Origin: an uncultured Mucispirillum sp. | GTDB lineage: Bacteria; Chrysiogenota; Deferribacteres; Deferribacterales; Mucispirillaceae | Length of the DNA: 64,000 nt | Reading direction: 5' to 3' | NCBI GenBank assembly: GCA_944326705.1 | Contig: CALVEY010000009.1 | Location: forward strand, 1-64,000 | Part shown: positions 1 to 64,000 of the stretch, piece after piece | How positions within the stretch are numbered: position 1 is the stretch's first letter | How the letters are laid out: each line of letters begins with the position of its first letter | The notes under the pieces: model-generated | Databases searched by the model: none | What the model was told of the DNA's origin: nothing | What the model saw: only the letters and a program-made list of their open reading frames with translations | Position numbers and translations under genes: made by a program

Positions 1-131
1 GATTGTGGCGATAAATCTAACTTATCCATTTCTGTTTGGTAATTTTTAGATACTTCTGAAGTGGATAAAATGTTAGATTTATTATTACTTAATAAAACTT
101 GTATGCTGGTATAATTGCTACTAATTTCCAT
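1..131 (-). CDS. N-terminal part of an unrecognised protein, cut by the window edge
   Basis: An open minus-strand frame starts at an ATG at 129-131 and runs off the left edge, giving 43 residues beginning MEISSNYTSIQVLLSNNKSN. A strong ribosome binding site (GGAGGGAG on the minus strand, about 134-141) sits just upstream, which supports a genuine start. The visible part is polar, rich in Ser and Asn, and has no signal peptide or membrane segment. I do not recognise a family. The region 132-277 is AT-rich intergenic DNA between this gene and the divergent pseudouridine synthase. Confidence 0.55.
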   Translation of the reverse strand, partial: MEISSNYTSIQVLLSNNKSNILSTSEVSKNYQTEMDKLDLSPQ

Positions 132-277
132 TACTCCCTCCTTATATACAGTGGAAGATTTTTCCTAATTTATATTTAATATGTGTTAACTAGCAAATTT
201 TGTGCCATAAATTATTTGAATAATATTTTAAATTAATATTTATTGACACATTTATGCTCTTTTATTATAACTCCACT

Positions 278-967
278 ATGAATGAATACAGCTATATTGA
301 AATATATAAAGATAAAAATATATTAGCAGTGCAGAAAAATCATGGTGTATATGTTATTCCTGACAGGCAGAATAGTGTTACTCCATTAATAGATATTTTA
401 AGGCAGGATTATGGTGAAGTATATGTTACTCACCGACTTGATGCAGGCACTGGCGGCTTAATGATATTTGCAAGAAATAAATCTGCCCACAGACATATTT
501 CTATGCAGTTTGAAAAATCTGCCATTATAAAATATTATATTGCTGTTACTGAAAATAAAATATTTCCACAGTCTCTAATGCTTCCACTTGCTAAATCAAA
601 CCATGGAAAATATGCCATTAACTTTAAAAGCGGTAAAAATGCTGTAACTTCCTTTTATAACCTTTCATCAAGTAATAAAGGTGCATTAGTGCTTGCTGAG
701 CCTAAAACTGGCAGAACTCACCAAATCAGAGTGCATCTTAAAGCATTAAAAGCTCCCCTTTATCAAGACTTTCTTTATAACAAAAAAACAAATGATAAAA
801 GGCTTACTTTGCAGTGCTTTTATATGGGGCTTTTAAACCCTGAAAATGAAAAATATATAAGTTTTACATCAAATATTACAAATTTTATGCTAAAACATAT
901 CAATCTACTTGAATTATCAGAAAAAAGTGTGTATCAATATAATTATGAAAGCAAACAACCAATTTAA
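278..967 (+). CDS. RluA-family RNA pseudouridine synthase
   Basis: Converts specific uridines of rRNA or tRNA to pseudouridine in the cytoplasm. The catalytic signature is present as HRLDAGTGGLMIFAR, with the Asp of HRLD as the expected nucleophile, and the downstream GRTHQIRVHL motif is typical of the RluA/RluC/RluD group. At about 229 residues it is a short member without an N-terminal S4 domain, so the target site cannot be assigned. An in-frame ATG at 254 would add eight residues (MLFYYNST). I prefer 278 because family homology begins right after it; neither start has a clear ribosome binding site. The 3' end overlaps the next gene, suggesting co-transcription. Confidence 0.85.
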   Translation: MNEYSYIEIYKDKNILAVQKNHGVYVIPDRQNSVTPLIDILRQDYGEVYVTHRLDAGTGGLMIFARNKSAHRHISMQFEKSAIIKYYIAVTENKIFPQSLMLPLAKSNHGKYAINFKSGKNAVTSFYNLSSSNKGALVLAEPKTGRTHQIRVHLKALKAPLYQDFLYNKKTNDKRLTLQCFYMGLLNPENEKYISFTSNITNFMLKHINLLELSEKSVYQYNYESKQPI

Positions 968-2003
968 AAATATACTTGTATTTAATCCTGCTTATTTAGG
1001 GGATACTATAATTACTACACCATTAATAAGAGCTCTGCATGTGCTTTATCCTAAAGCAAGAATCTCTTTCTGCGTACGGCCTGAGCATGCTGACCTTTTT
1101 TATAATATACCATTTATTGATGAAGTTATTATTTTTGATAAAAGAAATACTCAAAAAGGGTTTTCTGGGCTTTTAAGGTTTGTAAAAATTATATCTAACT
1201 ATCAGTTTGATTTAATTATAGATTTGCACTTATCACTTCGCTCAACTACTTTATTTTCTATGGTGAAAAATACTTATATTGTAGGCTTTTCTTCTGCAGT
1301 TATGAGCTATCTTTTTAATAAACGAGTAGAGAAAAAGCAGGAACTTTGTGAAGTAGAAAGAAATCTTATGATTTTAAGTGCATTATGTGATGATTTTTCA
1401 CTTGATGAAGCTAAAAAAATAGGCGGACCACTGACCACCTATATAGATGAACATTTAAAAGAAAATACTCTTTCTTATTTTGCAGCCTCTGCACCTGAAA
1501 AAAAGATAGTTGGTATTGCCCCAGGCAGTGTGTGGCCTACTAAAAGATACCCTGTTGAATATTTTGTAAAAGTAGCAGAAGATTTATATAATAAAGGTTA
1601 TGCAATAGCATTATTTGGCGGCAAAGATGATAAAGACAGCCTTGATGAATTTGCTAATCTTTTTAAATATCCTTATTTTGATTTTGCATATAAAACATCA
1701 TTAAAAGAACTGCCGGCTATACTTTCTGCAGTTGATTTACTTTTATCTAATGACAGCGGAGCAATGCATATAGCTATTGCTGGTGGCACTCCAGTAGTTG
1801 CAGTATTTGGACCTACTGTTAAGTCATTAGGCTTTTTTCCATACGATGACAAAAGTATTGTAGTTGAAAATAATGATTTAAACTGCAGACCATGTGGAAA
1901 ACATGGCGGTCATACATGCCCAAAAGGTCATTTTAAATGTATGAAAGATATTGAGCCTGAAAGAGTTTTAATTGCTGCTCTTTCTATTTTGCAGCAGGGC
2001 TGA
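945..2003 (+). CDS. GT9 heptosyltransferase (WaaF/heptosyltransferase II-like)
   Basis: Glycosyltransferase family 9 enzyme expected to add ADP-heptose to the LPS inner core at the cytoplasmic face of the inner membrane. The N-terminal ILVFNPAYLGDTIITTPLIRAL is the GT9 acceptor-side motif, and SNDSGAMHIAIAGGTPVVAVFGPT near the C terminus is the nucleotide-sugar binding signature. A Cys-rich tail (CRPCGKHGG, then CPKGHFKCM) is shared with the next gene and common in this family. An upstream in-frame ATG at 909 lies deep inside the pseudouridine synthase and adds non-homologous residues, so I start at 945 (MKANNQ). It overlaps the preceding gene by 23 nt. Confidence 0.88.
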   Translation: MKANNQFKNILVFNPAYLGDTIITTPLIRALHVLYPKARISFCVRPEHADLFYNIPFIDEVIIFDKRNTQKGFSGLLRFVKIISNYQFDLIIDLHLSLRSTTLFSMVKNTYIVGFSSAVMSYLFNKRVEKKQELCEVERNLMILSALCDDFSLDEAKKIGGPLTTYIDEHLKENTLSYFAASAPEKKIVGIAPGSVWPTKRYPVEYFVKVAEDLYNKGYAIALFGGKDDKDSLDEFANLFKYPYFDFAYKTSLKELPAILSAVDLLLSNDSGAMHIAIAGGTPVVAVFGPTVKSLGFFPYDDKSIVVENNDLNCRPCGKHGGHTCPKGHFKCMKDIEPERVLIAALSILQQG

Positions 2004-2006
2004 TGT

Positions 2007-2981
2007 ATGAAGGAAATTTTAGTTGTCAGATTCAGCTCACTTGGGGATATTGTGCTGCTTACAGGCGTATTAAAATATGTTAAAGAAAATCTATCAGAAG
2101 ATATTGCAATAGATTTGCTGACCTACTCCCACTTTGCAGGAGTTTTACAGGATTATCCATATATCAGGAATATTTATACTATAAAAAAAGGCGACTCTTT
2201 AGTTGATTTAAATGAAACAGTATCTACTATGCCTAACTATGATATTGTTTTTGACCTGCATGATAATATACGCTCTTCTTTTGTCCGCCTTATTTCTTCA
2301 TGTAAAAGCTATGTATATAATAAACATTCGCTTGCTAGAAGGCTCTATGTTAAACACAGACTTTGCCGCTCTAGGCTTCAGGAACATACTGTTATTAAGT
2401 ATTTTAAACCTTTTATGAAAGCTTTTAAACTTAATATGCCTGATATTGAAATGTTAAGACCATACCTGCCTTTTCCTAATATTGAAAAAAAATCATTTAA
2501 CAATGCAGTTATACACCCTTTTGCTTCAAAATCCACAAAAGAATGGCCTTTTTTTGCAGAGCTTGGAAGTATACTTTCTGATGACGGCTTAAATGTTACA
2601 TATATTGGTAACGGCGAAATTAATGTGCCTGCATCAGCTGATGATAAAACAGGTAAAGTTTCCCTTTCTGCACTAATTGAGTTTATTGCTCATGCTGATA
2701 TATTTATTACAACAGATTCTGGACCTATGCATATTGCAGCAGCTTTGAATATACCAACTATTGCAATATTTGGACCTACTACAAAAGAACTTGGTTTTTA
2801 TCCACCTTTTAAAAATACAAAAGTTATAGAATATGTAGGCTTAAAATGCAGACCATGCCATATTCACGGCAGCAGCTACTGTTATAAAAAACATTTTAAA
2901 TGTATGCTTGATATTGGTGTAGAAGAAGTGCGCTATCATGTTAATGATATGCTTAGCCGTAATCAGAAAATTACAGGTTAA
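2007..2981 (+). CDS. GT9 heptosyltransferase (second copy)
   Basis: A second glycosyltransferase family 9 protein, 324 residues, starting 3 nt after the first and so in the same operon. The N terminus ILVVRFSSLGDIVLLTGVL matches the WaaC/WaaF pattern, TTDSGPMHIAAALNIPTIAIFGPT is the donor-binding motif, and a Cys-rich tail (CRPCHIHG, then CYKKHFKCM) parallels its neighbour. The pair probably adds two successive core heptoses, or acts on another heptose-bearing glycan; which enzyme acts first cannot be told. The protein is predicted cytoplasmic or peripheral to the inner membrane. Confidence 0.88.
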   Translation: MKEILVVRFSSLGDIVLLTGVLKYVKENLSEDIAIDLLTYSHFAGVLQDYPYIRNIYTIKKGDSLVDLNETVSTMPNYDIVFDLHDNIRSSFVRLISSCKSYVYNKHSLARRLYVKHRLCRSRLQEHTVIKYFKPFMKAFKLNMPDIEMLRPYLPFPNIEKKSFNNAVIHPFASKSTKEWPFFAELGSILSDDGLNVTYIGNGEINVPASADDKTGKVSLSALIEFIAHADIFITTDSGPMHIAAALNIPTIAIFGPTTKELGFYPPFKNTKVIEYVGLKCRPCHIHGSSYCYKKHFKCMLDIGVEEVRYHVNDMLSRNQKITG

Positions 2982-2984
2982 TCT

Positions 2985-3554
2985 ATGAAATACATATTAG
3001 CTTTATTCTTTACACTTTTTGCTTTTAATGTATCTGCTCAAAATGTTTTAAATCCTGTTATTATTGATGAGTATAAAGCATTAGACAGCCAAAGCGCCAT
3101 AGAATATCTGCAAAGAAAACTTAATCCTAAATTTCCTAAAGATACACATATTAAAATTGATGATATAACCCTTTCAGGTGAAAATTTTAAAATGATTTCA
3201 TTTTATTATTCAGAATATGACGGGGCAACAAGAGGCACAAGCCAGTATTTTATATCCTTTTGGAAAGATAATAAAAAATATCTTCAATGCATCGGCTCTA
3301 ATATATTAGATATTTATGACCCAGTAGTTACTATCGCAAATAATATTGTAACTATTAAGGCTTATAAAAGATATATGCCACTTTCTGTTTTTTATTACTC
3401 ATTTATTTATGAAAAAAATAATATTTTCTTTAATTCCATAATGGAAATATCTACTGACGGCGATAATAATACTGATATGTTATACCATTTTACAAAAGAT
3501 AATATGACAGTAAATATTAACTCTATCTTTGCAGATAAGCTAATTAAAAAGTAA
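2985..3554 (+). CDS. Exported protein of unknown function (189 aa)
   Basis: Starts 3 nt after the second heptosyltransferase. The N terminus MKYILALFFTLFAFNVSAQ is a clear Sec signal peptide with a likely cleavage after SAQ, so the mature protein should be periplasmic or outer-membrane associated. The rest is a mixed polar sequence rich in Asn, Asp and Tyr with no Cys motif, repeat or transmembrane helix that I recognise. Position in the operon suggests cell-envelope work, but that is inference only. It converges on the minus-strand gene ending at 3563, with an 8-nt gap. Confidence 0.72.
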   Translation: MKYILALFFTLFAFNVSAQNVLNPVIIDEYKALDSQSAIEYLQRKLNPKFPKDTHIKIDDITLSGENFKMISFYYSEYDGATRGTSQYFISFWKDNKKYLQCIGSNILDIYDPVVTIANNIVTIKAYKRYMPLSVFYYSFIYEKNNIFFNSIMEISTDGDNNTDMLYHFTKDNMTVNINSIFADKLIKK

Positions 3555-3562
3555 AAAAATAT

Positions 3563-3964
3563 TTATTTAAAATATTCCTTTGCTTTATCGATTGTATCAA
3601 TGATAGCTGATTTTTCAGGCTTTTTATTTTTACTGCAAAACCACATTGTCCAGTCATTATCTTTGACAGGTACTTTATACTCTTTTTTACCTGCTTTAAA
3701 GATTACTGTATCTATTTCATCAAAATTTATAAATTCCATTTCTATATTATTTTCTTCTGCATAGTTTTGAGCTTGAAATGAATAATTATTTTGGTCATCA
3801 GCAATTACATAAAAGGCATCTTCACCCTGCTCCTGCTTTATTTTATTTATATATTCTTTAGATATACCAAATTCAACCATAGTATTTTTTGTGCAGTCAA
3901 TTACTTTTGTTTCTGCATAACAGTTCACTGCAAATATCATAAATAATATAAGAAATTTTTTCAT
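3563..3964 (-). CDS. Small exported protein of unknown function (133 aa)
   Basis: The signal peptide MKKFLILFMIFAVNCYAE is followed by a 115-residue acidic domain with no recognised family. The ribosome binding site AAGGTAAG overlaps the end of the upstream transglycosylase gene, 8 nt away, so the two are co-transcribed. The first 24 nt of the coding strand (3941-3964) are identical to the first 24 nt of the large exported protein gene that starts at 17934. The two N termini therefore share MKKFLILF, although the mature proteins show no evident similarity. Confidence 0.68.
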   Translation of the reverse strand: MKKFLILFMIFAVNCYAETKVIDCTKNTMVEFGISKEYINKIKQEQGEDAFYVIADDQNNYSFQAQNYAEENNIEMEFINFDEIDTVIFKAGKKEYKVPVKDNDWTMWFCSKNKKPEKSAIIDTIDKAKEYFK

Positions 3965-3971
3965 ATTTTTC

Positions 3972-5558
3972 TTACCTTACATTTTTCTTAATAGTCAGCA
4001 CTCTTCCTGCATAAATATTAGATGATGTCAGCTTATTTATGCTTTTAATGCTTGCAACTGATGTATTAAATTTTTTAGCAATACTCCATAAAGAATCACC
4101 GCTTTTAACTCTGTATTTAATATTTGCAACCTGACGTGATGATTTTTTTGCAGCAATACTAACATTAGTATAGCCATCTTTTGTTACCATAATATACTGC
4201 CCAGGATATATTCTGCTTGGTCTTATATTAGGATTTAACTTCTGCAAATCTTTCATACGCATATTGTGGTTGTGTGCTATGCCTATAAAAGTATCCCCTT
4301 TTTTAACTTTGTAATATTTTGGGTCTATCTTTTCTAATACTTGAGCAAACATACTGTCTATTTTTATATTGCTGTATTCTTTTATAGGTATAAATACTTT
4401 TCTTGCAGTTAAAAGACTTTCTCTTTTTATACCGTTTACTCTTAAGATATCTTCTTTTGTTACATCAAACTTTTGAGCAATTTCAGCAACACTTTCACCG
4501 CGTCTGCCTTCATATATTTTATACCTTGCCCTTTCTTCTGCTCCAGCCTGCGCAAGTATCTGTTTTGCTTCACTATCTCTTAAATAAGGCACTCTTATTT
4601 TATATGCTGATGGTGGAGTTATTGGCAGCTTTAAGGCTGGGTTTAAATCCCGCATTAAATCATAACTTACGCCAAGTTCATTTGCCAGCCAGTAAATATT
4701 AGTTGATGCTGGTGCTTCTACTGTAGAAAATAAAAGCGGCATATCTGTAGGCGGTGTAAATCCGTATTTTAAATAGTTTTTATAAATAATAAGCTGTGCT
4801 AAATATTTCGGTACATAATCTCTTGTTTCAAGTTTTAATGTATTTCTGCTTGATATTTTAAAAAAGTCATTTGTGTCATGTTTTTGTATAGCTCTTGCCA
4901 TTCTGCCAGGACCTGCATTATATGCAGCAAGTGCAAGATACCAGTCACCAAATCTTTCATATAGTGATTTTAAGTATTTTGCAGCAGCTCTTGTTGCTTT
5001 TTCAAAATCTCTTCTTTCATCTACCCAGAAATTCTGCTCCATACCATACATTTTACCTGTGCCCTGCATAAACTGCCACATACCAGTTGCGCCTGCATGG
5101 CTGACAGCATGAGTATTATATCCGCTTTCTGTAAAAGCAAGCACTACTAAATCACTTGGCAGCCCTTCTTGTAAAAATATATCTTTTACAAGATACATAT
5201 ATTTATTAGAGCGGTTAAGCCAGCTTTGAGTAGTTGATGGAACTCTTTCTGTATAGTATTTAATATAGGCATTTACCCTGCCAGTCATAGCCATAGGCAC
5301 ATTAAACTCTTTAAACTCTTCATAATATGGCGAGTTTTCCTCTATATCATCATTAGAATATGATGAATATATGCTTAAATCAGGCAGCGGAAGTGTGCTG
5401 TCATCAATAGCTGTAAATATTTCATAATAATCTGAGCTTTCTTTTGCTATTTTACCAGCCTCCCTTATAGTTTCTTTTACCTGCTGATTTCCTGCTCCTG
5501 CACAGCCTGTTATTATCAATGCTCCTGCTAGTATAATACTTAATTTACTTTTCTTCAT
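3972..5558 (-). CDS. MltD-like membrane-bound lytic murein transglycosylase with LysM repeats
   Basis: Cleaves the MurNAc-GlcNAc bond of peptidoglycan to 1,6-anhydro products in the periplasm. The N terminus ends in a lipobox (LIITGCAG), so it should be a lipoprotein. The SLT domain spans roughly residues 110-230, with the catalytic Glu in AFTESGYNTHAVSHAGATGMWQF and the supporting motif ALAAYNAGPGR. Three LysM peptidoglycan-binding repeats follow, around residues 345-392 (the most divergent), 415-460 and 480-526 (YRVKSGDSLWSIAKKFN is a classic LysM). Length and order match MltD. It lies just downstream of an LpoA-like lipoprotein, consistent with a cell-wall remodelling operon. Confidence 0.9.
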   Translation of the reverse strand: MKKSKLSIILAGALIITGCAGAGNQQVKETIREAGKIAKESSDYYEIFTAIDDSTLPLPDLSIYSSYSNDDIEENSPYYEEFKEFNVPMAMTGRVNAYIKYYTERVPSTTQSWLNRSNKYMYLVKDIFLQEGLPSDLVVLAFTESGYNTHAVSHAGATGMWQFMQGTGKMYGMEQNFWVDERRDFEKATRAAAKYLKSLYERFGDWYLALAAYNAGPGRMARAIQKHDTNDFFKISSRNTLKLETRDYVPKYLAQLIIYKNYLKYGFTPPTDMPLLFSTVEAPASTNIYWLANELGVSYDLMRDLNPALKLPITPPSAYKIRVPYLRDSEAKQILAQAGAEERARYKIYEGRRGESVAEIAQKFDVTKEDILRVNGIKRESLLTARKVFIPIKEYSNIKIDSMFAQVLEKIDPKYYKVKKGDTFIGIAHNHNMRMKDLQKLNPNIRPSRIYPGQYIMVTKDGYTNVSIAAKKSSRQVANIKYRVKSGDSLWSIAKKFNTSVASIKSINKLTSSNIYAGRVLTIKKNVR

Positions 5559-5573
5559 TTACTATTAACCCTT

Positions 5574-7154
5574 TTATTTTGGAAGCGATTCTGTCCCTTC
5601 TTCTATTTTTGGCTTAAATCTGCCTTTTTCTACCAGTTTATAGCCATCTGCATATAAAAGAACTGGAGTTCTAACTGCATATCCATTTATTACATCATCT
5701 ATATTTGTAATATATTGTCCTGCTTCATCTTTATTAACTATTTTATTAATATATGTAATAATATCGTAACCTAACGCACTTTTGCCGCTCATTGGAATAC
5801 CATAAAAACCTTTATAGTCATTTGATATTCTAAGATATTCTTCGTTACCTGCTAAAAATGCAGAAGTTAAAAGATATACTCCTTTAAAATATGAACGCTG
5901 GTCAGCTGCAATATCATATTCTGGAATATAGCTTGTCATTACAAGCACATCTTGTATTGTGCTGTTTACCTGCCAGTATTTTGCAATAGGTATAATATCA
6001 AGTATTTCTTTTTCATCTGCCATGATGATTATTACATAAGATTTATCTTTATCTTCCTGTAATATATTCTGCAACTCTACCTGATATCTGCCAGATGTTT
6101 TTACAACAAAAGCCTCTTTGCCTGCACTTTGAAATGTATCAGCAATTATCCTGCCATGAGTTTCATGTAAGTCTGATGTGATAATTACTGCTTTTGATTT
6201 ATTTTTTACTAATCTTAATTCGCCTGCAATTTCACTTAACTGCAGCCAGTCAACACCAAGATTTGTTTTATGACCACCTATAAATAAATCATAATTATTT
6301 AATCTTAAAAGCATATCTGTTTTACTTTCTTCATCTGCTGCAAAGTCTGATACAGGTTCAAGTTGATAGTTATTGTTATATTTACCCATACCATATATCA
6401 TACCTGCTGCCACATCATCAAAAATATCGCCGCCTGCTAAATTGATTTTAGCATCTGGTTTTATATTTATTTCTTCTATTATATCTGCTTCTGATGATAC
6501 AGTATCCATATTTTCAACAGCACCGCCAATACCTATTGCCTGCAGATATTCTTCATAAGTCATGTTATCTGTCATAATAGGAAGAGGCTGTTCTTCTATT
6601 GTTTCTGCTGCTATCTCTTTAAATTTTTCTTTTCCGTCTATTGCAATATCAATACATGTATTTATTTCTGCATCATTTGTTACAAGCACACCAAGCTGGT
6701 TGCAGTATATCTGCATTACTCGCATATATACAGGTGTTCTTCTCATTTCTCTAACATTATTTGCCATATTAATGGCTGCACCTTTTTCTCCCTCTCTGAT
6801 TAAGGATTCCATTTTCCAAAGCTGACCAAAAATAGTCATTTCTTCATCAAGGTTTTTTGAGTTGTAGCTTTTATCAATAAGCAGCCTGCCGTAGTTTTCA
6901 TCACCATAGTAAAGGTAGTATGAGCCTAAAAGAAGTGTAGCAGAATCAGCAATAAATAAATCAGGATGAACAGTTAACTCTCTAAGTTTTACAATATCCT
7001 GATTTTGCAGCTGTCTTGCAGCATAATATTCTGGATAAAATGTTTTGCTCTGCTGGCCTTTTAAGGCACAGCCGTTTAATATTATTACAGCACTAACGGC
7101 TAATAATACAGTAAGTCCGTGTAATCGGTGATTCAATCCTAATTTTTTCAACAT
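5574..7154 (-). CDS. LpoA/LppC-like lipoprotein with a periplasmic-binding-protein fold (inferred)
   Basis: A 526-residue lipoprotein: the signal sequence ends in AVIILNGCALKG, giving a lipidated Cys around residue 29. The N-terminal half is helical and TPR-like. The C-terminal half (about 290-510) resembles the type I periplasmic-binding fold of the LppC/LpoA family, the penicillin-binding protein activators, with alternating hydrophobic strands such as SKAVIITSD, SYVIIIMAD and IQDVLVMTSYIP. The link to peptidoglycan synthesis is inference, supported by the adjacent MltD-like gene. The start lies 62 nt inside rsmG; GAGG with 5-nt spacing before ATG 7154 supports it. A branched-chain-amino-acid receptor relative is the alternative. 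Confidence 0.6.
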   Translation of the reverse strand: MLKKLGLNHRLHGLTVLLAVSAVIILNGCALKGQQSKTFYPEYYAARQLQNQDIVKLRELTVHPDLFIADSATLLLGSYYLYYGDENYGRLLIDKSYNSKNLDEEMTIFGQLWKMESLIREGEKGAAINMANNVREMRRTPVYMRVMQIYCNQLGVLVTNDAEINTCIDIAIDGKEKFKEIAAETIEEQPLPIMTDNMTYEEYLQAIGIGGAVENMDTVSSEADIIEEINIKPDAKINLAGGDIFDDVAAGMIYGMGKYNNNYQLEPVSDFAADEESKTDMLLRLNNYDLFIGGHKTNLGVDWLQLSEIAGELRLVKNKSKAVIITSDLHETHGRIIADTFQSAGKEAFVVKTSGRYQVELQNILQEDKDKSYVIIIMADEKEILDIIPIAKYWQVNSTIQDVLVMTSYIPEYDIAADQRSYFKGVYLLTSAFLAGNEEYLRISNDYKGFYGIPMSGKSALGYDIITYINKIVNKDEAGQYITNIDDVINGYAVRTPVLLYADGYKLVEKGRFKPKIEEGTESLPK

Positions 7155-7680
7155 TTAAACCTCGCTTTTCTATTACAGGTAATGCTTCTTTTAGTTCTTC
7201 ATCAAGCCTTTCACCTTTATACATTACCCACTTAGTGTTTTGTTTTGATATTTGAAAAGAGTTTTTTAAAAGCTCTTTTACAGTGGATACTCCCCTTGCT
7301 GTAATAATATCAAAACTTCTATCTTTTATGTTTTCTACCCGTGTATTTAATACTTCAATATTTTTAAGCTCTAACGCTTTTGCTGACTCTTCTAAAAATC
7401 TGCATTTTTTGCCTATACTCTCTATAAGAGTAATTTTTAATTCTGGATAAAAAATCCCAAGTACAATACCTGGAAAACCGCCGCCGCTTCCAATATCTGC
7501 TAAACTGCCCTTCGGTGATTCATACTGCTGGAAGTAGTATATACTATCATAATAATGTTTCAAGTAAAATTCTTCCTTTTCCTTTATAGCAGTTAAGTTT
7601 ATTTGACAGTTTAAATGTAATTCATAAAACTTTTCAAGCTTTTTTTCTATTATTTCTGTTGTTTTTATTAATTTATCCAT
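7093..7680 (-). CDS. rsmG: 16S rRNA (guanine-527 N7) methyltransferase RsmG
   Basis: A SAM-dependent methyltransferase that modifies G527 of 16S rRNA. The SAM motif is ADIGSGGGFPGIVLGI (about residues 60-75), followed by LIESIGKKCRFLEE and the ITARGVS region typical of GidB/RsmG. At 195 residues it is close to the family norm. It overlaps the end of mnmG by 8 nt and the start of the next lipoprotein gene by 62 nt. The mnmG-rsmG pairing is a widely conserved arrangement near bacterial origins. Confidence 0.93.
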   Translation of the reverse strand: MDKLIKTTEIIEKKLEKFYELHLNCQINLTAIKEKEEFYLKHYYDSIYYFQQYESPKGSLADIGSGGGFPGIVLGIFYPELKITLIESIGKKCRFLEESAKALELKNIEVLNTRVENIKDRSFDIITARGVSTVKELLKNSFQISKQNTKWVMYKGERLDEELKEALPVIEKRGLNVEKIRIESPITRTYCIISR

Positions 7681-9538
7681 TATTTCTCTTCTCTTTATTT
7701 ATTGCAATTTCTAATATTGATACAGCAGACATACTCATTCCTGGTATCCTTAAAGCCTGTCCTAATGTTTTTGGTCTTATTCTGCTGAGTTTTTCTCTAT
7801 ACTCCCGCCTTAAACCTGCAATATTGCTGTAATCAAAATCATCTGGTATTTTTTTATCTTCTAATGATTTATATTTTTTAATATCTTCTTCCTGCAGGCT
7901 TATATATCCTGAATATTTTATTATTGTTTCAACCTGTTTTGCTGCCCTGTCTGTAATAGTTGTTAAACCCATATCATAAAGCATATCTATATTTGTTTCT
8001 GGTCTTTTTAAAAATTCATAGCAGGATATGCCCCTGTCTAAGGATATATTATATTTTTCAAGTTTTTCTCTGTTTTCTTTAAGTCTTATTGTTTCTTTTT
8101 TAAATCTTTCTACTTCATTATATACACTTTCTTTTTCTGATAAAAACCTTTCATATCTTTCTTTAGAAATTAATCCAAACTTATAACCGTATTCCAGCAG
8201 CCTGTATTCTGCATTATCTTCCCTTAAATGCAGCCTGTATTCTCCGCGGGAAGTAAACATTCTATAAGGCTCATCTACCCCTTTTGTTACTAAGTCATCA
8301 GTTAATACACCTATATAGCTTTCGTTTCTTCCTAAGATAAATGGCTCTTTCTTATCAAGTGATAATACAGCATTAATACCAGCCATAAGCCCTTGACATG
8401 CTGCTTCTTCATATCCACTTGTGCCGTTAATCTGCCCTGCAAAATACAAGCCTTTTATTATTTTTGTTTCGTAAGTTGGGTATAATATTGTAGGCTGAAA
8501 TGCTTCATATTCTATAGCATAGGCTGGCCGTATAAACTGGCAGTTTTCAAGCCCTTTAATAGTTCTGTATGCAGCAAGCTGTGCATCAACCGGCAGTGAT
8601 GTAGAAAATCCGTTAGGATATACTTCTCTGCTGTCGTATCCTTCCCTTTCTAATATAATTTGATGTCTTGTTCTGTCTGGAAATTTTGCAATCTTATCTT
8701 CCATACTCGGACAGTATCTTGGACCTATCCCCTTATCTGCAGAATTATAGTATATACTTCTATGGATATTTTCTTTTACTATTTTATGGGTTTCTTCATT
8801 AGTGTATGTTGCATAACATTTGATTTGTGGAAGTTTAAAGCTTTTATTTTCAAAAGAAAATGGTATCTTCTCCCCTTCCATTTCATATACTTCTAATTTA
8901 GAATAATCTATTGTGCGTATATCTATCCTTGCAGGTGTTCCTGTCTTTAATCTTACAGCAGTAAAACCGATTTCTTTTAATGATTTAGATAACTCTATTG
9001 ACGGCTTTTCATAAGTTCTGCCTGCAGGAAAACTTGTTTCCCCAATAAATACTTTGCCGTTTAAAAATGTTCCTGTGCATATTATGGCTTTCCTACATTT
9101 AAAATCTTCGCCCCATATATTGCCTATGCCACATATTTCATTATCTTTTATATAAATCTGTGATACTTCACCCTGCTTAACTTCTAAACTGCTCTGGCTC
9201 ATTAAAGTATTTATCATTCTTCTAACATATATCTTTTTATCAGCCTGACCTCTTGAGCTTTTTGCTGCTGCCCCTTTTTTACTGTTAAGCATTTGGAACT
9301 GGATGCAGGCATCATCAATATTTTTTGCTATCTCTCCACCTAATGCATCTATATCTTTTACAAGATTGCCTTTTGCAAGACCGCCAATTGCAGGGTTACA
9401 GCTCATTTGTGCAATACTGTCTATTGTTGATGTTAAAAGCAGAGTTTTTGCACCCATCCTGCTTGCAGCAAGTGCCGCCTCACAGCCTGCATGGCCACCG
9501 CCTACAACTATTACATCATATATTTTATCAAAATTCAT
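7673..9538 (-). CDS. mnmG: tRNA uridine-34 carboxymethylaminomethyl synthase MnmG (copy paired with rsmG)
   Basis: The FAD-dependent partner of MnmE in forming cmnm5U34 in tRNA. The dinucleotide motif GGGHAGCEAALAASRMGA opens the protein. Both family cysteines are present, in MSCNPAIGG and in GPRYCPSMEDK, and the FAGQINGTSGYEEAACQG motif is intact. The loop usually resembling GPAVRATRAQADR reads GAAAKSSRGQADKK here, a departure not shared by the second copy at 11336-13198. The length, 621, is normal. The start has AAGGAA upstream. This is the copy in the conserved mnmG-rsmG context. Confidence 0.92.
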   Translation of the reverse strand: MNFDKIYDVIVVGGGHAGCEAALAASRMGAKTLLLTSTIDSIAQMSCNPAIGGLAKGNLVKDIDALGGEIAKNIDDACIQFQMLNSKKGAAAKSSRGQADKKIYVRRMINTLMSQSSLEVKQGEVSQIYIKDNEICGIGNIWGEDFKCRKAIICTGTFLNGKVFIGETSFPAGRTYEKPSIELSKSLKEIGFTAVRLKTGTPARIDIRTIDYSKLEVYEMEGEKIPFSFENKSFKLPQIKCYATYTNEETHKIVKENIHRSIYYNSADKGIGPRYCPSMEDKIAKFPDRTRHQIILEREGYDSREVYPNGFSTSLPVDAQLAAYRTIKGLENCQFIRPAYAIEYEAFQPTILYPTYETKIIKGLYFAGQINGTSGYEEAACQGLMAGINAVLSLDKKEPFILGRNESYIGVLTDDLVTKGVDEPYRMFTSRGEYRLHLREDNAEYRLLEYGYKFGLISKERYERFLSEKESVYNEVERFKKETIRLKENREKLEKYNISLDRGISCYEFLKRPETNIDMLYDMGLTTITDRAAKQVETIIKYSGYISLQEEDIKKYKSLEDKKIPDDFDYSNIAGLRREYREKLSRIRPKTLGQALRIPGMSMSAVSILEIAINKEKRNNG

Positions 9539-9632
9539 ATATTCCTTAGTATCTTTTTTTTATATTTTATTTTCAGCCTTGTATTATATCATCTTTTATT
9601 AATATCTGCTATAATTTATTTAATTTTCTTTA

Positions 9633-10229
9633 CTAATATATCATATTCATAATTATCTGTGCAGCAAAAGGAATAAATCCTAAAAAAATGCCTTGAAATA
9701 CAGCTTTTTCTTTTTTAAACAAATCCAACTTAAATAAGTCTTCTAAAGTTCTTATTTCTTTCATATCATCTTTTTCTTCTGTTTTCTGTTTCACTGGTTT
9801 TTTAATTTTTAATATAATATATATTAATGCAGCATATATACCTATATGAAAATATTCTGTCATATACAGTTTTATTTTTATATAATAAAAAAACTCCATA
9901 AATGGTATAAGTATAAAATTTATATATTCATTTTCTTTGTATGCTAAAGAATAAAAAGAATTTTGTGTTATATTTAATGAAAATATTATATCCATAATAA
10001 CCATTACTATAAAAGCAGGAATGAAATATAATCTTTTTAAATCTTCTTTTATTATTTTATATCCATAGAAATAAATTATAGAAAAAGGTATTATCTCTAT
10101 AAATAAACTTTCTGCTAATATATTGCTCCACTGACTTGGTGCTGTAATAATTCCAAACAATACGCTCTCTATAATTAATGGAAGTAATGCTATAATTATT
10201 AGTCCTTGATAATAATTTTTTATATTCAT
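9633..10229 (-). CDS. Integral membrane protein of unknown function (198 aa)
   Basis: Several hydrophobic stretches are visible (around residues 8-28, 42-58, 70-90, 102-118, 128-145 and the C terminus IFLGFIPFAAQIIMNMIY), suggesting five or six membrane helices with a charged cytoplasmic loop (KKPVKQKTEEKDD). No family motif was recognised. A good ribosome binding site (AAGGAAG) precedes ATG 10229. It follows the 84-residue membrane protein by 14 nt, so the two probably form a small operon upstream of mnmG. Confidence 0.65.
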   Translation of the reverse strand: MNIKNYYQGLIIIALLPLIIESVLFGIITAPSQWSNILAESLFIEIIPFSIIYFYGYKIIKEDLKRLYFIPAFIVMVIMDIIFSLNITQNSFYSLAYKENEYINFILIPFMEFFYYIKIKLYMTEYFHIGIYAALIYIILKIKKPVKQKTEEKDDMKEIRTLEDLFKLDLFKKEKAVFQGIFLGFIPFAAQIIMNMIY

Positions 10230-10243
10230 TTATTATTTCTTCC

Positions 10244-10498
10244 TTATATTATTCTTAGAATAACTGCTGTTATTAATGCAGTAATCAATGCAAAAATAAA
10301 ACTATTTCTCTGGCTCCTTCCACGCCATATATATGCAAAATTCATCAGCACTAAAAATAAAGGTATTAAATAAATATATTTAAAACCAGTATCAAAATAT
10401 GTCCTAATAACTGCAGATAATGTACCAGTTATTATAATCAATGACATAGTAAAAAAGAAAATTATTTTAAATGCTTTCCAGTTGCTTATTTTTTCCAT
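10244..10498 (-). CDS. Small integral membrane protein of unknown function (84 aa)
   Basis: Three hydrophobic segments are visible: KIIFFFTMSLIIITGTLSAVI, YIYLIPLFLVLMNFAYIW and FIFALITALITAVILRII. A short basic connector, RGRSQRN, sits between the second and third. No recognised family. It lies 14 nt upstream of the 198-residue membrane protein on the same strand. The Shine-Dalgarno sequence is weak, so the exact start is uncertain. Confidence 0.55.
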   Translation of the reverse strand: MEKISNWKAFKIIFFFTMSLIIITGTLSAVIRTYFDTGFKYIYLIPLFLVLMNFAYIWRGRSQRNSFIFALITALITAVILRII

Positions 10499-10640
10499 TT
10501 TATCACTTTTATTTTTTTTATAAAGTTATTTTTATTACTGCTTCACTCCCATTTTTTTGAAACTATAATTAAAAATACTAATTTATAATAAACTTAGTAA
10601 TTATTATTTATGTATTTGTAGTATATTTTAAACTATCTTA

Positions 10641-10852
10641 CCGCCGCAAATCTCATAAATCAAGTTTTCGTTATTTCATTTCTTATGCTCCAATTCCTTA
10701 AACATTCGCTGTTTTTTCTCCACAGCAACTGCAACTCGCTATCGCTCAGACAATCAGCTTGCTAACCGTTCCAAAAAAACAGCTCATAAGAAATTAAGTC
10801 GCAAAGAGAATGAAATAACATGGGTGCATTCTTTAAAAGCGGATATAATGTC
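10641..10852. repeat. Compact palindromic non-coding element in the 837-bp gap 10499-11335
   Basis: This block is visibly richer in G+C than the DNA around it and has stops in all frames. Its left side carries GTTATTTCATTTCTTATG (10670-10687). The right side carries CATAAGAAA (10785-10793) and TGAAATAAC (10811-10819), the reverse complement of that arm split by a 17-nt insertion. Flanks CCGCCGC (left) and AAGCGG (right) may extend the pairing. It looks like a dispersed repeat or MITE-type element, or a structured RNA. I cannot test copy number. The rest of 10499-11335 is AT-rich DNA in which I see only the parS site and terminator listed separately. Confidence 0.5.
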
Positions 10853-11251
10853 ATATTAATATATACTTATTTTTAAGCTCTATTTTTAATTCTAGTAAAT
10901 ATTTTATTTCAATTATTATATAGTTATTAGTATTATTGTAAAAAAATGGGGGTTAAGCAGATTTTTATTACATATATTATTACAGCCAGCTTTATTCTTT
11001 CAATAAATATTTTATAAAATTTATATTAAACTTTTTCTGCTTATTTTTATACAGTCTTTTTTATAAATATCACTTTTTAAAACTAGTAAAAATTTATTTA
11101 TAATTTTATTTGCTGTATTAATGCACTTTTATTATTCTATCTATTATTCTCTTCCTTTTTTATGATAGCAGTCATTCTCAAGCATTATAAAATCTAAAAC
11201 ACATTTAAATATCTTCTTTTAATCTTGCTTTTATATTTAATGCATTCCTAA

Positions 11252-11267
11252 TGTTTCACGTGAAACA
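11252..11267. promoter_or_regulatory. parS: parS site 1
   Basis: A perfect 16-bp palindrome, TGTTTCACGTGAAACA, identical to the canonical chromosomal parS recognised by ParB. The ParB gene is in this window at 57483-58352. The site lies between the second mnmG and its 5' neighbour's gap, just beyond the mnmG terminator. Confidence 0.95.
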
Positions 11268-11280
11268 TTACTTTCTTTGA

Positions 11281-11323
11281 TTTATAAAAAAGGCTGCAGG
11301 TAACTTATCATTACCAGCAGCCT
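11281..11323 (-). terminator. Rho-independent terminator of the second mnmG
   Basis: A stem of AGGCTGC (11291-11297) with GCAGCCT (11317-11323), extended by GGTAA/TTACC inside. It is followed on the minus strand by a T-rich tract (plus-strand TTTATAAAAA at 11281-11290). It begins 13 nt past the stop codon at 11336. Confidence 0.8.
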
Positions 11324-11335
11324 GAAAGATAAAAA

Positions 11336-13198
11336 TTATTTCCTGTTTTTATTGTGCTTATAAATTTCAACTGCTAAAACAGAGATTGCAGTTTTTGTAA
11401 GCCCTGGTATTCTTAAAGCCTGCCCTAATGTTTTAGGTTTAATTTCTTTTAACTTATCAGAATATTCTAACCTTAATCCTGAAATATTGTCATAAGAAAA
11501 ATCATCTGGAATAACTATGCTTTCTATATCTTCCTTATTATTTTCTTCCATACTTTCTATATAGCCAGAATACTTGATTTTAATTTCAACCTGTCTTGCT
11601 TTTCTGCCGCTTAAGCCACCGCCAGTTAATTTTATTATATCATCATAACTTAACTGTGGTCTTTTTAATAGCTCTTCTGCTTTAAACGACTGACTTATAC
11701 TTACTCCAAATTTTGCAAGATATTCTTCGTTTTCTGGTGTTTTCTTAATCAGTGTTGTTTTAAGCCTTTCTATTTCATTATTAATATCCTGCATATCCTG
11801 CTGAAATCTTTCATATCTTGTTTTAGAGATAAGACCTAATTTATACCCATACTCTATAAGCCTTTCTTCTGCATTATCTTCTCTAGTTAAAAGCCTGTAT
11901 TCGCTGCGGGAAGTAAACATTCTATATGGCTCTGTAATACCTTTTAATACTAAATCATCAGTAAGAACACCAATATAACTTTCATTCCTGCCTAAAACAA
12001 ATGGCTCTTTATTATCAAGTGAAAGAACTGCATTAACCCCTGCCATAAACCCCTGCACTGCTGCTTCTTCATAACCGCTAGTGCCGTTTAGCTGACCACC
12101 AAAAAATAAACCTTTTATAAGTTTAGTTTCATAAGAGTGATTAAGCCCTGTTGGCTGGTATGCATCATACTGGATAGCATATGCTGGACGTATAAACTGG
12201 CAGTTTTCCATTCCCTTTACTGTTCTGTATGCTTTTATCTGTGCTTCTACAGGTATAGAACATGAAAAACCATTTATATGTACTTCTTTTGTTTTTAAAC
12301 CTTCCGGCTCAATTACAAGTTTATGACCAGTTTTTTCTGGGAATTTAAGAACCTTATCTTCCATACTTGGACAGTATCTAGGGCCATTACTTTCCCTTGC
12401 TCCGTTATAAAACAAGCTTTTTTCAGCTGCTTCTCTTATAACCTTATGGGTTTCTTCATTAGTCTGTGTGCCGTAGCATTTTATTTGAGGAAGATTTATA
12501 GATGCAGTTTCTGCAGAAAAAGGAATCATTACATCATCGCTTACATACTCTTCAAGACCATTTAAATTTAAGCTGTCAATATGAAGCCTTGCAGGAGTAT
12601 CTGTTTTTAATCTGACAGGATTAAAGCCTATTTTTTTAAGAGAAAGAGAAAGACCTGTTGCTGCAGGCTCATACATTCTGCCTGCTTCTATAACTCTATC
12701 CCCTATAAATATTTCACCACCTATAAATGTGCCGCCACAAATAACAATTCTTCTTGCAAGAAATGTTTGACCGCATGCAGTTTCTACACCACGAACTGCA
12801 CCATTTTCCACAAGTATTTCTGTAACTATACCCTGCTTAACATCAAGGGATGGAGTATTCATTATTACAGTTTGGAACCTGTCTTTATATAAGTGCTTAT
12901 CAGCCTGAGCTCTGCTGCACCATACCGCAGGTCCTTTTCTTTTATTTAAAACTCTAAACTGTATACCTGTTTCATCAATATTTTTTGCCATTTCTCCGCC
13001 AAGAGCGTCCATATCTTTTACCAGGTTACCTTTGCCTATACCGCCAATAGCAGGATTACAAGGCATTAAAGCAATATTATCAATAGAGATTGTAAGCAGT
13101 AAAGTATCTGCCCCCATTCTTGCAGCAGCAAGCGATGCTTCACAGCCTGCATGACCTGCGCCAACAACTATAACATCGTAAATTTTTTGAAAATCCAT
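11336..13198 (-). CDS. mnmG: Second, divergent MnmG paralogue
   Basis: A full-length (620 aa) MnmG/GidA homologue: GAGHAGCEASLAAARMGA at the N terminus, cysteine motifs PCNPAIGGIGKG and GPRYCPSMEDK, and FGGQLNGTSGYEEAAVQG. Its GPAVWCSRAQADK loop is closer to the usual family sequence than that of the rsmG-linked copy, while RLKTDTPAR replaces the normal RLKTGTPAR. It has its own ribosome binding site (AAAAGGG) and terminator, stands alone, and is flanked by a parS site on each side. It could be the main tRNA-modifying enzyme, a specialised paralogue, or a functionally redundant copy. Both copies keep the family's two cysteines. Confidence 0.9.
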   Translation of the reverse strand: MDFQKIYDVIVVGAGHAGCEASLAAARMGADTLLLTISIDNIALMPCNPAIGGIGKGNLVKDMDALGGEMAKNIDETGIQFRVLNKRKGPAVWCSRAQADKHLYKDRFQTVIMNTPSLDVKQGIVTEILVENGAVRGVETACGQTFLARRIVICGGTFIGGEIFIGDRVIEAGRMYEPAATGLSLSLKKIGFNPVRLKTDTPARLHIDSLNLNGLEEYVSDDVMIPFSAETASINLPQIKCYGTQTNEETHKVIREAAEKSLFYNGARESNGPRYCPSMEDKVLKFPEKTGHKLVIEPEGLKTKEVHINGFSCSIPVEAQIKAYRTVKGMENCQFIRPAYAIQYDAYQPTGLNHSYETKLIKGLFFGGQLNGTSGYEEAAVQGFMAGVNAVLSLDNKEPFVLGRNESYIGVLTDDLVLKGITEPYRMFTSRSEYRLLTREDNAEERLIEYGYKLGLISKTRYERFQQDMQDINNEIERLKTTLIKKTPENEEYLAKFGVSISQSFKAEELLKRPQLSYDDIIKLTGGGLSGRKARQVEIKIKYSGYIESMEENNKEDIESIVIPDDFSYDNISGLRLEYSDKLKEIKPKTLGQALRIPGLTKTAISVLAVEIYKHNKNRK

Positions 13199-13311
13199 AT
13201 AAACCCTTTTTTAAAAAAATTTGATGATTATAATAATTTTTTTTATTGATTTTGTAAAGAAATTAATTAGATTTGTTCTATTTTGAAAGCTGATGAATAG
13301 TAAAATGGAAA

Positions 13312-13870
13312 TTAGAATCTATTTTCTTCAGTAATAAATAAAGAACTTTTTAATGTTTCACGTGAAACATTAAAAAAATATTTAAAATAAACATTCATAA
13401 AAACAACCACAACACTATAAGATATTATACCTAATACAACTTCAAAAATTATTTTAGATTGAATTGGATAAAGGAAAGAATTTTTTGCAATATCAGAATC
13501 AGAATAATAATTAGAATGAGTAAACAAAACAGCTAAATTCATCAAAAAAGTTTTATGACGGTCTTTTTTACATGTACTATATAAAATTTAGAATCAGTAG
13601 GATTTATTCTTTTTCCATATCTCAGATTAAAGTATGTTTCACTAATAAAAGCTGCAATTAAAAATAAAACAAAAAGATGTTCATAAGTGTATAAATAAAA
13701 ATCAGATGAAGAAAAAGAACAAATAAAGTTTATAAAGCTAATAACAAATAAAGTTAAAAAAAAAGAAAAACAATGTATATAAAAAAGTATAATTATATAT
13801 AAAAAATAAAACGAAAATATAAAAGTATATACAAAAAAAGTAATTAAGAATATAATAAGCAGAATAAAGG
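13312..13870 (-). pseudogene. Probable decayed membrane-protein gene in the 678-bp gap 13199-13876
   Basis: Two consecutive open minus-strand stretches read as membrane protein. The upstream one (about 13870-13544) is Phe/Ile/Leu-rich, contains no Met or other plausible start codon, and ends in KTVIKLF-stop at a TGATG. The downstream one (ATG 13542 to 13312, 76 residues) has one helix, IISYSVVVVFMNVYFKYFF, and ends FNVSRETLKSSLFITEENRF. No ribosome binding site precedes either. The simplest reading is a degraded gene; a short functional protein from 13542 is possible. The segment 13199-13311 is AT-rich leader of the second mnmG with no further feature seen. Confidence 0.35.
13354..13369. promoter_or_regulatory. 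parS: parS site 2
   Basis: A second perfect TGTTTCACGTGAAACA palindrome, 2.1 kb from the first and on the other side of the second mnmG. It falls inside the decayed minus-strand frame, where it encodes VSRET. Confidence 0.95.
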
Positions 13871-13876
13871 TGAAAA

Positions 13877-14560
13877 ATGATTGAAAAAGATATAAAAAAC
13901 GAAAGGATGATGGGTCCTGATTCTTATATCATAATAGATGAGCTGTTAAAAGAAAAAGTAACAGATGAAAAAATAAGGATATTAGATTTAGGCTGCGGCA
14001 AAGGGCTCACATCAATATATTTAGCAGAAAAATATATAAATGCAGAAATATTTGCAGTAGATTTATGGGTGGAAGCAAAAGATAATTATATATTTTTTAA
14101 AGAAAATAATTTAGATAACAGAATAATACCACTAAACTGCAGTGCAGAAAAACTCCCTTTTGCTGAAAACTATTTTGATATAATAGTAAGTGTAGATTCA
14201 TACCACTATTTTGGATTAGATAAAGATTTTTTTAAATATAACATAAAACCACTGCTTAAAGAAAAGGGAGAAATATATATAGCAGTGCCTGGACTTAAAG
14301 ATGACTATGAAGAAGTGCCGAAAGATTTAGAGCATCACATAAGCGAAGATGATTTTAAATTTTTTAAAAGTATAAACCACTGGGAAAATCTGCTGAAAAA
14401 AGATTTAAAAAAAATAAAAGTGCAGGAAATGAAATGTTTTGATGAAGCATGGCAGAGCTGGCTAAGCTGTGATAACCCTTATGCAGTAGAAGATATAGAA
14501 TTATTAAAAGCAGATGATGGAAAATATTTAAACTTAATAGCAGTGAAAGGTAAAATTTAA
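13877..14560 (+). CDS. Class I SAM-dependent methyltransferase
   Basis: A 227-residue cytoplasmic protein with a clear Rossmann SAM-binding motif ILDLGCGKGLTSIYLAEKY (around residues 35-53), an acidic strand-2 end (IFAVDLW), and a motif III-like DIIVSVDSYHYFG. It most resembles the UbiE/methyltransferase-11 group acting on small molecules; the substrate is unknown. The start is preceded by AAAGGTGAAA. An AT-rich hairpin (TTAAAATTTG at 14566-14575 pairing with CAAATTTTAA at 14584-14593) lies just after the stop and may be a weak terminator. Confidence 0.85.
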   Translation: MIEKDIKNERMMGPDSYIIIDELLKEKVTDEKIRILDLGCGKGLTSIYLAEKYINAEIFAVDLWVEAKDNYIFFKENNLDNRIIPLNCSAEKLPFAENYFDIIVSVDSYHYFGLDKDFFKYNIKPLLKEKGEIYIAVPGLKDDYEEVPKDLEHHISEDDFKFFKSINHWENLLKKDLKKIKVQEMKCFDEAWQSWLSCDNPYAVEDIELLKADDGKYLNLIAVKGKI

Positions 14561-14695
14561 CTGATTTAAAATTTGCTCTGTAACAAATTTTAAGGTGTAA
14601 TAATACATAAAAAATTAAAAAAAGGGCTTACAGGGCAAAATATGAAATCATAAGTATAAATTATTGATATAAAAGTATAATTTCAGTGTGCAAAA

Positions 14696-15562
14696 ATGTG
14701 GATATTATATGCAGCAGCATCGGCAGTATGTGCAGGTGTAACAACTATATTTTTAAAAAAGGGAGTGCATACAACAAATACAAATGTGGCACTTGCATTA
14801 AGAACAGTAGTTGTCTTAATTTATTCTATTGTTATAGTATTAATAGTAGGCTCACAAAATCAGATATATAATATTGACAGCAGAACATGGCTCTTTTTAT
14901 TTCTTTCAGGCTTATCAACAGGTGCTGGCTGGTATTACTATTATAAAGCTCTACAGTTTGGAAATGTAAATAAAGTATCGCCTTTAAGTAAAGGAAGTTT
15001 AGTTTTAACTATTTTATTATCCTTTATTTTTCTCCATGAAGAAATAACTATAAACAAACTTTTTGGTGTAGTAGTAATCACAATTGGAACATACTTTATG
15101 ATAGACTATAAAAAGAGTAAAAGTGAAAATACTGATAATAATAAATGGCTTATTTATGCCCTGCTTTCACTTTTATTTTCAGCCCTTACTCCAATCTTTG
15201 GAAAAGTAGGTATTGATAATATAGAATCAAACTTAGGCAGTGCTATAAGAACATGTGTAGTAGTAATTGCTGCATGGCTTATTCTTTTTATTAAAAAAGA
15301 TTTTAAAGAATTTAAAAATGTAGATAAAAAAGAAATAAAGTTTATAGTTTTATCTGGTATAACTGGGGGCAGCAGCTGGCTTTTATATTATAAAGCATTA
15401 CAGGACGGGGTAACTTCTGCAGTAGCAGCAATAGATAAGTTAAGCCTGCTTGTAGCCATTATACTTTCATACTTTATATTTAATGAAAAAATGAATAAAA
15501 AGACTGTATTTGGGTTAATATTAATACTTGCAGGCACAATAGGGCTTGCTTTTAAGATATAA
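14696..15562 (+). CDS. EamA/DMT-family transporter
   Basis: A 288-residue inner-membrane protein with about ten hydrophobic segments and two tandem EamA repeats. The signature ends of each repeat are visible: GWYYYYKALQFGNVNKVSPLSKGSLVLTILLSFIFLHEEIT in the first half and SWLLYYKALQDGVTSAVAAIDKLSLLVAIILSYFIFNEKM in the second. Members export or import small metabolites such as amino acids; the substrate cannot be inferred. The gene converges on the large minus-strand exported protein, with 11 nt between them. Confidence 0.88.
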   Translation: MWILYAAASAVCAGVTTIFLKKGVHTTNTNVALALRTVVVLIYSIVIVLIVGSQNQIYNIDSRTWLFLFLSGLSTGAGWYYYYKALQFGNVNKVSPLSKGSLVLTILLSFIFLHEEITINKLFGVVVITIGTYFMIDYKKSKSENTDNNKWLIYALLSLLFSALTPIFGKVGIDNIESNLGSAIRTCVVVIAAWLILFIKKDFKEFKNVDKKEIKFIVLSGITGGSSWLLYYKALQDGVTSAVAAIDKLSLLVAIILSYFIFNEKMNKKTVFGLILILAGTIGLAFKI

Positions 15563-15573
15563 GTATATACTAT

Positions 15574-17934
15574 TTATTCACTAATTTTATTAAGTAAAGA
15601 TGAATCAATATAGCCAGATATTGCTTTACTACCATTATTTACTCCATCTGGAAAATAGATTACTTTAGTATATTTATCTGAAATATTATTATTGTAGTCC
15701 ATAATATTATCCCATACAATATCAATATCAAAATTAACAGAATATACTACACTGCCATTTTTTATATTAGTAATTACTTTACCATTAGGGAAATCAAACA
15801 ATGCAGTAGAACCATTTTTAGATGATATATTATAATAACTAATTGAAACATTTTCATTATCACTAGATTTATAAGCTTCCTTATTATAATATGCAATATC
15901 TTTAGCACCTTTTATTTGGATATTATCTACAAACAAATTATGAGTATCAGAACCAACTATAAATATTGTATTTTGTGAAAGAGTAACTTCTACATCATAA
16001 GAAACTTTACCTAAATATCCTTTATTTAACAAATTAGAGTAAATAGAATTATTAACATTATAATTTAGCGGATAAACAATAATATCTTTACTTAAAAAAT
16101 CATTAAAACTAAAAGACACATTACCAGATTTTGAATCAACTAGGATTTTACCCTGTATAGTAACTGGAGTAGATGAAGTATATCTATAATTACAACTACC
16201 AATTTTTGCATCTTTAATAAACTTATTGGCATCATATATACCATAAAGATTATTAATAAATAAATCATTGTCATTACTATGCATAAAAGCACTTTGTGAA
16301 AAATCAAGTTTAAAATTAGAGAAATTTTTTGATGATAAAATACTTTTTAAAGTATTATTACAAGATGAAATAAGAGTATCATCATATAATTTATCATATA
16401 TGACAAAATCTTTTAAATATTTATTAATTATTTTATAATAATTATCATCACTAACATAATAATATAAACTATTAATAAAGTATACATCAAAGGAAACATC
16501 ATCTCTCATAATAAAATTATCACTAAGCAAAAACGATACATATCTATCTACAAGTGTTTGTAGATTTTGATTTTTTACATAATTTAAACGCTTAATATGA
16601 ACATCTTCACCTATAAAATCATATAATATATCAAATATCTCTTTATAAGATAGAGTATTAATATTTTCAATATTATTAACCCATTCAAGAATACTAGAAT
16701 AATCAGCATCATGAATTATCTCTGATGAATAGATATACCCAAATACTGGTTTTGTGCTGTTTTTAGGAAAATATGTTACAAAAAACCAGTTATTAGATAT
16801 AGGTTTTGAAAATCCTAATATTTTATAATAATTATATAAATATCTAGCTGGTGGATAACCTTCTCCAAGCCTGTAACCATCTATACCCGGCTCTTTATAT
16901 CCTTCATAAAAAAAAACTTTATCATCAGATGAATCATTATGATTAATTTGATAAACAACCTTACCATTAGGTTTATCTCTTAAATTTGTATAACTATCTT
17001 TTGCAGTAAGTTCATATGTTTCTATAACATCTGAAAAAGCATAACTTTCTATATCAGTTTTATCATAATACTTAATGTTTTTTACACTATTAATATTTAA
17101 GTCTTTTACATATATTGATACTATATCTCCTACTGATGACTTTCCCATTTCAATAATACTATCTTTATCTAATATAAAATCAACATCGAAAGTTAACTCA
17201 CCTACTGCACCTGTTTGAAGATAGTTTTTAGGTATTTTAGTATTAAGTTTATAGTTTATGGGAACAATAAAAAATTTACTAAAATCAATATCTAAATTAT
17301 TAGCTTTAAATGATGTTTTAAAGTAATTAGGATCATTTGTATTGTCTTGATTATATAAATTAGAGACTGTAAGAGTTCCATTTAATTTTAATGGTTTATT
17401 ATAAGTATATTTAAATGAACATATTGAAAAACCTTCGCCATCAATACCACAAAATTTAGTTTCATCTATTTTATAGTAGTTTATAAATTTTTCATCTAAT
17501 TTCCTTAAATTATTGTTATAGTGCCCCAATATACCATTATCAATACTTGAGTATTGATAATGATACAATTCAGATTTCTTATATTTAACAATAGACTTTA
17601 TAATATTTTTTTTAAGTTGATTATACGTATCATCTTTCAAAGTTGGTCTTATAGTTTTTGAAAGTTTAAGATTATCATTATAAGAAACAGTATTAGAATC
17701 AGTAGCTGTTAATAAAATATATTTATCAATTAACGATTTCAAAATATCAGTATTGCCACATTTATTATGGTAATCTATATAAGAATAATTTAAAAAAAAA
17801 TAAATTTTATAATAATTATTAGAGTTAATTAAATTTTGAATTGTATGATTAGAATTTTGACAGTAATCATGGTTGTTTTGGGCATAAGTTATAAAAGGTA
17901 ATAATAATATAAATAATATAAGAAATTTTTTCAT
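15574..17934 (-). CDS. Large exported protein with internal duplication and SH3b-like segments
   Basis: An Asn/Tyr/Ser-rich protein of 786 residues with signal peptide MKKFLILFILLLPFITYAQ. Two long homologous units are visible. One has a TLTVSN...VPINYKLN...GAVGELTFDVDF...VKNIKYYDK pattern then SYTNLRDKPNGKVVYQI. The other, near the C terminus, has KILVDS...YPLNYNVN...GYLGKVSYDVEV...AKDIAYYNK then TALFDFPNGKVITNI. The NLRDKPNGKVV segments look like bacterial SH3 domains. A GTG at 17943 also opens the frame, but GAGGTG at 17941-17946 serves ATG 17934. The function is unknown and it is probably an envelope protein. Confidence 0.75.
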   Translation of the reverse strand: MKKFLILFILLLPFITYAQNNHDYCQNSNHTIQNLINSNNYYKIYFFLNYSYIDYHNKCGNTDILKSLIDKYILLTATDSNTVSYNDNLKLSKTIRPTLKDDTYNQLKKNIIKSIVKYKKSELYHYQYSSIDNGILGHYNNNLRKLDEKFINYYKIDETKFCGIDGEGFSICSFKYTYNKPLKLNGTLTVSNLYNQDNTNDPNYFKTSFKANNLDIDFSKFFIVPINYKLNTKIPKNYLQTGAVGELTFDVDFILDKDSIIEMGKSSVGDIVSIYVKDLNINSVKNIKYYDKTDIESYAFSDVIETYELTAKDSYTNLRDKPNGKVVYQINHNDSSDDKVFFYEGYKEPGIDGYRLGEGYPPARYLYNYYKILGFSKPISNNWFFVTYFPKNSTKPVFGYIYSSEIIHDADYSSILEWVNNIENINTLSYKEIFDILYDFIGEDVHIKRLNYVKNQNLQTLVDRYVSFLLSDNFIMRDDVSFDVYFINSLYYYVSDDNYYKIINKYLKDFVIYDKLYDDTLISSCNNTLKSILSSKNFSNFKLDFSQSAFMHSNDNDLFINNLYGIYDANKFIKDAKIGSCNYRYTSSTPVTIQGKILVDSKSGNVSFSFNDFLSKDIIVYPLNYNVNNSIYSNLLNKGYLGKVSYDVEVTLSQNTIFIVGSDTHNLFVDNIQIKGAKDIAYYNKEAYKSSDNENVSISYYNISSKNGSTALFDFPNGKVITNIKNGSVVYSVNFDIDIVWDNIMDYNNNISDKYTKVIYFPDGVNNGSKAISGYIDSSLLNKISE

Positions 17935-18004
17935 AATAATCACCTCATAATATATTTACTACAATCTTTCTAATATAATAATAAAATTAAATTAAAACAA
18001 GTTG

Positions 18005-19360
18005 TTATTTACCAATGCAAAATGATGAAAATACAATATCTAATACTTTTTCAGTATAGTTATCCCCTGTTATTTCTGATATTAGATTGATTGCTCTTTC
18101 TAAATCAATACAGAGCATATCAATAGGGTAGATATATATTGATGATGAAATTTTTTTTATTATATCTTTTACTTCTAAAAGCAGAGTATAATGCCTTTGA
18201 GTTATGGCTGTGGCAGAAGTTTTTATATCATTATTAGAAATGCTTACGCGAGATTTAATAAGTTCTACAAACTTATCCATATTTTCATTATTTTTAGCTG
18301 ATATATAAATATCTGCTTCACTAAAATTATCAGCACTTCCTATATCTATTTTATTACCAATTATGATTCTATTACTTTTTGATGTAATATCAAGAAGATA
18401 TTTATCTTCGGAAGTTATTGGTTTTGAAATATCAAGTATTAAAAATACAATATCTGAGTTATTTATTTTTTCTATACTTTTATCTATCCCTATTTTTTCC
18501 ACATATTCTGAAGATGAGTGAATGCCAGCAGTATCTGTAATATGAACAGGGATACCACCAATATATAAGTTTTCCTTAATAAAATCTCTTGTTGTGCCTG
18601 CAATATCAGAAACTATTGCTCTTTCTTCTTTTAAAAGTGCATTTAAAAGGGAAGATTTACCAACATTTGGTTTTCCTGCAATAACAATATCTATACCCTT
18701 ATTATGCATTCTATAACTTTTATAACTTTCAAGAAGATTATCAATATTTTTAATAACTTGTAAGCTGTTTTCTTTTAATACTTCACTTTCAGAATCAAGA
18801 GTATCTTCATCTGGAAAATCAATTTTTGCTTCCATTATAGCTTTCATAGATAAAAGCTTATCTTTTATAAAATCAAGATTATTTTTAAGGCTTCCATGAA
18901 GCTGGTTATATGCAGAGTGAACACCATCAATTGATTTTGCAGAGATTAATTCTTGAATAGATTCTGCCTGAGTTAAATCTATTTTACCATTTAAAAAAGC
19001 ACGCTTAGAAAATTCGCCACCTTCTGCAGGTCTGATATTTAATGAATAGATTGCAGAAAGTGCAGCATTAACTAGAACAGGGTTGCCGTGAAAGGATATT
19101 TCTACCACATCCTCCCCGGTAAAAGAATGGGGAGCTTTGAAATAAACCGCTAAAACATCATCATGAAGATTTTCTTTTTCAATATTAAAGCGGTATAAGC
19201 TTACATAGTTTGGCTTAATATCTGATGTATTGACACTTTTGCCGCCCTTTTCCATTAAAGAATATACCTTTAATGCATTACTTCCTGATATACGAAGTGA
19301 TATAACAGGACTTGTTACAAGTGGAGTAATAGGGGCAGCAATAGTATCAGTACTAATCAT
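18005..19360 (-). CDS. mnmE: tRNA modification GTPase MnmE
   Basis: Partner of MnmG in cmnm5U34 synthesis at the tRNA wobble position. The N-terminal formyl-THF-binding domain comes first, then helices, then a G domain with GKPNVGKSSLLNALL (P loop), DIAGTTRDF and DTAGIH, and GNKID. It ends in the family's C-terminal CIGK, whose Cys is functionally important. At 451 residues it is full length. The start overlaps the folD stop codon by one base (TAATG), so the two are translationally coupled. It is the last gene of the dnaA-to-mnmE minus-strand series. Confidence 0.95.
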   Translation of the reverse strand: MISTDTIAAPITPLVTSPVISLRISGSNALKVYSLMEKGGKSVNTSDIKPNYVSLYRFNIEKENLHDDVLAVYFKAPHSFTGEDVVEISFHGNPVLVNAALSAIYSLNIRPAEGGEFSKRAFLNGKIDLTQAESIQELISAKSIDGVHSAYNQLHGSLKNNLDFIKDKLLSMKAIMEAKIDFPDEDTLDSESEVLKENSLQVIKNIDNLLESYKSYRMHNKGIDIVIAGKPNVGKSSLLNALLKEERAIVSDIAGTTRDFIKENLYIGGIPVHITDTAGIHSSSEYVEKIGIDKSIEKINNSDIVFLILDISKPITSEDKYLLDITSKSNRIIIGNKIDIGSADNFSEADIYISAKNNENMDKFVELIKSRVSISNNDIKTSATAITQRHYTLLLEVKDIIKKISSSIYIYPIDMLCIDLERAINLISEITGDNYTEKVLDIVFSSFCIGK

Positions 19361-20211
19361 TATAATTTCTCAATCATTTTAAATGCTTTTAAAGTGTTCT
19401 GCATAAGTGTTGTAATAGTCATAGGACCAACACCGCCAGGAACTGGTGTAATATAAGAGCATTTATCTTTTACATCTTCAAAGTCTACATCGCCGCAGAG
19501 TTTACCATCCACTCTGTTTATACCTACATCTATTACAACAGCACCATCTTTAACAAATTCTTTTGTAACAAATTTAGGTTTGCCAATAGCTGCAACTAAT
19601 ATATCAGCATTTGCACATACTTCTGGTAAATTCTTTGTTTTAGAGTGGCATATAGTAACTGTTGCATTAGCTTTAGTAAGCATAGCAGCAACTGGTTTTC
19701 CAACAATATTACTTCTGCCGATAACTACTGCATTTTTTCCAGTTAGCTCAATACCATAATCAGCCATCATATTCATTACGCCAAAAGGTGTGCAAGGCAT
19801 AAGGCAGTCTTCCCCAATATTTAAAAGACCTACATTATAAGGGTGAAAACCGTCCACATCTTTTTCTGGTTTTATAGCTCTTAAAATAGTTTTTTCATCG
19901 CAGCCTTTAGGAAGTGGCAGCTGCACTAATATACCATGAATTTTATCATCGTTATTATATTTATTAACAAGAGCAAGCACATCTTCAGTTGTAACATCAG
20001 CACTTATTCTTTCTACAACAGAATAAAATCCTGCTTCTACTGCTGCTTTTTCTTTTGAATTAACATATACATTGCTGGCAGGGTCATCACCTGCTAAAAT
20101 CACTGCAATACCAGGCATTTTACCTGTTTTATCTTTTAATTCTGCTGTTTCTTTTTTTAGATTTTCTCTAAATTTAGCAGATAACATTTTACCATCAAGA
20201 ATTACTGCCAT
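19360..20211 (-). CDS. folD: Bifunctional methylenetetrahydrofolate dehydrogenase/cyclohydrolase FolD
   Basis: Interconverts 5,10-methylene-, methenyl- and 10-formyl-THF using NADP. The motifs include YVNSKEKAAVEAG with the catalytic Lys, GILVQLPLPKG, VIGRSNIVGKPVA and the C-terminal VTPVPGGVGPMT-type sequence (ITPVPGGVGPMT). The start is placed at MAVILDGK; the frame is open further upstream but that lies inside gyrA. It overlaps gyrA by 17 nt and mnmE by 1 nt. The neighbouring MnmE uses methylene-THF, so the coupling is metabolically sensible. Confidence 0.95.
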   Translation of the reverse strand: MAVILDGKMLSAKFRENLKKETAELKDKTGKMPGIAVILAGDDPASNVYVNSKEKAAVEAGFYSVVERISADVTTEDVLALVNKYNNDDKIHGILVQLPLPKGCDEKTILRAIKPEKDVDGFHPYNVGLLNIGEDCLMPCTPFGVMNMMADYGIELTGKNAVVIGRSNIVGKPVAAMLTKANATVTICHSKTKNLPEVCANADILVAAIGKPKFVTKEFVKDGAVVIDVGINRVDGKLCGDVDFEDVKDKCSYITPVPGGVGPMTITTLMQNTLKAFKMIEKL

Positions 20212-22669
20212 TATCTTCCCCCTGCATTTCTTCTTCATTATCGCTGTCATCTTTTGGAACAACAGTAAATGATATAATTTCATCACCTGATGTATTCATA
20301 AGCCTTGTCCCTTGTGTATTTCTGCCTATAACTGATACTTCAGATGCTGCAATTCTAATTGTTTTGCCGTTTTTAGTAATAAGCATAATATCATCTTCTT
20401 CAGGATTTATCTGCCTTACGCCTACTACAAGCCCTGTTTTAGAAGTAAGCTTCATAAGTTTTAAGCCTTTTCCGCCACGAGACTGGAGTCTGTATTCATC
20501 TTTATCTGTGCCTTTGCCATAGCCTAACGATGTTACAGCTAAAAGTGGACTGTCTTCTTCTACAACTTCAGCAGAAACAACAACATCATCTCTTTCAAGC
20601 ATTATGCCACGAACACCTGTAGCTGTTCTTCCCATAGGGCGAACATCTTCAACACTGAACTGGATAGTTTTGCCGTCCCTTGTAGCAAGGAATACTTTAT
20701 CATTATCGCCAGTTAATAATGTAGTAACAATTTCGTCATTATCTTTTAAGTTAAGTGCAATAATACCGCTTCTGCCGCTTTTAAATTCAATAGTTTTAAC
20801 TCGTTTAACAACGCCGAATTTAGTAGCAAAGAAAATAGATTTTGTTTCATCTTTTTCAGGCAGTGTTAAAAATGATGCTATTTTTTCATTTTCATCTAAA
20901 TTTAAAAGGTTAGAAATATGTCTGCCTTTTGAATCCCTAGACTGCTCTGGTATCTGATACACTTTTAAGAAATGCACTTTACCTTTAGTAGTGAATATAA
21001 AAAGGTGACTTTTATTTGTTGTATAAATTATTTCTTCAATAAAGTCTTCGCTTTTATTTGCTGCACCTATTTTACCTTTACCGCCTCTTTTTTGTGCTGT
21101 AAAGTTATTAAGAAGTGTTCTTTTAATATAGCCGTTATGAGTGATTGTAACAACCATTTCATCATTTGGTATTAAATCTTCATAATCAATATCATCAATA
21201 CTGTCAGCGATTTCTGTTTTTCTTTCATCGCCGTATCTTGTTTTAATATCAACTATTTCTTCTCTAATAACGCTCATAAGTTTTGATTTAGAATTAAGTA
21301 TAGAGTTATAGTATTCTATATCTTTTTTAAGCTGTTCGTATTCTTCGTTTAATTTATCAATTTCAAGGCCTGTAATTTTAGCAAGACGCATATCAAGTAT
21401 TGCCTGAGACTGCACTTCTGATAAATCAAACCTGTCCATTAATGCTTTCTTAGCAGTAGGTGTATCTTTAGATTCTTTAATTATTTTAACTACTTCATCA
21501 ATATTTTGAACAGCTATTCTTAAACCTTCAACTATGTGCATTCTTTCTTCTGCTTTCATAAGTTTATAGCGTGTTCTTCTAGTAACAACTTCTATTCTGT
21601 GGTTTAAAAATTCTGTTAAAATATTTTCCAGTGTTAAAAGCTGCGGTCTGCCGCCAACAAGGGCAACCATATTAAAACCAAATGAAGATTCTAATGCAGT
21701 AAATTTGTAAAGCCTGTTTAATATAACTTCTGCTGATTCGCCTTTTTTAACATCTATTAATATTTTAATACCTTTCATACTTGATACATCTCTAATATCA
21801 GTAATACCAGGTATTTTTTTCTCATTTACAAGTTCAGCTATTTTTTCAACAAGTACAGATTTATTAACCTGATAAGGTATTTCTGTTATAACAATCTGCT
21901 CTTTGCCGCCTTTTACTTCTACAATTTCTGCTCTTGCTCTGATTCTGATACTTGCTCTGCCTGTTTTATAAGCATTAATAATATCCCCTTTTCCCATAAT
22001 AATACCACTTGTAGGAAAATCTGGACCTTTAATAATATTAAATAAACCTTCTTCTGTATAGTTTTCTTCATCTATCATATAAAGAAGTCCGTCCATAACT
22101 TCTGTTAAGTTATGTGGTGGAATATTTGTAGCCATACCAACAGCAATACCAGAAATACCATTAATTAAAAGGTTAGGTATTTTAGTAGGAAAAACTGTAG
22201 GCTCAGTCATAGAGCCGTCATAGTTTGGCATAAAATCAACTGTGTTACAGTCAATATCAGCCATAAGCTCATCACTTATGCGAGCCATTCTAGCTTCAGT
22301 ATAACGAGATGCTGCAGCGCTGTCCCCATCTATTGAGCCAAAGTTACCCTGACCAATAACAAGTGGATATCTCATTGAGAAATCCTGAGCAAGACGAACA
22401 AGTGCATCATAAATTGCACTGTCACCATGTGGGTGAAGTTTACCCATAGTATCCCCAACAATACGGGCAGATTTTTTATTAGGCTTATTATACTGCACAC
22501 CCATTTCATTCATTGTAAAAAGAACACGCCTGTGAACAGGTTTTAAACCGTCCCTTACATCCGGCAGCGCCCTTCCTGCAATAACACTCATTGCATAGTC
22601 TAAGTAGCTGTTTTTAAGAGTATCTTCTATTGATACATCTTGAATATTTTTATCTAACATATCACTCAT
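20195..22669 (-). CDS. gyrA: DNA gyrase subunit A
   Basis: The breakage-reunion subunit of the ATP-dependent topoisomerase that introduces negative supercoils. The catalytic Tyr lies in ASRYTEARM (about residue 123), and the quinolone-determining stretch [12 protein letters not shown] is intact with Ser in the usual place. The C-terminal beta-pinwheel begins after the GyrA-box-type motif QKRGGKGK. The length, 824 aa, and acidic tail ([12 protein letters not shown]) are normal. It lies 15 nt after gyrB, on the same strand, in the conserved recF-gyrB-gyrA order. Confidence 0.97.
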
Positions 22670-22684
22670 TTATTTTCACCATTC

Positions 22685-25060
<2,376 letters not shown>

Positions 25061-25069
25061 TTATTATAT

Positions 25070-26080
25070 TTATTTTATATTTATAACATTTTCAAAATTA
25101 AGCCGAGTATTATCAACACCTGTGTATAAAACTTGTCTGTTATTTGAAAAAATATTTTTTATAAATTCAGCACGCTTTTTATCAAGAGCAGCTTCAAAGT
25201 CATCTAAAAGAGTTATTATACTTATTTTTCTGCTTTCTTCAATAATTTTTATGAAGCTGTATAAGCAAAGCAGTATAAATGTTTTTTTCTGACCTGTTGA
25301 TGAAAACTTTTCTATAATTTTTTCATCAAGGCACATTTCTATTTTATCACGATGGACGCCATATAATGACTTTTTCATAAATTTTTCTTTATTTAGTAAA
25401 GATGTGTCTGAAATATTACTGGAATAATTTATAAAAACATTTTCCATGGTGAAATCTAAACTATTGTATAATTCTTTTAGATTTTTATTAACCTCATCAA
25501 TAATTTTAACCCGTTTACTGGATATTTTATTTGAAAGATATACTATTTTTTCATTTAATACATCTAAATATACCATATCAGATGTATCTTTATCAAATTC
25601 TGCCTGTTTTTGTGATAAAAGCCTGTTGTAATGCTTTACATCATATATATGTTCTTTATCATAGTAAAAAATAAATCTGTCTATAAAATTTCGCCTGTCC
25701 TGCTGGTCTTTAGATAATATACCCAGCATTTCAGGAGTATAACATGCAACAGGGTGATTATATACATAATCTGCAATATCTTCTATATCTTCCCCATTAA
25801 CCATTGTTATTCTTTTATTTTTAAATAAACATACTGCATCACTAATAAGCGAGCCGTCTTTTATTTCACTTTCTATTCTGAAAAATTCTTCATTAAAAGT
25901 AACAGCTGATGATAAAGGCTGTTTTTTAAAACTTCTAAGTCCAAATAATATATATAATGCCTCAAGTATTGTTGTTTTACCTGAGCCGTTTTCGCCTATA
26001 AACAGTGTTTCATTACTAAGCTCATAAAAAGAGTTAGTATGGTTTCTTAAATTTATAAGCTTTAAATTTGATGCATACAT
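25070..26080 (-). CDS. recF: Recombination/repair protein RecF
   Basis: An SMC-like ATPase that helps load RecA at single-strand gaps with RecO and RecR. The Walker A motif is FIGENGSGKTTILEALY (about residues 28-43) and the C-terminal Walker B/D-loop is ITLLDDFEAALDKKR. A signature-like SSTGQKKTFILLCLY precedes it. The length, 336, is a little short of the usual 350-370 but all motifs are present. It starts 3 nt after dnaN. A degraded copy of its 3' third lies upstream of dnaA at 28935-29296. Confidence 0.94.
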   Translation of the reverse strand: MYASNLKLINLRNHTNSFYELSNETLFIGENGSGKTTILEALYILFGLRSFKKQPLSSAVTFNEEFFRIESEIKDGSLISDAVCLFKNKRITMVNGEDIEDIADYVYNHPVACYTPEMLGILSKDQQDRRNFIDRFIFYYDKEHIYDVKHYNRLLSQKQAEFDKDTSDMVYLDVLNEKIVYLSNKISSKRVKIIDEVNKNLKELYNSLDFTMENVFINYSSNISDTSLLNKEKFMKKSLYGVHRDKIEMCLDEKIIEKFSSTGQKKTFILLCLYSFIKIIEESRKISIITLLDDFEAALDKKRAEFIKNIFSNNRQVLYTGVDNTRLNFENVINIK

Positions 26081-26083
26081 TTA

Positions 26084-27196
26084 TTATATTTTATCAATAG
26101 ATATAGGCACTACTAAATATCTGTAATTACTTTCACTTGGAGTAATTAAAACAGGTGAGCGTTTGTCACTCATTTCAAGTGTAAAATCTTCTGTTTCAAT
26201 AATATTTAGTATTTCATTAACATGCCTAGCATTTAATATTATTTCAAAGCTTTCTGAGTTAAAATCTAAAATATCTATAACTTCAGAGCCTTCGCCATAT
26301 ATTGTTTCAAGGCTGGACATTTTAAGTACAGAGTTGTTAAATTCTAATATAATACCTGGTGTTTCTTCACTTGTAATAGCAGAAACCCTTTTAGATGCTT
26401 CTATAAATGATTTCCTGTCTATCTTAGCTTTTACTGGGTATTTATCAGCCATAAAAAGCCTGTCTATATTTTTAACAAACTTTTCTATTAATTTAGAATA
26501 TACTGTAATATTATCAGCTTTAAAAGAAATCTGCCTTCTATCAGTTTCTATTTCTATTAAACCTTTATTTTCAAAAACTCTAATAATTTCTGAAACTGTT
26601 TTCTTAGGTATATTAACTGTAAAATCATTTGAGTATTCTGTATCAAATTTAGCAGATGCTATTGCTACTCTCTGCATACCTGTTGCAGAAATTTCAAGCA
26701 TATCTCTGTTTACAGTAAACTGAGCACCAGTATATTCAAGTTTTTGGGAATCATTTAATATACAAAATACAGTTCTTTTTAATAAGGTAATTAAATCAGC
26801 TGAATTAATCTTAAGGAAATATTCTGGTATAATTTCTCCTATAGATGGAAAATTTTCAGATGGTATTGTAGAAAGCTTAAATTTAGATTTGCCGCATATA
26901 ACATTTAATCTTGTATCATCATACTGAAAATCAATTAATGCTCCATCAGGTAATTCTTTTATAATATCTAAAAGCTTTCTGCAGCTTACAGTAATTCTTC
27001 CTTCCTGCTCTACGTTATGAACTTCAAAATTACATGAAAAGCCCATTTGATAGTTGGTTGCTTTTATATTAACCATATTGTTTTCTGCTTCCATGTAGAT
27101 GTTTTGAAGAATATCATTTAAGCCTTTAGGGTTAGTAAAGCTGTTAGCATACTGTAAGTATTTTAATATGTCTTCTTTAACGACTGAAAAATGCAT
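26084..27196 (-). CDS. dnaN: DNA polymerase III beta sliding clamp
   Basis: The ring-shaped processivity clamp of DNA polymerase III. At 370 residues it has the expected three-domain length. Family landmarks include GRITVSCRKLLDIIKELP, IPSENFPSIGE and the C-terminal PVLITPSESNYRYLVVPI (usual form PxxM). It lies downstream of dnaA across the probable oriC and 3 nt before recF. Confidence 0.95.
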   Translation of the reverse strand: MHFSVVKEDILKYLQYANSFTNPKGLNDILQNIYMEAENNMVNIKATNYQMGFSCNFEVHNVEQEGRITVSCRKLLDIIKELPDGALIDFQYDDTRLNVICGKSKFKLSTIPSENFPSIGEIIPEYFLKINSADLITLLKRTVFCILNDSQKLEYTGAQFTVNRDMLEISATGMQRVAIASAKFDTEYSNDFTVNIPKKTVSEIIRVFENKGLIEIETDRRQISFKADNITVYSKLIEKFVKNIDRLFMADKYPVKAKIDRKSFIEASKRVSAITSEETPGIILEFNNSVLKMSSLETIYGEGSEVIDILDFNSESFEIILNARHVNEILNIIETEDFTLEMSDKRSPVLITPSESNYRYLVVPISIDKI

Positions 27197-27541
27197 AATT
27201 ACCTCATTAGTTATAAGCTAAAAAATTATTCTGCTTATATATATAAAAGTTTGTTATTGTTATTGAGCTGTGGATAACTCAAACAAGTATTAAAAATTAT
27301 ATATTTTATAATAAATTTTAGCAATAATAAATTGTTATTCTAAACTAAGATTTTAAAAAAAATATTATAAAATTTCAAGAATTTTGTTTAAATATATTCT
27401 AATATTCCAAAAATATTACAAATTAGTCACACAGGTTATAAAAAGAATTAATGTGTATAACTTTGATAACTTTATAAGTTATTAATAAATAAAGTAATTA
27501 TAATATGATAACCTGTGGAAAACTTTTTAATAACATTAGAG
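27197..27541. other. oriC: Probable oriC (dnaA-dnaN intergenic region)
   Basis: 345 bp of very AT-rich DNA between dnaA and dnaN, a common origin position. A perfect DnaA box (TGTGGATAA, 27269-27277) is accompanied by two one-mismatch boxes: TGTGTATAA (27452-27460) and TGTGGAAAA (27514-27522), all in the same orientation. The AT-rich stretch 27290-27420 is a candidate unwinding element. Two perfect parS sites 14-16 kb away and the adjacent gyrase genes fit an origin-proximal position. A second origin half upstream of dnaA is not obvious because that side is occupied by duplicated remnants. Confidence 0.75.
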
Positions 27542-28909
27542 TTATCTTTGGAAAACTTTCATCCTGTTTGAAAGTTCTTTTAAAGTATTAACTGTATAGT
27601 CATTATTAGCTGCTATTTCTTTATCTATTTTATTGATTGAGTTTTTTATTGTAGAGTGGTCTCTTTTAAATATTGCACCAATAGAAGCTAAAGATGACGG
27701 CGTATTTTTATAAATAAGATATATCGCCATATTTCTTGGTATAACAATATTTACTGACCTGCTTTTAGACTGCATATCAACAAGTTTTATATTATAATAA
27801 TCACATACAATCTGAATAATTTCATTAGGAGAAATAACCCTGTCCCTTTGCAGAAAGAAGTTTTTAAGCTCACTTTGGATATAATCAACAGTTATTTCCA
27901 CATTATAAAGCTGTCCCTTAACTACTATAGTGTTAATTACACCAAGTAAATCTCTTGTGCTGTCTGACTTAATATTTTCAGCTACAAACTTAATTACTTC
28001 ATCTTTAATATAGTATTTATTTATTTTTAAATAGTTTTCTATAATGGCTATTTTTTCATCAACTGATGGAGTACCTATTTCCACAATTAAACCGCTTTGA
28101 AAACGGCTTGAAAGACGCCTGTCTAAGTCTATTATATCATCAGGCAGAGAGTTAGATGTTAAAATAATCTGCTTGTCGTTACTGTAGAGCTTTGAAAAAA
28201 GAAAGAAAAACTCTTCCATTGTAGCTTCGCCTCTTGATATAAACTGCACATCATCAAAAAGAAGTACATCTGTATTTTCATATTTATTATTAAATTCATT
28301 TAATCTGTTTGATTTTAAAGAGTTTAAAAATTCTCTCAAATAAAGCTCACCTGTAACACAAAGCACATTTTTTTTAGGAAAATTAATGCGCATATAGTTA
28401 CCTACTGCATGCATAAGGTGTGTTTTTCCAAGACCTACATCACCATGGATATAAATAGGGTTATTAAGCCTTTCAAAACCTTTTGCAGCATTCATACATG
28501 CAGCATAAGCAAACCTGTTAGATTTACCTGCAACAAATGTTTCAAAAGTATACTGCTTGTTTAAAGGTACACTGTAATAATCATTATTATAGTTATGCTT
28601 GTCCTCTTTTTCTTCAGCTAAACATGCAGATTTATCCTTTTCTGATTCTGTATTTCCTTTTAATGTTATTTTAATATTTGCATCAATAATATGGAAAGCA
28701 TTTTTTAAAAGCTCTTTTAAATAGTCAATATAATGGTCTTCCACCCACATTTTTATATATTTATTTGGAGCTTCTAAAGTGATAGTATTAGCTTCAATGG
28801 ATACAGTTTTTAAATCCTTAATCCATTTTAATATTTCTTCATCTGTGATTTTTTCTTTGATTTCATTAAAAATATGCTGCCAGGATGCAGCTTTATTATT
28901 ATTTGCCAT
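27542..28909 (-). CDS. dnaA: Chromosomal replication initiator protein DnaA
   Basis: The AAA+ initiator that binds DnaA boxes and opens oriC. Domain I lies at the N terminus, a short polar linker at about residues 85-115, then the AAA+ domain with Walker A GDVGLGKTHLMHA (about 156-168), Walker B VLLFDDVQF and RRLSSRFQSGL. The C-terminal DNA-binding domain carries the signature FKRDHSTIKNSINKI. The length, 455, is typical. The ATG at 28909 has a good upstream GGAGG. A mutated copy of its first 30 or so codons is present at 29304-29404. Confidence 0.97.
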   Translation of the reverse strand: MANNNKAASWQHIFNEIKEKITDEEILKWIKDLKTVSIEANTITLEAPNKYIKMWVEDHYIDYLKELLKNAFHIIDANIKITLKGNTESEKDKSACLAEEKEDKHNYNNDYYSVPLNKQYTFETFVAGKSNRFAYAACMNAAKGFERLNNPIYIHGDVGLGKTHLMHAVGNYMRINFPKKNVLCVTGELYLREFLNSLKSNRLNEFNNKYENTDVLLFDDVQFISRGEATMEEFFFLFSKLYSNDKQIILTSNSLPDDIIDLDRRLSSRFQSGLIVEIGTPSVDEKIAIIENYLKINKYYIKDEVIKFVAENIKSDSTRDLLGVINTIVVKGQLYNVEITVDYIQSELKNFFLQRDRVISPNEIIQIVCDYYNIKLVDMQSKSRSVNIVIPRNMAIYLIYKNTPSSLASIGAIFKRDHSTIKNSINKIDKEIAANNDYTVNTLKELSNRMKVFQR

Positions 28910-28934
28910 ACTTATCCTCCATTATATATTAATT

Positions 28935-29296
28935 TTATTTTATAATATTTTCAAAATTAAACCTAGTATTATCAATACCTGTGTATAAAACTTATCTTTA
29001 TTTGAAAAAATATTTTTTATAAATTCAGTCAGCTTCCTGTTAAGAGCAGCTTCAAAATCATCTAAAAGAGTTATTATACTTATTTTTCTGCTTTCTTCAA
29101 TAATTTTTATAAATATGTATAAACAGAGCAGTATAAATGTTTTTTCTAGCCTGTTGATGAAAATTTTCTATTATTTTTTCATCAATGCATATTTCTATTT
29201 TATCACGATAGACGCCATATAATGACTTTTTCATAAATTTTTTTTATTAAGTAAAAATGTGTCTGATATATTGCTGGAATAATTTATAAAAATATT
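28935..29296 (-). pseudogene. Degraded duplicate of the recF 3' end
   Basis: These 362 bp align closely with the last 370 bp of recF (25070-25442) by eye. They include the stretch encoding SIITLLDDFEAAL and the terminal NFEN-stop. Small indels break the frame, for example at the MKKSLYG position and in the TGQKKTF region, so no RecF fragment can be made. It sits between dnaA and the dnaA 5' fragment, on the same strand as intact recF. The intact recF stop is followed by gyrB; here it is followed by dnaA. Confidence 0.9.
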
Positions 29297-29303
29297 GTTT
29301 CTG

Positions 29304-29404
29304 TTTTAATATTTCTTCATCTGTGATTTTTTCTTTGATTTCATTAAAAATATGCTGCCACAGGATGCATCTTTATTATTATCTGCTATGCTTATTCTCC
29401 ATTA
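29304..29404 (-). pseudogene. Degraded duplicate of the dnaA 5' end
   Basis: About 100 bp nearly identical to the first 28 codons plus ribosome binding site of dnaA (28826-28924). The start codon has become ATA and two bases are inserted near codon 9, so it is not translatable. It abuts the recF remnant directly, with dnaN missing in between, as expected if a duplicated dnaA-dnaN-recF unit lost its middle by deletion. Together with the recF remnant it accounts for most of the 499-bp gap 28910-29408. Confidence 0.9.
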
Positions 29405-29408
29405 AAAA

Positions 29409-30323
29409 TTAGAAAAAGGCAGAAATATCTATTCCTGCAGAATAACCGATACCTGTGCTGTTATTATTAAATAACTGCACCTGTGTTGATACATAGTTGT
29501 GACCGTCTATTATAAATTCCACATAAGGACTTATTCTGACTATATCCTTTATTGTAAGGCTGTATCTAAAACGAGCAGCTATTCTATCTACATAATATTT
29601 TTCCTGCTCACTGTAATATACATCTTTTATAAGTCTTGAAAGTTTATACATATCATTTTCCATTTCAAACTGGAACTGGAAAACATTACTTTTATTCACC
29701 CCAAGGTTAAGTGAAAAAAATACATCAATAACAGGGACATATTCAAGCTCTATTGATGAATATTTTAAAAAATCCACTTTAAAGTAAGTTAAAGGAAGCC
29801 CAAATATTACATTTACACCAGGCTTATTATATTCATATCTTATAACTGGAAGCGGATAACCGTCTAAAAAATCCCTGCTTGTAGAATATTCTACACCTAG
29901 ATAAAGCCTTGAATAATAAGGCAGTGCTTTTCCTTTTATATTTTCATATTCTGTAACATGCTGAAATATTCTAAAAGCATAAAACACATCAAAATCAAGC
30001 AAATTAAGAGATGTAAAAGGCTTATCACTGGCAGAAGTCAGACCAAAGCCTGCCCAGTGGCTGCCTGCTTTATATCCATAAGTTAATCCTACATGAGATA
30101 AAGTATCCTGGCCTAAAACCTGCCTGAATTCATACCCAAACTGATGAGGCGTGCTTGTATGAAGCCCTGAAACTTCTATAGTATGTGTATCATAGTTTGC
30201 AGTATCAAGCCACCTGTATTTTACATCAAGCCCTTCATAAGGCTTATATAAGGCATTAGATGCATAACTGTTAAAAGATATTAATAATATAACAAATAAA
30301 AAGAATATCTTTTTATTCATCAT
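29409..30323 (-). CDS. Probable outer-membrane beta-barrel protein (304 aa)
   Basis: The signal peptide MMNKKIFFLFVILLISFNSYAS is followed by a sequence of alternating hydrophobic and polar strands with many aromatic residues (for example SHWAGFGLTSASDKPF, FRYSLTIKDIVRISPYVEF). It ends in GIGYSAGIDISAFF, a terminal Phe typical of barrel insertion signals. No specific porin family was recognised. It overlaps the upstream PEP-utiliser-like gene by 11 nt; ATG 30323 and 30320 are both possible, with AGGTAG just upstream. Confidence 0.68.
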   Translation of the reverse strand: MMNKKIFFLFVILLISFNSYASNALYKPYEGLDVKYRWLDTANYDTHTIEVSGLHTSTPHQFGYEFRQVLGQDTLSHVGLTYGYKAGSHWAGFGLTSASDKPFTSLNLLDFDVFYAFRIFQHVTEYENIKGKALPYYSRLYLGVEYSTSRDFLDGYPLPVIRYEYNKPGVNVIFGLPLTYFKVDFLKYSSIELEYVPVIDVFFSLNLGVNKSNVFQFQFEMENDMYKLSRLIKDVYYSEQEKYYVDRIAARFRYSLTIKDIVRISPYVEFIIDGHNYVSTQVQLFNNNSTGIGYSAGIDISAFF

Positions 30324-39185: not shown

Positions 39186-39210
39186 ATAAAATAAAATAGG
39201 AGAGTAGTTT

Positions 39211-39639
39211 ATGAAAAAAATTTTATTACTTACTATTATTATCAGTGGATTACTTTTTCAGGCAGGTATCTGTGGCAGTATTGAGGTAACTAATGCTGTA
39301 GTTCTTGACACACCACCAAAAGCAAAAAATGGCGGTGCATTTATGGAAATCAAAAACTTATCAGACAAGGAAATGGTGCTTGTTGGTGCAGAAAATAACG
39401 CCAGCAGAGTAACAGAGCTTCACACACATATAGAAGAAAACGGCATGAAAAAAATGGTGCAGATAAAAGAGATAAGAATAGCTCCAAAATCTACAGCAGT
39501 ATTAAAAAGAGGTGGCGACCATATCATGCTTATTGACTTAAAAAAACCTTTAAAAGTTGGCGATACAGTAAATATCAAGCTGATTTTTGCTAATAAAGAA
39601 ACAGTTAATGTTGATAATATAAAAGTAGTGAAACCATGA
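39211..39639 (+). CDS. PCuAC-family periplasmic copper chaperone
   Basis: A 142-residue exported protein (signal peptide ending QAGICGS) with the PCuAC copper-binding pattern: ELHTHIEENGMKKMVQI followed about 20 residues later by GGDHIMLIDL. This gives the His/Met set that binds Cu(I). PCuAC proteins hand copper to SCO proteins or cupro-enzymes in the periplasm. It has a good ribosome binding site (AGGAGAG) and overlaps the next gene by 4 nt. Its position next to a probable copper-containing sulfite reductase suggests it loads that enzyme. Confidence 0.85.
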   Translation: MKKILLLTIIISGLLFQAGICGSIEVTNAVVLDTPPKAKNGGAFMEIKNLSDKEMVLVGAENNASRVTELHTHIEENGMKKMVQIKEIRIAPKSTAVLKRGGDHIMLIDLKKPLKVGDTVNIKLIFANKETVNVDNIKVVKP

Positions 39640-40094
39640 AAACATTTATAATACCTGTAATTATCAGCATTGTTGTAGGTGCAGCAGCTGCCTTTATTTA
39701 TATTCAGTCATCTAAAGAGGACAGAACAGATGTTTCAAGAGAATATGATTTAGTTCCTTTAGAGTGTGACTTAATGAAGAAAAAATGCACAAAAGAATTT
39801 AACGGTCAGACTGTAACTTTTGATATGGCACCCCGCCCTGTTGAGATTATGGCAGAAACTACAATAAGTCTTGCAGGGTTGGATTACGATTTTTATGATG
39901 CAAAAATTCGCATATTTGGATTAAATATGGATATGGGAACAATTATTGCTTCATTAGAAGAAAAAGATAATGTATATACTACAAAGGTAGCTTTAAGTGC
40001 ATGTCTTGTAGAAGATGTTATGAGATACAGGATTGCAGTTTATGACGGTAACGAGCCTACTGGTTTATACATGGATTTTGATGTGCCAAGATAA
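39636..40094 (+). CDS. Membrane-anchored periplasmic protein of unknown function (152 aa)
   Basis: One N-terminal helix (FIIPVIISIVVGAAAAFIYI) anchors a periplasmic domain of about 125 residues. The domain has three cysteines (CDLMKKKC and SACLVED) and several Met residues clustered in GLNMDMGTIIAS and the DMAPRPVEIM stretch, features that could bind copper. I do not recognise the family. It lies between the PCuAC and SCO genes, overlapping the first by 4 nt and leaving 14 nt to the second, so a role in copper delivery is a reasonable guess only. Confidence 0.65.
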   Translation: MKTFIIPVIISIVVGAAAAFIYIQSSKEDRTDVSREYDLVPLECDLMKKKCTKEFNGQTVTFDMAPRPVEIMAETTISLAGLDYDFYDAKIRIFGLNMDMGTIIASLEEKDNVYTTKVALSACLVEDVMRYRIAVYDGNEPTGLYMDFDVPR

Positions 40095-40108
40095 ATGCGG
40101 GAAGGAAT

Positions 40109-40696
40109 ATGGAAAAACAAAAAATAATAAAAACAGTAATTATAACAATTATTTCATTACTTGCTGCCGGCATAGTTTTTGGAGCAATAGTATATTACAA
40201 TGAACAGAATAAATATGAATTTACTGGCCAGAGTTCGCAAGGGGAAATTTCTCTCAGCGATTTAAAAGGTCAGAATGTTGTTATATATTTTGGATATACA
40301 TACTGCCCTGATGTATGTCCGATTACTCTTGAAACTCTTGGCAAAGCTGTAGAAAGTTTAAAAGACTATAATATAACAGCAAAAGATTTACTTTTATTAT
40401 ATGTTACATTAGACCCTGCAAGAGATACACCAGAAGCATTAGATGAATATGCTATGTGGTTTTATCCAAACGGCATGGGTATTCGTTTTGAAGAAGAAGA
40501 CCTTCAAAAGATTACAAAAACATATAATATAAAGTATGAAATATTCCCAATGGAAGGCTCAGCAGTTGACTATTCTGTTGCACACAGTTCTGCACTTTTC
40601 TTTTTTAATAAGGACGGCAAACTTGTAGACAGAATAACAAACTTAACGGTGGACAATATGGCTGCTTCCATTAAAAAAGTAATGGGTATTAAATGA
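40109..40696 (+). CDS. SCO1/SenC family copper chaperone
   Basis: A 195-residue thioredoxin-fold protein held in the inner membrane by one N-terminal helix. The copper site is intact: the CXXXC motif in FGYTYCPDVCPITLETL and the distant His in DYSVAHSSALFFF. LYVTLDPARDTPEALDEYA is also diagnostic. SCO proteins insert copper into cytochrome oxidase or other cupro-enzymes, or reduce their cysteines. No cytochrome oxidase subunit is in this window, so the neighbouring octahaem reductase is the natural client. It overlaps the next gene by 4 nt. Confidence 0.92.
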   Translation: MEKQKIIKTVIITIISLLAAGIVFGAIVYYNEQNKYEFTGQSSQGEISLSDLKGQNVVIYFGYTYCPDVCPITLETLGKAVESLKDYNITAKDLLLLYVTLDPARDTPEALDEYAMWFYPNGMGIRFEEEDLQKITKTYNIKYEIFPMEGSAVDYSVAHSSALFFFNKDGKLVDRITNLTVDNMAASIKKVMGIK

Positions 40697-41253
40697 AAAA
40701 CATCCTGATTATTTTATCACTGGTTATTTTTTCTGCCTGCACTCAGCAGGAAAAGAAAAATATTATTATGCCGATAGATAAAGTTAAGCAGCAGGATACT
40801 GCGAAAGAATATATTGATATATTTATAAGTGATGATAATATATCTACAAAAGATAATAAAGGAGAAGGCAGATTAAGCCTTCTTCTTTTTGGAGCAGATG
40901 GCTGCAGTGCCTGTGCTGCTATGAAAAAAGCTTTAACTGAAAAAGGAACTCTTAGCAGTTTTGTAAAAGAAAACTATCTGCCATATTATACAAATATCAG
41001 CAGAAAAAACAGCTGGAATATTAACGGTAAAATATATAGTTTAGCAGAAATAAAAGAAAAATTTATGATTTTAGGCACACCTACTACAGTTATAATGTAT
41101 GGTGATGAAATACTGCTTATATATCCAGGCTATATTGCTCAAGAAAGAATGCTTGGCACACTGGAGTTTTTTTTGGATAAAAGTCTTTACTCTCTTGACA
41201 AAAATGTGATATCAGAAAGATTAAAAGAATATTTTAAAGATAAAAATATATAA
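40693..41253 (+). CDS. Thioredoxin-like lipoprotein
   Basis: A 186-residue protein with a lipoprotein signal (IFSACTQQ) and a thioredoxin-like domain containing a redox CXXC motif (LLFGADGCSACAAMKKAL) and a cis-Pro region (LGTPTTVIMYG). It is expected on the periplasmic side of a membrane, where it could keep haem-binding or copper-binding cysteines reduced before cofactor attachment. Overlap with the SCO gene indicates coupling. Its closest known types are SoxW/thioredoxin-2-fold periplasmic reductases; the exact partner is unknown. Confidence 0.82.
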   Translation: MKNILIILSLVIFSACTQQEKKNIIMPIDKVKQQDTAKEYIDIFISDDNISTKDNKGEGRLSLLLFGADGCSACAAMKKALTEKGTLSSFVKENYLPYYTNISRKNSWNINGKIYSLAEIKEKFMILGTPTTVIMYGDEILLIYPGYIAQERMLGTLEFFLDKSLYSLDKNVISERLKEYFKDKNI

Positions 41254-41307
41254 TATAAAGCAGCGTCTTTATGTTAATAAATATATATAATTAGGAGTCA
41301 GTGTTTT

Positions 41308-44166
41308 ATGAAGCTTGTTAAAATGTTTTGCTCAATATACACTACAATTGTGTTATTAGCAATTTATGCCATACTGTGTGCAGCAGCTACATTTATAGAA
41401 GCTGATGCAGCATACGGCATACAGGCAGCACAGGATATGATTTACCGCACAACATTATTTAATATTGTGCATATTCTTCTGCTGCTTAATCTTATTGCAG
41501 TTTTTGTATATAGAAAAGTATGGAAGTCAAAAAAATACTACAGCATAATACTGCATGTGTCTTTTATTATTATTTTATTAGGTGCAGCATTAACAAGATT
41601 TTTTGGCTTTGAAGGTGTTGTACATATTAGAGAACAGCATTCATCTAATGTAATTATTACTGATGAAGAATACTTAAATATAAGAGTAGCTGTTGAAGAT
41701 AATATCTACTATACAAATATTCCTGTCCGCTATAACAGTGTAACGCAGACAAAATTCCATGAAAAAATACCTTTAAATGATTCTGAACTGGAAGTAAAAT
41801 ATAACTCATATACTCCAGGGGATAAAAATACTCCGCCACATATTAATGTAACAGCATCATATAATGGTGACAGTAAAACAATGGATTTACCACAAAGCTA
41901 TCTTGATGCAAATATTGGTGAAACATTTGAACTTGGTGGAATGTATTTTCAGCTTGTATGGGGCCCGGCAGAAATACCTGTGCCTTTTGAAATGTATTTA
42001 GAAGATTTTATATTAACAAGATATCCTGGCTCACAAAGCCCGTCTTCTTATAAATCAAAAATATTAGTTACAGATTATGATGATAACTCAAGCTTTGGAT
42101 ATGAGATATTTATGAACAATGTATTAGATTATAAAGGATACAGATTTTTCCAATCATCTTATGACCCAGACGAAATGGGAACAATTTTTAGTGTTAATAA
42201 AGACCCTGGCAAAATCCCAACATATATAGGATACTTTTTATTAACTGTTGGTTTTATCCTTTGTTTCTTTGGCAAAGGAAGCAGAGTATGGAGATTAAGC
42301 CATTATCTTAAAAAACAGAAATTATATGTTTATTTTATAGCTTTTTCATCATTTTTATTAATGTCTGCATCTAACCTTTACGCTGCAGATAACTTTGCAG
42401 AAAAAGATAACTGGATAGAAGTTGCTTATGCTGCTAATATGGGGCAGAGTGATAATACAACTGTAGATGAACATGCAGAACATGTGCCGTCACAGGAAGA
42501 AATTGATGCATTAATAAAAAATATTTCTGGAAAAATGCAGGCTCATTCTGAAATTGCAGGCAGATTGCTTGTGCAGGATATGCAGGGCAGAATTAAACCG
42601 CTTGATACTCTTGCTATGGATATGGTGCATAAATTACTTAGAAAAGATGATTTTAAAGGTATGAACCATGTGGAAATCTTTTTAGGTATGATGATGTATT
42701 ATGACTATTTTCAGCATATTAAAATGTTTCCAACAAGCTCTGAAGAGTTAAGGGAAAAACTAGGCACTCCAAAAGATGAAAAATATGTTTCCTTTGCAGA
42801 TGCTTATGATGCTAATGGACAGTATAAACTTAAAGATTATATTGATGCAGCATATCAGTCTAACCCTGCTCATAGAACTAAATTCCAAAAAGATTTAATC
42901 AAGTTTGATGAGAAAATGGGTATAGCATACTATATGTATACTGCACAGATGTTTTTAGTATTCCCTGATATTACAGGCAAAACTACAGGCTTTTTATCTC
43001 CTGGCATTGCAATGGCTTCTTTTGATAAAGAAAATACATTAAAAATACAGGATTTATTACAGAAGTATTTTGAAGGCGTTGATAAAGGCTTAAAAGAAAA
43101 CAACTGGCAGGATGCTGATAAATATTTAGGTTTAATCAGCGAATTTCAAAGAACAAATGGTGCGCACCTTATACCAGCAGAAAGCCGTATAAGTGTAGAA
43201 ATAATGATGAATAAATATAACCCATTTAAAAACTTAACTTACCTTTATGTTTTACTTGGTATTGTAATGTTTATTTTCGTTATTACTGCCATTATTAAAA
43301 ATAAACCAGTAAACAGCACAGCAGGCAGAATATTTACTGGCATAACAATATTAGCGGTAGTTCTGCACACTGCAGCCTTAATATGCAGGTGGTATATTGC
43401 AGGGCATGCTCCATGGAGTAATGCTTATGAGTCTATGATATATATTGCATGGGCAGGCGCATTAGCTGGTCTTTTATTCTTCCAAAGGTCACTTTTAGCT
43501 ATTGCTGCTACTAACTTTGTGGCAGGTATCACATTATTTGTGGCAAACCTTGGCTTTATGGACCCTCAAATCGGCACATTAGTTCCAGTATTAAAATCAT
43601 ACTGGCTGAATATTCACGTATCAGTTATTACAGCAAGTTACAGCTTCTTTGGATTATGCTTTGTGCTTGGTATTATCAGTATGGTTCTTTTTATTTTAAG
43701 AAGTCCAAAAAGAGCACATATTGACCAAAGTATAGTTAATGTTCACTGTATTAATGAAATAAGTATGCTTTTTGGTTTAGGTCTGCTTACAATAGGTACA
43801 TTTTTAGGCGGTGTATGGGCAAACGAAAGCTGGGGCAGATACTGGGGCTGGGACCCAAAAGAAACATGGTCGCTTATTACTGTTATTGCATATACAATAA
43901 TACTTCATGCAAGACTTGTTAAAAAATTAAACAACCCTTATATATTCAGCGTATTAAGCACACTTGGGTTCTATACTGTAATGATGACATATTTTGGTGT
44001 AAACTATTACTTAGCAGGTATGCACTCTTATGCATCAGGCGAGCCAATACCTATACCAACATTTTTATATGTAATGGTTGCACTTCATATTGCTTTAATA
44101 GCAGTATCTTTTATGAAAAGAAAACTTGATATGCCGGTATTTAATTCAACAGATAAAGGTATATAA
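41308..44166 (+). CDS. Fused ResB-CcsA (CcsBA) cytochrome c haem lyase
   Basis: A 952-residue integral membrane protein of system II cytochrome c maturation. The N-terminal third is ResB/CcsB-like (four helices and a large periplasmic domain, up to about residue 340). The C-terminal third is CcsA with six or more helices, the WWD-type motif GGVWANESWGRYWGWDPKETWSL (about 832-856), and conserved His residues including LHTAALICRWYIAGHAPWSN. It exports haem and ligates it to CXXCH. In Wolinella a dedicated haem lyase of this type is needed for the long CXnCH site of MccA, so this copy may serve the CX17CH site at 34974-36944. Confidence 0.92.
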   Translation: MKLVKMFCSIYTTIVLLAIYAILCAAATFIEADAAYGIQAAQDMIYRTTLFNIVHILLLLNLIAVFVYRKVWKSKKYYSIILHVSFIIILLGAALTRFFGFEGVVHIREQHSSNVIITDEEYLNIRVAVEDNIYYTNIPVRYNSVTQTKFHEKIPLNDSELEVKYNSYTPGDKNTPPHINVTASYNGDSKTMDLPQSYLDANIGETFELGGMYFQLVWGPAEIPVPFEMYLEDFILTRYPGSQSPSSYKSKILVTDYDDNSSFGYEIFMNNVLDYKGYRFFQSSYDPDEMGTIFSVNKDPGKIPTYIGYFLLTVGFILCFFGKGSRVWRLSHYLKKQKLYVYFIAFSSFLLMSASNLYAADNFAEKDNWIEVAYAANMGQSDNTTVDEHAEHVPSQEEIDALIKNISGKMQAHSEIAGRLLVQDMQGRIKPLDTLAMDMVHKLLRKDDFKGMNHVEIFLGMMMYYDYFQHIKMFPTSSEELREKLGTPKDEKYVSFADAYDANGQYKLKDYIDAAYQSNPAHRTKFQKDLIKFDEKMGIAYYMYTAQMFLVFPDITGKTTGFLSPGIAMASFDKENTLKIQDLLQKYFEGVDKGLKENNWQDADKYLGLISEFQRTNGAHLIPAESRISVEIMMNKYNPFKNLTYLYVLLGIVMFIFVITAIIKNKPVNSTAGRIFTGITILAVVLHTAALICRWYIAGHAPWSNAYESMIYIAWAGALAGLLFFQRSLLAIAATNFVAGITLFVANLGFMDPQIGTLVPVLKSYWLNIHVSVITASYSFFGLCFVLGIISMVLFILRSPKRAHIDQSIVNVHCINEISMLFGLGLLTIGTFLGGVWANESWGRYWGWDPKETWSLITVIAYTIILHARLVKKLNNPYIFSVLSTLGFYTVMMTYFGVNYYLAGMHSYASGEPIPIPTFLYVMVALHIALIAVSFMKRKLDMPVFNSTDKGI

Positions 44167-44170
44167 TAAA

Positions 44171-44202
44171 ATACCCCAGTTTAAATTCTTAAACTGGGGT
44201 AT
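44171..44202. terminator. Bidirectional terminator
   Basis: Perfect 14-bp arms ATACCCCAGTTTAA (44171-44184) and TTAAACTGGGGTAT (44189-44202) with a 4-nt loop, placed between the convergent CcsBA gene and the minus-strand barrel gene. AT-rich flanks could serve either strand. Confidence 0.85.
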
Positions 44203-44232
44203 TAATAAAAATATCATAGAATAATATTTTAC

Positions 44233-44982
44233 TTAAAATCTGTAACCTGCTTCTATACCAAACTTAACATTATTAAGCACTGGGTTATGCGGATTATTGT
44301 ATGCATTAGAAGAATTATGTTGCATAAGAATATAATCTAATCTTAACCCTGTATATATATTATTTTTAAAATTATATCTTAACCCTGCTTGAAATAAGAA
44401 ACCTAATCCATTATTTAAGTCTTCTGTTATAATATTAGTTCCAGAAGTAGTATCTTTTTCAGTTATTTTATTTGAATAAAGAGTAAAACCTAAACCAGCC
44501 CATGGAACAAAACCAGATTCACCTCTTTTTGTTTCATATTGAAAAATAATAGATGGGCTTAATGTAAAAAGCGACATATTTCTAGTATATTTCCCTGTAA
44601 TACCAGGTTGTCCTGTATAAACAATATTTGTAATATCTGTTTCAGGAGAACCGCTAATAGATAAATCCAAACCTATTGCAAGCCATCTTTTAAGATTAAT
44701 TTTTCCATTAAAGGATATACCACCGCCGTGATTTACTGGATATTTTACTCCAAGAGTTTCTACACCAGCTTCAATAGTTTTACCATTTCTTCCAGGTATA
44801 ATTGCATCATAATAAACAAATAAACCAGCAGTAATACCATATGGCAGTTCTCGTTTATACTCATCACTTATCCAAGAACGGTTATTTGCACTATCATCTT
44901 CACTTTTTTGCTGAGCAAATGATTTTTCAATAAAACTTCCAAAAATAGAAAATAAAACTATAAAATAAAATATTTTTTTCAT
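44233..44982 (-). CDS. Outer-membrane beta-barrel protein (OmpW/OmpA-barrel-like)
   Basis: A 249-residue protein with a signal peptide ending KSFAQQ, alternating amphipathic strands (GGGISFNGKINLKRWLAIGLDLSIS, WAGLGFTLYS, GLRYNFKNNIYTGLRLDYILM) and a C-terminal FGIEAGYRF, the aromatic ending typical of barrels. The small size suggests an eight-stranded barrel. The ribosome binding site is GAGGTG. No closer family assignment was possible. 44983-45239 is AT-rich with only the terminator listed next. Confidence 0.72.
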   Translation of the reverse strand: MKKIFYFIVLFSIFGSFIEKSFAQQKSEDDSANNRSWISDEYKRELPYGITAGLFVYYDAIIPGRNGKTIEAGVETLGVKYPVNHGGGISFNGKINLKRWLAIGLDLSISGSPETDITNIVYTGQPGITGKYTRNMSLFTLSPSIIFQYETKRGESGFVPWAGLGFTLYSNKITEKDTTSGTNIITEDLNNGLGFLFQAGLRYNFKNNIYTGLRLDYILMQHNSSNAYNNPHNPVLNNVKFGIEAGYRF

Positions 44983-45191
44983 TAATACACCTCATAATAA
45001 AAAATAAATTCGTAATAAATACATAATTATATATGGCAGGTATTCATAGTTATGCAATTTTTAGAAAAAATAAATACAAATATTATACTATCAACAAAAT
45101 TTTTACATAAAACATACAGGATAATAAATTTAATATAATTTATATATATCTGTTTAAGAATAATATTAATTAGATATAAGATATAGAACAT

Positions 45192-45223
45192 AAAAAAACC
45201 TCTGCCCACTTTAATGGGCAGAG
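45192..45223 (-). terminator. Terminator of the C11 protease gene
   Basis: CTCTGCCCA (45200-45208) pairs with TGGGCAGAG (45215-45223), followed on the minus strand by a run of seven T (plus-strand A at 45192-45198). It lies 17 nt past the stop at 45240. Confidence 0.88.
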
Positions 45224-45239
45224 TAAGTATTATAATAAA

Positions 45240-47404
45240 TTAATTAAAAGTTGTTTGTTCAGCAGTAATATAAGGGTCGTCATTTTTAACATTATTAATA
45301 TTAAATCTGAATTTTGGTGTTTCAGATGCTTCAAAAGGAACAATATTGAATTCCACACATTTTTCACTGCTGCATGTTATTGTATAAGATGGCAGATTTG
45401 CATTAGTCTCAGCTCTGCCAGTTACACTGCTATAATCTGGAATAGTAATTATATCTCCAGCTTGAAAACTAAATGGCATAGCAAGCTCATCTTTGTTATC
45501 TTGGTCTGAGAAGGTTGTATCATGAATTATATATTTACCATCTTCTTTACTATATCTAAAAGTTGCCAGCAGCTTTTTATTAGGTGTTTCTCCTTCTCTT
45601 GTAAGCAGTAATAAAGTTTTTGCAACAGTATTAGTTGCGTTAAAGTTATCGATAGATTTTTTTATTACAACTCGAATAGGGCTGTAATCTGTTGTACCAT
45701 AAGGCGCTATAGCAAATAAATTGGCATCAATTGTCTGCTCATATCCAGTATCAACTGTTATTGTATATTTGTAATTGTCAGGATTTTTATCTGGAACTGC
45801 AGTAATCATATAATCACCTTCAACTGTTCCTATTCTTGTTGCGCCATTATCATATGTTCTAACTAACTCTAATGTAGAATTATAACTTGGAGCAAAGTTA
45901 CTTGTATAATCTATTGAATATTTTGTACCATCTTTTCTTATAGTGGATACATCTATCGATGTTGCTGTATTAACTCCATATTCAGTGATATTATCAAGCA
46001 TGCTTATATATTCATCACTAAAATTTGATACTTTACCGCTGTATAAATTTACAAGGCATCCAAGATCAGTCAAATGCATACAGTCTTGAAAATATGGCAT
46101 CTGTTCAAAATTTGGTGCGTAAAAAGATATTCCATAAGATTCTGATAGAAATGGTGATGTTTTATTAATTTTTACAGAATTACTAATAATATCAGTAATG
46201 TTTTGGTTATATGATGAATAATCTAAATCATACCATGTTGTATCATTAAGGCTGTTTATAACTGACTGTAAATCATATAAACCATACCCTCCTTCACCAT
46301 AATTATTTGAGCGAGAAAGAGCAACATAAAAGTTATTAAATGTTTTTGCAGGGTCAGCTTTATAATCGTCTGCAATTTTTTTTGATAACTCTCCTAATGC
46401 ACCGCTGAGAGCTTTTACTTGTTTTAAATCAACTGCAGAGATATTAGTTGCTTGTTTACCATTTTTTGCAGAATATTGATAATAAGTAGATGTAATAGTA
46501 TCTAAAAGCTGCTCAGTTGTATAGTTTTGAGCTATACCGCTTGTAATATCACCTAAAAGCCAAGGGAAACCAGTTTCTCTTTCCTCTGAAGCAACATAAT
46601 ATTTACCGTAGTCTGATAAACCATGCATCCATTCAGCTGTTCCCATAAGGCAGGCAGCAAAACCAATAATATCAAATTCTGCATTAGTTTTAGTTTTTGC
46701 TATATTAAAAGCTTTTTGCATTTCAGGTAAAGTTGTGCCAGAACCAAATCCATTGATTGAGCCACCACCATGGCTGAAAAAGATAACTATATATCTATCT
46801 GCAGGGTATTTCTCCACACCATAAGTTAAGAAATCACCAATTGTATCACCAGAATTTATATCTACACAATTTGTATCAGTAATATTCATACATACAGAGC
46901 CTTTATTTTCAAGTAGTTTGAGTCCTTCGTCTTTTGTAATCTGCCATCTTGAAACTTTAGACCAGTCTTTTAAATAGTATTTTGCAGGGTCTGCACCAGC
47001 TTCTGCTATCTGTTCATCAGTCCATGTCATATTTGGCTCTTTAGAGCCTGTTTGGATAATAATATTAGTGTTTTCAGGGTTTAAATTTTCAATCATTCCT
47101 TTAATCATATAGTTGGCAGGACCATATCCTAAAGCATCAGTTTTTATGCCTTCACTAGTATATTCATCAAAAAATATATTTGCAACTTTTGGATATTCAT
47201 AGGTAGTCCCTTCAATATACATTAAAACTGTTGTTTTAATAGGTGTTGCAGGTTTAGAATCAGACGAGTCATTATTGCTGCTTGATTTTGAAAGAAATAT
47301 CGTCTAGGATTGTTACAGTTGCAGGTTTAGAATCAGACGAGTCATTATTGCTGCAGCCAGCTGCAATAAATAACGCAAATAAAATTATTAAATATTTCTT
47401 CATA
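45240..47404 (-). pseudogene. Clostripain-like (C11) protease lipoprotein gene, out of frame through a direct repeat
   Basis: The 660-codon body (45240-47222) is a C11/clostripain-family cysteine peptidase with catalytic His in IVIFFSHGGGS and Cys in IIGFAACLMGTAEW, plus a C-terminal beta-rich region. Its first ATG at 47222 has no signal peptide. Upstream, from ATG 47402, a perfect lipoprotein signal (MKKYLIILFALFIAAGCSNN) runs in a different frame and stops after about 43 residues. The cause is a 37-bp direct repeat (47245-47281 and 47318-47354) that adds 73 nt. Removing one repeat unit restores a single frame, GCSNNDSSDSKPATPIKTTVLMYIEG. It is therefore switched off, recently broken, or phase-variable. 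Confidence 0.75.
47245..47354. repeat. 37-bp direct repeat pair in the C11 protease signal region
   Basis: Copies at 47245-47281 and 47318-47354 are identical over 37 nt and separated by 36 nt. The offset of 73 nt is not a multiple of three, and stops occur within the spacer. Recombination or slippage between the copies would remove 73 nt and join the signal peptide to the protease body. Confidence 0.92.
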
Positions 47405-47474
47405 CTTACCTACTAATAATATAAAATAATAAGAAATATTGATATATATTATAAATAAATCAAGTAAGATAAAA

Positions 47475-47996
47475 TTACTGATTTATTTGATAATCACCCT
47501 GATTAATGCGTTTTTTAATATGTTTTTTTATAGTTTCTCTTTTTGTATTAGGCAGTCTGTCAATAAAAAGTGTGCCGTCAAGATGGTCTGATTCATGCTG
47601 TAATATTCTTGAAAGTCTGTCAGTTGCTTCTACTACCTTTTCATTGCCAAACCTGTCCTGATATTTAACCTTTACTTTCATATATCTTTTAACATAAGCG
47701 TATTCGCCTGGAATAGAAAGACAGCCTTCTTCTTCTAATATTTCCCCTTCTTTTTCTAAAAATACAGGGTTTATAATTTCCATAGGGTTTTTATTATTTG
47801 GACCTGTTAAATCATCAAGCACAAAAAAGCGCTTAGATACACCAACCTGTGGTGCTGCAAGTCCTATACCTTTTGCTTCATACATTGTTTCAAACATATT
47901 ATCAAGCAGTTTATGGAGTTCTTCATTAAATTCTGTTACTTCTTCTGCTTTTTGTCTTAATACTTCACTTGGAAATGTTTTTATTTCTAATATCAT
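47475..47996 (-). CDS. def: Peptide deformylase
   Basis: A metalloenzyme removing the N-formyl group from nascent proteins. All three motifs are present: GIGLAAPQVG, EEGCLSIPG (metal-binding Cys) and LQHESDHLDG (HEXXH-type metal site, giving the His ligands and Glu). At 173 residues it is of normal length. It lies 12 nt downstream of the DUF721 gene on the same strand, in a translation-related operon with obgE and the L21/L27 genes. Confidence 0.96.
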   Translation of the reverse strand: MILEIKTFPSEVLRQKAEEVTEFNEELHKLLDNMFETMYEAKGIGLAAPQVGVSKRFFVLDDLTGPNNKNPMEIINPVFLEKEGEILEEEGCLSIPGEYAYVKRYMKVKVKYQDRFGNEKVVEATDRLSRILQHESDHLDGTLFIDRLPNTKRETIKKHIKKRINQGDYQINQ

Positions 47997-48008
47997 AACT
48001 AATCCTTT

Positions 48009-48455
48009 TTATTTGATTATCCAGTCTTCAAAACTATTGTGCTGGAAATAATTTACCAAATATTTTTCAAAATTTTGCGCAATTTTTTTATTATCTATTT
48101 TTTTTACAGAATTATCAATATAATTTTTACATTTGTCTGAAAGTTTATATATAATTTGGTTATTTTGTTTTATTTTTTCATACTTTGGGCTGTATTTAAA
48201 AACTACTTTTAATACATCTAAACCATTTTCATTAAGTTTGATTTTAAAATCTTCTGTCATATAGGAAAGGTCTGTATACCAGATATTATCATGAACTTTA
48301 ATAGTTAGTGTTTTTGTATAAGGGTCAAAGCTGTATGGAGTTGTTACTTGTTTTAAGTTATCCATTACTACAGAATACCATATTTTATAAATATGGCTCA
48401 TCTGTAAAATGGAACTGTTAGAGTTGTTCTGAAGTATCTGACTGAGTTTCTTCAT
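48009..48455 (-). CDS. DUF721 (DciA-like) protein
   Basis: A protein of about 148 residues. The central segment, with IWYSVVMDNLKQVTTPYSF then LTIKVHDNIWYTDLSYM, follows the DUF721 pattern (W-x-V-x5-hxTxP, then LxVxVxxxxWxxEL). DciA members of this family load the replicative helicase DnaB in bacteria lacking DnaC; whether this one does is inference. I start at MKKLSQILQ (48455), which has AGGAAAG 5 nt upstream and overlaps obgE by 38 nt. A further 12 upstream codons are open but look like obgE sequence. Confidence 0.65.
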   Translation of the reverse strand: MKKLSQILQNNSNSSILQMSHIYKIWYSVVMDNLKQVTTPYSFDPYTKTLTIKVHDNIWYTDLSYMTEDFKIKLNENGLDVLKVVFKYSPKYEKIKQNNQIIYKLSDKCKNYIDNSVKKIDNKKIAQNFEKYLVNYFQHNSFEDWIIK

Positions 48456-49455
48456 AATCTTTCCTGTGAGCTTTAACCATATCAGAAACATATTCTATTA
48501 ATTCTTTTGTTCCGCTGCGGGTAAGTGATGAAATTCTAAAAAGAGTAATATTATTTTCTTCTGCAAATTTTTCAAATTCAAAAAATACATCATCGTTGCA
48601 GGCGTCCATTTTTGTAGCAGCAACTATCTCTTTTTTATCTTTTAAAGATTCTGCATAAAGAGAAAGCTCATTTCTAATAGTTTTATATCTTTCTATCATA
48701 GATTCTTCACTTGATGCATCTATAAAATGCAGTAAAAGAGATGTTCTTTCAATATGCCTTAAAAACTGCTGTCCAAGTCCTGCACCAGCGTGAGCATTTT
48801 CAATAAGCCCTGGCATATCAGCAATTACAAAACTGCCACCATGGCCGTCTTTTATTACTCCTAGATTTGGAGTAAGTGTAGTAAATGGATAATCTGCTAT
48901 TTTTGGCTTTGCAGCAGATACAACAGAAATAAATGTAGATTTTCCTGCATTAGGAAAGCCGATAATACCAACATCTGCTAAAAGTTTAAGCTCAAGCTCT
49001 ACTTCAATTTCCTGACCAGGCTTGCCATCTTCTGCATATCGTGGCGCTCTCTGCTCAGGTGTAGCAAAGTTCATATTTCCTCTGCCGCCTCTGCCTCCAA
49101 GAGCAGCTAAAACTTTTTCACCATCATGAGTAATATCTGCAATAATATCACCAGTCTCTGCATTTCTAATAATAGTGCCAAGTGGAACAGGAAGTATCAA
49201 ATCCTCCCCTGCTTTTCCGTGCATATCACTGCCTTTACCTTTTTCTCCGTCTGGTGCTTTATATACTGATTTATAGCGGAAATCCATTAATGTATGGCGG
49301 GATTTATCTCCAATGAAATAAATACAAGCACCATTACCACCATTGCCCCCATTTGGACCGCCCTTTGGCACATATTTTTCTCTGCGGAAGCTGATGCAGC
49401 CGTCACCGCCGTTACCTGCTTTTAGTTTAATAGATGCTGTATCAATAAATTTCAT
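48418..49455 (-). CDS. obgE: Ribosome-associated GTPase ObgE
   Basis: An essential GTPase involved in late 50S assembly and stress signalling. The glycine-rich Obg fold is obvious (KAGNGGDGCISFRREKYVPKGGPNGGNGG), followed by the G domain with GFPNAGKSTFIS (P loop), ADYPFTTLTPNLG, ADMPGLIENAHAGAGLG and ATKMDA. At 345 residues it lacks a long C-terminal extension. It lies downstream of rpmA in the standard rplU-rpmA-obgE order, separated by a terminator-like hairpin. Confidence 0.97.
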   Translation of the reverse strand: MKFIDTASIKLKAGNGGDGCISFRREKYVPKGGPNGGNGGNGACIYFIGDKSRHTLMDFRYKSVYKAPDGEKGKGSDMHGKAGEDLILPVPLGTIIRNAETGDIIADITHDGEKVLAALGGRGGRGNMNFATPEQRAPRYAEDGKPGQEIEVELELKLLADVGIIGFPNAGKSTFISVVSAAKPKIADYPFTTLTPNLGVIKDGHGGSFVIADMPGLIENAHAGAGLGQQFLRHIERTSLLLHFIDASSEESMIERYKTIRNELSLYAESLKDKKEIVAATKMDACNDDVFFEFEKFAEENNITLFRISSLTRSGTKELIEYVSDMVKAHRKDYEETQSDTSEQL

Positions 49456-49484
49456 ATAGTTATAACCTGTTTAGAATAAATAGA

Positions 49485-49511
49485 ATAAAAAAAGCCGGTA
49501 TAAACCGGCTT
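49485..49511 (-). terminator. Hairpin between rpmA and obgE
   Basis: AAGCCGGT (49492-49499) pairs with ACCGGCTT (49504-49511); the minus strand continues into a T-rich run (plus-strand ATAAAAAAA). It probably reduces read-through from the ribosomal protein genes into obgE. Confidence 0.8.
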
Positions 49512-49534
49512 AACAAACCATATAAATGGTATAA

Positions 49535-49798
49535 TTAACATGCTTTTTCAGTTTCAATCATTACAAACTGACCAAGTCTGCCTTTATCAACAAACTTAAC
49601 ATAGCCAGGAATAAGAGCGAATAAAGTATCATCTTTACCGATACCTACACCTTCGCCTGGTTTATATTTAGTGCCTCTTTGGCGAATGATAATATTACCA
49701 GCTTTAACTAATTCGCCGCCAAATTTTTTAACGCCTAATCTTTTGGAATGGCTGTCCCTACCGTTACGAGAACTACCGCCTGCTTTCTTGTGAGCCAT
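49535..49798 (-). CDS. rpmA: Ribosomal protein L27
   Basis: An 87-residue 50S protein near the peptidyl-transferase centre. The N terminus [24 protein letters not shown] is canonical. No N-terminal cleavable extension is present, so it is the directly mature type. It lies 9 nt after rplU. Length and sequence are normal apart from the C-terminal ETEKAC. Confidence 0.97.
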
Positions 49799-49807
49799 TG
49801 TTATCTC

Positions 49808-50116
49808 CTATCCATTAATTTTAACAACTTTTACTTTAGTAAACATTTGTCTGTGACCTTGGCGTTTACGATAATCTTTTCTTCTTTTCTTTTTGAAGAT
49901 GTAAACCCTGTCAGCTTTTCCGTGCTCAAGCACTTCAACTTCGATAGAAGCTCCTTTAACAAAAGGCGAACCTGCAGTTTGCTTATCACCTGAAATAAAA
50001 AGAACTTCTTCAAATTTATGAGTGGCGCCTACTTCAACTTCTAATTTTTCAACGTTGAAAATATCGCCTTCTTTTACGGTGTATTGTTTTCCACCAGTTT
50101 TAATTACTGCGAACAT
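49808..50116 (-). CDS. rplU: Ribosomal protein L21
   Basis: A 102-residue 50S protein. MFAVIKTGGKQYTVKEGDIFNVEKL at the N terminus and KKKRRKDYRKRQGHRQMFTKVKV near the C terminus are diagnostic. The start at 50116 is set by GGAGG about 6 nt upstream; the frame is open a further 20 codons without homology. It is the first gene of the rplU-rpmA-obgE group. Confidence 0.97.
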   Translation of the reverse strand: MFAVIKTGGKQYTVKEGDIFNVEKLEVEVGATHKFEEVLFISGDKQTAGSPFVKGASIEVEVLEHGKADRVYIFKKKRRKDYRKRQGHRQMFTKVKVVKING

Positions 50117-50185
50117 GCAGAACCTCCACCTATTATTAAGGAAAATTAATCTAATACAAAAAAATAGTGCTGTCAAGCAAAATTT

Positions 50186-51358
50186 TTAATTTTCTTGTAA
50201 TTTTTCTATTCCAGTGCCTTTTAGTGTAACTTCCCGCCTTTCTCCAGAGTTACTCATTATGATGATTTTCTTTGTAAAATCAGCATTTCTATCAGGTGCA
50301 AATGTAAAACCTAAATAGCAGGACTGGCCTTTTTTTAGTATAAAATTTGTTTCATTATTATTAGCAATACATGATGGCAGGTTTTTATTATTTACAACTA
50401 CCATTCTAAAATTTGAGTCTTTACTTTCTGATAAAATAGAATAGTGCTGGTCAGTATCGCTTGTATTAGGTATAAGAATTTTCTGCACATTGCCACCAAA
50501 ATATACAGTGCCAAAGTCAAGCATATCTGAAGCAGAGCCGTAAAGTGTATATTCTTTTGCACCAGAAAGTATTCTTTTATTAAAAATTAATTTTGCAGAA
50601 AAATCACCTGCTGAGCTTGGCAGAAAGCTGATAACTATACCGCACGGGCTGTCAGTTGGTTCTTTAATTTCATTGCCGGATATTTTACATGTGCTAAGTG
50701 ATGAATCAATTTTAAATGATTCATCACCATTTATTTCATAAGTAAGCGGTGATGTATCTTTCTTATCTGTATTAAATATTTTAATATAGGCATACTTATC
50801 ACTTTTTGTGCCTGCAGTTTCATTCTGCCATTTAATAGAATATTCTGCCCTTTTATTATCAATATTTTCGCCGCTGTTATCTGTATAATATAATATTGTA
50901 AAATCAGGCATTAAAATACCCCTGCCTGTAATATTATATTCAAGAGTATCTTTCTGGCTTCTAATATACATAATTTCTGAATATTCTTTTACTTCTGTAG
51001 GTGAAAAAGTAAGGTGCATACGGCATTTCTGCTCTGCAGGAATAGAAAATACAGTTTCCCCATAATGCTGTATGCAGGAATCTTCAGTAATTGTAGAAAA
51101 TGTTTCTTTAGTTTCATTATCAAATATATCTTCTGTTAATGGTGCAGCTTTAATATCACTTGTCTGCATAGAAAGATGTGAAGAAAATGATACTGAATAT
51201 TCCATAGTAATGGCAGTAGTATTTTCTATAGTAATAATCTGGCTTATAGAGTTTGCTCTGTCTTTATTAAAGAAAGAATTGCCAAAATTAATAGTATCTG
51301 CAAAAGCACTACTTGATGTAATTATAAATATAAAAGCAAAAACTGCTTTGTATCTCAT
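50186..51358 (-). CDS. Exported protein with choice-of-anchor/HYDIN-type Ig-like repeats (inferred)
   Basis: A 390-residue protein with a signal peptide (FIFIITSSSAFADTINFGN). Three beta-rich units of about 110 residues each are suggested. Repeated features are phrases like AEQKCRMHLTFSPTEVKEYS, GIVISFLPSSAGDFSAKLIF and QSCYLGFTFAPDRNADFTKKI, each ending in a GRG/GSA/KGTG turn (ITGRGILMP, LYGSASD, LKGTGIEK). This is the pattern of the choice-of-anchor D / ASPM-SPD2-Hydin domain found in secreted and surface proteins. The function is unknown. It starts 64 nt after the oligosaccharyltransferase gene on the same strand. Confidence 0.65.
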   Translation of the reverse strand: MRYKAVFAFIFIITSSSAFADTINFGNSFFNKDRANSISQIITIENTTAITMEYSVSFSSHLSMQTSDIKAAPLTEDIFDNETKETFSTITEDSCIQHYGETVFSIPAEQKCRMHLTFSPTEVKEYSEIMYIRSQKDTLEYNITGRGILMPDFTILYYTDNSGENIDNKRAEYSIKWQNETAGTKSDKYAYIKIFNTDKKDTSPLTYEINGDESFKIDSSLSTCKISGNEIKEPTDSPCGIVISFLPSSAGDFSAKLIFNKRILSGAKEYTLYGSASDMLDFGTVYFGGNVQKILIPNTSDTDQHYSILSESKDSNFRMVVVNNKNLPSCIANNNETNFILKKGQSCYLGFTFAPDRNADFTKKIIIMSNSGERREVTLKGTGIEKLQEN

Positions 51359-51422
51359 ATATTCTCCTAATTAGCATATAAATACAGTATATACTCTTTT
51401 TTTGCAATATAAAAGTATAAAC

Positions 51423-53525
51423 TTAAAAATCTTTTGGATTTACTTTATAAACTACACCATAAGGGTACTGGTTTATAACGGGAGTAAAATATTTTTCATC
51501 AGCATTCTGCAGCAGAAAAAGCTGCACAAATGAAGAATCTAAAAGTGCTGGTGAAAGAATATAAGTAATAAATCCATTGGCAGCAGGCATTAAAACAACA
51601 GAATAGCCCATCTGCAGAGTATAAGTTTGTGTATTAGTTAATTTGCCGTTATCTGTCAGCATAAGTTTACTAAGCTGTATGTTATTTGAGTTTGCTGAAA
51701 GAATACCTGTTTCCACATTAATATTAATATTATTTGAGCATAAAAGTGTATTATTGTCACCAGGCTGGCAGAATGTGGTAAGTATAGCTTCAGCACTGCC
51801 TGCTAAATAAGAAATAGCACTGTATTTTTGTATCATATCAAAAGTAAATAATACATAAATGTTTTCATTTTCAGGCCCTTTATTATAAGAAGTCATAACT
51901 TTAGTTACTTCATCTATAGTTTTATTATCTTTAAACATTTTCTGCACTTCTTCATAGCCGCCTTTTGCAATAAATGAAGAGATATTATAAAGTTCTTCCT
52001 GGCTGCCTGTAAGGCTTTTTGCAATCATCCATGTTTTTGGAGTGGACTGGCTCATACCGCTGTGGTATACAGGAAATCCTGTTACATCAGTAATTGCAAG
52101 TCCGTAATCCCACCATGTATATATTGTAGAGTTATCTGGCAGCTCTTTTCCCATTTTATCTATTAATGCATAAATTGATGTATCAATAGATGGACCAGGT
52201 ATCATACCATAGGCTGTTAATTTTGCTGCAAAAATACCAGTTAAAAGCATAATAGTAAGTAAAAGTGGAGCAAATGTATTTATGTAAACACTGCGGTTTT
52301 GATACTGGTTTGATAATTTTTTAAAAATATAGTGAGAAGCAATATATATAAGGTATCCAAACCCAATAGCAATAACAGGCATTAAAAACATTGCAAACCT
52401 GCCTGAGCTTATAAATGTAACAAAGCCCATAGCAAATATTGGTGCAAGTGGCAGTGCTTTTTTAATATTAGCAGCAAAAAATAATATCCCGCCAAAAAGC
52501 CCAAGTATAAAAAGCAGTGAGTTTTGGATAGTGAAGTTAACTATACCCTCAAAAGATTCTGCAGCAGCTTCGCTTATTGTATTATATACCCATGGTATAG
52601 GCGAATTTGCTTCTAAGTTGTTTGGAAGAAATGGTATATATACAGCCATTGAGCCTATTAAAGCTTCAAGAGAATCTATGAACACAAGTGGGTTTGATGT
52701 AAGAATATATATAAGTGAAGCAATTAATATGCTTTTATATTTCTTGTTATATATAAATAATGAGATAACAAACACAACAAAATATACAAGATTAAAAAGT
52801 ATATGGTTGTAAAAATGCTGAAATGCAAGCATAGTAAGCCCTAAGCATGCAGATAATATATAAAGATATGTTTCTTTTTTAGCTTTTGATGCAGTAAGCA
52901 CAAAAAGGCTTGCAAGGAAAAGGAAAAACATATTTCCCCCGTCTGTATCAAACCTGCCTATTGATGTTCTGCCATAATATACTGGTGCAAATGTGGTTAA
53001 AAGCCCTGTAATTATACCTATTGACGGATAGCCTGCAAAATAAAAATAAAGGCATACTGCAAGTATAAAAAAACTTCCAAGCCATGGCACCATATTAATG
53101 GCTGCATTATAATAATCAACACCTGTAATATTATGTATTTTTGCAAGTATAACACTTAAAAGGGGTGCAGGGTCATAAAAAGGGACACCTTCTGGATAAA
53201 ATATATCTATATCATCTCCGCCAGGAACATATTCGCTGGCATTTAATTCTTTTGCATGTCTTGTATATTTATAAGCGTCAAGAGTAGTCATCATTGGAGT
53301 ATTTTCATAAAAGAACTGCTCTTTATTCTGCTTCCATACATCAAACTGGTCATACCTTGCATTAACTGAAATAAAAAATGCAGCAAGTGCAGCAATCAGA
53401 AAAACTATAAAGGAATATTTAGAGCTTTCTGTTGGAAAGTTAATGTATGAAGTTATTTTATTATATTTTGCACAAAATGCCTGTATGGCTTTATTTTCTG
53501 CTGCTTTTTGTCTAATATCTGCCAT
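51423..53525 (-). CDS. pglB: STT3/PglB-type oligosaccharyltransferase
   Basis: A 700-residue inner-membrane enzyme of the class that transfers a lipid-linked glycan to Asn in N-linked glycosylation. The catalytic WWDYG motif is at about residue 471 (TWWDYGLAI). N-terminal loop acidic residues are in TLDAYKYTRHAKEL and GRFDTDGGNMFF, matching the metal- and sequon-binding acidic positions of PglB. About 12 membrane helices precede a periplasmic C-terminal domain. No other pgl genes adjoin it. It overlaps the aminopeptidase gene by 14 nt. Glycan genes lie elsewhere in the window (61889-64000). Confidence 0.88.
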   Translation of the reverse strand: MADIRQKAAENKAIQAFCAKYNKITSYINFPTESSKYSFIVFLIAALAAFFISVNARYDQFDVWKQNKEQFFYENTPMMTTLDAYKYTRHAKELNASEYVPGGDDIDIFYPEGVPFYDPAPLLSVILAKIHNITGVDYYNAAINMVPWLGSFFILAVCLYFYFAGYPSIGIITGLLTTFAPVYYGRTSIGRFDTDGGNMFFLFLASLFVLTASKAKKETYLYILSACLGLTMLAFQHFYNHILFNLVYFVVFVISLFIYNKKYKSILIASLIYILTSNPLVFIDSLEALIGSMAVYIPFLPNNLEANSPIPWVYNTISEAAAESFEGIVNFTIQNSLLFILGLFGGILFFAANIKKALPLAPIFAMGFVTFISSGRFAMFLMPVIAIGFGYLIYIASHYIFKKLSNQYQNRSVYINTFAPLLLTIMLLTGIFAAKLTAYGMIPGPSIDTSIYALIDKMGKELPDNSTIYTWWDYGLAITDVTGFPVYHSGMSQSTPKTWMIAKSLTGSQEELYNISSFIAKGGYEEVQKMFKDNKTIDEVTKVMTSYNKGPENENIYVLFTFDMIQKYSAISYLAGSAEAILTTFCQPGDNNTLLCSNNININVETGILSANSNNIQLSKLMLTDNGKLTNTQTYTLQMGYSVVLMPAANGFITYILSPALLDSSFVQLFLLQNADEKYFTPVINQYPYGVVYKVNPKDF

Positions 53526-55020
53526 TATCAGCCTCTAAGTAATGTGTTTTTAAAAACTGGAATAAAAGCCTTAAACCAAAACCTGTAGCCTCTTTTCCAA
53601 AAATAGGGTGAGATTTTTCTAAGTAAGCAGGTCCTGCAATGTCTAAGTGTATCCATGGGTAGTTATCTACAAACTGCTTTAAAAATAATGCAGCATGGAG
53701 TGCGCCGCCTTCTCTGCCGAAAGTGCTCATATTTTGAATATCTGCAACAGTGCTGTTTATACCCTGTTCATATCCATCAAAAAGTGGCAGTTCCCATACA
53801 TCTTCTGCTGCTTCCCATGAAATATCGCTTATCTGCTTGCTTAAAAACTTTCTGTTTGAGAAAAGTCCTGCACAAAATGGTCCAAGAGCTACAACACAGG
53901 CGCCTGTTAATGTGGCTGCATCTATAATTATTTCAGGGTCAGTTTTTGTTGCCATATAAAGAGCATCTGCTAATATCAGCCTGCCTTCTGCATCTGTATT
54001 TAATATTTCTACAGTTTTTCCACTTGCAGAAGTTATTACATCACCAGGTACAAGAGCATCTCTGCCTATAATATTTTCTGCAAGCGGTATATATGTATTG
54101 ACATTTATTTTAAGTTCAAGTTCAGCAATAAGCTTTGTTAATGTAAACATTAATGCAGCACCTGACATATCTGTTTTCATATCAGTCATACTGGCAGCAG
54201 GCTTTAAGCTGGAGCCGCCGCTGTCAAAAGTGATACCTTTACCAACAAGAGCAATATTTTTATTTGTGTCTGGCGCTCCATTATATTCTATATGGATAAA
54301 GCGGGGCATATTACTGCTGCTTCTGCCTACTGCATATAAAAGATTTAAATTATTTTCCTGAATTTCTTTTTCGTCCCAAATAGTTACTTTCATATTACTA
54401 AGACTATTTGATTTAACAAAATCTGCAAATAATGCAGGAGTTAAATGGTTTGCAGGAGTATTTATTAAATCTTTCATAATATTTATATTTGTAAATACAG
54501 TGTTCCACTGTTCTGCATTATCATCAATATATTTTTTAAGCCGCGGCATAGCTGTAATAATTTCTGCTTCAAAAGTATGTTCTGGAGATTTTTTAGATTT
54601 AAAGTTTTCAAAAGAATAGTCTGCAAACATAAAGCCTTCTAAAAATGCTTTTGTGCTGGAGAAATCTTTTTTCTCATTATAAATATCTTCAAATGAAATC
54701 ATAGAAAAAGATGATATCTGGTCTTTTTTAAATATGGAAGCAGTTTTAGCACCAAGCTCCATATAAAACCTTGCATCTTCCTGCTCTTTTGGGATGTGTA
54801 TTATATATATTTTTTTAAGTTTTTTATTAACATCTAAGTAAAAGCTTTTAGATTCTTTTTCTTCAAAGTTAAAATAATCTGACTGTATAATTTTCTGTAT
54901 TTCATCATCTATTTTTTTGCCAGTAATCAGCCTTAAAGAGCGTATATTTTTATACACTGGTATTAGTATGGCATCTTTTTTAGAATCAACTGCGATTTTT
55001 TTTCTGCATGAAATCTTCAT
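53512..55020 (-). CDS. pepA: Leucyl aminopeptidase (M17)
   Basis: A cytosolic hexameric metallopeptidase removing N-terminal residues. The two-metal site motifs are intact: VGKGITFDSGG with the catalytic Lys, TDMSGAALM, and NTDAEGRLILADAL, the M17 signature. The N-terminal domain is divergent, as usual. I start at ATG 55020, because AGGTG lies about 6 nt upstream; the frame is also open from a GTG at 55029. At 502 residues it is of normal length. It is coupled by overlap to the pglB gene. Confidence 0.94.
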   Translation of the reverse strand: MKISCRKKIAVDSKKDAILIPVYKNIRSLRLITGKKIDDEIQKIIQSDYFNFEEKESKSFYLDVNKKLKKIYIIHIPKEQEDARFYMELGAKTASIFKKDQISSFSMISFEDIYNEKKDFSSTKAFLEGFMFADYSFENFKSKKSPEHTFEAEIITAMPRLKKYIDDNAEQWNTVFTNINIMKDLINTPANHLTPALFADFVKSNSLSNMKVTIWDEKEIQENNLNLLYAVGRSSSNMPRFIHIEYNGAPDTNKNIALVGKGITFDSGGSSLKPAASMTDMKTDMSGAALMFTLTKLIAELELKINVNTYIPLAENIIGRDALVPGDVITSASGKTVEILNTDAEGRLILADALYMATKTDPEIIIDAATLTGACVVALGPFCAGLFSNRKFLSKQISDISWEAAEDVWELPLFDGYEQGINSTVADIQNMSTFGREGGALHAALFLKQFVDNYPWIHLDIAGPAYLEKSHPIFGKEATGFGLRLLFQFLKTHYLEADNGRY

Positions 55021-55149
55021 AATAATCACCTAAAAATAATAGTATATAAATTTCTGCCAATATTTATAATAAATTTTTTCAAAAAAAAATATAAAAATTT
55101 TGATTTTAAACAAAAATTTTTAAAAATTATTATAAGTAAAAAAAGTTCA

Positions 55150-55177
55150 TTGCAATATTACAATGTATATATATAAT
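55150..55177 (+). promoter_or_regulatory. Predicted promoter of the GGDEF gene
   Basis: TTGCAA (55150-55155), a 16-bp spacer and a perfect TATAAT (55172-55177), 17 nt before the ATG at 55195. A CATTG...CAATG inverted repeat (about 55148-55165) overlaps the -35 box and could be an operator. GGGAG at 55184-55188 is the ribosome binding site. Confidence 0.6.
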
Positions 55178-55194
55178 GATACTGGGAGTAATAA

Positions 55195-56559
55195 ATGGGA
55201 AAAATACAGGAAAGACCATTATTTTACGGTCATAAAATATCATTATTAGTTGCCATTGAGTTTGTGCTGGCATTTTCTGGTCTGGGTTATTTTATTCCTT
55301 ACGGCAGTGCAACAATTATGTATATACCAGTAATAGCTGCAGCCTATTTTTACGGTATAAAAGCAGGTGTTCTTCTTGGGGCTATTTTTGGAATAACAAG
55401 CATATGGAAAGCATCAATGGCTGGAGTGAGCAGTTTTGATTTAATGTTTTCGCCTTTTTTCAGCACCAGTATTGCAGGCAGCTTATACATTGCTCTTGGT
55501 GCAAGAATACTTTTTGGTTTTGCAGCAGGTGTGCTTTTTGCCCTTTTTAAAAATGTAAAAATAAATGAATATGTAAAAGTAACTGTTTTATCAATTACGG
55601 CTCATTTAGTGCATACATTTCTTGTGCTTATACCTATGGGATATTTTTTTCCTGATGCTCATATAGATAAAAAATATATTGCAGGCAGTATATTTTCTAT
55701 AAATGAAATGCTGCAGATTATTCTTTTAACTGTCAGTATGTGCGCAACTGTATATATATCAAAAAATAAACGGCTTGCAGAGATAGAGAAAATTTTAGAT
55801 GAAGGCAGGCAGTCATATTACACAAAACGGCTTAAAATTGAAGGCGCATTTTTTGTGCTGTTTTTATTTTTAGTTATACTTGCATTAATGGTGCATCTGC
55901 ATGATATGATTATTATAGTAGTAAATGCAGCAGATATAGAGCTGCCCTTTGAAGCACGAATTATGTTTATTAATCTGCAGATACAGTTTTTAGTAGGCGT
56001 TGCAGCTATATCACATATAATAGGAGTGTTTGTCACATCTTACAGGGTATATTCTGTATATCATATTAATAATGCAGATAAAGATTTAATGACAGGCTTA
56101 TACAGCAAAACAACAGCAGTAGATTATGGGGCAACTGTAATAAATAATAAAAAAGACTTCCCAGATACATATTTTATGATGATAGATATTGATAATTTTA
56201 AAGGTATAAATGATACATATGGTCATTTGATGGGCGATAAAGTAATAATAAATATAGCAAGGTTTTTAGAAAAGCATTTTGGTGCTTATGGTTTAGTGTC
56301 AAGATTTGGCGGCGATGAATTTGCAGTATTTGTTACAAGGTCATTAAATGAAAATGATATAGAAATAAAAATAAAGGAATTTCAGTCTGATGCAGCAAGT
56401 ATATCATTAGGTGATGACAGGAAAGTTACATGCAGTATTGGAGTATGTCATGTAGATAATGAGAAAAAGTTTGATGAAGTATATAAAAAAGCAGACGAAA
56501 TGTTATATCTTGTAAAATCAGCAGGCAGAAATGGGTATAGATTTTATAAAAAAATGTAG
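55195..56559 (+). CDS. Membrane diguanylate cyclase with an ECF-S-like sensor domain
   Basis: A 454-residue protein. The N-terminal half has about eight hydrophobic segments. The first six (for example YGSATIMYIPVIAAAYFYGIKAGVLLGAIFGITS) look like the S-component fold of ECF vitamin transporters. The C-terminal half is a GGDEF domain with intact RFGGDEFAVF (about residue 370) and the upstream DIDNFKGINDTYGH metal/GTP site, so it should synthesise c-di-GMP. The RxxD inhibitory site five residues before GGDEF is missing. The sensor assignment is by appearance and needs a profile search. Confidence 0.82.
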   Translation: MGKIQERPLFYGHKISLLVAIEFVLAFSGLGYFIPYGSATIMYIPVIAAAYFYGIKAGVLLGAIFGITSIWKASMAGVSSFDLMFSPFFSTSIAGSLYIALGARILFGFAAGVLFALFKNVKINEYVKVTVLSITAHLVHTFLVLIPMGYFFPDAHIDKKYIAGSIFSINEMLQIILLTVSMCATVYISKNKRLAEIEKILDEGRQSYYTKRLKIEGAFFVLFLFLVILALMVHLHDMIIIVVNAADIELPFEARIMFINLQIQFLVGVAAISHIIGVFVTSYRVYSVYHINNADKDLMTGLYSKTTAVDYGATVINNKKDFPDTYFMMIDIDNFKGINDTYGHLMGDKVIINIARFLEKHFGAYGLVSRFGGDEFAVFVTRSLNENDIEIKIKEFQSDAASISLGDDRKVTCSIGVCHVDNEKKFDEVYKKADEMLYLVKSAGRNGYRFYKKM

Positions 56560-56697
56560 GAAATCAGTAAAAATATAAATAAATTTATAAATTTATGAAA
56601 GAAAAACTTGCAAGCTTTAGAATATAATGATATTAGATATAGATTGTATTATCTTTTGATAGGAAAATGTTGTTATATACAGGGGGTTGATAATTAC

Positions 56698-57486
56698 ATG
56701 AATTGTAAGGTTATAGCTGTAGCTAACCAGAAAGGCGGTGTTGGCAAAACAACCACAGCAGTAAACCTTTCTGCATCACTTGCAGTAGCAGAAGCCAGAG
56801 TTCTGCTTATAGATTTTGACCCTCAGGGGAATGCAACCAGTGGTTTAGGTGTAATGCCTGACCAAATAGAAAATGATATTTATGATGTTTTAGTTAACGG
56901 TGCTGATATTAATTCTGCACTTTGCCATACAGAAATAGAAGGGCTTGATTTAGTTCCTGCAAGGATAGAGCTTTCAGCTGCAGAAGTGGAGCTTATACAA
57001 GAGCTTTCAAGGGAAACTAAATTAAAAAGAGCTATTGCAGAATTAAAAGAAAACTATGATTATATATTAATAGACTGTCCGCCGTCCTTAGGGCTTTTAA
57101 CAGTTAATGCACTAACTGCAGCAGGCTCTGTATTAATTCCTATGCAGTGTGAATATTTTGCTATGGAAGGCTTAGGGCAGCTTTTAAATACAATCAACTT
57201 AATTAAGGAAAATTTAAACCCTGATTTAACTATTGAAGGAATACTGCTTACAATGTATGATGTTCGCAATAATCTTTCAAAAGAAGTTATGAATCAGGTA
57301 ACTACACATTTTCCAGATAAAGCTTTTAAAACAGTAGTGCCTAGAAACGTTGCTTTAAGTGAAGCTCCAAGTTATGGCAAGCCTGTAATATTATATCAGG
57401 CAAAAGCAAGAGGCACAGAATGTTATATAGAGCTTGCAAAAGAAATACTTAATAAAGCAAACCAGCAGGAACAGGATAAACAATGA
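56698..57486 (+). CDS. parA: Chromosome partitioning ATPase ParA (Soj)
   Basis: A Walker-type ATPase that moves origin regions with ParB. The deviant Walker A is NQKGGVGKTTTAVNLSASL, followed by LLIDFDPQGNATSGLG, DCPPSLGLLTVNAL and PMQCEYFAMEGL. I start at MNCKVIAVANQKGG (56698) with AGGGGG upstream; 30 extra upstream codons without homology are open. The length is 262 aa. It overlaps parB by 4 nt. The cognate parS sites are at 11252 and 13354. Confidence 0.96.
   Translation: MNCKVIAVANQKGGVGKTTTAVNLSASLAVAEARVLLIDFDPQGNATSGLGVMPDQIENDIYDVLVNGADINSALCHTEIEGLDLVPARIELSAAEVELIQELSRETKLKRAIAELKENYDYILIDCPPSLGLLTVNALTAAGSVLIPMQCEYFAMEGLGQLLNTINLIKENLNPDLTIEGILLTMYDVRNNLSKEVMNQVTTHFPDKAFKTVVPRNVALSEAPSYGKPVILYQAKARGTECYIELAKEILNKANQQEQDKQ

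Positions 57487-64000: not shown

Follow-up and report, generated by a model that had tools for sequence, protein, structure and literature searches.

Introduction

Tandem duplication at the replication origin is recorded in BCG. BCG Pasteur carries DU1, a 29.7-kb tandem duplication, and the strains having both DU1 and DU2 hold two copies of oriC; DU2 itself is described as a tandem duplication that later lost 64 kb from its interior by deletion (PMC2448323). In BCG strain 3281, the dnaA-dnaN region is present three times (PMC4395146). Because of DU1, DU2 and strain 3281, the kind of event that we propose here is already known.

The locus described in this study is a scar of about 0.5 kb that lies directly upstream of the intact dnaA gene in an uncultured Mucispirillum species. 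In our reading, it resembles DU1 as a tandem duplication at the origin and DU2 as a duplication followed by internal deletion; however, the DU1 and DU2 copies are recent, large and intact (PMC2448323), whereas the 0.5-kb remnant is decayed and present in two species. With strain 3281 it would share tandem dnaA-dnaN copies at the origin, but those copies are recent and are not described as decayed (PMC4395146). What is new is an old, decayed scar, with the same junctions, that is common to two species. Duplicated pseudogenes in general are truncated, frameshifted copies adjoining their parent; unlike them, the scar has hardly changed between two species that are diverged elsewhere. Searching the open-access literature on dnaA-dnaN-recF duplication, dnaA or recF pseudogenes and Mucispirillum recombination, we found no report of the scar. 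The scar preserves, in still legible form, the trace of a duplicated initiator gene and a probable origin. Since it is nearly unchanged in two species that differ at about one quarter of their silent sites, we also take it to mark gene exchange right at the origin locus.

Results

Two decayed gene ends lie upstream of dnaA

The window, meaning the whole 64,000-nt stretch analysed, corresponds to contig C9. The draft genome (G000 hereafter) has 2.39 Mb in 79 contigs, and the nearest relatives of it that carry a name are Mucispirillum MAGs. Read along the minus strand, the window has orf618, then orf304, the scar, dnaA, dnaN, recF, gyrB and gyrA. The dnaA (27542-28909, 455 aa), dnaN (26084-27196, 370 aa) and recF (25070-26080, 336 aa) genes are all intact and on the minus strand; recF was named from its place and size, its Pfam match being only that of an AAA/SMC-type ATPase, and gyrA from its position and sequence. 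On the other side of the scar is orf304 (29409-30323, minus strand), a conserved gene without a Pfam match that adjoins dnaA in scar-free relatives. The next gene, orf618 (30313-32169), likewise has no Pfam match and is conserved before dnaA in the genus, as compared in six genomes. The cumulative GC skew reaches its minimum at 28-32 kb, and the dnaA-dnaN spacer (27197-27541, minus strand) holds matches to TTATNCACA, the DnaA-box consensus, at 27269 and 27452. From these matches and the skew, the spacer is the probable oriC.

Comparing the scar with its own genome by BLAST, we recovered 25057-25441 (E 3.1e-144, 90%) and 28826-28931 (E 2.3e-37, 92%). The former match corresponds to recF' (28930-29303, minus strand), a decayed copy of the terminal ~370 nt of recF that carries frameshifts and in-frame stops and is 90.6% identical to the recF 3' end. 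The latter corresponds to dnaA' (29304-29411, minus strand), which comprises a decayed dnaA leader and the first ~28 codons, is 91.7% identical to the dnaA 5' end, and has its frame shifted by a TG insertion near 29361-29362. A repeat search gave the same registers, with a spacing of about 3,857 nt for the recF copies and 478-480 nt for the dnaA copies. Both repeats are real, their similarity being far above chance. The start codon of dnaA' is ATA (29389-29387, minus strand). The first-pass annotation had described mutated copies of the recF 3' end and the dnaA 5' end upstream of dnaA, the minus-strand order dnaA'-'recF-dnaA and a duplicated start codon changed to ATA; all of this was borne out, its coordinates being right to within a few bases.

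The part of dnaA' with the start codon and ribosome-binding site is 86% identical to dnaA, and 57 nt (29304-29360) are identical to dnaA (28826-28882). At the rate of change seen in recF', such a block would stay unchanged with a P of about 0.02; gene conversion or chance is needed to account for it. The same 57-nt identity is present in both scar species.

At the internal-deletion junction between dnaA' and recF' (29296-29304, minus strand), the parent genes share ATGGA and the scar reads ACAGA. The reading frames of the two genes mismatch at this join, which rules out a DnaA-RecF fusion. At the tandem-duplication junction (28925-28935, minus strand), the recF 3' end is joined to the dnaA leader at a TAAT-like stretch of both spacers, blurred by decay. 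Being short and partly decayed, these microhomologies are suggestive only. Overall, the scar consists of two truncated parent-gene ends in direct orientation and head-to-tail order, as in a duplication remnant.

The scar is shared by two species

Among ten genomes of the genus, the scar was found with identical junctions only in G000 and in G003, a separate Mucispirillum MAG of another species that has the same arrangement with few private differences. The other eight are scar-free, with a gap of 4-26 nt between orf304 and dnaA, and this state in the relatives points to a gain in the scar species. One of the eight, G002, is without a match to the recF 3' end, and its scar-free state may also represent a loss. 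In all ten genomes, orf304 lies directly before dnaA.

We extended the comparison to 39 genomes, G000 included, with one genome per species. A second DnaA N-terminal fragment occurred only in G000 and G003, and so did a second, stop-ridden copy of the RecF C-terminus; a RecF match of any kind was obtained in 36 of the 39, the sensitivity of the search dropping with distance. An intact second dnaA-dnaN-recF, which the first-pass annotation had proposed to look for in related genomes, was present at full length in neither the 38 relatives nor G000, so the full duplication is something that we infer. That annotation had also taken the locus for a visible intermediate. Since two of the ten genus genomes have the scar with essentially the same decay, it is instead an old scar and no passing intermediate.

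recF' decayed before the two scars separated

Between recF' and recF, 29 of 353 sites differ; in the tree-region count of recF', the first 12 and last 14 columns beside the junctions were dropped. Sixteen changes could be polarised on the recF' branch common to both species. They fall at codon positions 1, 2 and 3 in 9, 4 and 3 cases, respectively, and 13 of them are GC>AT. Because of this spread and of frameshifts common to both scar species, we conclude that the recF' coding frame was under no selection on the shared branch; reading frame and codon-position bias have been lost, as in a pseudogene. The shared branch measures 0.066 substitutions per site, and the distance between G000 and G003 at fourfold-degenerate sites is 0.30, or 0.15 per lineage (Jukes-Cantor). 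On that scale, which assumes equal mutation rates in the scar and at fourfold sites, the duplication is younger than the split of most of both genomes, and very little time has passed since the two scars parted.

In pairwise alignment, which gives the figure used here, recF' of G000 and G003 differs at 5 of 372 sites plus five gap columns; the MAFFT multiple alignment gives a higher count (13/373) because MAFFT avoids gaps. At fourfold-degenerate sites of the same region, 1315 of 5365 differ (24.5%; binomial P 9e-38 for recF' against this rate). The low-divergence tract runs from ~29370 through the scar to ~28736 inside dnaA. In its dnaA part, 6 of 194 sites differ, compared with 12/175 to 20/172 for the other pairs among G000, G002, G003 and G006; the extension into dnaA (6/194 vs 12/175) is only suggestive. 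Divergence is higher in the outer ~40 nt of dnaA' (6/41 sites and a 2-nt indel; Fisher P 2e-4 against recF').

A duplication followed by an internal deletion is the likely history

We consider it likely that the locus is a non-functional scar of a tandem duplication that suffered an internal deletion and a later interspecies exchange, and this is our best explanation. The order, the orientation and both junctions support the first-pass proposal of a tandem dnaA-dnaN-recF duplication that lost its middle. The duplicated segment would have reached from the dnaA leader to a point just beyond recF, and would have contained dnaA, the probable oriC, dnaN and recF; illegitimate joining in an ancestor would have produced the two tandem copies. 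A deletion at the 5-nt microhomology ATGGA would have removed the upstream copy from dnaA codon ~28 to recF codon ~213. The second oriC copy would have gone with it, so that dnaA, dnaN and the probable origin were each present once again. What was left would then have decayed without protein-level selection, and homologous recombination between close species may have spread the tract (about 28736-29370) or made its copies more alike.

The two events could also have come in another order. A deletion on one sister chromosome, followed by unequal exchange or template switching with the intact sister, would produce the scar in one step and with no full duplication that lasted, and it agrees with this order that the end product alone is seen, an intact duplication being present in 0 of the 39 genomes, G000 included. 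However, two breakages within one cell cycle would be needed, and the recorded route, that of BCG DU2, is duplication and then deletion (PMC2448323). We regard the one-step order as unlikely.

A regulatory role of the scar is doubtful

The scar might now be functional, serving as a new dnaA leader or promoter with a putative DnaA box for autoregulation and being held by purifying selection. The 5 differences in 372 sites, set against 24.5% at fourfold sites, would fit such a role. We also noticed a match to the DnaA-box consensus, TTATACACA, in recF' (28980-28988, minus strand), about 70 nt before the dnaA ATG, which is kept in both scar species, and a promoter-like match (10/12) on the dnaA strand at 29100-29073. 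All four TTATNCACA matches of the 64 kb are situated at the origin locus (25121-28988): the dnaA-dnaN spacer has two, and the recF 3' end and the scar have one each.

Several observations stand against this role. Neither the box nor the promoter-like match was selected de novo, since both were copied from recF coding sequence; the parent TTATACACA lies in the recF 3' end (25121-25129, minus strand), where it encodes part of RecF, is also found in G003, G006 and G009, and is absent at that place from G001 and G005. Across the window, TTATNCACA occurs at chance frequency (4 matches vs 5.2 expected). The 80-kb stretches of G003 and G006 contain several further matches away from the origin, so that the clustering in the window carries less weight; it may be due to chance. 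The count of promoter-like matches in 1 kb (13 vs 7.6, sd 2.3) covers both strands and proves nothing. Moreover, the low divergence is spread evenly over the scar, continues into dnaA and is found in other tracts, and frameshifting indels are among the differences. We therefore hold a functional scar to be doubtful; the comparison suggests that exchange is likelier than retention for a reason as the cause of the near-unchanged sharing.

A short protein from dnaA' was ruled out, as no frame is common to both species (TG insertion in G000, ATA in both). Nothing in the window reached the gathering score of an Rfam family, and the scar itself gave no Rfam match even with E values up to 1 allowed. 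A single weak match, to AsdA (E 0.042; 24.8 bits vs 52), falls inside dnaA at 28367-28447.

The mutated start codon probably hinders loss of the scar

As direct repeats, dnaA' and dnaA have a spacing of 478 nt. dnaA is an essential gene, and its next in-frame Met is codon 54. Recombination within the identical block would lose recF', but dnaA would then be preceded by the ATA start and, in G000, by the TG frameshift as well. A deletion via the repeat would destroy the real start codon of dnaA and so damage an essential gene, and for this reason the ATA start probably keeps the scar locked in; loss prior to the ATA mutation would have been harmless. The scar would thus have been kept in part because dnaA'/dnaA recombination yields an ATA-start dnaA, frameshifted in G000. 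This provides a simple, testable reason for the survival of a scar: once the start codon of the upstream repeat has mutated, deletion through the repeats does harm. One could go further and suppose that the dead scar, supplying a DnaA box and perhaps a promoter, was recruited as a dnaA leader, altered the control of initiation, and was spread among Mucispirillum species and selected while ATA blocked its loss. Judged from the sequence, we find this improbable.

Exchange between the two species most likely explains the low divergence

Returning to the presumed exchange of the scar, we analysed the ancestry of recF' in an alignment that left out G004 and G008, the latter having its recF 3'-end match on another contig. 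In the best tree, recF' groups with the recF of G003 (65% support), and these two alone share three bases (alignment columns 662, 813 and 909). Two independent duplications were rejected (p-AU 4e-64), and a single origin of the scar is strongly favoured. An origin of recF' from the recF of G000 itself was rejected as well (p-AU 0.0098); an origin from a G003-like recF was best, and one from a recF ancestral to the two genes was compatible (p-AU 0.21). The recF genes of G000 and G003 are themselves unusually similar: they differ at 11 of 357 sites in the scar segment, and over the whole gene by 3.8%, compared with 11.9% between G000 and G006.

For the four closest species, different genes give conflicting trees: that of orf618 pairs G002 with G003 (97%), and that of dnaA pairs G000 with G003 (81%). 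The high identity of the scar is not unique, since G000 and G003 are at least 98.6% identical in 4 of 132 non-overlapping 372-nt windows, and further tracts of at least 98% identity to G003 exist elsewhere in the window. Because the gene trees conflict, such tracts exist and recF' is nearest to the recF of G003, recent recombination between the two species most likely explains the low divergence of the scar. The source was probably the lineage of G003, the direction being weakly resolved. One observation is awkward for exchange: ATA is common to both species, yet it lies within the diverged part of dnaA'. If the transfer ended inside dnaA', either the same G>A change happened twice or a shared older ATA is needed.

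If G000 and G003 had simply inherited the scar from their common ancestor, and it had decayed neutrally with no exchange, the common junctions and ATA would be accounted for, and the two genomes do pair weakly in the concatenated tree (62%). At the fourfold-site rate, however, ~90 differences are expected in recF' and only 5 were observed, so this course is rejected as highly improbable unless the scar is constrained. Near-identical repeats do assemble poorly and the draft is in 79 contigs, but the same arrangement with private differences in the separate G003 MAG of another species makes misassembly very unlikely.

Two of the tracts near-identical to G003 were inspected. The stretch 12951-14033 is mostly intergenic and 98.2% identical to G003, while G006 aligns to it over 651 nt at 86.9% identity; no RNA family and no tRNA were found in it. 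The stretch 44111-45243 is 98.8% identical to G003, has almost no match in G006 and looks like recently exchanged DNA. It includes an outer-membrane beta-barrel gene (44233-44982) with 0 of 94 fourfold differences to G003 and adjoins a clostripain-family C11 peptidase gene (45240-47222). The window also holds two MnmG/GidA paralogues, both intact, close together and on the same strand (7673-9538 and 11336-13198).
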